DNA of 64,000 bases from Paenibacillus bouchesdurhonensis (GTDB lineage: Bacteria; Bacillota; Bacilli; Paenibacillales; Paenibacillaceae). Numbering within the stretch: the first letter of the stretch is position 1; each line of letters opens with the position of its first letter. A model generated the notes under the pieces. It was not told the origin of the DNA. It saw only the letters and a program-made list of their open reading frames with translations, and made no database searches. The position numbers and the translations under genes are program-made. Below, one piece after another: positions 1 to 64,000 of the stretch. The stretch spans positions 3,588,686 to 3,652,685 of the forward strand of contig NZ_LT732548.1 in the NCBI RefSeq assembly GCF_900155685.1, in the 5' to 3' direction.

Positions 1-698
1 GACGGCAAGGATCCATATAACTCATGCAGGCTCCCCGGCATGCCGATCGTCAGTTTGGATAGGCTGCCCGATAGCATATTGATATCCTCACCCCGCTGAG
101 ACTCTATCTTTTTACGATAGCTGTCGTCCAGGTTTCCCGTAAACTTATCCCAGGATGTGGGGTTATCCAATGTACAAGCCCACAACTCTTTCCCCACCGC
201 GCACCATAACCTATTTTGGTACGTGGTCATATACTTACCCTTCTGCGGCGCACCACTCAAATTTGAAACGGAAGAACCGTCATACCGCTTTACCGGATCT
301 ACGCCATTGCAGGCAATCAGATTAACATCAGATAGATTCCCTTGAAAATTCGTAAATGACCATTCTACCGATGTGTTGAACCCGCTTGCTAATGTACTCC
401 ATGAAGATCCATTCCATCTGCGCCAAGTCCCATCGTTAAAGACGGCATGCAGTTCACGATCTTTCCATACACCCATCCCGAGTACCTTAGTACCATATGA
501 GCCGATAACAGAATAACCCGGCCTCGTCGAAATGGCCGGGTAGTCATCCGTGGTCATATTATTCATGTCGGTGAAAAAGCTGTCTCCGATCGTCAAGGGG
601 TCAAATGTATTCAGCCCCTTAAACTCTCTAATCGGTATAGGCTGCATCAGCCCCGGTAAGGGTTGATAGTTAACCGGCCCATACTGTACTGGCTTCAT
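1..698 (-). CDS. Phage tail protein, beta-propeller-like (3' end outside window)
   Basis: An open frame of about 232 codons starts at ATG 696-698 and runs off the left edge without a stop, so only the N-terminal part is seen. The translation is rich in short Trp/Gly/Asp strands spaced like propeller blades (for example GMGVWKDRELHAVF and RLWCAVGKELWAC). This resembles the tail-hub or DNA-stabilisation proteins of short-tailed phages (P22 gp10 type), but that assignment is by pattern only. The start overlaps the stop of the connector-like gene before it (TAATG), which points to coupled translation in the late operon. It could also be another tail protein with a propeller fold. Confidence 0.6.
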   Translation of the reverse strand, partial: MKPVQYGPVNYQPLPGLMQPIPIREFKGLNTFDPLTIGDSFFTDMNNMTTDDYPAISTRPGYSVIGSYGTKVLGMGVWKDRELHAVFNDGTWRRWNGSSWSTLASGFNTSVEWSFTNFQGNLSDVNLIACNGVDPVKRYDGSSVSNLSGAPQKGKYMTTYQNRLWCAVGKELWACTLDNPTSWDKFTGNLDDSYRKKIESQRGEDINMLSGSLSKLTIGMPGSLHELYGSLP

Positions 699-1252
699 TA
701 ACTACCGCCTCCCTGATAGTTCTGCGCTGCGACATTCCAAGCCGCTTTATATTCGTTTTCGTAGTTCGCCGCCTTCACGTTGTCATCCTGTGTCTTGGCC
801 AAATAAGCCGCAAGGGCAGGAATGTAAGTCCAGTGATACTCTTCTGGCGCGTCAGGCGGCTGCAGTAGGTTAGACGATGCGTAATTAGTTGTCGCTATTC
901 TCCTATAACGCAGAACTCCCTGCAGATCGGAATAGGGTGCAGGGTAGACCGATAGGGTATGGGTTGAATCATCAAAGCTGTAGGCATTCTGTGCAGGTGT
1001 TACGCCATCACGATCTAAGCTTTGGTAACGAAACATCCCAATCATAAGGAGGTCGATATTCTTAGCTCGTACATCTACAGGCAAAACATAATCCTGCTGC
1101 GCAGCCGCGCATGAAAATTTTGCAATCTTCGGAATCTTAACCACGTTGAAAAAATCCTGATTGATCGCATTTAGAGAGATAAGCTTATCAGCAGCCGGCA
1201 CTTCATTTGGCACGAGCAGATCAGCTTCGCCGATGATCTCACCGATATTCAC
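698..1252 (-). CDS. Putative phage head-tail connector protein
   Basis: This 184-residue protein starts at GTG 1252, with AAGGAG eight bases upstream. It lies between the fibre gene and the propeller-like tail protein, where short-tailed phages keep connector and head-closure proteins. The middle is predominantly beta (about residues 50-125) and the C-terminal third is helical, ending in Gln/Gly-rich residues. It resembles the product of 2597-3163 in size and in ending with a segment on how many residues or nodes the protein joins (PDAPEEYHWTYIPALAAYL here), so the two may be related adaptors. No catalytic motif is visible. The role comes from position and size. Confidence 0.45.
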   Translation of the reverse strand: MNIGEIIGEADLLVPNEVPAADKLISLNAINQDFFNVVKIPKIAKFSCAAAQQDYVLPVDVRAKNIDLLMIGMFRYQSLDRDGVTPAQNAYSFDDSTHTLSVYPAPYSDLQGVLRYRRIATTNYASSNLLQPPDAPEEYHWTYIPALAAYLAKTQDDNVKAANYENEYKAAWNVAAQNYQGGGS

Positions 1253-1325
1253 ACTTCAACAACTCCTTTCGCGGAGAATAATAAGCACGCCCTGTCAAGA
1301 ATGTGCTTATTTGCGTAGTTTCGTC

Positions 1326-1550
1326 CTAGACCGCACTAATTAATTTAAGATTTCTACCTACCTCTTTTTGCGGAACGTGGCTACTTACTACTTTCTCGGC
1401 TATGTCGTACTCACTCTCGTCAACACTAACCACAGTAAGGCTCGCTGTCCCATCAGTAAGTTTGTCAAAGGTAACTTGGGGCCTTATGCCGACTTGTACA
1501 AATTCATCCATTAACTGATTAGGATTTACATTTGATAACTTGAACTCCAC
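1326..1550 (-). CDS. Small phage protein of unknown function
   Basis: I chose the GTG at 1550 as start because the upstream gene's stop codon and a GAGGGGG ribosome site lie just before it; longer frames from 1604 would overlap the fibre gene. The product is about 74 residues, acidic, with a beta-alpha-beta pattern and no cysteines or membrane segment. It sits between the fibre and a connector-like gene in the late operon. I do not recognise the family. Confidence 0.55.
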   Translation of the reverse strand: MEFKLSNVNPNQLMDEFVQVGIRPQVTFDKLTDGTASLTVVSVDESEYDIAEKVVSSHVPQKEVGRNLKLISAV

Positions 1551-1554
1551 CCTT

Positions 1555-2595
1555 TTACCCCCTCGCTTTATGGACATGTAACCCAAAGCTGCCATCGGCC
1601 ACATTTAAACTGGATGTAGATGTTTGAGCAGCATAAATGCTTATAAAGTCGCCTGCATTAAGCAGGACGTTCCCTGTTACTGATACTACGGTGTTATATT
1701 CGCTAGAGGCTCCGACTTGCACGGCAGCAATTTGTTGATGTGTGGCATCATTGATTCTGATAGCTATTTTTCGTAAACCGACAGCGCTTGGCTCAAAAGT
1801 AATTGTTGCAGTTATTACGTAAACTCCCGCCTCTTCTACAGTGAGATCCCCATTTGATAGTGCGTATATTGGGTCTGTGACGATTGGGGCTGTGTTAAAG
1901 TTAATTTTCGTTTCTGTGCCATCCCCCGGTACGACTGTAAAAACGCTGGTGGCTACTCTGATGTACTTTTTCTTCGCATAATCGGCCAACTGCGCAGTAA
2001 CATCAGTGATCGCATCGGCATTACCTTTCACCGTTTCCGTTGTTCTGCCGGCTCCGGCCAGATCTTCTACGTCCTCGACAACCGCAGCAAGAGCCACTTT
2101 ATCGGCAGCGCCCATCAGGCCGCTGACCGTCTCGGTTGCCTCCGGGATCGGATCGGCTCCGTCCCCTACATGCTCCACTCCGTGCAGTCCAGGGGTAGCC
2201 GTACCGGTGCTAGTGATTCTAATTTCTTTATTCACTGGATCCGGAGTAACCGTAATGCCGACCCCTGCGGTAAAGGTCACCTGATCCTCTTTCTGGCCTG
2301 CTGGGATGTTATTAATGCGCGAAAATGCATTCTGGTTTGGTTCTGCGCCGTTAGATATTCCGTCAAGCTTCGCTTGATCTTGTCCGGAAATGAATCCAGC
2401 TGCTCCGTTAGGTACAGCCAAAGCATGCGCACCTCCGCCAGTACCAATGTGGGCATTTAATTTTTCGTCTGAATACTGCTTCGCTTCCTGTAAGGCTTTG
2501 TCCGCTTTCTCCTGTGCCCCGCCGGGGGTTTCCCATTGTGAAGTACTTTGATCGGCTATATCTTCACTCGTATCTCGCCATGGATAACGACTCAT
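1555..2595 (-). CDS. Phage fibre protein with C1q/TNF-like C-terminal domain
   Basis: The start is the ATG at 2595, preceded by AGAGGTGGTAAA; a longer frame to 2610 runs through that ribosome site. The 346-residue product has a helical N-terminus (about 20-55), then a segment of the kind repeated in phage fibres (AKLDGISNGAEPNQNAFS, about 80-97), a Gly/Ala-rich middle with heptad-like spacing, and a C-terminal all-beta domain (about 215-345) resembling the C1q/TNF jelly roll. Such proteins are usually trimeric head or tail fibres that touch the cell surface. Its place between two connector-like genes fits a head fibre or tail fibre equally well. Confidence 0.6.
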   Translation of the reverse strand: MSRYPWRDTSEDIADQSTSQWETPGGAQEKADKALQEAKQYSDEKLNAHIGTGGGAHALAVPNGAAGFISGQDQAKLDGISNGAEPNQNAFSRINNIPAGQKEDQVTFTAGVGITVTPDPVNKEIRITSTGTATPGLHGVEHVGDGADPIPEATETVSGLMGAADKVALAAVVEDVEDLAGAGRTTETVKGNADAITDVTAQLADYAKKKYIRVATSVFTVVPGDGTETKINFNTAPIVTDPIYALSNGDLTVEEAGVYVITATITFEPSAVGLRKIAIRINDATHQQIAAVQVGASSEYNTVVSVTGNVLLNAGDFISIYAAQTSTSSLNVADGSFGLHVHKARG

Positions 2596-2596
2596 T

Positions 2597-3163
2597 TTAC
2601 CACCTCTCATTCACGCTGTATTTTTCATAACCGTTATTTACAGCTCTATAGTCATTGAGCAGCATTTCGTACGTTCCCTCATATCCGCTTGTAATCTCTC
2701 TCAACACACCGTAAACCAACAGCATGTCATAGTCTGGGTCAAAGCCCGTCATGCCGTCCATATCAGTAACTGTCAATGGTGGCAATACCGGAATGTGAAA
2801 TATCTTAAGCCCTACTGCGACGTCTTCAGTCGGTGTAGGAACAAGGCCTATCATACTCCCCTGAACGTAATAGTAGGGTTTGATCGAAGCATTATGAAAT
2901 TGCCTGTACGGCAGGCGCCGCCAGTTCCCTTGCCAGATAATATCAACGTCAGTAATATTACCGACCGGGCAAGGGAGTACATAAAGAGCCTGCCCACCCT
3001 TCAAGTCAATTCCCGTGCAAACTGTATCAGTCTGCTGCTGGGCTGATCCAGGCTGCCTAAGTAGCCGATCCCTTACCTGTGTCACTTTTCTTACTATCGA
3101 CTGCGGCGACAGGTAGTTCGGCGCCTTTTCCTGTATTTCTTCGACCACGTCCTTTAACAGCAT
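2597..3163 (-). CDS. Putative phage head-tail adaptor
   Basis: The 188-residue product begins at ATG 3163 after AGGAGGGG. The helical N-terminus (LLKDVVEEIQEKAPNYLS) precedes a beta-rich centre with many aromatic residues and a helical C-terminus (DYDMLLVYGVLREITSGYEG). This layout is seen in the adaptor proteins that dock under the portal in tailed phages, and the gene follows the coat gene by only a few small genes. It overlaps the preceding small gene by about 107 bases, which is unusual. Family identity was not proven. Confidence 0.5.
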   Translation of the reverse strand: MLLKDVVEEIQEKAPNYLSPQSIVRKVTQVRDRLLRQPGSAQQQTDTVCTGIDLKGGQALYVLPCPVGNITDVDIIWQGNWRRLPYRQFHNASIKPYYYVQGSMIGLVPTPTEDVAVGLKIFHIPVLPPLTVTDMDGMTGFDPDYDMLLVYGVLREITSGYEGTYEMLLNDYRAVNNGYEKYSVNERW

Positions 3164-3269
3164 TTTGCCCCTCCTCCCCTGTCTTTGCTATAAGCTTTTC
3201 AAGTAGATCATTTGTCCGGCATTGTTCTCGGTATATTGCATTCAATGCGTCAAGTTCATCACGGTACAT
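3057..3269 (-). CDS. Small phage protein, unknown
   Basis: I take the ATG at 3269 as the start because GGAGGCTCGCAATA lies upstream and it overlaps the stop of the Tad2-like gene (TAATG). The 70-residue product has an amphipathic helix (about 1-30, RDELDALNAIYREQCRT) followed by a Gly/Lys/Ser-rich tail. The tail is coded in the 107 bases shared with the adaptor gene at 2597-3163, so it may not be under protein-level selection. I do not know its function. Confidence 0.45.
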   Translation of the reverse strand: MYRDELDALNAIYREQCRTNDLLEKLIAKTGEEGQNAVKGRGRRNTGKGAELPVAAVDSKKSDTGKGSAT

Positions 3270-3541
3270 TATTGCGAGCCTCCGCCAACAACTACCCAAT
3301 CCTCGGCCAACATGTCCGTCTGAGATGCAAGCCAGCCGATAACGATTGTATTCTGTGCCGTCTTCATTGCGATTGAATCTGTAATTACTGGTTCGCCAAC
3401 GTATTCGCCGAATCCGTACTTCAAGCCACTCTGAAGGTCACTTCCTTTAAACAAGAATAGAAACATTCCCTTACCGTTCCAGCCAGAACGAGCAACTTGC
3501 TTTCCCTCTTTTAAAGACTCAATTGCTTTCCCGAAATTCAT
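3269..3541 (-). CDS. Tad2-like (DUF2829) anti-Thoeris sponge, copy in head operon
   Basis: This 90-residue protein shows the hallmarks of the DUF2829/Tad2 family: N-terminal NFGKAIESLKEGK, then VARSGWNGKG, and near the end GWLASQTDMLAEDWVVV. Tad2 of phage SPO1 binds the Thoeris signal 1''-3' gcADPR and so blocks the host's abortive response. The family match is strong; ligand specificity is inferred. The gene lies between the coat protein and a connector in the late operon, unlike its paralogue at 12056-12301, and the loop between the two motifs differs in sequence and length, so the two copies could bind different nucleotides or be expressed at different times. Confidence 0.8.
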   Translation of the reverse strand: MNFGKAIESLKEGKQVARSGWNGKGMFLFLFKGSDLQSGLKYGFGEYVGEPVITDSIAMKTAQNTIVIGWLASQTDMLAEDWVVVGGGSQ

Positions 3542-3570
3542 CTATATCACTCTTCCTCTTGAATTTTTAA

Positions 3571-3597
3571 AACAAGGAAAGGGAGCCGCAGCCCCCT
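3571..3597 (-). terminator. Probable intrinsic terminator after coat gene
   Basis: Just past the coat stop, the minus-strand RNA can form GGGGGC-UGCG-GCUCCC with one G-U pair, followed by UUUCCUUGUUUU. The U-tract is interrupted, so it probably attenuates rather than stops late transcription. Confidence 0.45.
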
Positions 3598-3605
3598 GTA
3601 CCTGT

Positions 3606-4565
3606 TTACTGAACGTTATGACCGTATATAAACGAGTAGTTAGTAAAGCCATAACCCCACCGACCGATTGCCTTGTGCTTGGTTGCTTCCGTGTCGAAGT
3701 CAGTCATCGTTCCATTCTCTACCTTCCGTCTCCATTGCCAGATGTTGGACTGCTGCATCCGAGCTGAGTCAGCTGCGAACCAGTTTTTGCGCTTCTTAGG
3801 GTTGATGAACGGATTAACGATTACCTTGATATTTCCCATGTACATGTTCGCATCAAAGTTTCCGCTACCTGGCTCATACTTCGGAAGTTCGGAGTCAGGC
3901 AATCCGGCAATCTTAAACGCTGCGCGAGCATTGTACGGAGCCACGATTAACGTATCCGGAATGACGGCCATCGTATTACCCTTGTCGTCAACCCACTCCT
4001 GCATGGCTACGGCGGTTTCATCCCAGGAGTCGATCGTCAATGGCTTGTCTCCCAGGTTCGACTGAACGTCTGTGCTGTTCGTAGGACTGTAAGGGTGATC
4101 AGCCGCACAAAGCGGTTTGCCGTCTGGACCCACATAACCCTCAATTCGTCCGCGCCAGTTCGGCCCTGAAGCAGAAAATGCATTCACCAAAAACTCAACG
4201 GCTTGCAGCTGCTGGGTCTTGTAAACCGAATCCGCCAAGGAAGCAATGCGCCGTTTAATCTCGGTCAATTTGAGATCGTCGATAAAATCGCGCTCGATGA
4301 TTCGGCCATCAGAGAACTTACGGTTCTTGATGATTTTCTGCCAGAGCTCGTCTACATCCTCATAATAGACCTGGTTGTTCGAACGGCTCCATTCTTCCAT
4401 CAAGCCTTCTCCACCAACCCCATCATAGGATTCCATTGATTTACCGGAAGTTGTCACGTTATAAAGTAGCGGGATAAAATCCTTTTTATCTTTCATTGCA
4501 AGCGAGTATAGTTCCTTAAAAATAGGTTCCAGTACTCGCGGATCCCAACGAAGTGCTGTTTGCAT
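3606..4565 (-). CDS. Phage major capsid (coat) protein
   Basis: The 319-residue product starts at ATG 4565 with AAGGAGGAAC upstream. It follows scaffold and decoration genes, the classical order for a coat gene. The central segment with the Gly-Pro-Asp-Gly-Lys-Pro-Leu-x-x-x-x-His-Pro pattern (about 147-159, close to the Mu gpT-type coat family) and the C-terminal aromatic segment (WGYGFTNYSFIYGH) support a HK97-fold coat protein. The size is normal for the fold. It would form the shell with the scaffold at 5024-5989. Family placement (gpT-like) is less sure than the role. Confidence 0.75.
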   Translation of the reverse strand: MQTALRWDPRVLEPIFKELYSLAMKDKKDFIPLLYNVTTSGKSMESYDGVGGEGLMEEWSRSNNQVYYEDVDELWQKIIKNRKFSDGRIIERDFIDDLKLTEIKRRIASLADSVYKTQQLQAVEFLVNAFSASGPNWRGRIEGYVGPDGKPLCAADHPYSPTNSTDVQSNLGDKPLTIDSWDETAVAMQEWVDDKGNTMAVIPDTLIVAPYNARAAFKIAGLPDSELPKYEPGSGNFDANMYMGNIKVIVNPFINPKKRKNWFAADSARMQQSNIWQWRRKVENGTMTDFDTEATKHKAIGRWGYGFTNYSFIYGHNVQ

Positions 4566-4590
4566 AGATTAGTTCCTCCTTATGAATGAA

Positions 4591-5010
4591 TTAAGAAAAC
4601 TGCCGGTTCTTGACTTTGACTCGCACCGTTTTCTTATTTTCGTTGATTTCAAAAACAGACAATTGTCCGCCCGTCACCGTAGCGGAATCAGCGGAGAGTC
4701 CGTCAACTGCGAGGGCAACCTCAGATGCACCGGGCAAAAACTCTGCGTCAGGCGTTCCTGTATACGCCGCGTCATACCAGTCGCCTTCACGAGCCAGGAT
4801 ATACTCCGCCGGCTTATCTGTTCCTGATTCAATATTTGCAGTCAGAAAGCCCGCGATCGGATCCGTGGCACCCGCTTTGGTAATCCGTCCATTTTCGATC
4901 TTAATAGCCTCTCCGGCACGCCCTGCCTCCCCATCTGTCATGAGGTTTTCTGTAATACGAGTAGGGTCTTTGCCGTAGTCGTTAAACACATATCTAAATC
5001 CTTGAGCCAT
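4591..5010 (-). CDS. Putative head decoration / stabilisation protein
   Basis: A 139-residue, mostly beta protein with many Gly, Thr and Ala residues and no cysteine. It lies between scaffold and coat, where many phages encode the capsid decoration protein (DUF2190 or lambda gpD type). The core around residues 50-115 (PIAGFLTANIESGTDKPAEY) looks like the small barrel of this group. Start ATG 5010 is 14 bases after the scaffold stop with an AGGAGG site overlapping the previous gene's end. The role is inferred from position and composition. Confidence 0.55.
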   Translation of the reverse strand: MAQGFRYVFNDYGKDPTRITENLMTDGEAGRAGEAIKIENGRITKAGATDPIAGFLTANIESGTDKPAEYILAREGDWYDAAYTGTPDAEFLPGASEVALAVDGLSADSATVTGGQLSVFEINENKKTVRVKVKNRQFS

Positions 5011-5023
5011 GTTAAGTTACCTC

Positions 5024-5989
5024 CTATTTTTCAAAGTTCTTTGCATACTTGTTAGCGTTTTTCGGGTCGAGTTCAAACAAAGCGAATGCGCTTAACAACT
5101 CTTCCGGCGCTGAAGGCTCCAGTTCAGCGCCACCAGCCTTCTCCACGTGAGCCCGCTTGTTAAGCCGCTGTTGTTTAAGGGTCGACTGCTCAGCGCGCTT
5201 CCGCTCGTCTGCAAGCAGCGTGTCACGATGTACTAGCTCGTAGGCATCAATGGGATCATAGCCTCGCTGGATGCGGGCTTGCATCTCAGGCGTCATCCAC
5301 GGTGCCGCTCCCGTCTCGGCTTCAACCTGCTCAGCCAACTGAGGGTATTTGCGAAACAAGTCCTCCCAGCCCTGGACAGCTCGCTGCTTGCTCTGTTCCT
5401 GTTGCCTCAGCTGCTGCTCCTGCTCACTTCGTTGAATAACCTCCTGGGCTTGTTTCAATAGCGGGTGGCTATCCAAGTACTGATCCATTACCGTTGGATC
5501 GATGCCTGCATTCTCGGCTTCGTCCCGGAGCTGCTGGCGAAGCTGGGCAAATTGATCTTGCTGCTGTTGAACCCGTTGCTGTTCGATTGTGTCCAAGTTA
5601 GCGATTAAGTCGGAGTAATCTTTATACCCCTGTTGCTTGGCTATCCGGTCAAGGGCGGCCTCGTATTGTTGAGCTTGCCCTTTTACCTTCTTGTAATTGA
5701 GTCCCATCTGTAAGTACTCAGGGACTTGTTCATCCTCGACCGTTACCTCCTGGCCGTTGTGTTTGACCGTAATCCCTTTCGGCTCCTGCTCCTGTTCGGA
5801 TTCGCTGTCTATGGCTGGATCAGCTTCATCCTCAACGGAATCAGTTTCGCCTGGATCTTCGTCCTCGGGATATGGGAGATTAAAAGCCTCGTAATGTCTC
5901 TTGATTTCTTCCTTCTCGCTGCTATGGCTGGCAGCATCCTGCGTATTCTCCACGCTATGGCTGGCGTTTTGAATCACTTCGTTTTCCAT
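5024..5989 (-). CDS. Phage capsid scaffold protein
   Basis: The 321-residue product is highly charged, with an acidic N-terminal third (residues 20-75, Glu/Asp/Ser), then long Gln-rich helices (about 105-225) that should form coiled coils, and a basic C-terminal helix (about 260-285). This composition and its place two genes before the coat gene are typical of internal scaffolding proteins, which assemble with the coat protein and leave before DNA packaging. Start ATG 5989 follows TTAGGAGGATAACA. Its first 25 codons contain two of the three conserved-loop hairpins described separately. Confidence 0.75.
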   Translation of the reverse strand: MENEVIQNASHSVENTQDAASHSSEKEEIKRHYEAFNLPYPEDEDPGETDSVEDEADPAIDSESEQEQEPKGITVKHNGQEVTVEDEQVPEYLQMGLNYKKVKGQAQQYEAALDRIAKQQGYKDYSDLIANLDTIEQQRVQQQQDQFAQLRQQLRDEAENAGIDPTVMDQYLDSHPLLKQAQEVIQRSEQEQQLRQQEQSKQRAVQGWEDLFRKYPQLAEQVEAETGAAPWMTPEMQARIQRGYDPIDAYELVHRDTLLADERKRAEQSTLKQQRLNKRAHVEKAGGAELEPSAPEELLSAFALFELDPKNANKYAKNFEK

Positions 5990-6020
5990 TGTTATCCTCC
6001 TAATCCGCTATGGCTGGCGG
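5918..6020 (-). repeat. Three short hairpins with identical 8-nt loop at scaffold gene start
   Basis: Three elements at 5918-5935, 5952-5967 and 6005-6020 share the loop TATGGCTG (CAGCCATA in the transcript) but have different, self-complementary stems: GCTGC/GCAGC, ACGC/GCGT and CCGC/GCGG. Two lie inside the first codons of the scaffold gene, where they encode the repeated A-S-H-S, and one lies just upstream of its ribosome site. Stems that change together while the loop stays fixed suggest selection on the hairpin itself. Confidence 0.6.
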
Positions 6021-6029
6021 CAGTAATAT

Positions 6030-6060
6030 AAAAAGGCTCACGCAGTCTCAGCGTAAGCCC
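6030..6060 (-). terminator. Intrinsic terminator between RyR gene and scaffold
   Basis: The minus-strand transcript forms GGCUUACGC-UGAGACU-GCGUGAGCC (one G-U pair) followed directly by UUUUU. It separates the terminase-portal-RyR block from the scaffold-coat block. Confidence 0.7.
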
Positions 6061-6063
6061 GGT

Positions 6064-6399
6064 TTACTTGAAGCAGTCCACAATCGCTTTGAATAAATAA
6101 TCTTTTGTTCGCTGCTCGAGTGGAAGTTGATCATACGGAACCATGCAAGGGTGCTCCTTTTTCTCAGGATCCTTAACAGAGCCGTAAACCCATCCCGAAT
6201 CAACCTTCTCTTTCATCCAATTTTCGTGGGATTGCTCGGGAGTCGTGTCGTTGTTTAGGTGAAATTCTACACCATTCACCGCACTATCTCTCTGCCATTC
6301 GGGGGCATCTTCCCAGCTGGGCTGCGAAGCATCACCGATACTGCTGCAGTAAGCTCGATTCACCTCGTGGCATATTCTTGCAATTTGCTCATTTTTCAA
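6064..6399 (-). CDS. RyR-domain phage protein
   Basis: The 111-residue protein contains a RyR domain: E..H.NW...K...GW.YG....P..K.HP..VPY..LP (about residues 54-96), the motif of ryanodine-receptor repeats that is also found alone in phages and bacteria. In comparative work this domain has been predicted to sense nucleotide-derived ligands linked to ADP-ribose metabolism; that function is not shown here. Start is TTG 6399 overlapping the portal stop, with GGGGAGGG upstream, so it is co-translated with the portal. The phage also carries nucleotide sponges, which makes a ligand-binding role worth testing. It could equally be a small virion protein. Confidence 0.7.
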   Translation of the reverse strand: MKNEQIARICHEVNRAYCSSIGDASQPSWEDAPEWQRDSAVNGVEFHLNNDTTPEQSHENWMKEKVDSGWVYGSVKDPEKKEHPCMVPYDQLPLEQRTKDYLFKAIVDCFK

Positions 6400-8489
6400 A
6401 ACATTGGCCCTCCCCTATTCGATTTCATAATCTCATTAGCCGTCTTCGCTGCGTCGAGCTCTAACCGCTGTTGTTTAAGAGACTGTTCAAATTGCTGACT
6501 CTGCTGCTCCTGCTGAACTCGCTGATCCGTGAGCTGTTGTATAGCCATCTGCATTTGTTGGTTCTCCTGCTGCAGCTGCTGGACTTGCTGCTGAGCCTGC
6601 GCGAACTGTTGTTGCAGCCCCGCTTGTTCCTCGATTCGTTGCTTGATGACGTCCATCGGTTCCATACGCCCAGTCTGAATAACATAACGCACAGCCTCAG
6701 CATCGATCATAGGCAGCCCCGTAATTGGATCCTGAACATTGAGCAAATTGAAAGCTAGTTGCAGCCAGTATTCGCGGTCTTGTGGCTTGTCTACACCGAT
6801 ATGGACATTCAGATCAAACTCGGGCACGAATTCCTCTTGCACTGGCTGCGGTTCGCCTGGAAGTAGCTCCCCTGTCTCGTCCGTCGATGCTGAGGCATCA
6901 AATTCCGCATCGACTCGGGATATGATAGCGTCGCGGCTAATACTGACATTTCTGCGGCCTGTTACCCGTGCAATCCGCTGAGTCGTGTAAAACTGTGCGA
7001 TCAGTTCCACGTATTGAGTAAATACCTCGATTAGTGCTTCGCTGATCAAATCGGAAACGGTATTCAGGCGCGTTCCAGAAGCTGCAATAAGCGTCTTCGC
7101 CTGCTCCCCTGATGTGACCTTGCTGTTGGCTTGGCCATTCGCTGAATCGAATACACCGGGGATCTTCTGAAGCATTTCGTCATAGTAAGCCAAGCTGTTA
7201 AATACGGTACTCGGAACATTGACGCCTTCGAGCTCTTTAACGCCACTCATACGCCCCATAGCGACCGGAAGCATTGCGCCAGGCAAGCCCCGCTGCTCTT
7301 GCCATGTCCGCGGCTTAGTGATTGCCCCTTCCTCGTACATGATCGCGGATCCACCCTGCTTCGCCATCGTCTCAATTGCGATTTCAGCATACTTGTTTTT
7401 AAATATCTGCGGCTTGATCATGTCGCGCATGAAGCCCTTGCCCCAAGGGTTACCCTCTTCTGGATATAACGTTCGAGCGGTGAATGGGTACTGGCCGTGG
7501 TCATATACATACGCTTTATGCTCCAGGAACACGCCGGAAGTCGATACGTAAATACAGTGAACACCTTCCATGCTGCCGTCAGCCTTGGCCAAGTACTCTG
7601 ACGGGTCAATTCCCTGCATCAGCTTCTCGTCGGCCTGTTCTGTGAAAAGCTCCTTATCCTCTTTGCTGACCAACTTCGGCAGCCCTCGATACCAGTACTC
7701 GATTAAGCCGGAAGTCTTCTCGCTAACCGTTGTGTTAAACGAAGACTCCCCGCCTCGGCTATCGTATACGTCTGTGCTGAATATCTCGACTTCGGAGGAC
7801 ACATTATCAGGCATAACCTTCTTTCCCTGCTCTGGCCAGCGCTTTTTGAAGTATTCGAGCGGCTTACGCATATGGATAATGATTGCTGACATATCTTGCA
7901 GATAGATAAAATCGTTAATCCGTGGATCCGGGAAGAAGGTACCCAGGTCAACCGGCAGAATGTCGTTTCGTCCTTGGTATCGATTCAGACCCCGGCCGCC
8001 TTCGACCGTTGGGTCATAGATCGTCTTATAAATAAGAGGCCCATGAATCACACAGCGCCGGACAGCCCGGGTATGCTTGTGTCGGAATTTAATCTGCCGC
8101 AGCTCGTATGGCATGAAGTCGTTCAAGTCCCGCGCCTTTTGCTCGTCTCCAGGCTCCATAGCGCTGTAATCAGGCGTAGGCATCCAGCCGGTAAGCTTAC
8201 CGACGATAGATTCCACTTGGCTAAATACAACGTTCTCCACCGCATCTGGCCGAAATTTCGAGACGGCGTCCGTTCGAAGGCCGCGCCAGTGATCACCCAT
8301 ATAAAAGCGTTGCTCCTGCTGCCAGATCGCTTCCATCGGCTGCCTTGCTGCCTTGAACACTTGATAGTCCTGGCTGACGGTATCCCATATTTTCTGCTGC
8401 TCCGGCGTATTCGGGTTAGTGCTATCTTGCCGATCGGTAGATGTATCGGTAAAAATACCTTTGAATTTTTCAATCACACTCACACTCAT
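6396..8489 (-). CDS. Phage portal protein, P22-like
   Basis: The 697-residue product is the dodecameric ring through which DNA is packaged. Its length and features match P22-type portals rather than the shorter SPP1 or HK97 types: an N-terminal helical region with QQEQRFYMGDHW (about 60), a central beta-rich stem and wing region, and a long Gln-rich C-terminal helix (about 600-680) able to form the barrel. It overlaps the small membrane gene upstream (ATGA) and the RyR gene downstream. The Gln-rich tail has 40 or more Gln in about 90 residues. Family assignment was made from length, order and local resemblance. Confidence 0.75.
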   Translation of the reverse strand: MSVSVIEKFKGIFTDTSTDRQDSTNPNTPEQQKIWDTVSQDYQVFKAARQPMEAIWQQEQRFYMGDHWRGLRTDAVSKFRPDAVENVVFSQVESIVGKLTGWMPTPDYSAMEPGDEQKARDLNDFMPYELRQIKFRHKHTRAVRRCVIHGPLIYKTIYDPTVEGGRGLNRYQGRNDILPVDLGTFFPDPRINDFIYLQDMSAIIIHMRKPLEYFKKRWPEQGKKVMPDNVSSEVEIFSTDVYDSRGGESSFNTTVSEKTSGLIEYWYRGLPKLVSKEDKELFTEQADEKLMQGIDPSEYLAKADGSMEGVHCIYVSTSGVFLEHKAYVYDHGQYPFTARTLYPEEGNPWGKGFMRDMIKPQIFKNKYAEIAIETMAKQGGSAIMYEEGAITKPRTWQEQRGLPGAMLPVAMGRMSGVKELEGVNVPSTVFNSLAYYDEMLQKIPGVFDSANGQANSKVTSGEQAKTLIAASGTRLNTVSDLISEALIEVFTQYVELIAQFYTTQRIARVTGRRNVSISRDAIISRVDAEFDASASTDETGELLPGEPQPVQEEFVPEFDLNVHIGVDKPQDREYWLQLAFNLLNVQDPITGLPMIDAEAVRYVIQTGRMEPMDVIKQRIEEQAGLQQQFAQAQQQVQQLQQENQQMQMAIQQLTDQRVQQEQQSQQFEQSLKQQRLELDAAKTANEIMKSNRGGPMF

Positions 8490-8728
8490 GAGCTGTCACC
8501 GTCCACGTCCGGAATATTCGGGTCATCGTACCAGCTCAAAGGCTTACGGCTGGGGATCTCAGGAGGCGGGTCTTCCATTGCCTTGGTCATTGATACGTAC
8601 TCCGTGTAATTCCTGGACATCAGCTTGTCGGTCAGCTCCCGGATTGTCTTGTCCTTATCGCGAATCATCAAACACAAAAAAGTGATGGTCACCATTGCCA
8701 TCACCAGTACCATCAAAGCGTAGATCAT
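8486..8728 (-). CDS. Small membrane protein of the phage late operon
   Basis: The 80-residue protein has one N-terminal hydrophobic segment (MIYALMVLVMAMVTITFLCL), then a charged helix and an acidic Pro-rich tail. This resembles small coiled-coil membrane proteins in phages, but it lies beside the portal rather than in a lysis block. It overlaps the portal start by four bases. Function unknown. Confidence 0.55.
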   Translation of the reverse strand: MIYALMVLVMAMVTITFLCLMIRDKDKTIRELTDKLMSRNYTEYVSMTKAMEDPPPEIPSRKPLSWYDDPNIPDVDGDSS

Positions 8729-8784
8729 TCCGCTTCATCCTTCCTCAACTTGCATATTTATTCGTTTTACCGCCATTCGCTCAA

Positions 8785-8817
8785 AATCAAAAAGCCCATA
8801 ACCATGCGGCTTATGAG
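8785..8817 (-). terminator. Possible terminator downstream of terminase
   Basis: The minus strand reads CTCATAAGCC-GCAT-GG-TTATGGG, a stem with one bulge, followed by CTTTTTGATTTT. It lies 40 bases past a stronger hairpin, as a possible second stop after the terminase genes. Confidence 0.4.
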
Positions 8818-8851
8818 CGATTGTATATTCTATGCATAATAGTCTTGCCGT

Positions 8852-8886
8852 TAAAAAAGTGAAAACCCTTATGCATCAAGGGTTTT
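8852..8886 (-). terminator. Intrinsic terminator after large terminase
   Basis: A perfect 9-bp stem AAAACCCTT / AAGGGTTTT with a 7-base loop at 8862-8886 is followed on the minus strand by CACTTTTTTAA. It would end terminase transcription before the portal operon, so the portal block probably needs its own promoter between 8729 and 8850 or readthrough. Confidence 0.7.
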
Positions 8887-8947
8887 AGCGTTCGGACATA
8901 TTCACAAAAGCTTGTGTTTTGAACACATGTCTTGCATACCGTATGCA

Positions 8948-10786
8948 TTACCAGAACCCCTGAACCTTGGGCATGTCGTCGTCATCGTCATCATCAAAGT
9001 CTGACCGGCGACCAGGCAACGCCTCAGGAATTGCAGACCAGGCTTCCTCAGTTGCAAGGCTCATACTTTGTTGGTCTCTCGCTTTATGGGCTATCGCTAG
9101 TGCCATGATCGTGTCATCGTGCTTCCCTGTAATCGCCTCAGGCTTACCCTTATCATTACGGACAAATGTAAGCATTTCCTGTAGTGTGAGTATATCGTTT
9201 ATAGTCTCTATGCTCTCTCGGACAACCGTAACGAGGTTAGATATGATTACTGGTCGAGTAATGCTTGTTGTTCGGAATCCGAACTTGTCATCCTGCTTAT
9301 CTCCGTGATTACTATCAACGTTCTCACGCCGATACTGCTTATAGTAATTCAGCCGCGTCAGCTCTTTTACAGGATGGAGATCAAAGTTCATCTCAATCGC
9401 TATCAGAGCGTCATTGTAATATTTGCCTAAGCAGTACATGTACTTGGCAAATAAATCAGTATCTATATGTCCGTGCCAAACAGCGACCTGATCGCCGGTT
9501 ATATTATCTAAGACTTGGCCAGACGAGAAGTCTGCCCCTCCTTCGGCGATGTCGCCCCCGATCACATACGGCCTTCCCTTTGAAGGTTGCTTATATAGCG
9601 TTATGAATCCGGACTCGTCAGGTACGAACCGAATTGAGTTATCCCAAATCTGTTCCCCATGTACATCCCAAATGAAATCCCCTCTAAGCGGCTCGTTTGT
9701 CTTATATCTTTTCCGCAACTCCTCGATTCGAGCGATGACTTTTTCCTTGTCGAATATAGGTTTCCCCGTGGCTAGGAAAGCCTCTTCTGGGTAGCACGGG
9801 TACTCCTGGTCAAGTTCATCTTTCAAGTCTTTCCACTTGTTGTAGTACCAGTTAAGCTGCTCCCAGTCTAGGCCTTCTTCCTTCCTTAAGCGCTTGATTT
9901 TCTCAAAAATCTTCCTCAATTCGCTCGATGGTTGCGACCCGAAGTTATTTACTGCTTGAATAAACTCTTCCTTTCCCTTGACTGTAAAGGGAAGTCTATA
10001 TTCTGCTGTTCTCCACCAGACGTAAAATTTATTCTCCCAGTTGTTTTCCCCGTCCCAGAGATCCTTGTATTCATTAAAACCGTCTGCGGTGGTCTCCAGG
10101 ATCTGAATACTGTCTTTGGTAAGTGCTTGCCCAAGCCCTGCAATAATCGACTGCATCTCAGACCAAAACGCAGCTTCTGAGCCGTGAAAGAAGTTAATCG
10201 TCTTAGACCGTCCGACATCTTTATTACCGGCTGTATTTACGCGCCAGCGGCTATTCAGGACGTCGAAATGAAACTCTCGTCGGTTGTTATACTTTATAGA
10301 CGGTTGCAGCACTTCGGGAAGTTGGTTGTAAATGTACTTCGCTTTATCCTCGAATATAGTATTCGTATTATCTCCGCTGTCGGCTAGGGTGAACCCTGAA
10401 AAGTTTTTGTTTATGAGCGCATTAGCTAACTGATATGCAGTGATAAACGAGGTAAAGCCCTGCTGCCTCCCTTTCAACACTAGGAATTTTAAATGCAGCC
10501 GTTCCCCTTTTTGATATTCTTCCTTTGCTTTATTAATATCGTTCAGGAAGCTCCGTTGTACTTCATTGAGGAAGAAGGGAACTGTATTCATATCCTTGTC
10601 AACAATGACAAAGAACATTTCAATCAAGTATTCCGGATATCTGTTTATTTCCTCTCGGATCGCCGCATTCTCCGGCTCGATGAAATGTTCGGCTGCCGCC
10701 TGAATGAATTGACTATCGCGCTCTATATCATGATGTGTCTCCCACAACTCGCGACGACGGGTAATGATCTCCTGACATGTCCTCAT
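8948..10786 (-). CDS. terL: Terminase large subunit
   Basis: The 612-residue protein is the ATP-driven packaging motor and nuclease. The ATPase half includes KGRQQGFTSF (about residue 108, the adapted Walker A in the RQxG form) and the FHGSEAAFW region (about 210, just after the Walker B strand). The C-terminal RNase H-like nuclease begins with GGDIAEGGADFSSG (about 405) and has the acidic residue in AIEMNFD (about 462). The C-terminus is an unusual run of Asp (about 597-604). It overlaps the small subunit stop by four bases, starting at ATG 10786, as expected for a terS-terL pair. Confidence 0.9.
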   Translation of the reverse strand: MRTCQEIITRRRELWETHHDIERDSQFIQAAAEHFIEPENAAIREEINRYPEYLIEMFFVIVDKDMNTVPFFLNEVQRSFLNDINKAKEEYQKGERLHLKFLVLKGRQQGFTSFITAYQLANALINKNFSGFTLADSGDNTNTIFEDKAKYIYNQLPEVLQPSIKYNNRREFHFDVLNSRWRVNTAGNKDVGRSKTINFFHGSEAAFWSEMQSIIAGLGQALTKDSIQILETTADGFNEYKDLWDGENNWENKFYVWWRTAEYRLPFTVKGKEEFIQAVNNFGSQPSSELRKIFEKIKRLRKEEGLDWEQLNWYYNKWKDLKDELDQEYPCYPEEAFLATGKPIFDKEKVIARIEELRKRYKTNEPLRGDFIWDVHGEQIWDNSIRFVPDESGFITLYKQPSKGRPYVIGGDIAEGGADFSSGQVLDNITGDQVAVWHGHIDTDLFAKYMYCLGKYYNDALIAIEMNFDLHPVKELTRLNYYKQYRRENVDSNHGDKQDDKFGFRTTSITRPVIISNLVTVVRESIETINDILTLQEMLTFVRNDKGKPEAITGKHDDTIMALAIAHKARDQQSMSLATEEAWSAIPEALPGRRSDFDDDDDDDMPKVQGFW

Positions 10787-11463
10787 TTGAAAAAGTCCTC
10801 AAGTTTATTGCGGATAGTGAGATCGATCTTGGATTCATCCTTGAACATGCCTAAGTGACGAGCGATGTTATCCAGTGCTTTGTCCTGGTCATGCATTTTG
10901 ATCTCCAGCCCCGCAGCGGTTGCCTTGGCCCCGGCATACAGCGCCTTTGCCTTTGGACTCAGATCCCGAGTATCGTTAATGTGCAGCTGCCCATGGCCTT
11001 CCCCGTGGCAATTTGGGCACTTCGGATGCGGCCGAATCAACGGATCAAATCCATAGCCGCCAGCATCTGACGGCAATTTGACTGGCTCATTACCCTGTTC
11101 CGCCTCGATCCTCGCAATCTCACCCGCAGCCTCGTACTCCACCTCATCGATCCATTGGTATTGATGCCCGATGCCGAAGCAATAACGGCAGCAAACTCGC
11201 CGGAAATGGATGATCTCGTTCGGATCCGCAAAGGCGATATCGATCCAGCGCTGAAGCACCTGCTCCGCTTTGATCTCTACCTTTTCAGCTCGTTTGTTCA
11301 TTGCCTCTTCAATGGCCTTCTGAACCTTAACATTACTTAACAGACGGCTTGCCTGCTGTTCTGCTGTCTTAGCACTGTATTTTGCCCTGATCGCCGCTTG
11401 CTTGGCATTGAGATCGACCAGGTACTCTTTAACGAATAATTTCTGCTTGGCCGTCAATGCCAT
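10783..11463 (-). CDS. terS: Terminase small subunit with zinc-finger insert
   Basis: The 226-residue protein recognises the phage packaging site. The N-terminal helix-turn-helix (about 1-60: TAKQKLFVKEYLVDLNAKQA) is typical of the Terminase_2 family. Between it and the C-terminal oligomerisation region sits a segment with CCRYCFG (about 91-97) and CPNCHG (about 148-153), four cysteines that could form a zinc ribbon. Similar zinc inserts occur in some Firmicutes phage terminases. Directly upstream of terL with overlapping ends. Confidence 0.85.
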   Translation of the reverse strand: MALTAKQKLFVKEYLVDLNAKQAAIRAKYSAKTAEQQASRLLSNVKVQKAIEEAMNKRAEKVEIKAEQVLQRWIDIAFADPNEIIHFRRVCCRYCFGIGHQYQWIDEVEYEAAGEIARIEAEQGNEPVKLPSDAGGYGFDPLIRPHPKCPNCHGEGHGQLHINDTRDLSPKAKALYAGAKATAAGLEIKMHDQDKALDNIARHLGMFKDESKIDLTIRNKLEDFFK

Positions 11464-11478
11464 CGCACTCAGCTCCTT

Positions 11479-11682
11479 TCAGGAATATTTAAGCGGGATC
11501 TCGTTGTATGTTTTGCATCGTGGGCACCTTGTCACTGGATTCGGAAACTCTTCAAGATCGAACCGTCGAGAAAACCAGTGCCCGCATTTCCCGCATTTAA
11601 TATCGATTTTAGGGCTTTTCCCGAAAAGCATACTGACGGACAAGTTCCAACCTTGAAAATCTCTTGCTCTAACAACCTTCAC
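11479..11682 (-). CDS. Small zinc-ribbon phage protein
   Basis: The 67-residue product has CGKC (about 30) and CPRC (about 53), a four-cysteine zinc ribbon similar in layout to the Com translational regulators and other small nucleic-acid-binding phage proteins. It lies immediately upstream of terS. Role unknown. Confidence 0.6.
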   Translation of the reverse strand: MKVVRARDFQGWNLSVSMLFGKSPKIDIKCGKCGHWFSRRFDLEEFPNPVTRCPRCKTYNEIPLKYS

Positions 11683-11712
11683 GCGTCCTCAGCTCCTTTC
11701 GTGAATTGTAAA

Positions 11713-11828
11713 TGCAGCCAGAAGGATTCGAACCTTCACATATGTGTTCTTCTGGGTCTTAGGCGGATCACATCCTACCAGAACCGTCACATACACCCTC
11801 TTGCGTCTACCTATTCCGCCATGGCTGC
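11713..11828 (-). tRNA. tRNA-like gene with intact acceptor, D and T arms but oversize anticodon region
   Basis: On the minus strand GCAGCCA at the 5' end pairs perfectly with TGGCTGC at the 3' end, followed by discriminator A. The D arm GCG-GAATAGGTAGA-CGC is of the Leu/Ser type and the T arm GAAGG-TTCGAAT-CCTTC is perfect. Between them lie about 64 bases instead of the 30-35 expected for a long-variable-arm tRNA. That segment folds as one long imperfect hairpin (TATGTG/CACATA then TTCTGG/CCAGAA) and has no standard five-base-pair anticodon stem. A loop ATGTGAT would offer anticodon GTG, but its stem is poor. No CCA is coded. It may be a decayed tRNA, a tRNA carrying an insertion, or a tRNA mimic. 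Confidence 0.5.
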
Positions 11829-11830
11829 AA

Positions 11831-11857
11831 AATAAAAAAGCACCCGTTAAGGTGCTC
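11831..11857 (-). terminator. Intrinsic terminator after anti-defence pair
   Basis: AGCACC-TTAACG-GGTGCT on the minus strand, followed by TTTTTATTTT, overlaps the stop codon of the Acb2-like gene. It closes the small operon before the tRNA-like gene. Confidence 0.75.
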
Positions 11858-12059
11858 AGTTCCTCGCTACTGCCGCATTAGCCCACATAACGGCTTCCTC
11901 CAGCTTCGTCATAGCTAATGACTTCTCGCGGCTATTCGGTGCCTTCTCGTCGATCAAGTAGGCCAGTTCCTTCGCCTTCTCACGGATCGCCGTATAAATT
12001 TCAGGTTGCCCTGGCTTCGGTGCGTGATAGCTAAAGTTATTCTCGATTTGCGGATTCAT
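11856..12059 (-). CDS. Acb2-like cyclic-nucleotide sponge (anti-CBASS)
   Basis: The 67-residue protein matches the Acb2/Tad1 helical-hairpin family by its conserved strings: N-terminal IENNFSYHAPKPGQ, then YTAIREKAKELAYLI (about 22-36) and SREKSLAMTKLEEAVMWANA (about 43-62). Acb2 proteins form hexamers that bind cyclic di- and trinucleotides and so silence CBASS; the single-domain form without the extra beta region of Tad1 suggests Acb2 rather than Tad1. Which nucleotide it binds is inferred. Its start overlaps the stop of the Tad2-like gene by four bases, so the two are almost certainly made together. Confidence 0.85.
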   Translation of the reverse strand: MNPQIENNFSYHAPKPGQPEIYTAIREKAKELAYLIDEKAPNSREKSLAMTKLEEAVMWANAAVARN

Positions 12060-12301
12060 TTGACAACCTCCCAGTCCTCTGCAAGCATATCAGTTTGAGA
12101 TGCAAGCCAAGGAACACGACTTTTAGGTGCTTTCAGATTATCTGTTTGGAGCCCGGTAGTGTCAATAAAAATATAAGGACTCGTCATCTTGCTGTGCTCA
12201 TCAGGACGCTGCAATTCGATAAAGATCCCCTTGCCGTTCCAACCACTGCGCGCAACTCTTTCACCGGCCTTTAAGCTTTCAATCGCTTGGCCAAAATTCA
12301 T
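12056..12301 (-). CDS. Tad2-like (DUF2829) anti-Thoeris sponge
   Basis: The 81-residue product starts at the ATG at 12301, chosen because it matches the start of the paralogue (MNFG.AIESLK) and leaves space for the GAGAGG site; an ATG at 12313 is directly on that site. It carries ARSGWNGKG and VPWLASQTDMLAEDWEVV, the ends of the DUF2829/Tad2 family. Tad2 proteins are tetramers that trap the Thoeris signal 1''-3' gcADPR. Overlap with the Acb2-like gene gives a two-gene nucleotide-sponge operon led by a small HTH gene. The family is sure; the ligand is inferred. Confidence 0.85.
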   Translation of the reverse strand: MNFGQAIESLKAGERVARSGWNGKGIFIELQRPDEHSKMTSPYIFIDTTGLQTDNLKAPKSRVPWLASQTDMLAEDWEVVK

Positions 12302-12323
12302 TTTATTTATCATCCTCTCAGAT

Positions 12324-12605
12324 TTAATAAAAAATGTCGCCAGATAAGGCTAAGACCAACTTGCTCAAGGCGTTTGCTCTCATCCTTCTTGCGGTTCTGT
12401 CACTCACACCCAGTTCAGCAGCTATTTCCCACTCATACCAGTGTTTTTTACTCATAAAAGCAAGTTTGATCACCTGTTCCTCTTCATCGGTCAGGACGGT
12501 TTCAATCGCTTGATCTATCAATCTCGCCACTGGGTTATTAGCGAACTTATATGCTTGATAAAGCCTCAACTCTTCGCAAAGCTGCTTCTTATCGATTTCA
12601 TCCAC
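12324..12605 (-). CDS. Phage HTH protein, sigma-70 region 4-like
   Basis: A 93-residue protein with a helix-turn-helix near the C-terminus (WEIAAELGVSDRTARRMRAN, about 59-78) resembling sigma region 4 and the RinA/ArpU-type late regulators. The N-terminal part is helical. It is 23 bases upstream of the Tad2-like gene and probably the first gene of that operon. It may activate late genes or regulate the accessory cassette. Confidence 0.6.
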   Translation of the reverse strand: MDEIDKKQLCEELRLYQAYKFANNPVARLIDQAIETVLTDEEEQVIKLAFMSKKHWYEWEIAAELGVSDRTARRMRANALSKLVLALSGDIFY

Positions 12606-12674
12606 CTCCGAAGATATAAATTACCGGCACCCGAAGGCACCGGCTAATCAAGGGGAGATGTTAACATGAATAAA

Positions 12675-12748
12675 TCCGAACGGCAGGATTTGAACCTGCG
12701 ACTACTTGCTCCCAAGGCAAGTGTGCTACCTGGCCACACTACATCCGG
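12675..12748 (-). tRNA. tRNA-Pro (TGG)
   Basis: A standard cloverleaf on the minus strand: acceptor CCGGATG/CGTTCGG with two wobble pairs, D arm GTGT/GCAC, anticodon stem CTTGC/GCAAG with loop CTTGGGA giving anticodon TGG, T arm GCAGG-TTCAAAT-CCTGC, discriminator A. CCA is not coded. It reads proline CCA codons. Confidence 0.85.
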
Positions 12749-12751
12749 TTA

Positions 12752-12834
12752 TGGCACCGGCATCAGGATTCGAACCTGAATCTCTGCTACTGTTTTATAG
12801 GGCCCTGCCCGCTCTACCGTTGAGCTATACCGGT
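12752..12834 (-). tRNA. tRNA-like gene with unusual anticodon region, CCA coded
   Basis: Minus strand: acceptor ACCGGTA/TGCCGGT, discriminator G and coded CCA (12752-12754), D arm GCTC-AACGGTA-GAGC and T arm TCAGG-TTCGAAT-CCTGA are all sound. Between D and T arms lie 31 bases instead of about 23, and I find no five-pair anticodon stem with a seven-base loop in them. The body is 80 bases rather than 73. It may carry a small insertion that destroyed the anticodon arm, or be a tRNA-like structure with another use. Confidence 0.45.
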
Positions 12835-12840
12835 GATGTA

Positions 12841-12958
12841 AGACGCAGCCGCCGAACAGTCTGAAACCATTGCCAGCTGCGCCTACTTCGTACAAACGAG
12901 ATCTCCGACCTAGTAGAAATCCCGTCTATACAATTTGCTATGCTATTACTATATCAGG
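12841..12958 (-). other. Non-coding stretch with hairpins upstream of tRNAs
   Basis: The minus-strand RNA can form AGGCGCAGC/GCUGCGUCU (12841-12884, one G-U pair, stable only in this orientation) and ACGGGAU/AUCUCGU (about 12897-12928). They could be processing signals or remains of further tRNA genes. No open frame of note. Confidence 0.35.
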
Positions 12959-12991
12959 ATTTTTCAAGGTCATGGGTATACAAAAAGTATA

Positions 12992-13402
12992 CTATTCATC
13001 CTGAAGCTTTTTATTAATTCGCTGGCTTAACTTTTTAATCCACACATGACTATAGCCTAATTCTTCTGCAATACTTTTCAAATCCTTTTCTTCAACGTCT
13101 CGCATATAAGCCACTTTTGCCTCAACACCTGACAGCTGTCGAAGTATATTCTGTACCTGTTTCCGTGCATCAATCTTTTGGCCGAGCCGCTCGAAAGTTT
13201 TGTCAATTTTCGAATTTGTCTCGTCGTAGGACATCAAAGCCTTGTCAAATGGGATGTGTACCGGTAGAGGGCTCGACGGTAAAACCCCCTTAAAAACCTG
13301 CTGGTTTGAATACTTTATGTCCCCTTCAAGATCCTGCAGTCTCAATTCTAGTATTTCAACTTCTCTGCATAAGTCATAATAAATGTTAACTAGTCCACTC
13401 AT
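12992..13402 (-). CDS. Phage transcription regulator, sigma-70 region 4-like
   Basis: The 136-residue protein has a helical N-terminal half (coiled-coil prone, about 5-30 and 60-95) and a C-terminal helix-turn-helix, DLKSIAEELGYSHVWIKKLS (about 106-125). The layout is that of RinA/ArpU-type late-gene activators and small sigma-like factors in Firmicutes phages. It lies next to the tRNA cassette, upstream of terminase, where such activators are usual. It overlaps a tiny zinc-protein gene by four bases. Confidence 0.65.
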   Translation of the reverse strand: MSGLVNIYYDLCREVEILELRLQDLEGDIKYSNQQVFKGVLPSSPLPVHIPFDKALMSYDETNSKIDKTFERLGQKIDARKQVQNILRQLSGVEAKVAYMRDVEEKDLKSIAEELGYSHVWIKKLSQRINKKLQDE

Positions 13403-13518
13403 GTCCTCTCACCTGCCTTAATGCATTTATGTCTAGGAAACCAATTCACCGTATATCTCTTCCGGCAAACCTTGCAGATCTTATAACGCATCCAGTAAGG
13501 TCGGCGGTATTTAGTCAT
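13399..13518 (-). CDS. Tiny zinc-finger protein (39 aa)
   Basis: ATG 13518 opens a 39-codon frame that ends in ATGA overlapping the next gene. The product is strongly basic with CKVCRKR and a later HKC, a possible C-x2-C...H-x-C zinc site. Tight packing and overlap support its being real. Function unknown. Confidence 0.6.
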   Translation of the reverse strand: MTKYRRPYWMRYKICKVCRKRYTVNWFPRHKCIKAGERT

Positions 13519-13538
13519 TCAACTCAACCTCCTCTCGT

Positions 13539-13904
13539 CTATGCATCACGCATCATCGCTACAGAAGTAAATATAAACTTGCCATAACCCCTGTCCTCCA
13601 CATCTTCGCTCTGGCAGATCGGACAAACGGTAACGGAATGATCTACTTCGTCATCGTCCTCCACATTGAACATTACTGCGCACTCCGCGCATTCGTAGCT
13701 ATGCATCATCAACGGGGGAATTTCCGGCTTGCCCGAATAACTGACCCGTTGTGGCCAATCTATTGGATTTCGCAACCGCTCATGATAGATCATCGTCCGA
13801 ATGGATCCGGGAGTACTACCTAGCTCGAGCGCAATTTCTTTAAGCGGCTTGCCAGCTAGGAACAACTTATTCAATTGCTTTCTGTCTACTTTTTCAGGAT
13901 TCAT
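13539..13904 (-). CDS. HTH and zinc-ribbon regulator
   Basis: Start chosen at ATG 13904 after AGGTGG. The 121-residue product has an N-terminal helix-turn-helix (KPLKEIALELGSTPGSIRTM, about 19-38) and a C-terminal zinc ribbon with CAEC and CPIC (about 71-74 and 93-96) around an acidic segment. It probably binds DNA and may act with the sigma factors around it. Start and family are moderately certain. Confidence 0.6.
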   Translation of the reverse strand: MNPEKVDRKQLNKLFLAGKPLKEIALELGSTPGSIRTMIYHERLRNPIDWPQRVSYSGKPEIPPLMMHSYECAECAVMFNVEDDDEVDHSVTVCPICQSEDVEDRGYGKFIFTSVAMMRDA

Positions 13905-13913
13905 TTGATCCAC

Positions 13914-14057
13914 CTACCCCATTCGTTTATTCGGCGGAGGATCAGAGAGGAATATATAAACCTCCCCGATTAGCTCGCCGTTTTCGTCGTATATCAAATC
14001 CCAAGGGATGTCCTGGAAATACGGATCGACATCATATTTTTCTTTATCAAGCTGCAT
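13914..14057 (-). CDS. Small acidic phage protein, unknown
   Basis: About 47 residues from ATG 14057 (MQLDKEKYDVDPYFQD), acidic and Pro-rich at the end. A longer frame to 14099 has no visible ribosome site. The start overlaps the end of the sigma-factor gene, so translation is probably coupled. Not recognised. Confidence 0.45.
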   Translation of the reverse strand: MQLDKEKYDVDPYFQDIPWDLIYDENGELIGEVYIFLSDPPPNKRMG

Positions 14058-15153
14058 GGCGATCAAAGAGAATATAGTAAATTCCAGCGCCTTGATCATA
14101 GTGAAGGGTATAGCGCTTAAGGGGCACCTTCTTTTGTTTTAACCAGGCAGCTAAACGCTTGTTGACCAGACGGAGAGCCCCGTTCACATCCCCGCTCAAT
14201 TTTCGGAGTTGGAGGCCGTTATTATCCACTCTAATCAAAAGCCTGTTCCCAGTGGCATCATAACCGACCTGTAAACACTGACCAGCTTTACAGCCTATTT
14301 CATGCACTGCCCGGCGATTAAAATGAATACCGTGAGCATTTAGCCCGATTGTTGGATTAGTGGGTACACCTTCATCGATAAACCATTCAACGTTATTTTT
14401 AAATACGGCTTTATCTGTTTTCTCACGAACTTTACTCATTCGAACTGCTCCCTTCTTCAACTCACCTGATTGGAATTTAAAATATTGATCTCCGATCCTC
14501 GCTAAAATTCGGCTGACTTGAACTTGTGTTACTCCAATTTCTTTAGCTATATTGCTTTGTGAAGCTCCCACCATCCGCAATTGAATGATGGTTTGCTCCG
14601 TCGATGTGAGGCATGAAATAAACTCCTGGACATAAACACTTGTAAAATCCTCCGCACTCGGCAGCAAGTCCAGTAGCGTACCTCCATCTTCGCCGTTGTC
14701 GTGTGTTACCGTCTGATCCAGAGAAGCTACTGACCATCCTTCTAGCACCTGCTTTGCCATCCGGGATATCGCTATACTCCATCCGCTCAATTCCGCTATG
14801 CTCTCAGCCGTTTCCTGCTCCCAACCTTGTTTACGGATCATCGCCAATTTATCTTGAATGGAACGGGGTATTCGAACCAGATGTCTTTTATCTCTCAAAT
14901 ATCGTTGAATGCTCCACTGGATCATGGGAAAGGCATAGGTCGCAAATGAAGTGACTTTTCCGTCAAAGCGATCAGGATCATAATTCCGGAATGCTTCAAT
15001 GAGTCCAATTGTTCCTACGGACACTAGATCCTCATAATCAAAGCCGGAATTAAGGCTGCCATAAAATTTATTTGCTACAGATCGCACCATTTTCTCATAG
15101 TCGCGAAGCACATCGTCCTCGTAACCAAGATGGGGGTTATATCCGACATTCAA
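14047..15153 (-). CDS. Phage sigma-70 factor with extra C-terminal domain
   Basis: The start is TTG 15153 after GGGGAGGG. The 368-residue protein has sigma region 2 (about 17-90, with DYEDLVSVGTIGLIEAF and FATYAFPMIQWSIQRYLRD), region 3 (about 95-140) and region 4 (about 183-225, SQSNIAKEIGVTQVQVSRI), as in SigF/SigB-type factors. Residues about 235-368 form an added domain not found in host sigma factors, containing IGLNAHGIHFNRRAVHEIG and a basic end. It should guide host RNA polymerase to phage promoters; what the added domain does is unknown. It is a candidate for the switch from early to late transcription. Confidence 0.8.
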   Translation of the reverse strand: MNVGYNPHLGYEDDVLRDYEKMVRSVANKFYGSLNSGFDYEDLVSVGTIGLIEAFRNYDPDRFDGKVTSFATYAFPMIQWSIQRYLRDKRHLVRIPRSIQDKLAMIRKQGWEQETAESIAELSGWSIAISRMAKQVLEGWSVASLDQTVTHDNGEDGGTLLDLLPSAEDFTSVYVQEFISCLTSTEQTIIQLRMVGASQSNIAKEIGVTQVQVSRILARIGDQYFKFQSGELKKGAVRMSKVREKTDKAVFKNNVEWFIDEGVPTNPTIGLNAHGIHFNRRAVHEIGCKAGQCLQVGYDATGNRLLIRVDNNGLQLRKLSGDVNGALRLVNKRLAAWLKQKKVPLKRYTLHYDQGAGIYYILFDRHAA

Positions 15154-15178
15154 AAGACTTCCCTCCCCTCAAATCAGA

Positions 15179-15322
15179 TCATACGTTCGGTTTCAAGGCC
15201 AAGTCAGTCCCTTCCTGATCCATGTCCCAGGACATTTGCTCGGCCAGAAACCCGCAACAATCGCATTGATATAAATCCGGTTTGATTTCGTCCAGCTCAC
15301 TGCAACACTCTGGACAGGTCAT
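15179..15322 (-). CDS. Tiny zinc-ribbon protein (47 aa)
   Basis: ATG 15322 overlaps the stop of the upstream gene (GAATGA). The product has CPECC near the start and CDCC at about residue 20, a compact four-cysteine ribbon followed by an acidic helix. Likely a small nucleic-acid or protein binder. Function unknown. Confidence 0.6.
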   Translation of the reverse strand: MTCPECCSELDEIKPDLYQCDCCGFLAEQMSWDMDQEGTDLALKPNV

Positions 15323-15543
15323 TCCCTGCTATTCTGCCTTTCGTAGACTTCCTCCAGCCATTCAACCAGCATCATCATTTGCTTAATGGCTAGCCGGTTC
15401 CCCTGATATTTATCACAAATAGCAGAGGAAGAGTCAGCCACCCATGTCCAGAACTGTTCGCTTTGCATCCCATATTGTGCCGCAGCCTGATTTGCCTGGC
15501 CGATCCACGTCTGCACATCTGCGAAGAACGCTCCATAGTCCAT
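15319..15543 (-). CDS. Small helical phage protein
   Basis: A 74-residue, mostly helical protein (FFADVQTWIGQANQAAAQYG; MMMLVEWLEEVYERQ), acidic, no cysteines apart from one. It lies between RusA and a zinc protein with touching ends. I do not recognise it. Confidence 0.5.
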   Translation of the reverse strand: MDYGAFFADVQTWIGQANQAAAQYGMQSEQFWTWVADSSSAICDKYQGNRLAIKQMMMLVEWLEEVYERQNSRE

Positions 15544-15546
15544 AGG

Positions 15547-15945
15547 CTATACCTCTTCGATTTTGATATAGATGCCTGGTAGTGCAGCCCAAAACTTTTC
15601 AACGATCTCCGAAACGACTAATGCGTCGTCTTTCCAAAAACCACAATCTGTCATACAGTCCTTAAGCAGTTTCTGCAGATTGTCCGTATCAGGCTTGGTA
15701 TGTTTATACTGGCCGTCTTGCCTATTGCCAGTGATCGGGAAACACCATTTCACAATCAAGCGCACTGGACCGCTATATTTCGCCCTTGGAACATGTTTGC
15801 CTAGGTGAGCCATCAGCTTCGCTCGGGTTGACTTTAACTCGTCCGGTTCATAAAAGACGGGCTTGTCATTTATGATTGAAACCTGCTTCTGCTGAGCTGT
15901 GACGGTCGGCACCTTTTTCATCGGCATAAAAAATTCAGTAGTCAT
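15547..15945 (-). CDS. rusA: RusA-type Holliday junction resolvase
   Basis: Start chosen at ATG 15945 because AGGAGGACGGAGG lies directly upstream; a longer frame to 15969 would run into the small gene before it. The 132-residue protein has the RusA core KPDTDNLQKLLKDCM with the catalytic aspartates and a following FWKDDALV (the third). RusA dimers cut four-way junctions, here to resolve replication or recombination intermediates before packaging. Length is normal for the family. Confidence 0.85.
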   Translation of the reverse strand: MTTEFFMPMKKVPTVTAQQKQVSIINDKPVFYEPDELKSTRAKLMAHLGKHVPRAKYSGPVRLIVKWCFPITGNRQDGQYKHTKPDTDNLQKLLKDCMTDCGFWKDDALVVSEIVEKFWAALPGIYIKIEEV

Positions 15946-15956
15946 CCTCCGTCCTC

Positions 15957-16079
15957 CTAGTGTCCGCAAACCGGGCAGTCATTCCAATCTTCATGACCAT
16001 GTGGACATAAGTTCGGTTCATCTTTCGATCTAGTAAACCAACGCCGAAACGCAAGAATAATCCTTTTCACTGTCTTCAT
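15957..16079 (-). CDS. Tiny basic zinc-site protein (40 aa)
   Basis: ATG 16079 opens a 40-codon frame with a basic N-terminus (KTVKRIILAFRRWF) and a C-terminal CPHGH...CPVCGH cluster, a possible C-x-x-H/C-x-x-C zinc site. It ends 12 bases before the RusA start. Function unknown. Confidence 0.55.
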   Translation of the reverse strand: MKTVKRIILAFRRWFTRSKDEPNLCPHGHEDWNDCPVCGH

Positions 16080-16087
16080 CCTCCAAT

Positions 16088-16357
16088 TCAGTCGTCATCA
16101 CGTTGTTTCTCCATCAGTTCTTCCCAGTCATCGATGGTTCCCCGTAAATAGCTTGCTGCTTCGTCATCGGAAAACAAGGCACCCCGATCCAGAACGAACT
16201 TCACTTGGAACACTTCCTCGCCGGCCTTGTTCTTGAATTTGATACCGAACTGCAGCTTACCGGCAATGTCATAACACCGCATAAAATTTCCGTTTCCGAA
16301 TTCTACTGTTTCAGGAGTTTCCGTCTCCCAATATTTGTTATCGTATTTTTTCGTCAT
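16088..16357 (-). CDS. Small phage protein, unknown
   Basis: The start at ATG 16357 follows AGAGGAGAAAAAAAG; a frame from 16375 runs over that site. The 89-residue product is acidic with a beta-rich centre (CYDIAGKLQFGIKFKNKAGE) and helical ends. It is the first gene after the non-coding repeat region. Not recognised. Confidence 0.6.
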   Translation of the reverse strand: MTKKYDNKYWETETPETVEFGNGNFMRCYDIAGKLQFGIKFKNKAGEEVFQVKFVLDRGALFSDDEAASYLRGTIDDWEELMEKQRDDD

Positions 16358-16379
16358 CTTTTTTTCTCCTCTCACGCGG

Positions 16380-16470
16380 AAGACTTTAAGGGGGAAGGAA
16401 TGTTACAGGGGAGGAGGGAGCGGAAGCGAACCACTCCCTCCCCCATTACGTACATTCCCTCCCCAGTCTT
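16380..16470. repeat. Large purine-rich inverted repeat
   Basis: Nested complementary arms: AAGACT with AGTCTT, GGGGAAGGAATGT (16391-16403) with ACATTCCCTCCCC (16452-16464, one mismatch), and an inner GGAGGGAG with CTCCCTCC. The whole could fold as one long hairpin on either strand, or leave one strand purine-rich. No frame covers it. Confidence 0.7.
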
Positions 16471-16564
16471 ATAGACTTACATAATCATGATTTAAGTCTT
16501 AAACATACTACTACGGGCGCGCGATATATACGCAATATATATATATATTAATAGGAACCACATT

Positions 16565-16678
16565 CCGCAGTTTATTGCGGGGTTGCGGCGACCATGATAC
16601 TTGTAACTTGCGGCGACCATAAATTAATGATTACTGCATCATTTTGCAATCACCATAAAATTATGATTGCCGCCGCAA
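16565..16678. repeat. Repeat cluster, candidate phage origin or regulator-binding region
   Basis: A small palindrome CCGCA-GTTTAT-TGCGG (16565-16580) is followed by TTGCGGCGACCAT at 16583 and 16608, a weaker TTGCAATCACCATAA at 16644 and an inverted TTATGATTGCCGCCGCAA at 16661-16678. AT-only runs lie just before (16523-16553). Iterated sites next to an AT-rich stretch beside the replication gene look like an origin, but a regulatory role is possible. The interval 16358-16678 holds no gene. Confidence 0.5.
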
Positions 16679-18937
16679 TTATTCATCTACTTCATCTTCG
16701 TTTTTGACTATGCGGAAGCCGATTGAACGATCGATTTTATAGCCGTATTTCTTCACCCAATCTCTCACAGTTCGTTCAGCAACCGCTTTGCCAGTCGATT
16801 CATACCATGCCATGACATCGTTTAAAGTAGGAGGTTCGCCAAAATTACAATTATTAACTACGTCCTCAAACTCCTCGGCCTTGCTCCGGCGCTCCTTCTT
16901 TGCTTTGTCCTTCCTCTTATTCGTCGCTTTCTGCCATGGAGGAGCTTCTCCTTCTGGCTCGATGTCCTTCAGGCTGCCGACATCATCAACTCGATGAATC
17001 GGATACTGAAACCACATATTCACCGGATCAAACTTGGCATACTCCCGAAGCGTACCCTCCACGCGCCACGCTGAGCGTCCTTTCACTGCCTTTAGGACTT
17101 GCTCTATAGTCGGCATGATGTTTTCCATGACATGCGGCATTGCCCGTTTAGCGTGGTCTTCCATTGCCTTAGCGCTAAGCTCGTCATCCTGTGAAACATG
17201 CTCCTGCAGGTAGGCCGGGTTATGCTGCTCAAACAGCCGCTTGTACATGGCGCAGATCGCCTTGTTCTCCTCTTGTTTAAGCAGCGCCTCCGTCACTTCC
17301 AATTCCACTAAGTCGATTAGCGCGTCCGGATCCCGGGCGAATACGCCGCTGCCGCTGGCTCTGTCCATGGACTTCTTACCGCCTTGCGAACCTTTTGAAT
17401 GATGGTGGCAGTAAATAACACTTGCGCCCAGCTCCGTTGCAACCTTATCGAACTGATTCGTGAAGTGTGCCATTTGATCAGCCGAGTTTTCATCGCCAGT
17501 TAAAACTTTATAAATCGGGTCAATGATTACGGCGATATAGCCTTTCTTGGCCGCCCGCCGGATCAGCTTCGGCGCCAGCTTGTCCATCGGCACGGATTTG
17601 CCGCGAAGGTTCCAAATGTCGATATTGCCGATGTTATGAGGTTGTAGCCCTAGCGCCTGATAAACATCCCTAAAGCGATGCAAACAACTGGCTCTGTCTA
17701 ACTCCAAGTTAACGTACAACACCCTGCCTTTAGTACATTGCCAGCCTAGCCATTTGTCGCCTTCGCCAATAGCTATGCACAGTTCGATTAGTGCGAATGA
17801 CTTACCGGCTTTCGATGGCCCGGCCATGAGCATTTTATGGCCCTGCCGCAACACACCGTGAATAAGAGGCGGCGCCAGATCCGGCATGTTGTTCCAGAAA
17901 TCGGTCAGGCTCTCTGGATCTGGCAGGTCATCGTTAACACCCTCAATCCATTCATGCCATTCAGCCCAGTTTGCTTTACCGATGTTGGTGTCCACGATGA
18001 ATTGCTTCTTCCCGTTCCGCTCAACGCCGGGCATGCGGGATAGCCTCGACGGGTTCCGATTCTGATTGTCGATGTTTAGCCCGTTCCTCTTACAGACGTT
18101 GTATAGGTAATCAACCCGTTTTCGATATTCGTCGTAATTGGCCGCTTCGACTCTAACAATAGCGTGGAGACTCTTGCCGCCGCTGTACACCATGACAGCG
18201 ATCGGCAGCTCCAGCTCCCGCATAATCGCGTTCTGCTTCTCAATGTCCATCGTGTCGGATTCGACCAGCGCATACCGGAATTCGGTCACGTTCTCATTCT
18301 TAACGCCCTTACCGTCAAGCGGGTTGAAGCGAATCCAGGCCCCTGCTTCTGGCTTGTAATCGCCCAGTACCGATCCAATGTCACCCTCACACTGGTTCAG
18401 CCGCTGAATCAATTCGCCGGCCGTACGATCCCAGGCTCCCTTTGTGGGCAAATACTTGCCTTCATCGTTTTTCCATGTATCTACGACATAGCCAACGTTC
18501 TCAGAAGCTTCGAATAAACTTTCAAGATACGTGGTGAGCTGCTGCACCGGGTTCCAGTCGGCGGGCTCGTGGATTTCCTTGCCTTCGATCCAATTCCTAT
18601 CGACTACCACATAATCGCCGCCGGAAATCTCGTCATCCCAGCTGAGCTCCCTGTCCTCCCGATCTGCAGACGACCGCGGCACCCATCCGTTATCCTTTGC
18701 CATTTGGGTAATCGTAGCCCCGGTAACCGGATTGGCCGTTCCCTCGAAGCTCGTCCACTTTTTGAAGCATTCCCCGGGATGATAGCGACCGCCGTCTCGC
18801 TTACTCCAGTCGTCCCAATCGCTGGCCGTGTAGCCCTCATACTTGAGGGCCATGCCGACCGAAATCCAGGTCGTGTAATCAAGTGATGTAGGGTCTATAT
18901 ATTGAAGCAAAGATATAAGATCGACTTTGTGTTCCAT
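16679..18937 (-). CDS. Phage primase/helicase (PriCT_2 and RepA-like ATPase)
   Basis: The 752-residue protein has an N-terminal PriCT_2-type segment (about 18-66: YTTWISVGMALKYEG, then GECFKKWTSF), a primase-like middle (YSGGKSLHAIVRVEA, about 252-266, as in small AEP-type polymerases) and a RepA/DnaB-like ATPase with Walker A AGPSKAGKS (about 375-383) and Walker B AVIIDPIYK (about 474-482). A Lys-rich linker and a winged-helix-like end (AVAERTVRDWVKKYGYK) follow. It should start and unwind phage DNA at the origin, possibly the repeats just beyond its stop. Its first codons exist in a second, diverged copy upstream of the HNH gene. Confidence 0.8.
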   Translation of the reverse strand: MEHKVDLISLLQYIDPTSLDYTTWISVGMALKYEGYTASDWDDWSKRDGGRYHPGECFKKWTSFEGTANPVTGATITQMAKDNGWVPRSSADREDRELSWDDEISGGDYVVVDRNWIEGKEIHEPADWNPVQQLTTYLESLFEASENVGYVVDTWKNDEGKYLPTKGAWDRTAGELIQRLNQCEGDIGSVLGDYKPEAGAWIRFNPLDGKGVKNENVTEFRYALVESDTMDIEKQNAIMRELELPIAVMVYSGGKSLHAIVRVEAANYDEYRKRVDYLYNVCKRNGLNIDNQNRNPSRLSRMPGVERNGKKQFIVDTNIGKANWAEWHEWIEGVNDDLPDPESLTDFWNNMPDLAPPLIHGVLRQGHKMLMAGPSKAGKSFALIELCIAIGEGDKWLGWQCTKGRVLYVNLELDRASCLHRFRDVYQALGLQPHNIGNIDIWNLRGKSVPMDKLAPKLIRRAAKKGYIAVIIDPIYKVLTGDENSADQMAHFTNQFDKVATELGASVIYCHHHSKGSQGGKKSMDRASGSGVFARDPDALIDLVELEVTEALLKQEENKAICAMYKRLFEQHNPAYLQEHVSQDDELSAKAMEDHAKRAMPHVMENIMPTIEQVLKAVKGRSAWRVEGTLREYAKFDPVNMWFQYPIHRVDDVGSLKDIEPEGEAPPWQKATNKRKDKAKKERRSKAEEFEDVVNNCNFGEPPTLNDVMAWYESTGKAVAERTVRDWVKKYGYKIDRSIGFRIVKNEDEVDE

Positions 18938-19561
18938 TCAACCCTCACACCTTTCTGGAGTATTAACGATTTTATCGACAGTCCATCCGAGTTTTAAGCG
19001 ATTGAACACCGTGTGAGGGGCCAAGCCATGTGCTTCAGCTAACTCTGTAGCCGTGTATCGCTTGCCGCGGTATCGAAGAATGCGATTATTACTCCGGTTA
19101 TTAGCCTGTGTCTTCATATCTACCCATTGGCAGTTTCCGGGGCTGTAGTTACCGTCAACATCGATGCGGTCAATCGTCAGTTCATCCGTATAACCGTTCG
19201 CTAAGGCCCAATTTCTAAATGTCATGAAGACGTGCCATTCATCACAAATAGAAATCCCTTTGCCTCCATACCATTCATATCGATCATGATCTGGATTGTA
19301 ACAGCGGTTATGCATGCCCAACCAGGTACGGTACAATCGGTCTTTTGAATGACCCATAGACCGTTGGCTAATACGATTACATCCGCAACTGGAAGTCTTC
19401 CCTGAACGCAAATGACTTCCAATTACAGTTGACCTATTTCCGCAATCACACTCGCAAATCCACATTGCATTTCCGCTTTTTGAATTTTTCTCAGCTCTTC
19501 TGATAACAGTCAACTTTCCGAATCGTTGTCCAGCTAATTGATTGAGAACATTATTTGCCAT
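18938..19561 (-). CDS. HNH homing endonuclease
   Basis: The 207-residue protein begins at ATG 19561 after GGAAGGAGG. It has a zinc-knuckle N-terminus (WICECDCGNRST...SCGC, about 34-61), an HNH nuclease centre (RCYNPDHDRYEWYGG, about 87-101, and ITIDRIDVDGNYSPGNCQW-like end near 130-148) and a C-terminal DNA-binding helix-turn-helix (TATELAEAHGLAPHTVFNRL). Such free-standing enzymes cut intron- or insert-free copies of a neighbouring gene and spread into them. It ends exactly at the primase start, and the bases before it repeat the primase 5' end. Confidence 0.85.
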   Translation of the reverse strand: MANNVLNQLAGQRFGKLTVIRRAEKNSKSGNAMWICECDCGNRSTVIGSHLRSGKTSSCGCNRISQRSMGHSKDRLYRTWLGMHNRCYNPDHDRYEWYGGKGISICDEWHVFMTFRNWALANGYTDELTIDRIDVDGNYSPGNCQWVDMKTQANNRSNNRILRYRGKRYTATELAEAHGLAPHTVFNRLKLGWTVDKIVNTPERCEG

Positions 19562-19643
19562 GATGCTGACCTCCTTCCTGGTAACTGAGGAATGAAGGAT
19601 CGATGTATTCTAGTAAAGCAATGAGGTCTAGTTTATGTTCCAT
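19551..19643 (-). pseudogene. Severed duplicate of the primase N-terminus
   Basis: From ATG 19643 a 30-codon frame begins MEHKLDLIALLEYIDPSFLSY, matching the start of the primase at 18937 (MEHKVDLISLLQYIDPTSLDY) with many third-base changes, then runs into unrelated codons and stops within the HNH gene start. It looks like the original 5' end of the primase gene, cut off when the HNH gene entered and brought its own diverged replacement. The ATG overlaps the methyltransferase stop (TAATG), so it is probably still translated as a 30-residue peptide. Confidence 0.75.
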
Positions 19644-21157
19644 TATCCCCCGCACTTCCCTTCACACTTACTCAAAAAACTGTCAATCACTTTAATCGCC
19701 GCCATAACGGGGAAAAACTGGAGTGGATCTACCGCATTCCCAAGAGCTTTCAGCCGGGCAATCCGATTTTTTATTCCATTGGCTATCCGTGGCGGCTCCC
19801 ACTCATACTGTGGTTGCCCCATAAGTGCTGGCTGCGGATAGTTCGCAACAAATTCGGAAAGAGAGTCCAGCGGATTTATTCCACGTCCGTCCAACCAGGC
19901 GGAAAGTTCATCAAGCATTCCACCCACTCTGGATTGAGTTGTCCCGAACTCCCGCTCTTCATTATTGCGCCAGGAATCGAATCTCGATCGATCTGTGACC
20001 GCGGAAGGGTTGCATTCTTGCTGTCTTGGGCTGCAGGTGTGGGCCACATTTTTACCAAAGCATGTAAATCCGGTGTCCTGCGTTCTCTCTCTGAAGGACA
20101 GTCCCCCCTGATACTCCCTTTCGGCGTCGGCCACATTCGCACCGCTCCCGGCAGTCCGTTCCTGGGGTCTTTTGCATTGATATCCCCTCGTTTCTCCGAA
20201 TCGTTCGCTCGAGGCGTCGGCCACATCTTTACCTGATCGTTTAGGTTCTGACTCCAACCTTGCCCCTTTTTCCGTTCCTGTCGAAAGGATTCCGGGTTGT
20301 CCCCGCTGCGGAAATCCCGCGCTTGAGGCGTTGCCCATAACCTCTGATCCATATTGTAAATATCCGTCCGAAGACTCTTGCTCTGCCCCCCGCCATGGTT
20401 CCCTATTGCATCTGCTGCATTTGGAGTAGCCCACATTCTCAAAACTTCCGGATCTACTTGCTCCCTTAGGTTGGCTGGCTTCGTCCTTCCCTTTCTCGTT
20501 GTCGTAGCCTGCCGGATCAACGCCTCTTCCGATCTTTGTCCCATATGATCCATCGTGTTCGGTGTAGCCCAAAATGATGATGCGGTCTCTGGGATGCGAG
20601 GCACCGACGGCCGCAGCCGGAATAGAAAAAACGATGACCTCGTAATCGATGTCTTTAAGGTCTTGACAGATACGTCCGAGAAGCATAGTTTCCTGTTGTG
20701 TAAATATCGCCTCGTAAAAGTCTTCTTCCTCCGTACGGGCAATTGTTCGGCTTTCCACTTCAATATCCCCGTCTGGCTCTGCCATACTGAGGAGCCCAGC
20801 AACATTTTCGCCAAGGAACCAACGGGGCCGGATATCTGCAACGACTCTGACAACCTCTGGCCAGAGATAACGCTCGTCATCTGCTCCTCCGCGTTTCCCG
20901 GCGTGACTGAATGGTTGGCAGGGGAATCCAGCGGAAATAATGTCAATTGCTCTATCGGTTCCAATGATTCCATCACGCTCCAATACCTCCCTCGTCAAAG
21001 TACAAACATCGTCGTATATGGGGCGGCCTGGGAAGTGTTTGGTTATTACCTTGCGCGGGAATGGCTCTCGCTCACAAAAGGCGACCGACTCCATTCCTGC
21101 CCAGGATCCGGCAAGATCAATGCCCAGGATGCCGCTGAATAAGCTAAGGTGTCTCAT
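19643..21157 (-). CDS. DNA cytosine-5 methyltransferase
   Basis: The 504-residue enzyme has motif I (SLFSGILGIDLAG, about 5-17), catalytic motif IV GFPCQPFS (about 77-84), motif VI GENVAG (about 114-119), motif VIII HPRDRIIILG (about 188-197) and motif X RLKALGNAVDP (about 472-482). It adds methyl groups to cytosine, probably to shield phage DNA from host restriction. Between motifs VIII and X (about 200-420) the target-recognition part contains five or six repeats beginning NVA-D/G-Y-A (NVGYSKC, VMGNASS, DVADASS, NVADAER, NVAHTCS). The same bases are open in another frame; see 19876-20976. Confidence 0.9.
   Translation of the reverse strand: MRHLSLFSGILGIDLAGSWAGMESVAFCEREPFPRKVITKHFPGRPIYDDVCTLTREVLERDGIIGTDRAIDIISAGFPCQPFSHAGKRGGADDERYLWPEVVRVVADIRPRWFLGENVAGLLSMAEPDGDIEVESRTIARTEEEDFYEAIFTQQETMLLGRICQDLKDIDYEVIVFSIPAAAVGASHPRDRIIILGYTEHDGSYGTKIGRGVDPAGYDNEKGKDEASQPKGASRSGSFENVGYSKCSRCNREPWRGAEQESSDGYLQYGSEVMGNASSAGFPQRGQPGILSTGTEKGARLESEPKRSGKDVADASSERFGETRGYQCKRPQERTAGSGANVADAEREYQGGLSFRERTQDTGFTCFGKNVAHTCSPRQQECNPSAVTDRSRFDSWRNNEEREFGTTQSRVGGMLDELSAWLDGRGINPLDSLSEFVANYPQPALMGQPQYEWEPPRIANGIKNRIARLKALGNAVDPLQFFPVMAAIKVIDSFLSKCEGKCGG
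19876..20976 (-). CDS. Overlapping second-frame ORF inside the methyltransferase gene
   Basis: On the same strand but a different frame, 366 codons are open within the methyltransferase gene. The product has SLAKMLLGSSVW, LFRLRPSVPRIPETASSFWATP and six repeats of W-A/P-T-P-x-x-x-D (FWATPNTMD, MWATPNAAD, LWATPQARD, MWPTPRAND and others), then LNPEWVECLMNFPPGWTD. I recognise this pattern from phage proteins annotated as methyltransferase relatives, so the frame is not random. Each repeat here uses the same bases as a NVADA-type repeat in the main frame. It may be a truly double-coded gene, or a shadow kept open by constraint on the main frame. Confidence 0.5.
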   Translation of the reverse strand: MMESLEPIEQLTLFPLDSPANHSVTPGNAEEQMTSVISGQRLSESLQISGPVGSLAKMLLGSSVWQSQTGILKWKAEQLPVRRKKTFTRRYLHNRKLCFSDVSVKTLKTSITRSSFFLFRLRPSVPRIPETASSFWATPNTMDHMGQRSEEALIRQATTTRKGRTKPANLREQVDPEVLRMWATPNAADAIGNHGGGQSKSLRTDIYNMDQRLWATPQARDFRSGDNPESFRQERKKGQGWSQNLNDQVKMWPTPRANDSEKRGDINAKDPRNGLPGAVRMWPTPKGSIRGDCPSERERRTPDLHALVKMWPTPAAQDSKNATLPRSQIDRDSIPGAIMKSGSSGQLNPEWVECLMNFPPGWTDVE

Positions 21158-21163
21158 TAGTAG

Positions 21164-22744
21164 TTACTCCCCACGATACTCTCTCGGATTAATGCCCTCC
21201 GGCACACGCCAGCCGTTGCCCGCGATCCGGTCAATCAGGCGCTTAGCTGTATCAAACGACCAGGTTCCGACATGCTGGAAGCCTCGTTGCTCCAAGAATC
21301 GGATCTGCTTCGGCGTAGTGAGTCCTTCGGATCGCCGCTTGTCCAGGCGTTCCAGTAGCTTCGTCGCCTTGCCCGCATTGTCAATCTCGTCCGGCATGAT
21401 GCCAAGCTTTTCAAGCGTCTTAATCTGTTTGTCGCTCGGCGGCGCCATTTCCCAACCAAATGAAGGAACATAGCTGGAAAGGTCTTCTGCCTGAATACTC
21501 ATTTCAAATTGCAGCGGATCCACCAAAGCACGCTTACGACGTTTCATCTCTGCAAGCTGCTTGGCTAACGCTTCCTCTCGCTGAGCTATGACATCTTCAG
21601 CAGCCTGCTTCTCAACGGCTTCCAAGTCCAGTGGTACGCCTGCTTCTTCGATCTGCTTGGTCATGGCCTGGGCAATTTCCTCATTCTCGGCAATCAAGTG
21701 CGCCGGATGACAGAGCTCGTGCCGCTCAGTGTGCCAAAGGAAATCGAGAAGCAATAATTCAGTTTTTCCAGGGTATAGCCGGGTACCGCGCCCGACCATC
21801 TGGCTATATAAGCTGCGAACTTTCGTTGGCCGTAAGACTACAACGCAATCCACGCTGGGACAATCCCAACCCTCAGTTAGCAGCATTGAATTACAAAGGA
21901 CGTTGTACTTGCCTGCATCAAAATCGTCTAATATTTCTTTGCGATCCTGCGACTCGCCATTGACCTCTGCCGCCCGGAAGCCAACCGCATTTAATATAGA
22001 AGTAAATTTTTGACTAGTCTTAACAAGTGGAAGGAAAACAACAATCTTCCTATCCTTGGCAACCTTCCACATCTCAGCGGCTATTGATTCTAAATATGGA
22101 TCAAGCGCTGTACCCAAGTCGCTAGTTTTAAAGTCTCCAGCCTGCTGACCGACAGTGGACAAGTCAAGCTTTAGAGGAATCGTTAGCGCCTTGATCGGGC
22201 TAAGATAGCCCTCCTTGATCGCCTTCGGAAGCGTGTATTCATAGGCTAAGGATTCGAAGTAGCTACCTAAGTTCCTCATGTCGCCCCTATCTGGTGTTGC
22301 AGTGACTCCCAAGACATTCGCATCTGCGAAGTGCTGGAGCACACGTTGGTAACTATCTGATATACAATGATGGGCCTCGTCGATGATAATGGTATCAAAG
22401 TGGTTAGGCTTAAACTGCTTAAGACGTTTGTCACGCATCATGGTCTGTACGCTGCCCACAACTACCCGATACCAACTGCCGATGGATGTCTGTTCTGCCT
22501 TCTCCGTCGCACATCCCAATCCCGTTGACTTCGCCAGTTTTTGGGCGGCCTGGTCTAATAATTCTCCCCGGTGAGCCAGGACGAGCACTCGCTCGCCCAG
22601 CCTTACCCGGTCTTCGATGACCTTAGAGAACACAATCGTCTTGCCGCAGCCAGTCGGAAGGACAAGCAATGTACGCTGTACGCCCTTTTCCCACTCCGAC
22701 TGAATGCTTTCGCGTGACTCCTGTTGATATGGTCTGAGTTCCAT
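21164..22744 (-). CDS. SF2 DNA helicase (DEAH-type)
   Basis: The 526-residue protein has the helicase motifs Q/RPYQQES (about 4), Walker A LPTGCGKT (about 29-36), DEAH in IIIDEAHH (about 117-124), TATPDRG (about 147) and motif VI QMVGRGTR (about 321-328). A helical, Arg/Glu-rich linker and a C-terminal segment of about 100 residues follow (ASSYVPSFGW-like region onward), common in phage SF2 helicases. It likely unwinds recombination intermediates with the RusA, Sak4-like and SbcC-like proteins encoded around it. The stop is 7 bases before the methyltransferase start. Confidence 0.85.
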   Translation of the reverse strand: MELRPYQQESRESIQSEWEKGVQRTLLVLPTGCGKTIVFSKVIEDRVRLGERVLVLAHRGELLDQAAQKLAKSTGLGCATEKAEQTSIGSWYRVVVGSVQTMMRDKRLKQFKPNHFDTIIIDEAHHCISDSYQRVLQHFADANVLGVTATPDRGDMRNLGSYFESLAYEYTLPKAIKEGYLSPIKALTIPLKLDLSTVGQQAGDFKTSDLGTALDPYLESIAAEMWKVAKDRKIVVFLPLVKTSQKFTSILNAVGFRAAEVNGESQDRKEILDDFDAGKYNVLCNSMLLTEGWDCPSVDCVVVLRPTKVRSLYSQMVGRGTRLYPGKTELLLLDFLWHTERHELCHPAHLIAENEEIAQAMTKQIEEAGVPLDLEAVEKQAAEDVIAQREEALAKQLAEMKRRKRALVDPLQFEMSIQAEDLSSYVPSFGWEMAPPSDKQIKTLEKLGIMPDEIDNAGKATKLLERLDKRRSEGLTTPKQIRFLEQRGFQHVGTWSFDTAKRLIDRIAGNGWRVPEGINPREYRGE

Positions 22745-22753
22745 AGTTATCTC

Positions 22754-23329
22754 CTAAAACTGTCCCGGAGTAAATCCGCCGCCCTGTTGCTGCGCCCCTG
22801 GGAATGGGGGCTGCTGTTGTTGTTGATTGTATTGATGATATTGAGGAGCCTGGTTATATTGCGGCGGCTGTGGCTGTTGTTGTTGTTGCTGCTGACCACT
22901 ATTTAGTTCTTCGTAGGAATAAAAAGATTTGACTTGGTTGTTGGTTCGTTCTGCACCATCCCTGCCTCTGAACGTGTTGATCTCCAACTTCAGACGACCA
23001 CGGGCACCAATAACCGTGTTCCAATTCATCCGCAACGGCTCGCCCTTCTTCTTCTGTCCGATTCCGGCGAAGAAGTTAGACAGGAGTCCTTCTGTTTTTG
23101 TATGAAGAAAAAGGTTATGGAAAACCACCACATCACCATGTTCGGGCGAGTGTACAGTGATTTCTAGCTTCGCTTGATTACATGCCGGCATTTTCTCGCT
23201 TCCGGCGAATCTCCCGCGTTCAAACTTGGTGACTGTGAAATCGTAGTCACCGGCAGGGAGGACGACAAACTCCCCTCCGTCCTTTTGAATTTCGTCGTCC
23301 CAGCCTAATTCTCGTTCTTGATTACTCAT
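22754..23329 (-). CDS. DUF669 phage protein (ssDNA-binding-like)
   Basis: The 191-residue protein has the DUF669 core (about 1-130: LPAGDYDFTVTKFERG and NLFLHTKTEGLLSNFF) and a Gln/Pro-rich disordered tail with a phenylalanine end (GGGFTPGQF). The layout of compact core plus flexible tail with an aromatic tip is that of single-stranded DNA-binding proteins, and DUF669 genes are found in phage recombination clusters. The neighbours (Sak4-like and helicase) fit. Confidence 0.75.
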   Translation of the reverse strand: MSNQERELGWDDEIQKDGGEFVVLPAGDYDFTVTKFERGRFAGSEKMPACNQAKLEITVHSPEHGDVVVFHNLFLHTKTEGLLSNFFAGIGQKKKGEPLRMNWNTVIGARGRLKLEINTFRGRDGAERTNNQVKSFYSYEELNSGQQQQQQQPQPPQYNQAPQYHQYNQQQQQPPFPGAQQQGGGFTPGQF

Positions 23330-23352
23330 GAATGATTCCTCCCGTTGTTATG

Positions 23353-24459
23353 TTATGAAAATGGAATTCGTTTTCTTGCTGCCTGAATCATTTCAAATAC
23401 TTGCGGCCATGCCCCTACAAGCACACCATCGACAAATCCCGGATCGTAGTTTGTAATTGGCGTATCTACCGGATAGTAGCCTTTTTTGCTTACGACAATC
23501 TGGATTTCATATTCTTGCACTTGATGCTGTACCATCAAATCCCGTAGTGGCCGAGGAATGTTTGGATTTAGTTCCGGTTGTTGCGGTGAGCTTGTTGACT
23601 GTGCCGCTTGTTGATTTTGCGGTGTTGCTGCAGGCGGTTGTTGTGTTGTCTGCTGTGCCGTATCCGCTGAAGGTGCAGGCGGTGTTTGTGTAGCTGGCGG
23701 TTGTTGCGGATCCGCTACTGAATTTTGTTGGCTAAAGATATGGGCAATTCGGCTATAATCCAGTGGCAATTCATCCGGCAGGCCGTGGCGATTTTTCGCA
23801 TCCCACGCGGGGTGATGTGTGGTGTACATGGTGCGAGCTCCACCCTGCGCTTTATTCTTTTTGCCCTTATCGTCAACAGCCACCGAGAAAGTTTTGTAAT
23901 TAATGAAGAGAACAATGTCAGCCCACTCTTTGACCAGGGGAGCAGTTCGGCTTCCAGTTTTTGCTCCCAGCTTGAGCTGATAACGGTCATAGGCTCCCAT
24001 TTCGTCAGGCTGCTCGAATTTAACGATTTGAGAATGAGCAGTCAATATAACGTGAATCCCTGCCTCGACTATATCGCTGAGTAAATTGAGAAATCGTCCA
24101 ATTTCCTCCGCAACATAGATGTATCCCTTGCCGTATCCGAAATCTTCAACACCGTTTTTGTTATGAGTGGCACACACGCTATCAACGCAAAGCATCTCTG
24201 CCCAATCGACTGTATCAATAACGAGTGAACCGAAACGAGATTTGCCTTGCTGCTTTACCCACGCTACCTGTTGCTTGAGCATTTCCCAACTGGACGGCTT
24301 TGGCAGCCGCTGAACATCCAGCTGCTTGGTCGATCCCTCTGTATCGATGAACACCGGGTTAGGAAATTGTGCAGCGAGTGAAGATTTACCGATACCCTCA
24401 GGGCCATAAAGTACAACTTTTTGGGCAGTTTCAACAATTCCGCTGGTGACTTCAAACAT
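23353..24459 (-). CDS. RecA-like ATPase of the Sak4/AAA_24 type
   Basis: The 368-residue protein has Walker A LYGPEGIGKSS (about 18-28), Walker B FGSLVIDTVDW (about 77-87) and VILTAHSQIV (about 137-146) for the sensor region. Such core proteins in phages promote annealing or strand exchange with a partner ssDNA-binding protein, here probably the DUF669 product. Residues about 250-310 are a Gln/Pro/Thr-rich linker before a small helical end domain. The start ATG overlaps the stop of the SbcC-like gene. Confidence 0.8.
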   Translation of the reverse strand: MFEVTSGIVETAQKVVLYGPEGIGKSSLAAQFPNPVFIDTEGSTKQLDVQRLPKPSSWEMLKQQVAWVKQQGKSRFGSLVIDTVDWAEMLCVDSVCATHNKNGVEDFGYGKGYIYVAEEIGRFLNLLSDIVEAGIHVILTAHSQIVKFEQPDEMGAYDRYQLKLGAKTGSRTAPLVKEWADIVLFINYKTFSVAVDDKGKKNKAQGGARTMYTTHHPAWDAKNRHGLPDELPLDYSRIAHIFSQQNSVADPQQPPATQTPPAPSADTAQQTTQQPPAATPQNQQAAQSTSSPQQPELNPNIPRPLRDLMVQHQVQEYEIQIVVSKKGYYPVDTPITNYDPGFVDGVLVGAWPQVFEMIQAARKRIPFS

Positions 24460-25796
24460 TAAAATTCACCTGCTTTCCACGACGGCACCGATGAAGGAGC
24501 GTTCCAGCCTTCCCCTGGATTAATTTCTCCTGGTGGCTGTTGCAATTGAATGTCCTCCTGTCCTGCAACATAACCGTCCTCGATGATAATAGAGCATTCT
24601 TCGCCCGTGCTGACTCGGGTTGCAATCGCCTGCAGGCCCTCCTGCTCCAGCCACGTTCCAAACTCCCGGAGGCTATCTATATCCATCTGCTCAAGCTTGT
24701 CCAGCAGGATAAAGCCGCAATCCGGCTTAAGCTTGCGTACAATGGCCGTGGAAACTTTAAGCTGATCAGCGCCGCTCATGTTATCCCACTTCTGGCCGTT
24801 GTAGATCAGTTCGCCATCGTCAACAGACAGGCCAGGTAGTGGCAAGTTCGCATTCGTCAGGAGATCCGTCTTTTGCTGGCGAATCCCATTGATTTCAGCA
24901 GTCAATTGGTCATACTGTACTCGATGGTCACTGGCGTCCGTTTCGGCCTTATCTTTGTCCAGATTCGCCCGTACCTTCCGGTTAATCTCTTCGATCTGCC
25001 GGATATTGGCTTCCAACTCGGCCGTTGATTCATCGTGTAGATCAATGGCGTCTTTCTGTGCGATCTCCAGATCAGCTGCAAGTTGAGCATATTTAGCCTG
25101 AGCTTCGTTAAGCATGGCCGTTAAACGTTCGACTTCTTGCCCCTGATTCGCATATGCAGTCTGAATTTGCAATAGCTGCTGGCGTTTACGCGCGTTCTCG
25201 CCGTTCCGTGCCAGAATCTCCTGCTGCTGCCGGATCAGCTCCGATGCGGAGATAGGCTCCTTTGGCGCATCAGGATAGTAAGGCTGTTCCTTGGCAAACT
25301 TGTCTTTCTGATCCGCGATTTGGCCGATAGCATGCCGACGGTTGTAAACCTCCTGCTCCTTGACTTCCAGTTCATGGAGTTGCTGACCAACGCCGACGAT
25401 CTGCAGAAGGATGTTCGCCTTCTCCTTGCTAGAGGCATTCATAAACTTAGGAAGATTGATCGCCAACTCCTCGACGAAGCTATCAAGAAGCTGCTGTCCT
25501 GCCTTTTGCCCGCTAGGATCGATGACCTTAAGATCGCTGTTCTTCCCTTTCCGCTCGACCACCAGGCCGTTAGATAGAGTCAGCCGCAAGAACGGCGTAA
25601 CTGCTGATCCCTCACGCTCTGCCTGGGAAGGGCGATATTTATTACCGCCCAATGCCCACGCAATAGCATCTAGCACGCTTGTCTTACCTTGACGGTTATT
25701 ACCGCCTACAATGGTCAAGCCCGACGCTGTAGGCTCTATTTTTACTGCCTTGACCCGCTTGACGTTCTCGATTTCAAGCTTATTGATTTTAATCAT
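24459..25796 (-). CDS. SbcC/RecF-like AAA ATPase
   Basis: The 445-residue protein has Walker A VGGNNRQGKTS (about 31-41), a long coiled coil (about 150-310), an ABC-type signature MSGADQLKVSTAI (about 353-365) and a Walker B FILLDKLEQMD (about 373-383). It is built like short SMC/SbcC ATPases but lacks a second large arm. Phages use such proteins for DNA end processing or recombination. Its last bases overlap the Sak4-like gene, and its start overlaps the preceding gene. Confidence 0.8.
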   Translation of the reverse strand: MIKINKLEIENVKRVKAVKIEPTASGLTIVGGNNRQGKTSVLDAIAWALGGNKYRPSQAEREGSAVTPFLRLTLSNGLVVERKGKNSDLKVIDPSGQKAGQQLLDSFVEELAINLPKFMNASSKEKANILLQIVGVGQQLHELEVKEQEVYNRRHAIGQIADQKDKFAKEQPYYPDAPKEPISASELIRQQQEILARNGENARKRQQLLQIQTAYANQGQEVERLTAMLNEAQAKYAQLAADLEIAQKDAIDLHDESTAELEANIRQIEEINRKVRANLDKDKAETDASDHRVQYDQLTAEINGIRQQKTDLLTNANLPLPGLSVDDGELIYNGQKWDNMSGADQLKVSTAIVRKLKPDCGFILLDKLEQMDIDSLREFGTWLEQEGLQAIATRVSTGEECSIIIEDGYVAGQEDIQLQQPPGEINPGEGWNAPSSVPSWKAGEF

Positions 25797-26029
25797 GCTT
25801 CAACCTCCGATTTAATGGGATGGAATAAATGAGGTACAATGTATGGCTCATTTTCTTCGCCATCTGGCTCGCTATTTTCTACCAACATAAACATCCCTTT
25901 AATTCGATGGTGCTTTGGGATTTCTTTAAAAAGAGCTTCATAGCCGTCCAGATCTGCAGGAATATTTATAGTCTCACTAGTGTAGTACTTGCCAGATTGC
26001 TTAAAATACGTCACTTTGACAGTCTTCAC
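25793..26029 (-). CDS. Small phage protein, unknown
   Basis: A 78-residue protein with beta-strands and an acidic C-terminus (VTYFKQSGKYYTSETI; LVENSEPDGEENEPY). It overlaps the SbcC-like gene by four bases, so it belongs to the recombination operon. Not recognised. Confidence 0.6.
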   Translation of the reverse strand: MKTVKVTYFKQSGKYYTSETINIPADLDGYEALFKEIPKHHRIKGMFMLVENSEPDGEENEPYIVPHLFHPIKSEVEA

Positions 26030-26030
26030 C

Positions 26031-26222
26031 TTACTCCCCTGCCCTTCTTTTATCGAAATATCGCCTTTCTAGCGATTCAATATGTTCGGCCTCTTCCTCC
26101 AGCAGAACAATACAAGGCCGGCATACGTCCTTACTGTTCCAGGGCTGCAGAAACTGCTTGTCCATAGATAGACCGCAAATTTCGCAGCTGGCCATACAAT
26201 GAATAATTCCGGTAGTTTCCAT
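26031..26222 (-). CDS. Small zinc-ribbon protein
   Basis: A 63-residue protein with CEIC near residue 13 and CRPC near 34, a four-cysteine zinc ribbon, followed by a charged helix (EEEAEHIESLERRYFDKRR). One base separates it from the next gene. Likely a small regulator or cofactor of the recombination proteins; unknown. Confidence 0.6.
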   Translation of the reverse strand: METTGIIHCMASCEICGLSMDKQFLQPWNSKDVCRPCIVLLEEEAEHIESLERRYFDKRRAGE

Positions 26223-26283
26223 ATTGCTTTATCCTCCCGACCAGTGGTAAACTGGCCTTAGAATGGTATTGTTATGCAGCTTA

Positions 26284-26439
26284 TTACGGGGTAGGAGCCG
26301 TTGTAAGCTGTTTTTCATTCAAGCGCGAAATTGTATTAAGATATTGAACCCCAAAACATCTACGCAGCTGCTCTGATTCTGCAGTATTAGCAAGCTGCAG
26401 CAAGTTACAGCAAACTCTCAATCGTTGCTTACGTTTCAA
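26284..26439 (-). CDS. Small protein from TTG start (51 aa)
   Basis: A TTG at 26439 follows GGAGGTGAGGAGA, a near-perfect ribosome site, and opens 51 codons. The product is basic at the start (KRKQRLRVCCNLLQL) and helical. No ATG frame covers this interval, so this frame is the best explanation for the ribosome site. Unknown function. Confidence 0.5.
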   Translation of the reverse strand: MKRKQRLRVCCNLLQLANTAESEQLRRCFGVQYLNTISRLNEKQLTTAPTP

Positions 26440-26454
26440 TCTCCTCACCTCCTT

Positions 26455-26586
26455 TCAAGCCAGATAAGGCGTCCAAGTTCCCGCCAAGTATTTATCTAAG
26501 AAAACACCGAAAGTAATACCGTAGCGCTCTAATACTGAATAATGAATAAAATAAGTTCCCAACCGATCTAGCAATTCATCTGGCAT
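26455..26586 (-). CDS. Small helical phage protein (43 aa)
   Basis: I take ATG 26586 as the start because GGAGAAAAAAGCACG precedes it; a frame back to 26730 overlaps the zinc gene entirely. The 43-residue product (MPDELLDRLGTYFIHYS) is helical with many aromatics. It overlaps the end of the zinc gene by 11 bases. Unknown. Confidence 0.5.
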   Translation of the reverse strand: MPDELLDRLGTYFIHYSVLERYGITFGVFLDKYLAGTWTPYLA

Positions 26587-26782
26587 CGTGCTTTTTTCTC
26601 CTTCCCAGCTGATCTCCGAATGATTGGAGCTGCTTCCCGATGGGGCACTCGTTATTGCAGTACCTATCGATTTTGGAAAAGACGCTGCCATACTTTCTAC
26701 TAAGTTCAGCTCGTTTGGTACATCCCGCACATTGCGTATCTAAAAGATCACCGATAGCGTACACGGCCTGTATTCGATTCAC
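26576..26782 (-). CDS. Small zinc-finger phage protein
   Basis: The 68-residue protein has CAGC (about 18-21) and CNNECPIG (about 42-49), with the spacing of the small zinc-finger proteins seen in Firmicutes phages (Y.IGDLL...C..C...CN.CPIG). Probably binds nucleic acid. No closer assignment. Confidence 0.6.
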   Translation of the reverse strand: MNRIQAVYAIGDLLDTQCAGCTKRAELSRKYGSVFSKIDRYCNNECPIGKQLQSFGDQLGRRKKHDAR

Positions 26783-26796
26783 GACTCAGGCTCCTT

Positions 26797-26997
26797 TCAA
26801 GGCGACGTATATTTTCGAAATGTACTATATGGCAGCTCTGTTCCAGCACTGAAACAGACAGGTTCGCCATCCATGTAGGTGCTAAACGTTCCGTGTTTAA
26901 CCTCTGTTTTGCACCAAGCGATAAAATCTGAATATATGTTTGAAAACAGTTCTGCATCTCTGATGCCATGTTTTGAAAACTTGAACACCAATAGCAC
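26797..26997 (-). CDS. Small phage protein, unknown
   Basis: A 66-residue protein (SKHGIRDAELFSNIYSDFIAW, split by the start region) with mixed helix and strand. I prefer this frame to an overlapping one at 26748-26969 because its codon and residue use are more protein-like and its ends fit the neighbours. Function unknown. Confidence 0.5.
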   Translation of the reverse strand: MLLVFKFSKHGIRDAELFSNIYSDFIAWCKTEVKHGTFSTYMDGEPVCFSAGTELPYSTFRKYTSP

Positions 26998-27000
26998 CTC

Positions 27001-27219
27001 CTAGAACATTGTTTGTGTCTGCTCGGCAGGAACGCCGTATTGATCGTGTAGCTGGCAAAACTGTTTCAAGCTCATTTGAAGCGTCTTCCCATTTTCGACT
27101 TGGTGCAAATAAATTTGATCTTCCTTCTCATTGATCGCATCGACCATCCAGGTGACCGGTGGTGTTGCCCCGCGGTAGCTGAAGGTATACAGCTTATTGG
27201 CTTGGATCATTTGTCCCAT
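27001..27219 (-). CDS. Small phage protein, unknown
   Basis: A 72-residue protein with strands in the centre (YTFSYRGATPPVTWMVDAI) and a helical end. Its start overlaps the stop of the frameshifted gene at 27207-27385. Not recognised. Confidence 0.55.
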   Translation of the reverse strand: MGQMIQANKLYTFSYRGATPPVTWMVDAINEKEDQIYLHQVENGKTLQMSLKQFCQLHDQYGVPAEQTQTMF

Positions 27220-27385
27220 AGAACAATCACCGGCTTACCATTGTCCTCTTCAGGCGTGATGTCATTTATGATGTATCCATTGAGATTAGCGCCATCATAG
27301 GAGCTATATTCAGCAAATAGCACTTCACGATCACCATAAGCTGCCATAAAATTTGTAATTCTAAAATCAATTCAGATGCTTTCAT
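27207..27385 (-). pseudogene. Frameshifted small phage gene
   Basis: From ATG 27385 (after GGGAGGGAGG) the frame reads MKASELILELQ and then shifts; in the next frame it continues MAAYGDREVLFAEYSSYDG and ends properly at 27207 just inside the next gene. The total length of 179 bases is one short of a multiple of three, and one extra A in the CAAATTTT run would restore a single 59-residue protein of a type common in phages (MKASELI..L...YGD.EV). It is either a real one-base loss, a sequencing error or a slippery site. Confidence 0.65.
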
Positions 27386-27560
27386 GGGTTTCCTCCCTCC
27401 CCGCAATCACCGTTTTGGCCCCCAGCTGCCGCAGCAGACAAGGCGTTGAGCAAATCAGATCATGACCTTTCTTCCAAACAGGCTGGCCGAAGTAGATTTC
27501 AGCGTTGCAATCGGGATCCGCGCAAATGTCGATTACTTCGTTTTCTAAATCCTTACTCAT
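27372..27560 (-). CDS. Small zinc-binding phage protein
   Basis: The 62-residue protein has CADPDC (about 13-18) and later CSTPC (about 37-41), with a possible zinc site, and a charged C-terminus. It overlaps the start of the gene after it and is overlapped by the HTH gene before it. Function unknown. Confidence 0.55.
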   Translation of the reverse strand: MSKDLENEVIDICADPDCNAEIYFGQPVWKKGHDLICSTPCLLRQLGAKTVIAGREETHESI

Positions 27561-27910
27561 GGGTTGTCACCTCCCAGTCGGTAGTTACTCGCTCTAGGAC
27601 GGATCGCTTTGATCCTCGGCTCTCTTGACTTGGCATTTTCAAATTCTCGTACCCAGTCAGACCGTGAATACCATTTACGCGCTTCTTTAAACCCTTTCAG
27701 CTCACCAGATAACAGCCAATCTTGTACTGTTCGCACAGTGACTTCAAATCGATCTGCAACTTCTTGATCAAGCATAATTTTGTACTCTTCTTTGTCAGGC
27801 CAGCCGAAACGACTGAATAGATCGCTTAGAATCTTGCGCTGATTGTCTGCCGACTGCATCGTAATGATTTGATTGATAATCGATGTGGCCATTTGAATCG
27901 GATCAGACAT
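27557..27910 (-). CDS. HTH protein, excisionase-like
   Basis: The 117-residue protein has a helical N-terminal half and a MerR/excisionase-type helix-turn-helix (EVADRFEVTVRTVQDWLLSGELKG, about 50-73, followed by a Trp-Tyr-Ser segment of wing type). This could be an excisionase acting with the integrase, or an early regulator. It is the first gene of the minus-strand operon to the left of the plus-strand gene at 28014. Confidence 0.6.
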   Translation of the reverse strand: MSDPIQMATSIINQIITMQSADNQRKILSDLFSRFGWPDKEEYKIMLDQEVADRFEVTVRTVQDWLLSGELKGFKEARKWYSRSDWVREFENAKSREPRIKAIRPRASNYRLGGDNP

Positions 27911-28013
27911 TAATAGTCACCTCGCTTCCTTTCTGTCGAATATTTCTTATCCCTCTGCTAAAATGGAAGTTGTCTAGACTTACCAATTCACATAAAAGGG
28001 AGGAATTGCATTA

Positions 28014-28286
28014 ATGAACAAAATTAAAGTAACTTTTTCTGATGGCACAACCAAAACATTTCAAGAAGAACAAACCTTTACGGCAATCGACTTTTTCCCG
28101 GATAAAGAAAATCCAAAGAAGATCTACCCGTCTCAATCTGAGATTTATGGCTTATGGAATCATGTTCATGATGGTTTAGCGCCAAGCTTCCTAGAACTTC
28201 TTGCTAACTCGAAATTCTTTTTTGATGTGGAAAATCCCGAGGTTATTTACAACACTCAATCGGTTGTAAAACTTGAAATAATTTAA
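28014..28286 (+). CDS. Plus-strand phage cargo gene, unknown
   Basis: The 90-residue product (SDGTTKTFQEEQTFTAIDFF) is acidic with many aromatics and no cysteine. It is opposite to all its neighbours, has its own ribosome site (GGGAGGAATTGC), and ends in a strong terminator. This is how phage moron genes that stay on in the lysogen are laid out. Function unknown; superinfection exclusion or host fitness roles are possible. Confidence 0.65.
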   Translation: MNKIKVTFSDGTTKTFQEEQTFTAIDFFPDKENPKKIYPSQSEIYGLWNHVHDGLAPSFLELLANSKFFFDVENPEVIYNTQSVVKLEII

Positions 28287-28292
28287 TTAATC

Positions 28293-28336
28293 TCGATGTA
28301 GTCACCCAAGGGTGGTTACATCGATTTCTTTTTTTA
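28293..28336 (+). terminator. Strong intrinsic terminator after the plus-strand cargo gene
   Basis: TCGATGTA-GTCACCC pairs with GGGTGGTTACATCGA, with two mispaired positions, followed by TTTCTTTTTTT. It overlaps the end of the regulator gene at 28302-28724 on the other strand. Confidence 0.85.
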
Positions 28337-28724
28337 GTTGTTGTTTTGCTTCGGCAATCACCAGTAAGTAGGGATTTTTTGGGTTTGACCATTTTGCTGA
28401 TTCTTCGCACTTTAGAAGATTTTCTATAACCTCTCCGTAAGTCAATGCATTGCTTTTAACTTCATTTAGCAAGCCCTTCGCTTGATACCTAACATAGTTA
28501 TTAAAATTTAATTCTCTTTCTTCCACCCCCTGAGCCGATCCCGATATGAGGTTATCCATGGTCGTATAGAAGTAGTTAGCCACTTTCTGAACCTTGTCGA
28601 TCGAAGGCGAGTTTACATCCCAGTTATACATAGACCCGTGTCCGAAACCTAATTCCTTTTCAAGTTTCGGAATAGAAGTCCCCGCCTGCTTACACAAATG
28701 CTTGATGCTCTCTACAAGAGACAT
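28302..28724 (-). CDS. XRE-family phage regulator
   Basis: The 140-residue protein has an N-terminal helix-turn-helix (about 5-62: CKQAGTSIPKLEKELGFGHG, then NSPSIDKVQKVANYF) of the XRE class and a helical C-terminal part. It follows the Cro-like gene at 28712-28915 with overlapping ends and probably takes part in the lysis-lysogeny decision. Confidence 0.7.
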   Translation of the reverse strand: MSLVESIKHLCKQAGTSIPKLEKELGFGHGSMYNWDVNSPSIDKVQKVANYFYTTMDNLISGSAQGVEERELNFNNYVRYQAKGLLNEVKSNALTYGEVIENLLKCEESAKWSNPKNPYLLVIAEAKQQLKKEIDVTTLG

Positions 28725-28915
28725 TTTGTTTCCTCCCCCATCCCCAGCATTTTAGCGATCATCGGCTTTTGCTTCTCGCCATAACGGGCACCCTTGAAAA
28801 TATCAGATACATAAGAAACCGATACGCCGATCTCTTGGGCCACATCTTTCATCTTGATATTGCGCTCAAGCATAATCTTCCGAGCTTCAACTCCGAATTT
28901 CGTGTAATGAGCCAT
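28712..28915 (-). CDS. Small HTH phage regulator
   Basis: The 67-residue protein is a single helix-turn-helix domain (IKMKDVAQEIGVSVSYVSDIF, about 20-40, kept short here) like Cro or other small XRE regulators. A perfect 15-bp palindrome (28941-28955) lies upstream of its start. It heads the leftward early operon. Confidence 0.7.
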   Translation of the reverse strand: MAHYTKFGVEARKIMLERNIKMKDVAQEIGVSVSYVSDIFKGARYGEKQKPMIAKMLGMGEETKCLL

Positions 28916-28940
28916 TTTATTACACCCTCCCCTTACAAAC

Positions 28941-28955
28941 CGTATTTAAAATACG
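28941..28955. promoter_or_regulatory. Operator palindrome, upstream of 28915 gene
   Basis: CGTATTTAAAATACG is a perfect palindrome around a central A. It matches the GTATTT/AAATAC half-sites of the other operators in this switch region. Confidence 0.75.
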
Positions 28956-28986
28956 ATTTGATTTCAAAAAAATTCCTCCAAAATAA

Positions 28987-29015
28987 TTGACACCCTAATT
29001 AAAATACGGTATTAT
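28987..29015 (+). promoter_or_regulatory. Consensus-like promoter reading toward repressor
   Basis: TTGACA at 28987-28992 and TATTAT at 29010-29015 with exactly 17 bases between. The half-site palindrome AATACGGTATT covers the -10 region. Transcripts would cross 29037-29246 antisense before reaching the repressor gene. Confidence 0.5.
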
Positions 29016-29037
29016 ACAATTGTCGTATTGATAATAC
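29003..29037. promoter_or_regulatory. Two operator-like palindromes
   Basis: AATACGGTATT at 29003-29013 and GTATTGATAATAC at 29025-29037. On the minus strand TATAAT (29016-29011) lies between them as a -10 for the leftward operon, so repressor binding here should block it. Confidence 0.6.
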
Positions 29038-29246
29038 TATTTATTTAAATCAGGGAATAATATCTCGGGGGATTCTTTGTAAAGTTGGCATATCTTGAAC
29101 ATTAGCTTCAGACTTGGGTTTACACGGCCATATTCGAGACTACGTACATGTTCAACGTGCACTCCTAAAGACTCGGCGGCTTCGATTTGAGTAAGGCCTA
29201 GCGTTTGCCTGGCCTGTTTAAGTGCCGCTCGTTTCATCTGCATCAC
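29037..29246 (-). CDS. Cro-like HTH regulator
   Basis: The 69-residue protein is an XRE helix-turn-helix (KQARQTLGLTQIEAAESLGV, about 10-29, then VEHVRSLEYGRVNPSLK). Divergent from the repressor and headed by an operator-bearing promoter, it occupies the place of cro. The ribosome site is GGAGGTGATG. Confidence 0.75.
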   Translation of the reverse strand: MMQMKRAALKQARQTLGLTQIEAAESLGVHVEHVRSLEYGRVNPSLKLMFKICQLYKESPEILFPDLNK

Positions 29247-29261
29247 CTCCGATATGACCCT

Positions 29262-29290
29262 AGTATAAATCGTATTTTAAATACAGTCAA
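29262..29290 (-). promoter_or_regulatory. Leftward lytic promoter with operator between -35 and -10
   Basis: On the minus strand TTGACT (29290-29285), 17 bases, then TATACT (29267-29262). The spacer is almost entirely the palindrome GTATTTAAAATAC, so a bound repressor would block polymerase. It drives the Cro-like gene. Confidence 0.8.
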
Positions 29291-29312
29291 TACCTTTTTG
29301 TATTTTGAATAC
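29272..29312. promoter_or_regulatory. Two repressor operators in the divergent switch
   Basis: GTATTTTAAATAC at 29272-29284 (perfect palindrome) and GTATTTTGAATAC at 29300-29312. Centres are 28 bases apart. Both lie between the Cro-like gene and the repressor. Confidence 0.8.
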
Positions 29313-29335
29313 AGTTTTTTAGGGGGACGTCTTTA

Positions 29336-29767
29336 ATGTCAATGGGATTAAGGATCAAAACATTACGTAAGAAAGCAAAGCTTACACAAAAGCAAATCGC
29401 TGACCGGTTGGGGATGGGAAGCTCAAACTTCGGACATATAGAAAACGACAGAGTGACGCCTTCGAGCTCTGATCTTCAAAAAATTGCAGATATATTACAC
29501 ACATCTACCGACTACCTACTCGGACGCACGGAAGAGGAAGGAACGCCGCAGCCCTACTTCGCCCTTACTGACAAAGACGAGCGCGACATAGCCAAAGACC
29601 TGGAGCGCATGATGGAAGAACTCGACAGCGATTCGTCATTGGCATTCATGGGCGAGCCTATGGATGACGAAGATCGCGAACTACTTCGGATCTCTTTAGA
29701 AAACACCTTGCGGATGTCCAAGGAAATGGCAAAGAAGAAGTTCACGCCTAAGAAATTCAGAAAATAG
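29336..29767 (+). CDS. CI-like phage repressor
   Basis: The 143-residue protein has an N-terminal XRE helix-turn-helix (about 5-62: LRIKTLRKKAKLTQKQIADR and GMGSSNFGHIENDRVTPS) and an acidic, helical C-terminal part with no LexA-type protease domain. That structure fits repressors removed by an ImmA-type protease, which is the next gene. It should bind the GTATTT/AAATAC operators and keep the lytic genes off. Confidence 0.8.
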   Translation: MSMGLRIKTLRKKAKLTQKQIADRLGMGSSNFGHIENDRVTPSSSDLQKIADILHTSTDYLLGRTEEEGTPQPYFALTDKDERDIAKDLERMMEELDSDSSLAFMGEPMDDEDRELLRISLENTLRMSKEMAKKKFTPKKFRK

Positions 29768-29785
29768 CCTTCCGGGGGTTATCAA

Positions 29786-30196
29786 ATGGAAATCCTACTC
29801 TCTAAGAGACTTATAAAAGCCCACGGAACCAACAATCCAGCACGAATTGCATCTGAGTTAAAATTAGTGGTTCTGTACGAAGATTTGGGAGATAACATTT
29901 GGGGATACTACACATGTATAAAGCGAATCCCGGTTATTCACGTAAATAACCGCCTGAAGGGGTTCGCTGCTATATTTGCCCTTGCGCATGAGCTCGCACA
30001 CCATTTTCTCCACCAAGGGATAAACACGCCCTTTTTAAGAAGGAATACTTTATTTTCAGTGGATAGAATAGAGCGGGAGGCTAATCGTTTTGCCCTGCAC
30101 CTGCTAACCGGAGATACCGAGCCCGAGCAGGAAGAGACAAAGTGCCATTTCCTTAAACGTTGCGGCATCCCTGAAGAATTTCATGTTTTCTATTGA
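29786..30196 (+). CDS. ImmA/IrrE-type metalloprotease
   Basis: The 136-residue protein has the zinc-protease motif HELAHH (about 68-73) in ALAHELAHHFLH, and a following Glu (REANRFALHLL, about 98-108) as the third ligand. ImmA of ICEBs1 cuts its repressor ImmR to induce the element; the repressor lies 18 bases upstream, so this protein is the likely inducer. Confidence 0.85.
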   Translation: MEILLSKRLIKAHGTNNPARIASELKLVVLYEDLGDNIWGYYTCIKRIPVIHVNNRLKGFAAIFALAHELAHHFLHQGINTPFLRRNTLFSVDRIEREANRFALHLLTGDTEPEQEETKCHFLKRCGIPEEFHVFY

Positions 30197-30270
30197 CCTT
30201 CGCGCTTACCAGCCGCAGGGCTGTTCATTATACATAAAAATAGAACATATGTTTGGAGTGATGTGTCAAA

Positions 30271-31542
30271 ATGGCAAGAAGGAAGAAAGATGCACTGCCA
30301 CCTAATGTGCGAAGGCGCGGCAAAGGGTATACGTATCGGTATTCCATCCCGATCATTACCGAGGATGGTAAAAAAGATAGGAAACAGACGGATACGCCCT
30401 CTTACCCAACACCAGAAGAAGCGTATAAAGCTGGGATTTTAATTGAGGCACAGTTAGTACAAGGGAATTTTATTGATGAGGATAAAACAGTATTTAACCT
30501 TTGGGCTCCGCAAATGCTAGTTTATCATTCTAGAATTAAAAAACTCCATTTGAATACGATACACACTTATAAGTACAGCTTGGTTCACCCATGCACTTTT
30601 TTTAATGGGGTCAAGGTTAAAGACATTACACCTAATCAATACCAAGACTTTTTATTATGGTTGCAAGATGAACGTAAGCTTGCCACAAAATCAATCGAAA
30701 GCCTACACGGCCTGCTTAACGCATTGTTCCGGCACGCTGTACAACGCGGCCAGATCGCAACATCCCCTTCTATTGGAGCTACGATCCCAAGGGAAGAGGA
30801 TCAAGAAGATTTTGACATGGATTTTGATGAAGAGGCGGACGTACCAAATTTTCTTGAGAAGGAGCAACTTGCTAAGGTAATTTCCGCAGCTAAGCAAAAG
30901 GCCGAACAAGCGGCCACCTCATTAGAATCGTTCGACTGGCGGCAGTTTGTAAGAGCGATTTATATTATGGCGCACACAGGCATTCGTATTGGGGAGCTCT
31001 GTGTATTGGAGCCTAAAAAAATTAACTTTAAAAAATTAAAGATCAGGATTAGCGCCACGCTGTATGACAAAGAGGGGCTAAGCAATTATCAAATTGGCCC
31101 GCCCAAAACGAAAAGTTCACGTCGCTTAGTCGATATTAGCGATAGGGTCGCAGCAGTTATCGAAGCACAAATTAGAGATGTAAAGGCTTTTCGGCTAATG
31201 GTTGGCCCCAAATATCATAAAAACAAGGAAGGTAGAGAATTCATTTTTGTGAACCCTACCGAGCAGTTACCGGGATACCCAATGAGGCCGACTAGATTAA
31301 ACGAGATGTTAGATAAAGCGCTTGTAGCCGCAGAATTTCCAAGTAAATTTATTACGGCACACGGTTTGCGACACACCTATACAAGCCTCAGCGCAGAAGT
31401 CGGTGTACCACTCGATGACATCCGAAAGCAACTAGGCCACACGAAAGATGATTTAACCACGCGAGTATACCTCCACGTAACAGAAGCCCGCAGACGCGCG
31501 AACGTAGATAAGCTGGATAGTTATATAGGGGATTTGCTCTAG
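30271..31542 (+). CDS. int: Tyrosine integrase
   Basis: The 423-residue protein has an N-terminal arm-binding region (about 1-60), a SAM-like core-binding domain (about 70-170) and the catalytic domain with Arg in AHTGIRIGELC (about 234-244), HGLRHTY (about 366-372), His in LGHTKDD (about 389-395) and the nucleophile Tyr in TTRVYLHVT (about 397-405). It inserts and excises the prophage by recombination at att sites. It reads outward and is followed by the presumed right attachment region. Confidence 0.9.
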   Translation: MARRKKDALPPNVRRRGKGYTYRYSIPIITEDGKKDRKQTDTPSYPTPEEAYKAGILIEAQLVQGNFIDEDKTVFNLWAPQMLVYHSRIKKLHLNTIHTYKYSLVHPCTFFNGVKVKDITPNQYQDFLLWLQDERKLATKSIESLHGLLNALFRHAVQRGQIATSPSIGATIPREEDQEDFDMDFDEEADVPNFLEKEQLAKVISAAKQKAEQAATSLESFDWRQFVRAIYIMAHTGIRIGELCVLEPKKINFKKLKIRISATLYDKEGLSNYQIGPPKTKSSRRLVDISDRVAAVIEAQIRDVKAFRLMVGPKYHKNKEGREFIFVNPTEQLPGYPMRPTRLNEMLDKALVAAEFPSKFITAHGLRHTYTSLSAEVGVPLDDIRKQLGHTKDDLTTRVYLHVTEARRRANVDKLDSYIGDLL

Positions 31543-31544
31543 CA

Positions 31545-31600
31545 TTGTGGGCAAGTTGTGGGCAATCCCCCCTATAAACCCTGTAGTATCAAGGGGTCAA
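31545..31600. other. Presumed right prophage boundary / attachment region
   Basis: Two direct copies of TTGTGGGCAA (31545-31554, 31556-31565) sit just past the integrase stop, as arm-type sites often do, and then the imperfect palindrome AACCCTGTAGTATCAAGGGGT (about 31577-31597). Host-like sequence, a half copy of a host intergenic repeat, begins at about 31600. The core itself cannot be fixed because the left end is outside the window. Confidence 0.5.
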
Positions 31601-31602
31601 AC

Positions 31603-31854
31603 TTAGATAGCTCCTATCTTAGGCCGGGTTATAATGTCCCATAGATTGAGACACGGGAGGGTAAAAAAGGTTAGGATAGTCCTTTTTATGCTTGCTGCGA
31701 AGCTGGAGGAAGGTATAATCATCATTCTTCTCCCTGTTAACAAACCAGCAATGGATGGATCATGCCAATAACCCCAGTGATGTACTTCTCCACGAGTGGC
31801 CACACCAATATGAACTCTATTTTCATCAAAAATGTTTAACCGCTCTGTATCCAT
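31603..31854 (-). pseudogene. NUDIX hydrolase remnant
   Basis: It begins MDTERLNIFDENRVHIGVA with EVHHWGYWHD, the usual N-terminus of IPP-isomerase-like NUDIX proteins. After WHD the match moves to a second frame (IHCWFVNREKNDDYTFLQLR, then KKDYPNLF) and ends where DITAAGH should follow. The NUDIX box is missing. A one-base change and a deletion have broken the gene, beside the prophage edge. Confidence 0.7.
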
Positions 31855-32023
31855 ATTTTTCTCCTTCCTGCGGCTTGTACGATCTTATGTCTTCACTCGT
31901 TATTACATCACAGACACTGATGTCATGATACTTCATTGCCTCTACTATATCCGCAGTATCAATGTTTGACAGTATGTACACAGGAGAATATCATCATCTT
32001 CGTGTACAATCGTTCCATAAAAG

Positions 32024-32887
32024 TCAAGGGATATCGCTTTTATTCAACTCCCCTCCTTCCTTTAATTCACTATAATAAAACTTCCCAAGCTCCTTATCGT
32101 TTCCTTGAGCATCCACCATTCCATAAGTAAATAAGCTGGCCATAAATTCGTCTAAGAAATAAACATAGCTTTTAAAAGCTGGTTTCTTCCCCCACTCCCG
32201 GTTAGCTACGTGATCCATCTGCCACTTGTGTATCGCGAGCCCTTCGTCATTTATTTCATAATAATGTTCGCTATAACCAGCAGCACTAAATGTAAAGCGC
32301 AATGCTTCACCTTCCGGAAAGGTATAATAGAAGTGGTTATAGCTTTCTCCGAATTGGAGCTGGGGTGCTTCTCCATCTACTCTTGTTAGTTTGAGCGCAA
32401 TCTTGCGGGCTTCTGTAAGATCTCCACGTATTAAAATTTCATATTGGGCCTGCCCCATAGGGGTACGAACGATGACCTGGTCATCTTTACCATTAAATTC
32501 AAGATGCGCCCCAAACGTCTCCGCGATAAAGCGAAGCGGCACATAGGTTAGGCCGTTCTTATTAACAACTTCAGCCTCTAATTGCACTTTTTTACCGTTA
32601 ACCGTAGCTGTCTTTTCTCCCACTCGAAGCTCAACTGTTGTGGTGTTATCTTTGTCATGAACCGAAGCGATTCTCGTCTTGGGATCATAAGCATAAACAA
32701 GCCATTCCTGGTCGGTCAATGCTCTTATAGGCACCCATATTCGTCCTTCTATCGTTATAGCATTATGCTGATATTCTCCATTTACGAAAACAGCAGGGGC
32801 TGCATATGCGGAAGAGCTTACAAAGAAGATGCTTCCGAAAATTACGGAACCAATCAGGCATTTGATCCATCTGTTCAAGAACATCAC
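32024..32887 (-). CDS. Secreted protein with copper-amine-oxidase-like stalk domain
   Basis: The 287-residue protein has a signal peptide (about 1-30, hydrophobic SVIFGSIFFVSSSAYA) and a Cu_amine_oxidN1 stalk domain (about 32-145: VFVNGEYQHN, then YVPLRFIAETFGAHLEF). The remaining half is unassigned, with aromatic-rich strands. Stalk-domain proteins are common in Paenibacillus, where the domain is thought to be for surface attachment. Confidence 0.75.
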   Translation of the reverse strand: MMFLNRWIKCLIGSVIFGSIFFVSSSAYAAPAVFVNGEYQHNAITIEGRIWVPIRALTDQEWLVYAYDPKTRIASVHDKDNTTTVELRVGEKTATVNGKKVQLEAEVVNKNGLTYVPLRFIAETFGAHLEFNGKDDQVIVRTPMGQAQYEILIRGDLTEARKIALKLTRVDGEAPQLQFGESYNHFYYTFPEGEALRFTFSAAGYSEHYYEINDEGLAIHKWQMDHVANREWGKKPAFKSYVYFLDEFMASLFTYGMVDAQGNDKELGKFYYSELKEGGELNKSDIP

Positions 32888-32923
32888 AACTCCTTCTCAA
32901 ATTTAGCTCCCTTATCAATAAGT

Positions 32924-33730
32924 TCAAAGCTCTGTCCAAGTTGTCCTCACATACCCGATCTTCATACCGATATTCTCCATATTTCTATGGCTTTGGGTTA
33001 AAAAACCGGCCTGGCCAATTACGATACTGCAATTGGTTATTGTCGCCTCATATATTCTTCTTCGTATTAGCGCTTGTTGAAGACCTTGATTCCGATATTC
33101 AGGCAAGGTTCCAGCAAAAGTTAGAGAAGCGACGGAATCATTCATATACATGACACCTACGGCCGCCGGAATATCACTCTTCATAGCTAAGAAAAATTTC
33201 CAGCCTGGTCTATCGCATAAAATGAGATTATTTTGAGCCACATGAGGAATGCCTTCATCGGGAAGTCCAGTACTCCGGCAATGAATAGTTGCATAGATTT
33301 GAAACTCCTCGGCAGTAATCTCCCTAATACTTATATCACTCAACTCAATAATAGAATCATCTACTATTGGATAGTATAACGATGTGTGGAATCCTGATTG
33401 ATAATAACCGCGTTGGGCAAGTTTTTGTAACAGTGCCTGATTCACCTGCGATGGGACAATTTCAAATTGAACCTTTCGCTTTCTAGATTTATAGAATCCA
33501 ACAATCTCGTCTAGTAATTCAATCTCATTAGCGCTTATGCCCTTTACCGTATTAAAAGCTGGCCAAGGCATTGTTTCACTATAAAGCGCTATTCCGTTGC
33601 CAAACGATTTTATCTCAACACCCTCAGGATTGCCTGGTCTTTCTTGAATAGCTTTCATTCTGTCCAGCATATAATCCAGCTCGGACTTTTCTATTAAATT
33701 TACTGTCTCTTGAGTTAATGTTTGAGACAT
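32924..33730 (-). CDS. GNAT-family acetyltransferase
   Basis: The 268-residue protein has a C-terminal GNAT fold (about 130-265) with the acetyl-CoA loop EYRNQGLQQALI (about 220-231) and preceding strand SLTFAGTLP. The N-terminal half is a related fold of two-domain GNATs. Substrate unknown. Confidence 0.75.
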   Translation of the reverse strand: MSQTLTQETVNLIEKSELDYMLDRMKAIQERPGNPEGVEIKSFGNGIALYSETMPWPAFNTVKGISANEIELLDEIVGFYKSRKRKVQFEIVPSQVNQALLQKLAQRGYYQSGFHTSLYYPIVDDSIIELSDISIREITAEEFQIYATIHCRSTGLPDEGIPHVAQNNLILCDRPGWKFFLAMKSDIPAAVGVMYMNDSVASLTFAGTLPEYRNQGLQQALIRRRIYEATITNCSIVIGQAGFLTQSHRNMENIGMKIGYVRTTWTEL

Positions 33731-33814
33731 AAGCGGATCACCTCACACTCTTTTCTGCCATCTGAAATTCAATACTGGAGATGAAAATATGAACATGCAA
33801 TTGTTTCTCCTTAC

Positions 33815-34504
33815 TCAATCTTTTAATATTTTTGTTTTTATCCGTATGGATTTATTTAGATGTACATAAATATGTCTGGTCGCCGGCATAAGTATCAATC
33901 CAGCTATACGCTTATTTCCCCAATATTCCAGCAGCCAGGATGCTTCTTTCTTTACAGCTTCTTGCTTTTCAAGTTTTTTAATTCTTTCTGCCTCCACCTT
34001 TTTCTTAAAGTCACCTGCCAGTAGGGAAGATACGATTTCGCGAGTTTTACGTCCCACCTCTAATCGATATGCAAATAATTCCGCAACATCAATATTTCTG
34101 CTTAAATTCAAAATCTCATCTTCTGTCATTTCATTTCCTGAATGCGAGTATTCGACCTTTAGTTTCTTATGCCAACCCTCAGAACAAAACACCTGATCAG
34201 TGTTATTTACCAATACATTCATCGTCATATCTTCAATTCGACTAATATGCCATATATGCCAAACAATTGAGTTTTTTGTATCCGGAGCATTAACTGGGTA
34301 TTTACGTAAAGTTTCCTCTGTAATATCTCTAACTAATTCATCTTCAAGCGTAGCTATAATTGAATTACTCATTCCAGATGAATGTAATAAGCTATGGTTT
34401 TTCAAAAACAAATCAATAGTATTGCGATGTTCATGAGGCTTTAAAATGATGCTTGTTAATCTTTTATGATTTTCATTCCACAGTTTCCTTTGGGTTAAAT
34501 TCAC
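33815..34504 (-). CDS. DinB-like metal-binding protein
   Basis: The 229-residue protein has a four-helix-bundle layout with VWHIWHISRIEDMT (about 80-93) and a late His in MPATRHIYVHLNK, the metal-ligand pattern of DinB_2 family enzymes. Some members are thiol-dependent transferases. Exact role unknown. Confidence 0.65.
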   Translation of the reverse strand: MNLTQRKLWNENHKRLTSIILKPHEHRNTIDLFLKNHSLLHSSGMSNSIIATLEDELVRDITEETLRKYPVNAPDTKNSIVWHIWHISRIEDMTMNVLVNNTDQVFCSEGWHKKLKVEYSHSGNEMTEDEILNLSRNIDVAELFAYRLEVGRKTREIVSSLLAGDFKKKVEAERIKKLEKQEAVKKEASWLLEYWGNKRIAGLILMPATRHIYVHLNKSIRIKTKILKD

Positions 34505-34781
34505 AAGATAAGCCTCCTTGCGCCAAATCTAAAATAGGCAATCTCCCCTGTTACTCGGATTAATTAGAGTGGGTACGGCCGGATTATTCTCCTACGGGAT
34601 AGCTTTTCCCATTTTTGCCACTTTCCATTTCTTATTTGTTATATGTTTTATATTTGCGTCTAACGCTGTAATATCTCATTGCTGCAGAAACGCCCTTTTT
34701 TGACAGAAGGGCAAATTAAGTCGTACAGTCCATTAATACTCTAATCCTCCAGTCGACGCTAGTTGCAAATCGGCCGTTTGC

Positions 34782-35321
34782 TTAAATAGCCCGTAACTTT
34801 TCGATTACTTCATCGTCCCAAATTTGTGCTTCAATATATCTTTCTGGCCCTTTATCCCCATCTTTATTCCATTCCTGCGGAAGGCCATATCGACCAACCA
34901 GTTCGAGTATTTCCGCTTTTGTATATACTTGTCTCCGATATTCCTTTCCATCCTGGTACCTCATCGTCGGAAATAAGTCTCCGTATGTAAAACTAATGAG
35001 TTCTTCATTAAAATCATCTAGTCTTAGTACGATTTGTTTTCCATCTTTATACCAGTCCTTTATCCAATCACACGGCCCTAATGTCATATAGTGCGGATAT
35101 TTTTTTGTGGGTTTTCCTCCTTTTTTCATGAATAACATTCTTGCTTTAGCTTCCAGCTCACTCCTGATCCTTAAATAATCCATGGAGCGTTTGCTTGCGA
35201 AGGTGTTCCCTTCGTTTCTCAATCCCTGTAGAATTTCTTCCGCCTCATTAAGTTCTAGTGATGATAGATTTTTAAACGGCCCAATATTCTCCTCATAATA
35301 ATGATACAGGGCTAAGTTCAT
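34782..35321 (-). CDS. Conserved protein of unknown function
   Basis: A 179-residue soluble, charged protein (GGKPTKKYPHYMTLGPCDW) with a helical N-terminus. It overlaps the start of the YdcF-like gene before it by four bases, so the pair is co-translated. I do not recognise the family. Confidence 0.55.
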   Translation of the reverse strand: MNLALYHYYEENIGPFKNLSSLELNEAEEILQGLRNEGNTFASKRSMDYLRIRSELEAKARMLFMKKGGKPTKKYPHYMTLGPCDWIKDWYKDGKQIVLRLDDFNEELISFTYGDLFPTMRYQDGKEYRRQVYTKAEILELVGRYGLPQEWNKDGDKGPERYIEAQIWDDEVIEKLRAI

Positions 35322-35875
35322 AACAGAGATTGTCCGGCGGAGCCATTAATAATTTCTTGGATTACGTTCATCTCATTCGTGACCCGATTTCTCCCCTTAT
35401 CGGTAAGCGCCCAATTATTACGATGAATATCTCTATGATCAACTAAAGGATAAACATCGAACACGCAATCTTTTCGTCCATGAAGTGCTGCTAATATTAA
35501 AAATCTTCTGCAAAAGAATGCCTTCCCGGATAGTAAAATATTCTGAGCATTCGTAGGAAGATTAGTTACTGCTGATTTAACAACATCGCTTCCATTTTGA
35601 TATTGGCCCTCTATTGGGAAAATTACTTCTGAGGGTATCCCTAGTTCTGTTAATTTAGGTAGATGATACTCATATTCAAAGGCTTCGAGGAATTTGTTAT
35701 ATACGTTTGGTAAATAGATCCTCCCAAATCCCTCATTTAAATATAGCTCTGCAATTTGTTGATTCAATTCAGGAAAATGACCAGGGTGATAAATAACCGC
35801 ATCCGCTTTAAAAAAAAGATAACTTCTTTGAGCAAAAATCATCTCTGCTATCTGCTGATGATATTGTGCGTTCAT
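35318..35875 (-). CDS. YdcF/SanA-like (DUF218) protein
   Basis: The 185-residue protein has a Rossmann-like layout with NILLSGKAFFCRRFLIL (about 111-127) and a late YPLVDHRDIHRNNW, typical of the DUF218 family, some of which bind nucleotides. No membrane segment, unlike SanA. Role unknown. Confidence 0.6.
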   Translation of the reverse strand: MNAQYHQQIAEMIFAQRSYLFFKADAVIYHPGHFPELNQQIAELYLNEGFGRIYLPNVYNKFLEAFEYEYHLPKLTELGIPSEVIFPIEGQYQNGSDVVKSAVTNLPTNAQNILLSGKAFFCRRFLILAALHGRKDCVFDVYPLVDHRDIHRNNWALTDKGRNRVTNEMNVIQEIINGSAGQSLL

Positions 35876-35895
35876 CCTTGAGTCCCCCTAGATAT

Positions 35896-36405
35896 TTATT
35901 GTACGTCTAACTCGATCCAGTAGCGACAGACTCCATTTGTTATAGAATCAAGCTGCCCACGATTCTTTTCTATTACTTTCCTGGAGCGTTCATTGGTTTC
36001 ATCACAAGTGATTAATAGCTTATCAACGCTTCGTTTGTTTGCTTCCTCAATCATTTTGCTGAGAAAAAGCTTTCCAAATCCTTTCCCTCTCTCAGTTGGT
36101 CTGACAATATATCCAATATGGCCTCCATACATGAGCAAACTCTCATTGAGTTGGTGCCTGAGCTTCCCATATGCAACGGGTCTGTCATCGACATACAACC
36201 AGTAAATTGTCTGCGGCACATAACCTTCGGGGAGATCTATCCCCCTCGAAATCTGAACGAATCGCGGCAAACTTCTTTTAAATTCTTCAAAATCCTGATC
36301 TGGAAAATGGGCTGTAAAGCCATTCTCCGAGAAACCTATTTCTTGTATCATCTGAAAAATATCCTGACCATCCGTTTCTCTCAGTTCTTTCAATTGAACC
36401 TTCAT
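35896..36405 (-). CDS. GNAT-family acetyltransferase
   Basis: Start taken at ATG 36405. The 169-residue protein has the GNAT core with YIVRPTERGKGFGKLFLSKM (about 103-122), the acetyl-CoA loop R-G-K-G-F-G, and ending CDETNERSRKVIEKN. Likely modifies a small molecule or antibiotic. Substrate unknown. Confidence 0.8.
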   Translation of the reverse strand: MKVQLKELRETDGQDIFQMIQEIGFSENGFTAHFPDQDFEEFKRSLPRFVQISRGIDLPEGYVPQTIYWLYVDDRPVAYGKLRHQLNESLLMYGGHIGYIVRPTERGKGFGKLFLSKMIEEANKRSVDKLLITCDETNERSRKVIEKNRGQLDSITNGVCRYWIELDVQ

Positions 36406-36438
36406 TAAAATCAACCCTATCTTTTGGTTAAACTAATA

Positions 36439-37272
36439 TCAGAGAAGCTCATCATTTAAATATCTGTTGTTTTGAATGATTTTTTTAACTCGTTTAAAGG
36501 CGCTTGGACTCTTTGGCAAATCAGCTATCCGACTTAACAAAATCCAACGCAAACAAGCGATAGCTTCAAAAATGTTTAATTCATCTAATGAATAATCCGT
36601 TAACTCTTGAAATATGGAGAAATAAATCCCTCCATACCTTTCTCCAGCATATATTTTCATTAACACTACCGACCAGGCAATATCGTATCTTGGATCACCC
36701 CGTTGTCCATTCGTCCAATCGATTATTGTATAATTCCCCTGCTTCTCAAGGATATTTCCTAAGTTATAATCTCCGTGTATTAGATAGTCCTGGGAAAGCT
36801 CTGTCATATTAATAATGCCTATCAATAAGTTATTTATATCATTGTGCATTTCTATTGAAGGAAAAAAATAACGAATAAAGTCATACTTAGGAATTTGTAT
36901 GGCGTCTGTACTACCCAGGCGATAGTTATGGACTTCCTTTAACATCCGTGCCAGATTCATGAGTATGCTCCTGTTTAATTTAGAAATTGGCTCACCATCA
37001 TAACTGGTAAGCAAAACTTGATTATGATCTGCGTCAATCCCCCAGCCATATGGCTTTGGAACACGTAAGCCTTTTTTGTAAAGATCAGCAAGAAGCTCAT
37101 ACTGTTTACCAATATCTGGCCTCGAGTCTTTATTCCATATCTTAAGAACATAAGAACTATTTCTTAATTCCAACTTTACAACATCTGCTTCAAGACCAGG
37201 TGATAGCGGTATCAAATGATGTGGCTGCGTTAAATGATTTAATATATCCCGTTCTATTTCATTCCAATTCAT
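36439..37272 (-). CDS. Aminoglycoside phosphotransferase-like kinase
   Basis: The 277-residue protein has the APH catalytic loop YLIHGDYNLGNIL (about 163-175) with catalytic Asp, and the DFG-equivalent IIDWTNGQRGDPRYDIA (about 183-199). The family phosphorylates aminoglycosides, choline-like or other small compounds. Nothing here settles the substrate. Confidence 0.75.
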   Translation of the reverse strand: MNWNEIERDILNHLTQPHHLIPLSPGLEADVVKLELRNSSYVLKIWNKDSRPDIGKQYELLADLYKKGLRVPKPYGWGIDADHNQVLLTSYDGEPISKLNRSILMNLARMLKEVHNYRLGSTDAIQIPKYDFIRYFFPSIEMHNDINNLLIGIINMTELSQDYLIHGDYNLGNILEKQGNYTIIDWTNGQRGDPRYDIAWSVVLMKIYAGERYGGIYFSIFQELTDYSLDELNIFEAIACLRWILLSRIADLPKSPSAFKRVKKIIQNNRYLNDELL

Positions 37273-37410
37273 ATTGTAAGTTTTTATTATGTATTCCTCC
37301 TTTGAAGTAAGTGGGGCGATAGCTATCTTCGATTTACTTATATCTTTACCTAGTAACTTAAGCTTTTCTAGTGCTTCTCCCTGTTCACAGCATACTGGAG
37401 ATTACAAAAC

Positions 37411-37488
37411 AACCCAGCCTTAGATAGCTCCCCGCTTAATCTAGGCTGGGCTGTATGTTGACTTATCATCTTCCATGATTATACATCT
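37411..37488. repeat. Intergenic hairpin repeat, copy A
   Basis: CCCAGCCT (37413-37420) and AGGCTGGG (37443-37450) enclose TAGATAGCTCC, followed by TTCCATGATTATACATC. Shared with copies at 58457 and 61861 and a half copy at 31602. It could act as a terminator. Confidence 0.65.
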
Positions 37489-37564
37489 GGCATCCAAGAT
37501 ATGGTAGACTTGTATCACAATTTTATAGGATATTCCCGGTTCTTGTTCATTTGCAAAAGCAAAA

Positions 37565-37594
37565 AAATCCCGGCGGAGCCCCCCCGCCAGGAAG
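37565..37594 (-). terminator. Intrinsic terminator after xylanase gene
   Basis: Minus strand CCTGGCGG and CCGCCGGG pair around a G/C-rich loop, followed by ATTTTTTT. It ends the xylanase message. Confidence 0.8.
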
Positions 37595-37617
37595 AATTAC
37601 TTACTGCTTATGCCTCA

Positions 37618-38682
37618 TTAATGAATCTCCAAATAATCAATGTAAGCATCCCATGTACCGTTATCAGCGGTTACAACGAGTTCAATTTGTTGATTTCCGG
37701 TTCCGTGGCTGACATTGTTTAGGGTATAAACTGCAGGACTGCTCCCGCCAAAGTAGAAGGTTCCCTTCGTTTGCCCGCCGATCTTCAAATCGACTCTGGC
37801 GGTATTGGAATTATTCGATGCCCCACGGAGAGAAAAGTTATGAGTGCCGGTCGTGAAATTCTGCGTGAATTTTACCGAATCATTGTTGGCGTATAAGGCA
37901 ACTCCGTTGAAAGGTGAGCTGATATTCCCGGTGTACTGACCGCTTTTGGTCATACTCTCGGCTTCTACTTTAGTACCTGTGCTTGGATTGGTACCGCTGC
38001 CGCCGATCGTAAGTGTATTACTATACACATTTGCACTTCCACTACTTTGGTAACCCTCTACCGTTAGTGCGACTTCATACATTTTACCCATGCTCATCCC
38101 TAATTTTTCCCACGCCTTAAAATGTTCGCTAACGGATATGGTTCCACTTGTCCGTTTAGATGTCCGGACACTCCAATATTGCTGGAAAGTTGCAGTACCT
38201 TTGATGGAAGGCTGGTTGACTCTGGTAGTTTCATAGATGTCATAAGTCCCACCGTCTACATTAATGGTGCCCTTTGGCGACGCTCCAGGCGGACGCCAGC
38301 TGCCCCAGCTGTCAACAATGTAAAACTCTACAAGTGGATCTACTGTCCAACCATAAACAGTTAAATACGAATTGCCGTTAGGCTGATAAGTTGCACCGTA
38401 GGTAATCGACATGTTTCCAATTTGCTGATGGGTCTGGGTTTCGTTAAACTTCTTTCCTTTGCGGAATAAAATATTGTTGATATTGCTCCACTCGGCGCTA
38501 AACGTCCCACCGCTACCAAGAACCATAGTTCCGTTTCCGCTATCCTTCCAGTATTCATAATCGTAACCATCATGGGTGCCGACAGAATTGCTGGTAAGCG
38601 TTTGGGCATTTACTATACCAGGCAATGTAAGCGTAAAACAAAGTAGAAATGCAACAAATAACTTCATTCTTTTTTTCTTCAT
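37618..38682 (-). CDS. Endo-1,4-beta-xylanase, GH11 with CBM36
   Basis: The 354-residue secreted enzyme has a signal peptide (about 1-26), a GH11 catalytic domain (about 35-225) and a CBM36 calcium-dependent xylan-binding domain (about 238-354: [12 protein letters not shown] and [15 protein letters not shown]). The GH11 nucleophile Glu lies in [14 protein letters not shown] (about 115-128) and the acid/base Glu in [12 protein letters not shown] (about 206-217). It cuts the xylan backbone outside the cell. A cre site lies in its promoter region. CBM36 is repeated in two deacetylases in this window. Confidence 0.9.
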
Positions 38683-39199
38683 TTAATACTCCTCCTTTTG
38701 AGTTATACTGCAGTTAGTGCAACTATGATGCTAAGATAGGCATAGTAGACGGCTGCCTAACTATCACTTCCTTCCATTACTGTAATTGGAAGCGCTTGCA
38801 ATAATTATTTTATCAAAAGGTTCATACCTATTTCTTGTAATAAAATATAGTTCATACCGTCAAAAGTTTAGGTTTTTGTTCAGGAATTCCGATTTTGTTG
38901 CAAATAATTCACCGAGTCATTGCTGCAGATCAGGCGACTCCGTTCCAAAGTCCGTCTAGGTTCCTTCCATATTACCTACCTAAGAGCAAATAGTAATACA
39001 AGCGTCTACGCATACAAAGTTGCTAAAATATGGTTGAAACCAGATAATTACTTTGTTATAATTCATTTATCATTTTATTCAATAATTGGTATAATAATAT
39101 ATTTTTATTAATTACTCTAAGGAAGTAATAAACCGATTGACCTAGACAACAAACACTGTACTTTCTAATCAATAATCAACCTATCGAGGGGAAGTTCTC
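38683..39199. other. Divergent intergenic region of xylanase and asnA
   Basis: 517 bases without a gene. Near the xylanase start it holds the cre site; nearer asnA (39060-39115) it is very AT-rich with promoter-like stretches (TATAAT at 39057 and TATAAT at 39092). I saw no T-box or other riboswitch. Confidence 0.5.
38787..38800. promoter_or_regulatory. Catabolite-response (cre) site for xylanase
   Basis: TGGAAGCGCTTGCA fits the cre consensus TGNAANCGNTNNCA fully. It lies about 105 bases upstream of the xylanase start, so CcpA would probably repress the gene when sugar is plentiful. Confidence 0.8.
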
Positions 39200-40225
39200 A
39201 TGAATATTATGGAAACGCCATTTAAAACCTTTAAACAATACGAATCGAAATTAGACATCAAGGAGACTCATAGGGCAATCTATGGCCTCAAACGCTTCTT
39301 TGAGCAAGAGCTGGCAACTGCTCTGAATTTGACCAATGTGAGTGCACCACTGTTTGTTATTACCGGAAACGGGATTAACGACAACCTAAATGGAACAGAG
39401 AGACCCGTCCAGTTCAATGCGCTAGGTATTCAAGATCAGACCCTAGAAATTGTACAGTCTCTGGCCAAGTGGAAAAGAATGGCGCTGGCAAATTACGGGT
39501 TCGAGCACGGTGAAGGCCTGTATACGCAAATGAATGCCATAAGAAGTGATGAAGTACTTGATCATCTGCATTCCATTTATGTAGACCAGTGGGATTGGGA
39601 AAAAGTGATTTCCCGCGAGGAACGGCATGTAGGGACACTGATGACAACAGTAGAACAAATTTATGAAGCTCTTAAGGCAACCGAATCCTTCATCACAGAG
39701 CAATATCCCCGCATTGGCCTCAAATTGCCGGAAACCATCACCTTCATCACTTCACATGAGCTTGAAGACCTGTATCCGCATTTGACGCCTAAGCAGCGCG
39801 AGGACACAGCGGCAAGGGATTTTGGAGCAGTGTTCGTGATGCAGATTGGAGGCTTGCTTCCAAAATCCGGCTTACGACATGATACTCGTTCACCAGATTA
39901 TGACGATTGGCAACTTAATGGAGATATCATTGTATGGAACCCGCTTCTAGAGTGTGCTTATGAGCTTTCATCAATGGGAATTCGGGTGGATCCCGACGCA
40001 CTAACGCGTCAGCTAACAGAAGCGGGATGTCCAGAGAGGGCCTCCTTGGAATTTCACCAACAGCTTCTTGCTAATCAGCTTCCGTTCACCATCGGTGGGG
40101 GAATCGGGCAATCCCGTTTGTGCATGTTTATCTTGGAGAAGGCTCACATCGGCGAGGTTCAATCCTCCGTATGGCCTGCAGACATAAGAACACTGTGTGA
40201 AACTTCCGGCATTAATTTACTCTAG
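39200..40225 (+). CDS. asnA: Asparagine synthetase A (aspartate-ammonia ligase)
   Basis: The 341-residue enzyme makes asparagine from aspartate, ammonia and ATP. It resembles class II aminoacyl-tRNA synthetase cores, and has the family signatures VSAPLFVITGNGINDNLNG-type N-terminus (about 44-62), FGFEHGEGLYTQMNAIR region near 105-118, and GGGIGQSRLCMFIL (about 301-314). Length is normal for the family. It is alone, plus strand, with RBS GAGGGG. Confidence 0.9.
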   Translation: MNIMETPFKTFKQYESKLDIKETHRAIYGLKRFFEQELATALNLTNVSAPLFVITGNGINDNLNGTERPVQFNALGIQDQTLEIVQSLAKWKRMALANYGFEHGEGLYTQMNAIRSDEVLDHLHSIYVDQWDWEKVISREERHVGTLMTTVEQIYEALKATESFITEQYPRIGLKLPETITFITSHELEDLYPHLTPKQREDTAARDFGAVFVMQIGGLLPKSGLRHDTRSPDYDDWQLNGDIIVWNPLLECAYELSSMGIRVDPDALTRQLTEAGCPERASLEFHQQLLANQLPFTIGGGIGQSRLCMFILEKAHIGEVQSSVWPADIRTLCETSGINLL

Positions 40226-40365
40226 GGAATGGGCCTGCGCCCCTCCCATTAAGGCTCCTAGGTCATGATCTGGATAATCACGCAATTCCGCTTATATATA
40301 TTCAGAGGATTGAGGAACTGCCCGTGACATAGTTAGGCTAGTGTAAATTTGTCGAGATCATTCCC

Positions 40366-40787
40366 TTAAGTATTCGATATAATCTTATTGATAAGCTGTC
40401 TATTAGTCATCCGATGCCCATCGGATTTACCGGGATATAAGAACTCATAATAGAAAGATTTTGGCTGCTGTTCTTCAATACGATCGATGCTGTACTTATA
40501 ATTCACAAGAAATTCTACTGCAAGACTCTCCAAAGCGCTTCCATCCTTCCGACAAACATAAAATGACTGCCTAAAGAATCATGGATTGAATCCTCAAGAT
40601 CATACAAAACTGCTGCTTCCTGCTCGCAGGTGAGTCCATCTTCATTCGGTTCATTTAAAGTTACTCTCAGCCGGTACAAATAAACAAACCTTTCATTTTC
40701 ACCATTTTTCCAAGGCTCCAAGACCCGTAAGAATGAAGCTGGTTGATTATCAATATAAGATAAGTATGTATTCCAATTTTCTGACAT
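40366..40787 (-). pseudogene. DUF695-like protein, frameshifted
   Basis: From ATG 40787 the frame reads a DUF695-type N-terminus (WNTYLSYIDNQPASFL, LYRLRVTLNEPNEDGL) to LGSHF, then ends early at 40515. From the same point the next frame continues FYVCRKDGSALESLAVEFL and runs to a stop at 40366. The total is 422 bases, one short of a multiple of three; one extra T in the CATTTTATG run would restore a protein of about 140 residues. Confidence 0.65.
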
Positions 40788-40900
40788 TTTAGCACCGCCT
40801 TAATATTCGCTTGATATTTGAGTCAACTATCCGAATTGTTCCATCCTTATACTGCTCTGTCCAATGCAAGAATACGGTGCCCCAATACAACACATCATTT

Positions 40901-42001
40901 TCAAATTCCCCTTTTTGGCAATAGGATCGTGAACGTAGTACCTTGCGAAGGCTCGCTCTCGACGGTGATTGTGCCGTCATGAGCCTGAACAAGCTTATAG
41001 ACAATCGCCATTCCGAGCCCCGTGCCATCAGAGGAAGATTCCGTAGTGGTGCCGCGGTAATATTGCTGGAATAGATTTTTAACCGTATGAGCCGGCATGC
41101 CCATGCCATTGTCCATGACGCGGATCGCTGCATGCTCCCCATCATCCGCAATCTGTACATAGATATCTACATGCTCTGGATTATGGATAATGGAGTTCAT
41201 CATTATATTTTGCAGTATACGCTGGATGTATTTTGCATCAAAATCAATGTGAATGGCAAGCGGTTCCGCTTCAAAATGCAAATGGTAGCTAGTTGCTTGC
41301 GGATTATTGCTGATGTCGGCAACCACCCTTTTGGTGAATTCGACGATATCCTGGTTCGTCTTCTGTAATGGCAGCGCGCCGTCAGTGCGATTGAGCTGTG
41401 TGACGAGGCTTAAATCATGAATCAATTCCTCTATATGCTTGCCTTTGCCATCCATTTCCCGGATGAAAGAAATCACCTCTTCCTTCGACCACTCGTACTG
41501 CTCATTCAATAAAAGGGCTGAGTAGCCTTTGATATAGGTTAGTGGCGTTTTCAAATCATGGGATATCCCCGCAATCCATTCCTGTTTAGCTTGTTCGATT
41601 TGAGTTCTCTCGACATCGTTCGCTTGCAATATGCTACCCAAGGATTGAAGATGCTGGAGCACCTCCTGATACAGGCGGTACCGCATGCGTAGCCTTCCTT
41701 TTCGGGTGTATATTCTGGACATATTGTCAGGCTGCTTGAAGCTGTCCTGCGAGAGCTGATGAATCCAGGCCATGATGAACCCAATCGGGCCGCCAAAATA
41801 CCATCCGAACAAGGCTATGCATAGCAATGTGCTGGCCCCAAAGATCCCTCCTACAATAAGACCTTCATGATCCATACTGATAGGGATATCAAGCAAGGGA
41901 AGAAAGCCTTCAAGCACAATAACAATGAGTATCCCCGTACCAAGAAGCCACAGAACAAGTCCTAATGCCAGATGAATGGTGAATCGAGTTTTTATTCGCA
42001 T
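40901..42001 (-). CDS. Sensor histidine kinase
   Basis: The 366-residue protein has two N-terminal membrane segments (about 10-35 and 48-75), a linker, a HisKA domain with ISHDLKTPLTYIKGY (about 146-160, phospho-His within), and an HATPase with N box NIMMNSIIH (about 266-274), G1 VMDNGMGM and G2 DGTGLGMAI (about 326-334). The short outside loop suggests it senses signals in the membrane. It overlaps the response regulator gene by 10 bases. Confidence 0.9.
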   Translation of the reverse strand: MRIKTRFTIHLALGLVLWLLGTGILIVIVLEGFLPLLDIPISMDHEGLIVGGIFGASTLLCIALFGWYFGGPIGFIMAWIHQLSQDSFKQPDNMSRIYTRKGRLRMRYRLYQEVLQHLQSLGSILQANDVERTQIEQAKQEWIAGISHDLKTPLTYIKGYSALLLNEQYEWSKEEVISFIREMDGKGKHIEELIHDLSLVTQLNRTDGALPLQKTNQDIVEFTKRVVADISNNPQATSYHLHFEAEPLAIHIDFDAKYIQRILQNIMMNSIIHNPEHVDIYVQIADDGEHAAIRVMDNGMGMPAHTVKNLFQQYYRGTTTESSSDGTGLGMAIVYKLVQAHDGTITVESEPSQGTTFTILLPKRGI

Positions 42002-42711
42002 AGCAGCGCCTCATTCGGGGGGATGAATTTATAACCGATTCCCCGCAAATTCACAATGATTTTAGGTTTGCGAGTATCATCGCCGAGTTTTTTTCGCAGC
42101 TTGGCGATATGGATCGTTACCGTTTTTTCCTCCCCAAACACATCATTTCCCCATACCAATTCGTAAAGCTGAGCCGTTGTGAAAATATGATTCGGATGCT
42201 GGCAAAAGAAATGCAGCAGCTCCAGCTCCTTCGCCGTGCAATCTACAAGTTGACCCTTCACGGTTAACGTCGCCGATTCCGGATGGAATGAGAAGTATCC
42301 ATAATCGTACGCCGAGTTTTGTTGCTGGGCATTCTCCATGATCCTTTGCCGGCGAAGGATCGCCTTGATTCGGGCAATGACCTCCAATGGATTAAAAGGC
42401 TTTGTAATATAATCGTCTCCGCCGATTCCTAATCCCGTTAATTTGTCGAAGTCGGTAGAGCGCGCGCTAATAAAAATAATCGGTGCATTCGTATGTTTCC
42501 GGATCTCCGTACATAGTTCAAAGCCGCTAATATCCGGGAGCATAATATCAAGCAAAATAATATCATATGACTTTTCCTTAATACGCTGCAGCGCGCCTTT
42601 GCCTGATGATGCAGTGTCAATACGAGTGAAGTTCTCTTTTCGAAGCGTAATCTCCAGTAACTTCAAAATACCAATTTCATCATCGACAGCTAATAGGTTT
42701 GTAGATTCCAT
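41992..42711 (-). CDS. OmpR-family response regulator
   Basis: The 239-residue protein has a receiver domain with phospho-Asp in IILLDIMLPDISG (about 52-64) and a winged-helix DNA-binding domain (about 135-232, ending IVNLRGIGYKFIPP). Paired with the kinase downstream and facing the ABC exporter genes, it probably controls them. Confidence 0.9.
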   Translation of the reverse strand: MESTNLLAVDDEIGILKLLEITLRKENFTRIDTASSGKGALQRIKEKSYDIILLDIMLPDISGFELCTEIRKHTNAPIIFISARSTDFDKLTGLGIGGDDYITKPFNPLEVIARIKAILRRQRIMENAQQQNSAYDYGYFSFHPESATLTVKGQLVDCTAKELELLHFFCQHPNHIFTTAQLYELVWGNDVFGEEKTVTIHIAKLRKKLGDDTRKPKIIVNLRGIGYKFIPPNEALLCE

Positions 42712-42894
42712 GGCTATTCTTCCCTCACTTCAAACTTATCCTGTAAATTCATTTTCTATCTTACTCTATTCAAAAGGTCACGAGTTTACTTTATGTAAAA
42801 TGTTACGAGCATTTTCCGCAGTATTTACTTTGTTTTTACTTTCATTCCTTAAGCTAAGTGTAGCACGTCAATAAGAAATCGGGAGGAAAACGGA

Positions 42895-43626
42895 GTGGAA
42901 GCCATCATTCAAATTCATCAATTAAGCAAAACATTCAAAGGCACAGAAACCATTACAAAGGTCAATATGAACATCAGCAGAGGAGAAATATACGGGTTTT
43001 TAGGGCCGAATGGGGCCGGGAAAACAACCATTATGAAAATGATATTAAATCTAGTAAAGCCGTCTTCCGGTGGAATCCAAGTATTCGATCAACTGGTTCT
43101 GCCAACGTCGGTTCAATACTTAAAAAGAATTGGCAGCATTATTGAATACCCCGTGTTTTACGATCGTCTTTCGGCTGAAGCAAATTTGGATTTTCATTGC
43201 AGATACGTTGGCTATCACGACAAGACTGCGATCAAGGAGGCGTTGGAGATCGTAGGTCTTCACGGAGTGGGGGATAAAAGGATCCATGAATTCTCGTTAG
43301 GCATGAAGCAGCGGTTAGGGATTGCGCGTGCGATTGTTACGAGACCGGAGATCCTCATTCTAGATGAACCTATCAATGGACTTGATCCGATCGGGATTAA
43401 GGACATGCGGGAGCTTCTCTTATATCTAAAAGAGAAATACGGAACGACCATTTTAATCTCTAGTCATATCGTGTCCGAAATCGAATCGGTCGCTGATACG
43501 ATTGGCATTATTCATCAGGGAAAATTATTAAAAGAAGTAAAGATGGAGGACATCCGAAGACAACATGCCGGATCGCTAGAAGAGTATTTCATCAATCTCA
43601 TTCATGGAGGCAAACGATATGCTTAA
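42895..43626 (+). CDS. ABC transporter ATP-binding protein
   Basis: GTG start at 42895 after GGGAGG. The 243-residue ATPase has Walker A GPNGAGKTT (about 37-45), signature EFSLGMKQRLG (about 131-141) and Walker B ILILDEPINGLDP (about 152-164). The type is that of BcrA-like ATPases in bacitracin or lantibiotic resistance exporters. The neighbouring divergent two-component system fits an antibiotic-response module. Confidence 0.85.
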   Translation: MEAIIQIHQLSKTFKGTETITKVNMNISRGEIYGFLGPNGAGKTTIMKMILNLVKPSSGGIQVFDQLVLPTSVQYLKRIGSIIEYPVFYDRLSAEANLDFHCRYVGYHDKTAIKEALEIVGLHGVGDKRIHEFSLGMKQRLGIARAIVTRPEILILDEPINGLDPIGIKDMRELLLYLKEKYGTTILISSHIVSEIESVADTIGIIHQGKLLKEVKMEDIRRQHAGSLEEYFINLIHGGKRYA

Positions 43627-44323
43627 ACTTATACAACTGGAGTGGCAAAAAAGTAACATGTCCAGTTATTTTAAAGCATTAGCCATTTGCATTGTGGCTA
43701 TTTTCTCCACCGTTGCGCTGATGGCCTTGGGCTCTCGTGGTGAAAGTGAACCGATGTTTCGAGATTATACTGAGTTCATGTCTTTAACGGATATTTTGAT
43801 TCGCATCACTTATATCATTTTCTCGAGCGTTGTTCTGTCACGTTTAATTATTGATGAATACAAAAGCAACATGATCCAAGTGTTATTTACCTACCCATTG
43901 CAGCGAAAAAAGATCATTCAAGCCAAATTATCTATCGTGTTTGGATTTTGTTTTTTCAGCATCATCATAACGACGTTCATGATCAATCTGTTAACGTACT
44001 TCTTGAATCCGATGATAGGTTTATTTGAGGCATCGGTTCACATAGGTGAAATGATGGCTGCCGTTCCGTCAACACTGCTAAACGCATTTATGATCGCCGG
44101 AATCAGCCTGATTCCTTTATCTTTTGGCATGAAAAAAAAATCGACGGCTTCCACGATTACTTCGGCTGTCATCATTGGATTTGTGATTAACGCAACAGTG
44201 TCTGACGGGGGAAGCTCGACTAGCTTGTTCCAATTCATTGCCATCCCGATTGCACTCTGTCTGCTTGGCCTTATCCTCGGCTATCTTTCTTTCTATAAAG
44301 TGGATCGAAATGATGTGGGCTAG
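43619..44323 (+). CDS. ABC-2-type permease
   Basis: Start taken at ATG 43619, since GGAGGCAAACGAT is its ribosome site and it overlaps the ATPase stop. The 234-residue protein has six hydrophobic segments and partners with the preceding ATPase. Substrate is probably an antimicrobial peptide or lipid-linked compound; not shown by sequence. Confidence 0.8.
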   Translation: MLKLIQLEWQKSNMSSYFKALAICIVAIFSTVALMALGSRGESEPMFRDYTEFMSLTDILIRITYIIFSSVVLSRLIIDEYKSNMIQVLFTYPLQRKKIIQAKLSIVFGFCFFSIIITTFMINLLTYFLNPMIGLFEASVHIGEMMAAVPSTLLNAFMIAGISLIPLSFGMKKKSTASTITSAVIIGFVINATVSDGGSSTSLFQFIAIPIALCLLGLILGYLSFYKVDRNDVG

Positions 44324-44389
44324 GACTTACGCAGAACATGAATGGAGGAACATAGCTTGAAAAAAATTTTAACCGCTCCGGGAATTTTG

Positions 44390-45199
44390 TTAGACTGCTG
44401 GACTGCTCATTGTTGACATGTATAGCAACTCCGTTGAACGACGAGCTGATATTCCCGTTGTACTTTCGGCTTCTACTTTCGTACCTGTGCTTGGAGGTGG
44501 AGTTGTACCGTCCTCAGGCGCAACCGCCCGGCCGTTGATCGGTGAAATCATGCCGGAGCAAAGGCCACGGCTCTTAAGATCCTGCGCGATCTGCCGGATC
44601 GCTTCGAGCGTAGTCAGGGGATGGTCATGCATCAGGATCACGTCACCGTTTTGCAACATGCCTGCAGCGGCTACGATCTGGGCGGTGGTGGTGGCGCTGT
44701 TCCAGTCCTGGGAGTCAACATCCCACAGTACTTCAGTGAGACCGTTTGCGCTCAGAATGGATTTCAAAGTCGCATTGGTCGCACCGTACGGCGGGCGGAA
44801 CATCATCGGTGCGGTTCCGGTAGCCGACTGGATCGCCTGCTGCGTTTGTGTAATTTCCGACGACATCTGGGAGCTGCTCAATGCAGTCATGTCCGGATGA
44901 GTATATGAGTGGTTGCCGACCCACATGCCCGCAGCAACTTGATCCTGTACCAGAGAAGGGATATTCTGCGCGTTTTCCCCAAGGTTGAACATCGTTGCGC
45001 GTAAACCGGCCTGCCCCAGCGCATTGAGCAGATTTGTCGTGTTATTTGGATTTGGGCCATCGTCGAACGTCAGGCCTACGTAACCGTTTGGACAATTGGC
45101 ATCGGCAGTACTGGCTTTAGGCATCATTGAAGCGGTGAATAATGTGCAGAAAAGCCCCAGCACCACCGCCCCTTTTACTAGTGTTGCTTTGAACATCAT
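44390..45199 (-). CDS. CE4 polysaccharide deacetylase with decayed CBM36
   Basis: Start taken at ATG 45199 after GAGGAGGTAC. The signal peptide (about 1-35) precedes a CE4 domain with metal and catalytic motifs LTFDDGPN (about 40-47), HSYTHPDM (about 95-102), RPPYGA, VDSQDWN and LMHDHPL. The enzyme should remove acetyl groups from xylan or chitin. After the linker the CBM36 begins VEAES, loses codons, and goes out of frame (a second frame reads TGNISSSFNGVAI), ending early. The domain is likely non-functional. Compare the intact paralogue at 54976-56049. Confidence 0.8.
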   Translation of the reverse strand: MMFKATLVKGAVVLGLFCTLFTASMMPKASTADANCPNGYVGLTFDDGPNPNNTTNLLNALGQAGLRATMFNLGENAQNIPSLVQDQVAAGMWVGNHSYTHPDMTALSSSQMSSEITQTQQAIQSATGTAPMMFRPPYGATNATLKSILSANGLTEVLWDVDSQDWNSATTTAQIVAAAGMLQNGDVILMHDHPLTTLEAIRQIAQDLKSRGLCSGMISPINGRAVAPEDGTTPPPSTGTKVEAESTTGISARRSTELLYMSTMSSPAV

Positions 45200-45240
45200 A
45201 GTACCTCCTCGCAATAAAATACTGGTATAGTTGCACTAAA

Positions 45241-45254
45241 TGAAACCGATTTCA
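45241..45254. promoter_or_regulatory. cre site for deacetylase
   Basis: TGAAACCGATTTCA fits TGNAANCGNTNNCA and lies 42 bases upstream of the deacetylase start, suggesting CcpA control as for the xylanase. Confidence 0.65.
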
Positions 45255-45358
45255 ATTGTTTAACTTCTGCCACGCCCTTTTTCTTATGTAAGAATAGCTT
45301 CCAATAGCTATAAGCTTTCCCGAACCGCCAGTCGAATTGAGGGTTTTTCCTATACAAA

Positions 45359-45394
45359 AATGCCGGTCAACGTATCTTTACGTTAACCGGCATT
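45359..45394 (-). terminator. Intrinsic terminator for giant lyase gene
   Basis: AATGCCGGTTAACGTA pairs with TACGTTGACCGGCATT with few mispairs, followed by TTTGT on the minus strand; the reverse side also has a T stretch (TTTATTAC). It closes the 45447-50309 message. Confidence 0.75.
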
Positions 45395-45446
45395 TATTAC
45401 TCATTAGTGAAGCGCAGCGCATCGAGTTGCGTTGCATTGGGTTTCT

Positions 45447-48400
45447 TTATCTGGACGACTGAGCTTGAAGCACGTTCAGCAAGACTGCTACCGCTTCTGC
45501 ACGGGTTGCCTGCGCCGTTGGAGCAAAACGATGATCGCCGCGCCCTTGAAGAAGACCTTCCTTCACGGCGGATGCGATCCAGCCTTTTGCCCAGACTGGG
45601 ATTTCTCCGGTATCAGCGAACGTCAGCCCGCTGTTCGACCCCTCAGCAAGACCCAACGCCTTGGCTGCCATTGTTGCAAGCTCCGTCCGAGTAATTGATT
45701 GATCCGCACGGAATGTATTATCAGCATAGCCGGTAATAAATCCTTGATGAACGCCTTTGGCAATATCCGATTTCGCCCACTGTGGAAGAAGGCTGGCATC
45801 TTCGAATGTGAGCTCGGTTTCTTCGCGCAAATCGAGTCCTCTTGTCAATAAAGCGGTAAACTCGGCGCGTGTGATCGGCTTATCGGGATCGAACGTTCCG
45901 TCCGCATACCCTTGAATCAAGCCTTTTTGTGCCGCATCCTCAATTTTCGCTTGAGACCAGTGACCTTGAATATCGCTGAAGATTACGGTTGTCTGATCCA
46001 CCGGTTCACCGATCCGCACGGACTTGCCAATGGCTAAGTCTTGCGCGGCAAGCTTGTGATCGACTGCGGTCATAGCCTCTAAGCGGACTTCCGTGGCGCC
46101 GATCTTTTTCACCTTAAACGTAAAACCGCTAATTTCAATATCGCCCACTTCTCCGGCAATATTGCCTGTCATCGTATGAATGAACGTAATCTTTCCGTCC
46201 TTCACAATCGGTGAAACGGAAAATCCGTCCAATGCCGAAACTGCTTCGGTCAATTCCAAATATTCAGGATCAAAACTCAAGTTCACTCCATAAGCGTACA
46301 AATCCCGCACGTTTTTCCCCGTCAAAGTCAGTTTAACGGTATCCCCTTCTCTCCAGCTTCCCGATTTTGCACTGAGATGGAAAGATGTCGGGCCTTGGGG
46401 GGAATTACGTTTAGTAGTATCGCTCGAACCAGCCATTTTCCGGGCGATTGATGCCAGATCGATCACGTCGATTTTACCATCGCCGTTGACATCGAGTGCT
46501 TTGATTTGCTCCCATTCTTCGCTTGTCTTGTCATGGCCAAGGTGCTTGGCAAGCTGCTCAAGATCGCTAATCTTTGTTTTGTTAGCTTCGTTTGCACTTG
46601 TACCGGACGTGCTGCTTGAGCTACTGCTATTCCCTGATCCGTTATCCGGCTGCTGCGGTAGACCGGGTTCACCAGGTTCTCCCGGCTCTCCAGGTTCTTC
46701 TGCATCGGCTTTCAACTTATATACGAAGGAAGCCGAAACTGCTTCGATCTCATCACCGCGAGCGTCCCCAATCCGCGCCCCGGCGATATCGATACGGCTC
46801 TCCGTCGTTTGCTCGACTTTGTTCGTATCGAAAGTCAGCTTGATCAAGTCTTGATTGCCTTGAATCGGCTGGCCTTCACCGGCGAGAATGAGCCGCAGCT
46901 GGCCCGAATTGTTCCGCGTATCGAGAATGGTTATTCCTTCCTGCAACGATTCGGCAGAAACGAACGTCAACAAATTCGCATCGTATCGCAGAGTCAGGTC
47001 GTGCGCATACATATCCTGCATGGCCGATTTAATTTGGTAATCGACAGTCAACGATTCGCCGCCCGTCACTTCGTTCGATCCGCCAATTTCAACCGTCGGC
47101 TGTGTAATTGAGACGACGATGCGCTGTGCATCTTCGACATTGCCCGCTTTGTCAACCGACCGGTATTCAATCGTATGGACGCCTAGCTCTTGAACGACCA
47201 GTTTGCCGTCTTTCAACGTCCTCCATTTGCCTCCGTCAATCCGGTACTCGGTCCGAAGTACGCCCCAGCCGTTAGGGTTATCTTCGGCGGAAAAGTGAAG
47301 AACGACTTCTTTATAATGCTCCTCTTCGGTCTCGCCGCTTCCCTCCATCCGAACCGTTGTTGTCGGTGCTACTATGTCTTTAAGGAGAATGTCCAGATAA
47401 GCTTGGTACTTGCCGTCTTCATTTTTGCGGCTGCGAATTTCCGCATGCAGATCGCGGCCAACTTGGTGCAATGTCAAGCTTACCGTTTTATTGTCTTGCA
47501 GTTTTGTCTGTACAAAAGGCGTTACATTAAATGTCCACCATTGATCCGGCGACGCAAACGTCGTCAGATCGATTCGTTCTCCTGCACTTGGTTTATTTTT
47601 GTAGGTAATCGTGTCTTCTTTCCAATTATCGTCATGTACCTCGAACACGCCGATATCGGATTGGGTTCCGTTATTATCTTTGGTTTGACCGTATACGTGA
47701 AGCGTAGCCCGTTCAATTTCGTCGGCAATTTGCGCAAGATCGAACTTCAGGAACACGCGGCGATCAAAGTTCCCGGTTCCGTTGCGAATATTCAGAAAGC
47801 CTCTCGTACCGAAGTTCGTGTTCTCTTCACTCCCGCCGTTCACGAACGTATCCTCCGTTACGTTAATGCGGATTTTGGCCGCATCGTCAGGCTCAAGCGC
47901 GCCTTCTTCGGGAAGCTCCGTCTCCGAGTCGGGATCGACTTTCAGCTTAATGACATGGCTGCGGCCTTTCGTTCCTCCCGTCGCAATCTCCAGTTGAACT
48001 GAAGGAGCCGTCTGTAATACGGTCACGGTCGGATCCTTAGCCAATTCCTCAAGGGCAGCTGCGGCGATTTCCACCTTAACCTTGGATTGCGTCTGTGTAG
48101 GGTCGGACACGGATACGGTCAATTCATCGCCTTGCTCCTTCACCATCACCGAAGCAGGCTGATAGGCGCGCACGCGTCCTAATTCGCCCGGCTGCCAGAA
48201 GTTGATGCCTGTCAGGCCAAGCTTCGTTTCTTCCACCGCCTGCATTTCTGCCGTATTGCTCAAGATGCGAATATCCGGAGTTTCGCTATACGCTTTCGTT
48301 GCGTTCGTCGACAACGTCGGCAGCAGCACATAGGAATACGCGGCATCCGTCGGCTTCGTGCCATGCTCCACCGCCAGACTGACATAGTTTCGCGTAATCG

Positions 48401-50309
48401 GATCGTCCGGACCCGAGACGTTAATTTCCTTCCAGGAACCGGTTCTCGATTCGCGTAAGGCTCGAATATCCGTACTCTCCGGGAAGTAGTAGCCGATATC
48501 GGCTCCGTTCGCCGTGCCCGCAAGGTGCGCCCAGCTTACTCCTTTTAGTTCATTTGACCAACCCAGCTCGCTTGGCATCGCCTGACCGTTTACGGTCAGT
48601 TGATTGGAGCCAGCCGGATTGATCATCCGATTTTCCACAATCGTTTCAACCTGTTGTCCATCCTTCCGTTCGTCGGGCGTCGTGATGCCCGCTCCCAGCG
48701 CGACGATCTCATTGTCGAACATAAACCACGACTTCTTGCCGGTCAATTTGCTTCCGGGCGGAGCCAGATCCATCCCGGCAATGCCGTAAAGGCTGTCCAT
48801 CGACGAACCGCCGACCCATGTTTTCCCCGTCGTTTTAATCATCGGTCGCTCTATGCCGTCAGTCGTCGTACCTGGCATCCGGTGGGAATCGACCGTTGGC
48901 CAGAACCCATTGCGGAATTGCCCCGAATCGTGATTATATAAATACGTCATTCCGTCGCCGGTATACCAGCCTCTAGTATGTTCGCCATTCATTCCTCCCT
49001 CGAAGTTGGCAATGCGAGAGGAGGACATGCTGATGCCGAGGGTGTAGCCCGGCCGCGAATGAACGATCCGATCCATCGCTGAAAATTGGTGATGCGCAAT
49101 TAAGTCTCCGCGTGGCTTGATCGAAGTGTCGCTCATCAGCTTTTTAAATAAAACGATATCTCGAATTTGCATGCCTTCGTACATATTCAGCATGGTTTTA
49201 TCAGAAGCGACCCAATCCTTGACCATGCTCTTATAATAGGCGGCTTGTTCCGGGGGAGCATATTGCGCCAAGCGCAGGATCGTCCATACCGCCCCTCGCG
49301 TGTTGTTATTGTAACGGGAGACTGCTCTGCCGCTGACCATCTCCATAATGTGACCGTTATAAATGACCGGTTCGAATGAATTGGTAACCCAGTCCCACAC
49401 ATGATCGAAATTCGGATCTTCGATCGGCCACGGAGAGCCGCTCAAGACGGTCAGCAATTTCGAAATATCCCCAAGCAGAACGCTGCCGTAGCTGCCGGTA
49501 TAAGCAATATTATTATGCTGAATGAACGAACCATCCTCATAAAAGCCGTCGCCGCTGGTCACATACGGGAAGACGGAACCGATCGCATTTCGCGCTTGCA
49601 CGATTTTTGCCTCGTCCTGACCGAGAACGCCCCGCAGCAGAACAGCCAGCGATTTATCCAGCAGATTGGCGCCCGTCTCTTTCAGGCCTGGAGCGCCGAT
49701 CAATCTTTTGGTCGGATCGGGTATAAATCGATCGATCGTACGGGCATACCCCGCAATCTGTTCCGGACTTAAATGATCGTACATCAGTGTAACGATATCG
49801 GCTAACGAGAGCGGCGAGCCGATCTCCCACTCCCACCAGTTGCCATAATTGCTTCTTGTTTCATTAAAACGATTTTCGTACATCCAATCCAGGCCTGCGA
49901 TAATATCGTTCTTCAACGCCTCATTCTGATACAACGACGTGCCAGGAGTCGCGAAGGCAATCGCCATATCCTTCAAGCGGTTGTACGATAATGTGATATG
50001 GTTCGGAGCAGTCGTACTGTTATAATCCGCCCATAGATAGGTACGGTCTGCCGCTGTATTGAGCGTGTCCCATACTCCAGTTCTGTTCTCGTTCGTTACC
50101 TTTTGGGCATTCGCTTCAACCGCATTGCGGATGTCCGCATCATGGAGGTCGATTTGTGCGCCGCCCGTTAAATAATTGAACCATCTCATACGCAGCGCAT
50201 CGAAATCATTCGCCTGCGCCGCTGCTGCCGGGGCAGCCGGAAATGACGCAATAATAAGCGAAAAGATCAGCAAAGAAAGGACGCAAAACTTGACGCTGTA
50301 CTTTTTCAC
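45447..50309 (-). CDS. Surface polysaccharide lyase (PL8) with cohesin-like, dockerin-like and SLH modules
   Basis: The 1620-residue protein starts at GTG 50309. Signal peptide 1-31; PL8 alpha-toroid and beta domains about 35-790 with NWWEWEIG (157-164), catalytic His and Tyr in QHNNIAYTG (264-272) and Arg in SGRAVSR (326-332); DNRLRE domain about 812-975; OmpL47-like beta domain about 982-1068; cohesin-like domain about 1070-1200; Pro/Gly/Glu linker; dockerin-like segment about 1245-1295 (DVNGDGKIDVIDL); second cohesin-like domain about 1306-1433; three SLH domains about 1443-1618. It should split acidic polysaccharides (xanthan, hyaluronan or chondroitin type) at the cell surface. Substrate not settled by sequence. 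Confidence 0.85.
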   Translation of the reverse strand: MKKYSVKFCVLSLLIFSLIIASFPAAPAAAAQANDFDALRMRWFNYLTGGAQIDLHDADIRNAVEANAQKVTNENRTGVWDTLNTAADRTYLWADYNSTTAPNHITLSYNRLKDMAIAFATPGTSLYQNEALKNDIIAGLDWMYENRFNETRSNYGNWWEWEIGSPLSLADIVTLMYDHLSPEQIAGYARTIDRFIPDPTKRLIGAPGLKETGANLLDKSLAVLLRGVLGQDEAKIVQARNAIGSVFPYVTSGDGFYEDGSFIQHNNIAYTGSYGSVLLGDISKLLTVLSGSPWPIEDPNFDHVWDWVTNSFEPVIYNGHIMEMVSGRAVSRYNNNTRGAVWTILRLAQYAPPEQAAYYKSMVKDWVASDKTMLNMYEGMQIRDIVLFKKLMSDTSIKPRGDLIAHHQFSAMDRIVHSRPGYTLGISMSSSRIANFEGGMNGEHTRGWYTGDGMTYLYNHDSGQFRNGFWPTVDSHRMPGTTTDGIERPMIKTTGKTWVGGSSMDSLYGIAGMDLAPPGSKLTGKKSWFMFDNEIVALGAGITTPDERKDGQQVETIVENRMINPAGSNQLTVNGQAMPSELGWSNELKGVSWAHLAGTANGADIGYYFPESTDIRALRESRTGSWKEINVSGPDDPITRNYVSLAVEHGTKPTDAAYSYVLLPTLSTNATKAYSETPDIRILSNTAEMQAVEETKLGLTGINFWQPGELGRVRAYQPASVMVKEQGDELTVSVSDPTQTQSKVKVEIAAAALEELAKDPTVTVLQTAPSVQLEIATGGTKGRSHVIKLKVDPDSETELPEEGALEPDDAAKIRINVTEDTFVNGGSEENTNFGTRGFLNIRNGTGNFDRRVFLKFDLAQIADEIERATLHVYGQTKDNNGTQSDIGVFEVHDDNWKEDTITYKNKPSAGERIDLTTFASPDQWWTFNVTPFVQTKLQDNKTVSLTLHQVGRDLHAEIRSRKNEDGKYQAYLDILLKDIVAPTTTVRMEGSGETEEEHYKEVVLHFSAEDNPNGWGVLRTEYRIDGGKWRTLKDGKLVVQELGVHTIEYRSVDKAGNVEDAQRIVVSITQPTVEIGGSNEVTGGESLTVDYQIKSAMQDMYAHDLTLRYDANLLTFVSAESLQEGITILDTRNNSGQLRLILAGEGQPIQGNQDLIKLTFDTNKVEQTTESRIDIAGARIGDARGDEIEAVSASFVYKLKADAEEPGEPGEPGEPGLPQQPDNGSGNSSSSSSTSGTSANEANKTKISDLEQLAKHLGHDKTSEEWEQIKALDVNGDGKIDVIDLASIARKMAGSSDTTKRNSPQGPTSFHLSAKSGSWREGDTVKLTLTGKNVRDLYAYGVNLSFDPEYLELTEAVSALDGFSVSPIVKDGKITFIHTMTGNIAGEVGDIEISGFTFKVKKIGATEVRLEAMTAVDHKLAAQDLAIGKSVRIGEPVDQTTVIFSDIQGHWSQAKIEDAAQKGLIQGYADGTFDPDKPITRAEFTALLTRGLDLREETELTFEDASLLPQWAKSDIAKGVHQGFITGYADNTFRADQSITRTELATMAAKALGLAEGSNSGLTFADTGEIPVWAKGWIASAVKEGLLQGRGDHRFAPTAQATRAEAVAVLLNVLQAQSSR

Positions 50310-50429
50310 GATGAAATAACACCCCTTCCAACAATTTGCGAGAGGGACCGAAAGTCAGTCCCCTTCGCTAATACAAACAGTCACTAAAAAATCGATCAGA
50401 TTTATTTCGTTGATAAAAACACCATTTTC

Positions 50430-53400
50430 TTACTCAGCCATCATGAATTCGGCAAACCATTTCAAATCGTCCGCATCGATGATGCCGTTGCGATTGATGT
50501 CGGCAGCCATGACCGCATCCCAATCAGGGCTTTCGGCCGTCTTGCCGAAATGAGCCGCGGCAATGGCCAAATCGCCAACCCCAACCTTGCCGTCCCCGTT
50601 CAAATCGCCGACGGTATTTGTAAGCGTAATGTTAATGACACAGGTTGCGGCAAATGCGCCGTCCTCAGTCGTTACGGTCACTTGAACGCGGCCCGGTTTC
50701 AAAGCGGTTACCATCGCTTGGAGCCCGTCCGCCTTCACCTCTGCGATATCGCTGCGATCGATGGTCCACACTACATTGGCGTTCGTCGCATTCTCAGGAA
50801 CGATGATCGCCTCAAGATTTACGCTATCGCCAACGATGAGAGCCGCTTGCTCTTTGTTTAATTGGATGCCCGTAACCGATACGGCTGGCTTCAACGTTAT
50901 TTCCAAATACGATTTGTAAATCCCGCCTTCGTTTTCCTTACTTCTTACTTCCACCGTCAAATCGGTTTCGCCCTGGAGTGCGATGCTCACTTGCTTATCT
51001 TCGGCCATTCGCGCTTTGGCATAGGCGGTAATGTCAAATTGGCGCCATTGATTCTCGCTGTCAAACGATACTTTATCGATCAATTTTCCAACTTGAGGCA
51101 TGTTATTCCAGGTGATTGTGTTCTCTTTCCAAAGATTGCTCTCTACCTCATAGGCCCCTGTCGTCTCAGTCACTCCGCGACTATCGTTCTTTCTACCAAA
51201 AACAATCAGCTTCACCGACTCAATTTCTCCGGAAAGCTCACTCAGGTCGTATTTCAAGAACGTTTTGCGCAAGTAGTCGTTCACGCCGTTTTTCACATTG
51301 AGATAGCCGACGCCACCGAAGTTTTGTCCCGCTTTACTTCCGGCATTCACATAAGCGTCTTCGGAAACATATACGACGACTTTCTCATCTTGGCCCGGTT
51401 CCGTAGCAGGATCGTCCAATTCCGGCGTTTGGCTTGGGTCGTATTGGAATTGAATCGTATGGCTTCTGCCTATCGCGCCCTTCGTGTCAATTTCCAATTT
51501 GAGATAAGGTGATGTTTGAACCACGGTAACGGAAGGATCCTTCGTGATTTCCTTCAATACGACTTTGCCGAGCTCTACCGTAACTTTATCTTGCTTCTGC
51601 GTCGGGTCGGAAACGGCGATGGTTAATTGATCGCCCTGTTCCTTGACCATAATCGAAGAAGGTTGATACGCTCGTACAAATTCCGAACGATCTGCTTCCC
51701 AGAAGTTGAATGCCGTAATGCCAAGCTTCTTTTCTTGGACGGCATGAACTTTGTTCGTCTGGCTCAATATTTGAATATCGGGTTGCTGGCTGTATTGCTC
51801 AGTCGCTGCCGTATCCTTGTTCGGCAATAGGACGTAAGCGTAGGAGCCATTCTGCGGTGCCGTACCATGATCGAACGCTAAGCTTAGGTAGTTTCTCGTC
51901 ATCGGATCGGACGAGCCGCCGTTATTGATCTCTCTCCAAGAGCCCGTTCTCGCTTCGCGTTTCCCCGTGATATCGGCTTTGTCCGGGAAATAATACCCGA
52001 TGTCGGAACCGGCAACATTGCCCTCCAAGTGGGCCCAACCGATCCCTTTCATCGGCTCCTCCCATCCGAGTGCGTCGGATTTCACCTGACCGTCCACCGT
52101 AAGCTCATTCCTGCCGCTGTCTGTCAATTGACGGTTTTCCACGATCGTTTCTACTTTACGGTTGTCCGTACTTGCAATGTTCGAGCCTAACGCCACAATC
52201 TCATCGTCGAACATAAACCACGATTTTTTACCCTGCAGTTTGCTGCCCGTGCTTTTTTCAAGCGAAAAATTCATCCCTGTCGCGCCATACTGTTCGTCGA
52301 GCGCCGAACCGCCGACCCAGGTTTTCGAATTGTAATAAGCAGCCCAATCTTTCGGAGCCGGTGCATAGCCGTCCGTTGTCGTTCCCGGCAAGCGGTACAT
52401 ATCCACCGTCGGCCAATATTGATTGCTGTATTGAGACAAGTCGTTATTATATAAGGCAGTCATACCGATTCCGGTGTACCAGCCTTTTTTGTTCTCGTTA
52501 TTGCCGAATTCAAAAGCCGAGATCCGGTCGGAGAACATGCTGAGCCCGAAGCCAAAGCCTGGACGCAAATGAACGACCCGATCCATTGCGGCGAAATTCT
52601 GATGCTTCACCAGTTCTCCGCGTGGCTGCACCGCAGCATCGCCTACGATCGCCTTGATCAAATTCATTTCATAAATCGGCATATTTTCGTAATAGTTCGG
52701 GAATGTCGTATCGGTTAAAACCCATTCCTTAATCATGCTCTTGATCCTAGAGGATTCTACCGCAGGCGCTCCTTCGGCCAAGCGCGCTAACGTTCGAATG
52801 ATCGCGCGGCCCGTCAGATGATCGGAGTCTGTCTCGCGGGAAATGCTGCGGCCTTTCACCATATCCATCATTGCGCCTCTATAGATCAAGGCCTCGAATG
52901 AATCGTCCACCCATCGGTACACATTTTTCGCATTCGGATCGTCCAGCTCCCACGGCGACGAATTGAACAAATACATTAAATCGGCCATACGTCCGACCAA
53001 TACGCCGCCATATGCCCCGGTATAAGCAATATTGGAATGCTGGATTAGAGAGCCGTCTTCATAAATTCCGTCGCCGCTCTTCGCGTATTGGAATTCCCCG
53101 GACATCACATTCCGGCCTTGTTCGATCTTGGCACCGTGTTTGCCGACGGCACCGCGCAGCACAACAACTAGCGCTTTATCAAGCAGGTTTGCACCGGATT
53201 CTATGACGCCCGCGTTCTGCACCCTTTTCGTCGGATCAGGAACGAATCGGTCAATGACGCTTAAGTATTGATCCCTTTGTTCTGCCGGCATATCTTCGTA
53301 CATCAATACGAGAATATCCATGAACGCTTGCGGCGTTCCAATCTCCCAATCCCACCAGTTCGGGACGCTATTCTTGCTGTGGTTGTATTGGTAGGTATGC

Positions 53401-54626
53401 ATCCATTCCAAAGCCCTTAGGATATCATCCCGTAATTCCTCATTTTGGAACACAGCAGTACCTGCGGTCGAATAGGAAAGCGCCATATCCTTGATCATGC
53501 CGTAAGCTTTCGTGATTCGAGCCGAATCGGTGTTATTCTTGTCGATCACATCATCCCATAGCGCATTCGCATCCGGCGTTTTGTTCATCCGGTTCCAAAT
53601 TCCTGTACCTTCGGCATTGGACACTTTATCTGTTAACAACTGAATATAAGCGGCAACATCCGGATCGGACGCATCCATGGAAGATCCGCCGATGAGTTTG
53701 TCATACCATCTCAGTCTTAGCTCGTCATAGCCGCTCAACGTTGCGGCGGACTCCACCGTCACATAAGATTGGGCGCTAACGAGACCGTCCGGTGTCGACA
53801 CGGTTATGGCAACGCTTCCATAATTGAGAGCCGTCACCGTCCCGTCTTCTACCGATGCAATCGTTGAATCGGAAGAACTCCACCGGACGGGTTGATCCGA
53901 CGCGTCTTCTGGCGTGAATATTGGCGTTAGTACCGCACTTTGGCCTTTTTCCAAGGAAATCATTTTCGGCTCCAGTGACAGACCGGTTACGCCTTTGCGC
54001 GGTTTCAGCGTCACATCGTCAAACCAAGCAGTTCCCGCCCCCGTTTCGAAAAACGGTTCGATTCGGACATATTTCGCTTCGGCCGGAGCTGACAGCACCG
54101 CTTCTTTCAGCGTCCAATCGTTGGTTCCGTCCAACTTAGCGGTCGAAGGGCCGTCCCCGACTTTTTCGTTTTTCGTGCTGCCGTCCAGACCTGCAATGCT
54201 TTTATAAAAATTCGTTCTCACAAATACACCGCCGCTCGATACGACATCAGCCGTTTTGATCCGGGCGCTGAATTCATATGTAATTCCGCCGGCAATCGGC
54301 ACATCCAGGCTAAGACCTGTCCGGTCATCAGCGCTCAGATGCTCGATCTGTACCGAGTAAGCTCCAGAATAATATACGGCATCGGTAACAGACACCCTTC
54401 CATGCCCCTTGGCCAGCCACGCGCCCCACCCTTGCGGTTGAATTCCGTCTGCCCAGGATGCGTTCCCCGTAAAGACGACATTTTCAAATCCCCCGTTAGG
54501 AACAAGATTGTCTCCCGTATCGCTCGCTTTCGCCGTATTCGTCGACCAAGTCGGAAACATCGGCAGCAAATTCAACGTCATACAAAAAACCAAAACCACT
54601 GATATTCTTTTGTACAGCGCTTTCAA
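50430..54626 (-). CDS. Secreted polysaccharide lyase (PL8) with carbohydrate-binding and dockerin modules
   Basis: TTG start at 54626 after GGGAGGAGG. The 1398-residue protein has a signal peptide (about 1-35), a CBM4/9-like domain (about 40-212), a Big_2 domain (about 214-292), a PL8 catalytic part (about 300-1090; NWWDWEIG, QHSNIAYTG, KGRSISR), a DNRLRE domain (about 1110-1260), a second Big_2 domain and a C-terminal dockerin (about 1338-1398; DLNGDGKVGVGDL and DINRNGIIDADDL). It is a paralogue of the lyase downstream. No SLH; the dockerin may bind the cohesin-like domains of the surface-anchored lyase. Confidence 0.85.
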   Translation of the reverse strand: MKALYKRISVVLVFCMTLNLLPMFPTWSTNTAKASDTGDNLVPNGGFENVVFTGNASWADGIQPQGWGAWLAKGHGRVSVTDAVYYSGAYSVQIEHLSADDRTGLSLDVPIAGGITYEFSARIKTADVVSSGGVFVRTNFYKSIAGLDGSTKNEKVGDGPSTAKLDGTNDWTLKEAVLSAPAEAKYVRIEPFFETGAGTAWFDDVTLKPRKGVTGLSLEPKMISLEKGQSAVLTPIFTPEDASDQPVRWSSSDSTIASVEDGTVTALNYGSVAITVSTPDGLVSAQSYVTVESAATLSGYDELRLRWYDKLIGGSSMDASDPDVAAYIQLLTDKVSNAEGTGIWNRMNKTPDANALWDDVIDKNNTDSARITKAYGMIKDMALSYSTAGTAVFQNEELRDDILRALEWMHTYQYNHSKNSVPNWWDWEIGTPQAFMDILVLMYEDMPAEQRDQYLSVIDRFVPDPTKRVQNAGVIESGANLLDKALVVVLRGAVGKHGAKIEQGRNVMSGEFQYAKSGDGIYEDGSLIQHSNIAYTGAYGGVLVGRMADLMYLFNSSPWELDDPNAKNVYRWVDDSFEALIYRGAMMDMVKGRSISRETDSDHLTGRAIIRTLARLAEGAPAVESSRIKSMIKEWVLTDTTFPNYYENMPIYEMNLIKAIVGDAAVQPRGELVKHQNFAAMDRVVHLRPGFGFGLSMFSDRISAFEFGNNENKKGWYTGIGMTALYNNDLSQYSNQYWPTVDMYRLPGTTTDGYAPAPKDWAAYYNSKTWVGGSALDEQYGATGMNFSLEKSTGSKLQGKKSWFMFDDEIVALGSNIASTDNRKVETIVENRQLTDSGRNELTVDGQVKSDALGWEEPMKGIGWAHLEGNVAGSDIGYYFPDKADITGKREARTGSWREINNGGSSDPMTRNYLSLAFDHGTAPQNGSYAYVLLPNKDTAATEQYSQQPDIQILSQTNKVHAVQEKKLGITAFNFWEADRSEFVRAYQPSSIMVKEQGDQLTIAVSDPTQKQDKVTVELGKVVLKEITKDPSVTVVQTSPYLKLEIDTKGAIGRSHTIQFQYDPSQTPELDDPATEPGQDEKVVVYVSEDAYVNAGSKAGQNFGGVGYLNVKNGVNDYLRKTFLKYDLSELSGEIESVKLIVFGRKNDSRGVTETTGAYEVESNLWKENTITWNNMPQVGKLIDKVSFDSENQWRQFDITAYAKARMAEDKQVSIALQGETDLTVEVRSKENEGGIYKSYLEITLKPAVSVTGIQLNKEQAALIVGDSVNLEAIIVPENATNANVVWTIDRSDIAEVKADGLQAMVTALKPGRVQVTVTTEDGAFAATCVINITLTNTVGDLNGDGKVGVGDLAIAAAHFGKTAESPDWDAVMAADINRNGIIDADDLKWFAEFMMAE

Positions 54627-54907
54627 AAAAGTTCCTCCTCCCAGCTGTTGAAATTGTTTTCCTGATTCCGTTCTATGATAAATCAGAGGGAGGAGGTTGG
54701 AGCAGGGTCAATTTTTGCCTTCCGGTGAATAATTTTGACTTCTATGAGGAAATGCAAGTAGAGATTTCTGATTATAGAGTTTGTAGCGACTGTTTTATGG
54801 ACTCATTTCAATAAAAAAGCAACTCCAGCCATTACTGCATAGATTTTCACTTTACCAAACGAATTAATGTTTTGCTGTTGAAGAAAAAAGAGAAATCCTC
54901 CAAGCCC

Positions 54908-54943
54908 AAAAACTCCCGGCGGAGAGAGATTCCACCGGGAGTT
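54908..54943 (-). terminator. Intrinsic terminator after CBM36 deacetylase
   Basis: AAACTCCCGGTGG pairs with CCGCCGGGAGTTT (one G-U), followed by TTGGGCTT. The interval 54627-54975 otherwise holds no gene. Confidence 0.7.
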
Positions 54944-54975
54944 TGATGAGAGACTTTATTTACCGCTATCGATAT

Positions 54976-56049
54976 TTAGTTAATTTCCAAATAATCGAGT
55001 AAAGCATCCCATGTTCCGTTATCAGCTGTTACCACGAGCTCTACCGCTTGATTTCCGATTCCATGGCTGACATTGTTTAAGGTATAGACCGCAGGACTGC
55101 TCCCGCCGAAGTAGAAGGTACCCTTCGTTTGTCCGCCGATCTTCAAATCCACTCTGGCCATATTGGAGTTATTCGAAGCCCCCCGAAGTGAAAAGTTATG
55201 GGTGCCTGACGTAAAGTTCTGCGTGAACTTCACGGAATCACCATTCGCGTATAAAGCGACTCCGTTGAACGGCGAGCTAATATTCCCAGTGTAAGTACCG
55301 CTTTTGGTCATACTCTCGGCTTCTATTTTCGCACCTGTGCCTCCAGAAGGAGGGGGGGCTCCCTCACTGTCAGGCGCAACTGCCCGGCCGGTGCTCGGTG
55401 AGATCATACCGGAACAAAGACCGCGGCTCTTGAGATTCTGGGCGATCTGTGGGATTGCCTGGAGCGTAGTCTGGTATTGGTCATGCATTAGGATCACATC
55501 GCCGTTTTGCAGTCTGCCTGCTGCGGCTACGATTTGGGCAGTGCTGGCCCCGTTCCAGTCTTGGGAGTCAACATTCCACAGCACTTCGGTTAGACTGTTC
55601 TGGGACAAGACGGACTTCAAGGTGGCGTTGGTCTCGCCGTACGGCGGACGGAACAGCTTCGGTGCAGCTCCGGTAGCCGACTGGATTGCCTGCTGTGTCT
55701 GCATGATTTCCGACGACATCTGCGAGCTGCTCAATGCAGTCATATGCGGATGCGTATAGGAGTGGTTGCCTACCCACATGCCCGCGCTCACTTGATCCCG
55801 CACCAAAGATGGATAGTTCCGTGCGTTTTGTCCGAGGTTGAACATCGTTGCACGCAAGCCGGCCTGCTTTAGCGCATTCAGCAGATTGGTCGTGTTGCCG
55901 GGATTAGGGCCATCATCGAACGTCAGGCCAACGTAGCCGTTTGGACAATTGATATCGGCGGCACTTGCGGTTGGCATCATCGAAATGGAGAACAACGAAC
56001 CGAAGAGCGTAAGGGCCAATGCCACTTTTACTAGTTTTGCTTTGAACAT
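54976..56049 (-). CDS. CE4 polysaccharide deacetylase with CBM36
   Basis: Start taken at ATG 56049 after GAGGAGG. The 357-residue protein has a signal peptide (about 1-30), a CE4 domain (LTFDDGPN about 40-47, HSYTHPHM about 95-102, RPPYGE, VDSQDWN, LMHDQY) and an intact CBM36 (about 238-357, [12 protein letters not shown] and [15 protein letters not shown]). The xylan-binding domain suggests acetylxylan esterase activity that helps the GH11 xylanase. It is about 90% like the paralogue at 44390 over the catalytic part by eye. Confidence 0.85.
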   Translation of the reverse strand: MFKAKLVKVALALTLFGSLFSISMMPTASAADINCPNGYVGLTFDDGPNPGNTTNLLNALKQAGLRATMFNLGQNARNYPSLVRDQVSAGMWVGNHSYTHPHMTALSSSQMSSEIMQTQQAIQSATGAAPKLFRPPYGETNATLKSVLSQNSLTEVLWNVDSQDWNGASTAQIVAAAGRLQNGDVILMHDQYQTTLQAIPQIAQNLKSRGLCSGMISPSTGRAVAPDSEGAPPPSGGTGAKIEAESMTKSGTYTGNISSPFNGVALYANGDSVKFTQNFTSGTHNFSLRGASNNSNMARVDLKIGGQTKGTFYFGGSSPAVYTLNNVSHGIGNQAVELVVTADNGTWDALLDYLEIN

Positions 56050-56395
56050 AAAGTAGTAACCTCCTCGTAATAAAATGCGAGTATAGTTGTTCCCGCCACT
56101 CCTGCCGCTCAACTCTCTCTACAAATTTAGGGGTTCGCCTCATCTCCTCCCGGTATTTGAACAACCCAATAAAAAAGCGCCTTCAGGGAAAATGATAGCT
56201 TTCGCGATTTTTCCGTAGATAGAAGCCGCTTTCTTCCAGGTGACTTTAGTATAAATGATGGAATTATTAAAATTATCTTATAATTAAACCATTTTACCCC
56301 AATTTTCTTAGGAGTTGCATTTCTAAGCTGAATTTACTGTTGATCGCCAGCTTCAACCGCGCCCCGCCCCTTCAGGGCACCTCCTATTCGATTTC

Positions 56396-57007
56396 TTACA
56401 AACCTTTTCGAACCGTTCCTCGAATAAGAAACACGGAATTTATCATCATACGCTCCAAGTGTACGATTTCAATTCCCGCATCATTCACCATCTCTAGAAT
56501 GTCCCTATTTTGATGGCAGCCGATTAACTTTACAGAAAGTCCGTCCAATCGGTTCTGGAACCATGAATAGGTCGGATTCGTACTGATCCCGTGTTCGAAC
56601 AACAGGATGTTCCCTCGGTCCTTTACCCAGGCCTTCATTTTGCCTAAAACCACCTCTGGCTTCTGGTACGCGCATAACGACAGAGTAGATACGACGGTAT
56701 CGAATGAGTTCTCTGGGAATTCCAGGCTCTCCACATCGGAAACCAGCAACTCGCAATCCATGGCGAATTCCGCTGCGGCCTCCTTCGCTTTTTCAATCAT
56801 CTTAGGGCTGAAATCGACCGCCGTCACATGAACAGCACTAGGGTAGAACGGAAAATTGTTTCCAGCTCCAACCGATACTTCCAATACCTTGCCCGCTGCA
56901 TGTCTCAATAATCGGCTTCGTTCGCCAGCCATTTGCAGTTTTTTACGTCGCTTTTCATACGTTTTGGCCTGTCGATCGAAAATACGCATCCCATTTTGAC
57001 TAGTCAT
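56396..57007 (-). CDS. SAM-dependent class I methyltransferase
   Basis: The 203-residue protein has motif I VLEVSVGAGNNFPFY (about 43-57), post-I VTAVDFSPKMI (about 64-74) and FDTVVSTLSLCAY (about 107-119). It is close in type to UbiE or phospholipid N-methyltransferases but the substrate is unknown. Confidence 0.75.
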   Translation of the reverse strand: MTSQNGMRIFDRQAKTYEKRRKKLQMAGERSRLLRHAAGKVLEVSVGAGNNFPFYPSAVHVTAVDFSPKMIEKAKEAAAEFAMDCELLVSDVESLEFPENSFDTVVSTLSLCAYQKPEVVLGKMKAWVKDRGNILLFEHGISTNPTYSWFQNRLDGLSVKLIGCHQNRDILEMVNDAGIEIVHLERMMINSVFLIRGTVRKGL

Positions 57008-57092
57008 TTCTCAATCACCTCGCTCTATTTCTGTTTCACATCTCACACGTCTCCATCCCTAACAGAAAAGGTTCGTTGGTTTACCTAAAAGT

Positions 57093-57650
57093 TTATTTAT
57101 GCCAATAAAAAGTATAATGCGAATGCTGATAAAAGCCTATTGACTTATAAAAATGATCATTGGAAATAACATACGCTTTTTTCGCCTCTAAGGAGCCACA
57201 TCTTTTCAATGCCTCCATAAGAACCGCTCTACCAAGTCCCCTGTTACGATATTGAGGGGTTGTACACACAGGCTCGATATAAGCATAATCAGTATTCAAA
57301 TTGTACCAGCAACCGCAATAGCTGAAATCCTAATCGTGGATAGTAGCTAGGATGTCCTATTAAAAAAATGAGCCCATATCCAAGTGCTTTGCATCTTCTT
57401 ACACCTTCCTCGATCAAACTGCTTCCAATACCTTCATTTAAAAGTCTAATTCCATAATGAATGGGTGTGTTTGGAGTCCCTAATGCCTCGTTTATTTCTT
57501 GAGGTTTTAGTTGAGGGTGTATTGGTTTCTCATTAATTTGCAGAAGCCTTACAGATGACTCAAAATCAATACCGCTGCCTATCAAATGACCAGAATAACT
57601 AATGGCTAATTGTGTCTTTTGGGGAATCGCATTGTTTACTCTAACTTCAT
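57093..57650 (-). pseudogene. Fused remains of two GNAT acetyltransferases
   Basis: In one frame (about 57289-57650, no start codon found) lies a GNAT of the YhbS kind, with LNEGIGSSLIEEGVRRCKALGY-type core and ending HPSYYPRLGF. Immediately after, in another frame, is the C-terminal half of a second GNAT: AYIEPVCTTPQYRNRGLGRA and FYKSIGF, ending at 57093. A deletion has probably joined two acetyltransferase genes and lost the frame. Confidence 0.6.
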
Positions 57651-57769
57651 ATATAAAAATGTAAAAATGTCTTGCTTTCCCTTGTTTAGTACAGATATAT
57701 CTATTTTCTTCCTGCCATTATTATACTCCAAAAAACCATCAACAACTAATGGATTTTGATCTCCTTGCT

Positions 57770-58168
57770 TTAAAACGAGCCTCCACTGCTAATCGCCAAA
57801 TACACGCCTCTGTCTGCATTGTATCCGCCGTTCATCGTAACGATGTTAACCAGCCATGGCTTCTGGCCTTGAATCAATGGCGAAATAAAGAACGAATCCT
57901 TGCCATAATCGGGGTCATCGGTATTCGGCATCGGCTTGCCATCGACCTGCTTGGTGCTGAATAACTGAGTCGCCGCATAAGCTGATACAGCAAGTACCAG
58001 CAATAATATAGATGCTACTAGTGCTGTAGATAACCTTTTCCTAAACTTATGCTTCATCTGACTACGCTCCTTTAATTCATTTATTATACTCTGATTCAAC
58101 TTTTCATCGGGCTCTGCTGCGGAATCCAAAGATCGTCTGAGCAATCGCTCCCAATCCGCGTCCTTCAT
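57770..58168 (-). CDS. Probable anti-sigma factor-like membrane protein
   Basis: The 132-residue protein has a helical N-terminal cytosolic part (about 1-45: WERLLRRSLDSAAEPDE), one membrane segment (about 48-68: ALVASILLLVLAVSAYAA) and a short outside domain. This is the layout of membrane anti-sigma factors. It directly follows the remains of an ECF sigma gene with overlapping ends. Confidence 0.6.
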   Translation of the reverse strand: MKDADWERLLRRSLDSAAEPDEKLNQSIINELKERSQMKHKFRKRLSTALVASILLLVLAVSAYAATQLFSTKQVDGKPMPNTDDPDYGKDSFFISPLIQGQKPWLVNIVTMNGGYNADRGVYLAISSGGSF

Positions 58169-58296
58169 GGGGATTCAACCTCCAATACTTTTCTTATTGT
58201 CTTGCAGGACGCGTCCATCTTATGCCGCAGCTCCACGGCCTTAAGAAAAGTTTCCTGATATAAATCGTCAATCGTCCGTATCCACCTTATTCCCCG
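58165..58296 (-). pseudogene. ECF sigma factor remnant
   Basis: A frame without a start codon reads IDDLYQETFLKAVELRHKMD, matching ECF region 2, and after a few residues jumps to TIRKVLEVESP, typical of an ECF C-terminus. Regions 2.4 to 4 are missing. An in-frame deletion has removed the functional core; the stop overlaps the anti-sigma start (ATGA). Confidence 0.65.
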
Positions 58297-58456
58297 TTAA
58301 CCTGTAACAAAAACCATAAATCGACTTGCCATGCAACTTCACGAGCTCGATCAACTATCAATATCCAAGTAACTTCTCCCTCCTGAATGGCCACTCATCT
58401 ATATATTGTCACGACCGAGGATTTGGTTCATATAAATCTCCTATTCACAAAAGAAT

Positions 58457-58523
58457 AACCCAGCCTTAAATATCTAAGGCCGGGTCGTTTGTTGTCTGGG
58501 CACTTCTTCCAGGATTATACACC
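58457..58523. repeat. Intergenic hairpin repeat, copy B
   Basis: ACCCAGCCTTA and TAAGGCCGGGT (58475-58485) pair, followed by CGTTTGTTGTCTG and CCAGGATTATACACC, shared with copy C. About 67 bases. Confidence 0.65.
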
Positions 58524-58565
58524 TAAGCACTAACCGATGTTAGCCCGCTGGGAGGTTCCGTGTTA

Positions 58566-58787
58566 TTAAAGATCCGTGTCTTCGTCACTTTGGTATTCTA
58601 AAATATCCCCAGGTTGGCATTCTAATGCTTTGCAAATCGCCTCCAAAGTTGAAAGCCGGATTGCTTTTGCCTTGCCATTCTTCAATATAGAAAGGTTAGC
58701 CATCGTTATTCCAACCCTCTCCGAAAGCTCAGTTACGCTCATTTTCCTTTTCGCCAGCATCACATCAATATTGATTATAATCGCCAT
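58566..58787 (-). CDS. XRE-type HTH regulator (YozG-like)
   Basis: Start taken at ATG 58787, as GAGGTGAATAAT precedes it. The 73-residue protein is a single helix-turn-helix (MSVTELSERVGITMANLSIL, about 16-35; ALECQPGDILEYQ). It is paired with a DUF2975 membrane gene, a common Firmicutes arrangement. Confidence 0.75.
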   Translation of the reverse strand: MAIIINIDVMLAKRKMSVTELSERVGITMANLSILKNGKAKAIRLSTLEAICKALECQPGDILEYQSDEDTDL

Positions 58788-58797
58788 ATTATTCACC

Positions 58798-59289
58798 TCA
58801 GACCGTTAAATCATTTTCTGATTTTATATGAATAGCTTCTTGCAAAAGTCTTTGGAGAACAGCAGCAAAAACCGCAATCACCATGGATGCAAAAATCATG
58901 ACCAATCCGATGAGTATGATCCCTGGAGCGTCGTCGATCTCCGCCATAATATAAAAGAGCGGCATGCCTACCACAAACAAACTACTAATTGTGATAGCAC
59001 AGTATTTAATATTCTTTAATGCCTTTACGGATAATTCCGAAAATGCTTTATTTTTGTCAATATAGCTTAATAGTTTAAACGCTTGATACAATGCAAAGTA
59101 AAAAGGTATTGCCGTTGCATAGAAATCTAAGATAACAAGATGTTTCATATATGAAAAATCCGGGTACAATTCTGCTGCAAAACTCGCTATCTCAGGCACC
59201 AGAAAGAAGTACAAAGCAAGAACTGGGATTCCAATTAGAATAACAGCTATTTTTAAAAAGAGTGTTGATCCTCGTTTCATAAAAAGCAC
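58798..59289 (-). CDS. DUF2975 membrane protein
   Basis: The 163-residue protein has four hydrophobic segments (about 12-32, 48-68, 92-115 and 122-145) and the DUF2975 layout. It ends 10 bases before the HTH gene and probably forms a regulatory pair with it. Role unknown. Confidence 0.75.
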   Translation of the reverse strand: MLFMKRGSTLFLKIAVILIGIPVLALYFFLVPEIASFAAELYPDFSYMKHLVILDFYATAIPFYFALYQAFKLLSYIDKNKAFSELSVKALKNIKYCAITISSLFVVGMPLFYIMAEIDDAPGIILIGLVMIFASMVIAVFAAVLQRLLQEAIHIKSENDLTV

Positions 59290-59393
59290 CTCTCATACTT
59301 ATTGTTAAATTGAATTTAGCACAACATTTATCGTTTTACAATAAATTTTTATTATTAATAGTGATATTTTTATTGTTTTATACATGACCATAT

Positions 59394-59425
59394 AAAAAAG
59401 GCACTCCTCATTACAAAGGAATGCT
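59394..59425 (-). terminator. Intrinsic terminator after serine hydrolase
   Basis: Minus strand GCATTCC and GGAGTGC (one G-U) with a 10-base loop, followed by CTTTTTTA. Confidence 0.6.
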
Positions 59426-59526
59426 CATAATAAACCTAATACTTTATTTTTATTATAATTATATCTCTAAGCCCATCTCAATGATCTGTTGATACATAAG
59501 CCGCACCGAAGCTCTAAAATATGTAG

Positions 59527-61008
59527 TTAATTTGAACTTTTAATCATTCCTATAAATTTTATATTAATCACAATTGATAAAATGCAATTAATTACAGTAA
59601 GACCCATCCATATTAAAACTGAATATGACATCCATACTTTTATCATATAATAATCATTATTTAATAGATAAGGCCAAATCATTGCCAATACCAAAAGCAC
59701 AAAGCTTAAGATAATTCTACTTCTAATCATAATTATTTTCTTGACTCTTGTCTTGTCATCAGTAATATTTACTTTTACTCCAATAACTAGTTTATTTATC
59801 TTAAGGCATAGGTTAATCACTGTCATTATGACTAAGAACGAAAAAATAAAATCGATTAATACATAAACATCATCATATTTAAATTTTTTCATATGATTAC
59901 CATTTATATGGTCATATACATTATTTGCAATTAGCGAAGGAGCACTAGAGTTCGAATTAGCCAGGACAAAGATGGCTTGCTGCTTATCCAAATTAATAAT
60001 AACCTGAGAAGAATAATTCGGATTACTACCGGGATGGCTTATAACTCTATTTTTCGTATCAATACTCCATCCGAATGAATAATACTGATTATTACCTTCG
60101 TATCCAGCTGTGTTTATATCGACGCTATGAGATTGTTGAATCGCGTTCTTTAAATAATTCGGTAAATCGCCTATCCCGATCTGGGCATTAATCCAGTGCT
60201 CTAAATCCTTTAAATTAGTTACCAAATATCCTGCTGCAATATTACCATTGTATCTAGGAGCATCATATTCTATGTTCTTACCAAAGAACAAACGATATCC
60301 TTTTGTAAGTTTATCTGATTCCTTTTCCTTGCTTGTTGAAAAATAACTTTCCGTCATTCCTAATGGAACTAGTATCTTTTCAGTTACGTAGTCCTGATAA
60401 CTCTGACCTGTCACTTTTTCAATAATCATCGCTAAAACATCATAATTAACGGTTGCATAGCTATAGCCTGCTCCAGGATATCTATCTAACGCAATGTCTG
60501 AAATGTTATTTATGGTTTTTTCAAGCATATCCGTGGTAGTACCTTCTGGAATTAACCTAATACTCCATGATGGTATTCCACTTGTATGAACTAACAACTG
60601 ATTAATAGTAATGTTAACATTCTCACCTTTAAAGGTGGGTTTAAACCAAGGCACATAATCAGAAATAAAATCTGAGTAACTAAGGTATCCTTCATTTTCC
60701 AACAAAATTATGGCCAAAGCCGTAAACGCCTTAGTAGTCGACCCCAGTTCAAATAACGATTCTTCATTAACTATCTGCTTATTCTTTACATCTGAATATC
60801 CATAAAACTTAAACTCTGTCGTGTCCTTTTCTATTAAAAGCATAGCTACTCCTGGAGTTGCTGATTTGGCCATTATGGTTTTTACCATATCATCCGGATT
60901 ATCATAATTTCCTGTCATAAAAAAACTTCCTATTTCATCCCAGAAAACAATAGTGGAAAATACTAAGATAAGCAGGATGAGGTATGTTTTTCCAAGTAAT
61001 TTCTTCAA
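59527..61008 (-). CDS. Membrane-bound beta-lactamase-family serine hydrolase
   Basis: The 493-residue protein has an N-terminal membrane segment (about 5-25), a class C beta-lactamase/DD-peptidase-like domain (about 35-360) with catalytic STTK in LGSTTKAF (about 88-95) and a YAT-V-N segment at the place of the usual YSN motif, and three C-terminal membrane segments (about 380-490). Such proteins act on peptidoglycan peptides or other esters/amides. The N of YSN is replaced by T, which is seen in some subfamilies. Confidence 0.8.
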   Translation of the reverse strand: MKKLLGKTYLILLILVFSTIVFWDEIGSFFMTGNYDNPDDMVKTIMAKSATPGVAMLLIEKDTTEFKFYGYSDVKNKQIVNEESLFELGSTTKAFTALAIILLENEGYLSYSDFISDYVPWFKPTFKGENVNITINQLLVHTSGIPSWSIRLIPEGTTTDMLEKTINNISDIALDRYPGAGYSYATVNYDVLAMIIEKVTGQSYQDYVTEKILVPLGMTESYFSTSKEKESDKLTKGYRLFFGKNIEYDAPRYNGNIAAGYLVTNLKDLEHWINAQIGIGDLPNYLKNAIQQSHSVDINTAGYEGNNQYYSFGWSIDTKNRVISHPGSNPNYSSQVIINLDKQQAIFVLANSNSSAPSLIANNVYDHINGNHMKKFKYDDVYVLIDFIFSFLVIMTVINLCLKINKLVIGVKVNITDDKTRVKKIIMIRSRIILSFVLLVLAMIWPYLLNNDYYMIKVWMSYSVLIWMGLTVINCILSIVINIKFIGMIKSSN

Positions 61009-61026
61009 TGTAATTACTTCCCCCTG

Positions 61027-61833
61027 CTACCTAATACTTTTTTTGAACCGAAAAATAGCTGCCGCTGGTATCTCATACCAGTCAAACTTTCCATCATCTT
61101 TCCCTTGATCAAAACTTGGTTCTATAAAACCATCTAGAACAAAACCAATTCTGAAAAATACATCAAAATAATAAGCTAGAGATCTATGGAACATATAATG
61201 AGGAACAGGCTGCCCTCGGATCCCAATGGCTTGGTAAGATTCCATGGTTAAATAATCGAAGGTCTGTATACTGTTTTTTGTTATTATTTCACCGTTTACG
61301 TCCTCAGTTTCTTGAATTTTTCTCATTTTAGGAGTTTGGAAGCACGGGTGAGGTATCGAAAAAACAACGGTGCCATCTTGAGTAAGAAGCTCAAATAGAG
61401 CATTTACTAATGGTATCACATCAACAATATCCATCAATGCCATATTAGCCACTGCTCTATCAAATTTCCCTTTTCCTAAACTCAATAATGATTCGGAGTC
61501 TGTCGCATCTATTACTTTGTAGGTAATATTTTCTGAATTTTTAGTTCTTGATTTAGCTCTTTCTATCATTCCCGAGCTATAATCAAAGGCAATGACGTTT
61601 GCCCCCAGTTCAGCCAGTCTTCTTGAGAAATTTCCATTCCCGCAGGCAATATCTAAAACTAAAAGTCCTTGTTTCATTTGGAGTAATTCTTCAGTATGAG
61701 GTCTTATTAATTCCCGATGAAACCTATTGCTTTCCTCTCCCATGTAATCATCCCAGAATCCAGCGTTACGATCCCACCTAGCTTTTGATTCATCGTTTAG
61801 TTCCATCCATTGAGACAAAAAATCACTCCTCAT
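61027..61833 (-). CDS. SAM-dependent class I methyltransferase
   Basis: The 268-residue protein has motif I VLDIACGNGNFSRRL (about 58-72), VIAFDYSSGMIERA (about 79-92) and a motif IV-like region FDRAVANMALMD (about 122-133). Probably modifies a small molecule; substrate unknown. It is 19 bases upstream of the serine hydrolase gene and likely co-transcribed. Confidence 0.8.
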   Translation of the reverse strand: MRSDFLSQWMELNDESKARWDRNAGFWDDYMGEESNRFHRELIRPHTEELLQMKQGLLVLDIACGNGNFSRRLAELGANVIAFDYSSGMIERAKSRTKNSENITYKVIDATDSESLLSLGKGKFDRAVANMALMDIVDVIPLVNALFELLTQDGTVVFSIPHPCFQTPKMRKIQETEDVNGEIITKNSIQTFDYLTMESYQAIGIRGQPVPHYMFHRSLAYYFDVFFRIGFVLDGFIEPSFDQGKDDGKFDWYEIPAAAIFRFKKSIR

Positions 61834-61860
61834 ATTATATCGTTGTCGAATTTACGAATC

Positions 61861-61933
61861 GACCCAGCCATTAGATAGCTCTTTTCTTAGGCTGGGTCGT
61901 TTGTTGTCTGATCAACTTCCACGATTATACATC
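61861..61933. repeat. Intergenic hairpin repeat, copy C
   Basis: GACCCAGCC and GGCTGGGTC (61890-61898) pair around TTAGATAGCTC, followed by GTTTGTTGTCTG and ACGATTATACATC, closely matching copies A and B. Confidence 0.65.
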
Positions 61934-62098
61934 AGGCAGGCAAATGTAGGAGCTCTGATGCATGATACTGTGTTATTAGGATGTCAGTGACTACTCTCAA
62001 ATACTTAGCTAATGGGCATTATACTTGAGGGTCATTCTTTTTACTAATAGAAGGATGAGCGACAATAATAAGAACAAATGCGTTGTCAGATATTTAAG

Positions 62099-63172
62099 CT
62101 ATTGCTCTGTTTCAACTGTTTCCCATAACGAATCCCGTGACATATTAATGTGCTTCAATTGCTTCATACCATAGAGGAAATCAGGCTTCCGATTGACCAT
62201 ACACATTCCTAAGTCCAGAACCCGCAAGCGCTTCAGCTTCTCTAGCTCGAGCGGTAGTTCATGGATCGAGGTGTATTGAATCGTAAGCTGCTCAAGTTGT
62301 TCTAGCTCTCCGATCTCAGGAGGGATGCAATTTAGGCTGATCTCTTCCTTTGGCTTAACCCGATACCCGGGAGTCGGCCGATCCGAGCTCCCACATTGAA
62401 TGCAAAGCTCTCTCAGATTCTTTAGTCTGGATATAGATGCGGGAATGCTCTCCAAATCAGCCGTCAAGATTTTCAATCGTTCAAGCTTACTTAACTCGAA
62501 CAGTTCTTCGGGGAGACGATAAAGATCCTGTTCAAAAATTTCTAAATTACGCAGCTCCGTAAGGTACCGGATTTTCTCAGGCAGCTCTGTCAGCGCATGT
62601 CCACTTATATACAACCAATCTGTTTTATGCTTAATGGCATCATCTAGCAGACGCTCCAAGTCCCGATGAGCCTTTAATTGGAAGAATAGCCCTGAAATTT
62701 GATCCATGAGATCAATTGCTTCTTCCTCATCTACATCCATGCCATACATCTGTTCATGCACAATGGAGTAGAGGTAATCTCCCCCACCTTTTTTCAAAAA
62801 ACATAAGTCTTCCGGCAGGTTCGGATAAATCCAATCTGACAGTCGGTTTGCCATTTGCTTCAGCAGATTCCCGCATTCTTCGCAGCATCTATAAAAATAG
62901 TAGGTTCCCGCAGTATAAAAGGCACTGCTGCGATACATATTTCTTATTTGTGCAACCTCATCCATGTTTTCGCCATGAATTACGATTGTTTTCACGAGGT
63001 AAGGTTCCAACGCCTCCAAGACACCTGTATATTGGTGACATACCACATCCACCGGAATTTTCTCTCCTAACACAATAAACTCCGAATTCTGTATGGCCAA
63101 ATCTATTATCTGCTCGTAAGCTTCACCTCTTGGGTCTGTATACAATCTCATCTCGTAAGTCTCCATTCTCAT
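62099..63172 (-). CDS. Leucine-rich-repeat protein
   Basis: The 357-residue protein has an alpha/beta N-terminal half (about 1-180, with CCEECGNLL at about 96) and six or seven leucine-rich repeats in the C-terminal half (about 190-350; for example LPEKIRYLTELRNLEIF and LPEELFELSKLERL). No signal peptide. Such repeats bind proteins; the partner is unknown. Confidence 0.75.
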   Translation of the reverse strand: MRMETYEMRLYTDPRGEAYEQIIDLAIQNSEFIVLGEKIPVDVVCHQYTGVLEALEPYLVKTIVIHGENMDEVAQIRNMYRSSAFYTAGTYYFYRCCEECGNLLKQMANRLSDWIYPNLPEDLCFLKKGGGDYLYSIVHEQMYGMDVDEEEAIDLMDQISGLFFQLKAHRDLERLLDDAIKHKTDWLYISGHALTELPEKIRYLTELRNLEIFEQDLYRLPEELFELSKLERLKILTADLESIPASISRLKNLRELCIQCGSSDRPTPGYRVKPKEEISLNCIPPEIGELEQLEQLTIQYTSIHELPLELEKLKRLRVLDLGMCMVNRKPDFLYGMKQLKHINMSRDSLWETVETEQ

Positions 63173-63601
63173 TTGAATACATAATATTTCTATTAGATTG
63201 ACTTTACGTACTTTTCAATTTGTTTTTTATGGTGCTTATCATGGGAAATAAATCCTCTTAAATATCCACGGATCGAAAACTTCTTAAATACTCAAACGAT
63301 TTCTTACGAAGTCCTTTTTCCTTTAGTTCATAAAAATCACGAAAGTTTTAATATTGAAATGATGTAGAATCATTCAAGACATTCATTAATGCACTTTTCT
63401 TCACTGAATTCTCTTCCCCGAAAGCACTTCTGACATACCAAGGGCAATGGCCCACAAAGTGAATATGATGTTATCCTTAATATAAATAAAGCCCTAACAC
63501 GTCCACTGTCAGGGTCAGTTGTCATTTATATATGTCTCCTCTTAATTCATCGAAGCATTATACTTCAAAAATCAATCTCTTACGCCATAGCCAATGGATA
63601 C
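63173..63601. other. Gene-free interval
   Basis: About 430 AT-rich bases between the LRR gene and the partial gene at the right edge. No clear gene, repeat or hairpin with a T-run was seen. Confidence 0.5.
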
Positions 63602-64000
63602 TTATTCAGATCTTTCTTCCACTTTTATTTTGAGTAATAACACTGTTAAATCCTCGTCAATCATTTGCTTTATTGCATTCATTTCTTGGTAGTCGTAAGT
63701 GTTTAAAGAATTCTTACCTACTCGATAGACTGCTAATATTTTAGTTTCTTCCGTTTCTAAACTAATGGGTTCATTTCCAATGGCATAATCCCAGGATCTA
63801 ATAGCTCCTTCTTTATAAAAAATATTTTCATCTATATTATGAGGGGCTATGCTTCCTGATGGGGAATATAAAAAAAATGATGGGTTATCGCTGTTATGAT
63901 TAATAATTCCAAACCCCATATGACCTTCTTCAACTTTATTAGGATTTAATCCATAGGACATTTGAGTTAAAAAAATAGGTTCATTACTCCCGTTTTTATA
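63602..64000 (-). CDS. Hypothetical protein (5' end outside window)
   Basis: The frame is open from the right edge to a stop at 63602, giving at least 132 residues (YKNGSNEPIFLTQMSYGLNP at the edge). Because it is open back to the edge, the Met at 63961 need not be the start. It is acidic with a beta-rich first half and a helical end. Not recognised. Confidence 0.5.
   Translation of the reverse strand, partial: YKNGSNEPIFLTQMSYGLNPNKVEEGHMGFGIINHNSDNPSFFLYSPSGSIAPHNIDENIFYKEGAIRSWDYAIGNEPISLETEETKILAVYRVGKNSLNTYDYQEMNAIKQMIDEDLTVLLLKIKVEERSE

Follow-up and report, generated by a model that had tools for sequence, protein, structure and literature searches.

The locus studied here raises the question of why a gene for a C5-cytosine methyltransferase carries a second long reading frame on its own strand, and what that frame encodes. 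It lies within a 64,000-nucleotide stretch of the Paenibacillus bouchesdurhonensis genome (the window, from whose first letter all positions are counted), in a context that corresponds to a temperate prophage, with an integrase gene (30271-31542) and genes for a small terminase, RusA and a primase. Both frames are open on the minus strand, as the initial annotation had described, and the inner one (19876..20976, hereafter beta) is entirely contained in the outer one (19643..21157, hereafter alpha). We propose, with a probability of about 0.83 and on the strength of sequence comparisons, that one stretch of DNA at this locus specifies both subunits of a two-subunit C5-cytosine methyltransferase of phage type.

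The alpha ORF of 504 aa matches PF00145 and phrog_363 and contains motifs I-VIII and X of C5-cytosine methyltransferases, with the PF00145 match (1.4e-28) confined to residues 1-200. The motifs located include FPCQPF (20909..20926), which is motif IV with the catalytic Cys, GENVAG, SHPRDR (20582..20599) of the motif VIII region, and LKALGNAV of motif X (19730..19753), which is again read in the methyltransferase frame past the beta stop; these and all following features of the two ORFs are on the minus strand. The residues ~196-405 of alpha appear to form a linker that is an out-of-frame reading of the beta modules.

The beta ORF is offset by +1 against the alpha frame and has a pair of possible starts, giving 366 codons from GTG at 20976 or 365 aa from ATG at 20973, within the 504 codons of alpha. 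It is preceded by the Shine-Dalgarno-like sequence AGGGAGGT (20985..20992), embedded in alpha codons, the GGGAGG of which sits 9 nt 5' of the GTG and 12 nt 5' of the ATG. Beta consists of an N-terminal domain (20572..20973) that overlies alpha motifs IV-VIII, six putative recognition modules of 29-46 aa, and an LNPxWVE end that resembles motif IX (LNPEWVECLMNFPPGWTDV, 19882..19938). The modules are module 1 (WATPNTMDHMGQ..., 20434..20571), module 2 (WATPNAADAIGNHGGG..., 20338..20433), module 3 (WATPQARDFRSGD..., 20224..20337), module 4 (WPTPRANDSEKRG..., 20134..20223), module 5 (WPTPKGSIRGDCPSERE..., 20047..20133) and module 6 (WPTPAAQDSKNATLP..., 19945..20046). The initial annotation had listed six W-A/P-T-P-x-x-x-D repeats and an LNPEWVECLMNFPPGWTD end in this frame; the end is present and so are six W[AP]TP repeats, with the spacing to the D kept in five of the six and lost in the fifth (WPTPKGSIRGD). 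One DNA repeat indeed serves both frames, as in module 5, where ATGTGGCCGACGCCGA is read as N-V-A-D-A in one frame and W-P-T-P in the other. Beta matches PHROG 1008 with an E-value of 7.1e-40; direct searches of Pfam, NCBIfam and PDB gave no match, and a PDB profile search with the beta profile matched no solved structure. An AlphaFold model of beta is poor (pLDDT 61.5, pTM 0.32) and was given no weight as evidence.

Rates of change at the three methyltransferase codon positions were compared along the gene, using blastn pairs picked regardless of frame from 149 of the 150 nested loci described below, at up to 97% identity; the pairs share ancestry and are not independent, and the argument is the contrast between adjacent regions. 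Across the 149 loci, the rates at positions 1/2/3 are.184/.117/.519 before the beta start,.263/.165/.361 over motifs IV-VIII,.426/.178/.113 in the modules,.284/.107/.150 at the LNP end and.158/.079/.491 past the beta stop. Position 1 of the methyltransferase frame is position 3 of the inner frame, and the coding constraint therefore swaps frame and then swaps back. Of 3343 pairs compared in the modules, 2792 have a higher rate at position 1 than at position 3 and 148 the opposite; over motifs IV-VIII the alpha frame remains ahead, the rate at position 3 being higher than that at position 1 in 4590 of 5545 pairs. The P. bouchesdurhonensis locus itself, compared to 106 relatives, follows the pattern of the family with module rates of.471/.171/.093.

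Fourfold sites gave a consistent picture. Those of alpha change at.63 before beta,.37 over motifs IV-VIII,.05 in the modules,.09 at the LNP end and.61 after it, and those of the inner frame at.28 over motifs IV-VIII,.52 in the modules and.42 at the LNP end. In ordinary C5 methyltransferases (17 proteins from 30 loci, 8-13 pairs) the values are.61 before motif IV,.53 over motifs IV-VIII and.52 after; the ordinary enzymes also fall over motifs IV-VIII, and therefore a part of the fall in alpha, not its size, arises without an overlap. The fused Phinally-type genes introduced below have third-position rates of.357 before motif IV and.355 over motifs IV-VIII, an impure control in which a +1 ORF covers part of the stretch. 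Over motifs IV-VIII both frames thus appear constrained, with purifying selection in each as in a nested gene, and along the modules the alpha frame is just kept open, with no protein-level constraint seen on its NVADA stretch. Altogether, the comparisons lend good support to beta as a conserved nested gene.

A tblastn search with the inner protein returned 83 phage records (54 Paenibacillus, and also Acinetobacter, Gordonia, Lacticaseibacillus and others) and 7 plasmids. The pattern NPxWVExLM was found in at least 600 viral stretches, 544 of them confirmed, and LNPxWVExLM in 383 stretches of bacterial genomes, 347 of them confirmed, in records titled from Paenibacillus to Treponema, Planctomycetes, Verrucomicrobiales and Paraburkholderia; the best 80 of the 544 viral and the best 80 of the 347 bacterial stretches were taken further. 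The first set of loci comprised 197 inner-end profile matches. The initial annotation had suggested looking for the second frame without a methyltransferase, and 195 of the 197 have methyltransferase motifs upstream, the two exceptions being one at a contig edge (L107) and one weak match (L115, E 5.1).

Reduction of these 195 to non-redundant inner anchors, each with an upstream methyltransferase match, left 167, which fall into distinct layouts. The layout is nested in 150, with the inner frame in +1, motif X in frame 0 and both frames open. In five, the split ones, 7-20 stops interrupt the methyltransferase frame past motif VIII, and the inner frame stays open into motif X. One, from Pelosinus (L165), is fused, and the other 11 show frame breaks, doubtful pairings or a motif X that was not found. 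Outside this count stand six loci without a match to the methyltransferase profile and 15 without a match to the inner profile (five reversed copies and ten Phinally-type loci); nested loci had served to train both profiles. An alpha tree of 143 rows, 130 of the 150 nested loci among them, requires four changes for the split state and two for the fused state. A split second copy is present in the same genome (L023:2065-3379), in which alpha ends after motif VIII and beta continues into motif X. Two other loci have frame breaks within the array or close to it: at one (L197:2808-3722) alpha enters the module frame and motif X lies in a different frame, and at the other (L005) the two frames shift jointly; mutation or sequencing error is possible in both cases.

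The initial loci had been found through the inner protein, and therefore an extra search was performed with alpha motifs I-VIII alone. It yielded 79 further loci, 18 of them on contigs already sampled, and 76 were assessable. The beta end lies in +1, within one ORF spanning motif VIII, in 70 of the 76; alpha is open past the beta end in 66 of these (motif X being outside this check) and stops early in four. The remaining loci are two with the anchor in another frame and four without an inner-profile match, three of which have variant GFP-type ends in +1. Variant beta ends read RLSPLFTEEMMGFP... in L252 and L269 and LYAKVMGFPSSW... in L305, and those of L269 and L305 continue into TAT[QP]SSRKS tails that apparently overlie motif X.

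In the fused Pelosinus gene, motifs I-VIII, MWPTP modules, LNPDWVECLMGFPIGWTD and motif X are all parts of one ORF. The Phinally-type genes (L034 and L035 of phages Phinally and Madiba, and L201-L208 of related viral contigs) likewise keep their PTP modules, motif X and an end resembling LNxxFxEWMM in the frame of motifs I-VIII, and the inner-end profile gave no match to their ends. In fused and split homologues alike, an LNP-type end precedes motif X shortly and in the same frame. Judged from sequence, the beta modules and end are parts of C5 methyltransferases, being in frame with their motifs elsewhere. The initial annotation had assigned the target region to the NVADA repeats, and the roles must be reversed: the recognition half of the fused methyltransferases matches the second frame, not the NVADA frame. 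As a recognition region the NVADA repeats are ruled out by the codon-position rates, by the stops in all five split homologues and by the fused genes.

Profile comparison using hhalign revealed that the beta end corresponds to the end of fused and split homologues with a probability of 99.3%. Against canonical motif IX, the LNPxWVE end scores a probability of 0.9% over 10 columns, which is no statistical match, with the pattern LMGFPxGWT set against RLQSFPDxF and the position right. Motif X matches canonical enzymes with 59.5% in fused and split loci and 37% in frame 0, which is modest and refers to 17 canonical proteins. The alpha frame has no canonical motif IX and target recognition domain (TRD): from the LNP overlap onward, frame 0 aligns at motif X only. 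Among the best 60 of 91 PDB matches of the fused profile, the top ones (M.HhaI and others) end at position 175 of 268, and weaker DNMT3B matches reach position 233. The variable region and the motif-IX part appear to lie in beta, and therefore alpha and beta should form one enzyme.

We propose that alpha, translated in frame 0, would contribute the catalytic and SAM-binding motifs I-VIII, a linker and then motif X, and that beta, translated in +1 from its own ribosome-binding site, would contribute the N-terminal domain, six target-recognition modules and the motif-IX-like end. The two chains would associate, with the DNA-recognition domain supplied in trans by beta; to judge from the split loci, motif X could belong to either chain, and the NVADA stretch of alpha would be the linker, an out-of-frame shadow of the beta modules. 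At the gene level, the two polypeptides are represented by a nested ORF with its own start, Shine-Dalgarno signal and selection, homologous to the in-frame half of the fused enzymes. The alpha-beta complex, its activity and a single target for each module are what we infer from this arrangement.

Further analysis of the modules revealed 532 of them in 156 loci, with 1-7 per locus and a median length of 38 aa; their boundaries were set by a regular expression, which joined a few. They form 149 clusters, 95 with a single member and 33 with three or more. The families of the six modules at the present locus are found in 51, 16, 53, 38, 21 and 40 loci, respectively, and module families occupy varying array positions and distant hosts. 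The arrays differ in 533 of 537 locus pairs with alphas 70-98% identical, and 36 of 962 module pairs are at least 80% identical between alphas that are only 20-50% identical. As sequence modules, they are several discrete units in tandem and are reshuffled between relatives like the tandem TRDs of multispecific Bacillus-phage enzymes. By analogy, each module probably reads its own short target site, and therefore the prophage DNA would be shielded from several restriction enzymes. The modules could also make up a single repetitive platform, structural or DNA-binding in nature, that has only one specificity, which is compatible with two subunits and for which the W[AP]TP-like start common to most modules would speak, no module having a known target. 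We consider this platform unlikely, as distinct module families occur in distant hosts and are exchanged one by one, as specificity units would be, and as the available text on the C5 methyltransferases of Bacillus phages (SPR, H2 and others) describes tandem recognition domains with several targets per enzyme (PMC8936443).

Alternatively, beta might be a separate protein, such as a regulator or an anti-restriction factor, that captured the former recognition half and left alpha to work on its own. Such an origin would fit the lack of a known relative in Pfam, NCBIfam and PDB and the retention of motif X by alpha, and alpha alone might be active. However, a methyltransferase accompanies nearly every match to the inner-end profile, motif X is found now in alpha and now in beta, and the stretch of alpha between motifs VIII and X is without protein-level constraint, so that a lone alpha would have no recognition domain. 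A separate beta is therefore improbable, and we retain the reading of two subunits of one enzyme.

A programmed frameshift, in which ribosomes that have read motif VIII in frame 0 would slip into +1 and produce a single long chain rather than two proteins, would account for the change of constraint between frames at that point, and a single +1 shift would complete the enzyme in the split genes, where all alpha stops lie a few codons past motif VIII. By contrast, the nested genes would require a second, backward shift to reach motif X, and the surroundings of the five alpha stops are dissimilar by eye. Beta moreover has a start of its own: a Shine-Dalgarno match of at least 4 nt precedes 113 of 120 inner starts (120 of the 149 loci being counted), compared to a background of 0.41 at random +1 positions, and one of at least 6 nt precedes 55 of 120, compared to.04. 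A frameshift product would also omit the beta N-terminal domain, the constraint on which is reflected in the alpha fourfold rate of.37 against.63/.61 on either side and.53 in ordinary enzymes. We thus regard a frameshift as improbable and two separately initiated chains as the better account.

Finally, a passive ORF hitch-hiking over the conserved methyltransferase frame, to which overlap with conserved motifs can lend apparent conservation, has practically no chance, because selection in the modules tracks the second frame and the modules persist where the methyltransferase frame is stop-ridden. The initial annotation had held the double frame hard to explain by chance, and the shuffle tests agree. 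When synonymous methyltransferase-frame codons were shuffled in the repeat region of the 149 nested homologues, 233 second-frame stops were predicted and none was seen, and shuffling of the second-frame codons predicted 671 methyltransferase-frame stops, again with none seen, the zero counts being fixed by the definition of the class in both tests; the region-2 test of this analysis used 136 of the 149 loci. The third frame behaves as expected, with 1103 stops seen and 1129 predicted. The +1 frame of the 17 ordinary C5 methyltransferases is never open: over 110 codons counted from motif IV, it contains 5-16 stops. Hitch-hiking and a chance ORF are ruled out by the split loci, the codon-position rates, the shuffles and this control. 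Across homologues the second frame, far from lacking selection or filling with stops, behaves as a real, selected gene.

Two-polypeptide C5 enzymes such as M.EcoHK31I and M.AquI are already known. The beta gene of M.EcoHK31I is nested within its alpha gene in another frame, and the multispecific methyltransferases of Bacillus phages are single-chain proteins. According to the available part of PMC3404938, the variable region and motif IX of C5 enzymes lie in the small domain, which makes the specific contacts; M.EcoHK31I (YGGCCR) has motifs I-VIII and X in a large polypeptide and motif IX in a small one, and in M.AquI alpha has motifs I-VIII and beta the distal variable region with motifs IX-X. 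As far as that text goes, the present locus resembles M.EcoHK31I in having two polypeptides with motifs I-VIII and X in the large one, a likeness of layout alone, but differs in that the predicted TRD of M.EcoHK31I is in the large subunit, whereas the tandem modules here are in the small nested one. The five split loci resemble M.AquI, so far as described there, in placing the later part including the IX-X region in a second polypeptide, whereas the nested form leaves motif X in alpha and overlays beta on motifs IV-VIII. Unlike the Bacillus-phage enzymes, the present locus has its array in a separate subunit, read in an overlapping frame, and its modules bear a W[AP]TP signature. In phage ShiLan, the accessible text of PMC11855218 describes an HNH endonuclease hidden in another frame of a phage methylase. 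That gene and the present one have in common a second frame that functions within the methylase gene of a phage; in contrast to the homing insertion described there, the second frame here would, on our reading, belong to the methyltransferase itself.

The gene family has been annotated in several guises. The second-frame protein is annotated apart in some phages, as the initial annotation had suggested, namely as LEYRA_62 of phage Leyra, where LEYRA_61/62 are nested, and as PHROG 1008, which is the same gene family as the 'DNA-cytosine methyltransferase (x2)' of Paenibacillus larvae phages. The annotation of the P. larvae phage rows (H1-H49) is inconsistent, with two features under the match in 29 of 49 and one in the others. 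These entries annotate the gene without explaining it, no account of the overlap was found in the available text of the 48-genome P. larvae paper (PMC6070908), and a literature search, mainly of listings and openly accessible papers, found no description of a nested phage gene of this kind. In the records examined, annotation often takes one frame or files the second as 'hypothetical' or as a duplicate methyltransferase, and therefore the likely specificity part is easily missed.

More broadly, it is moderately probable that the specificity subunit of a widespread class of multispecific phage C5 enzymes is encoded wholly inside the gene of the catalytic subunit. Module swaps would then rewrite the methylation pattern, the partner keeping a flexible out-of-frame linker, and nested, split and fused forms would interconvert by single frame changes. 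The three forms provide a natural series for testing the origin and resolution of overlapping genes, and phage methylation targets could perhaps be decoded from sequence by way of the module arrays.

The fused genes retain traces of a second frame. In them, a +1 ORF covers some of the catalytic motifs and the first one or two modules, and its stop lies near the point where frame 0 takes over; a short constrained +1 ORF is retained in L034, L035 and L202-L208. In the Phinally-type genes, this +1 stretch is constrained in +1 (.173/.041/.079, 29 pairs) and the later modules in frame 0 (.129/.113/.308, 36 pairs). This pattern suggests that the fused genes derive from nested ones via a frame change inside the array, and the +1-constrained first modules of the Phinally-type genes are beyond a simple fusion story.

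Next to the locus, the primase gene (16679-18937) is adjoined at its 5' end by an HNH endonuclease gene (18938-19561, minus strand). The segment immediately upstream of the HNH gene (19562-19643, minus strand) repeats the primase N-terminus, encoding MEHKLDLIALLEYIDPSFLSYQ next to MEHKVDLISLLQYIDPTSLDY of the primase itself. This arrangement suggests that a homing endonuclease was inserted and the start of the primase gene duplicated.
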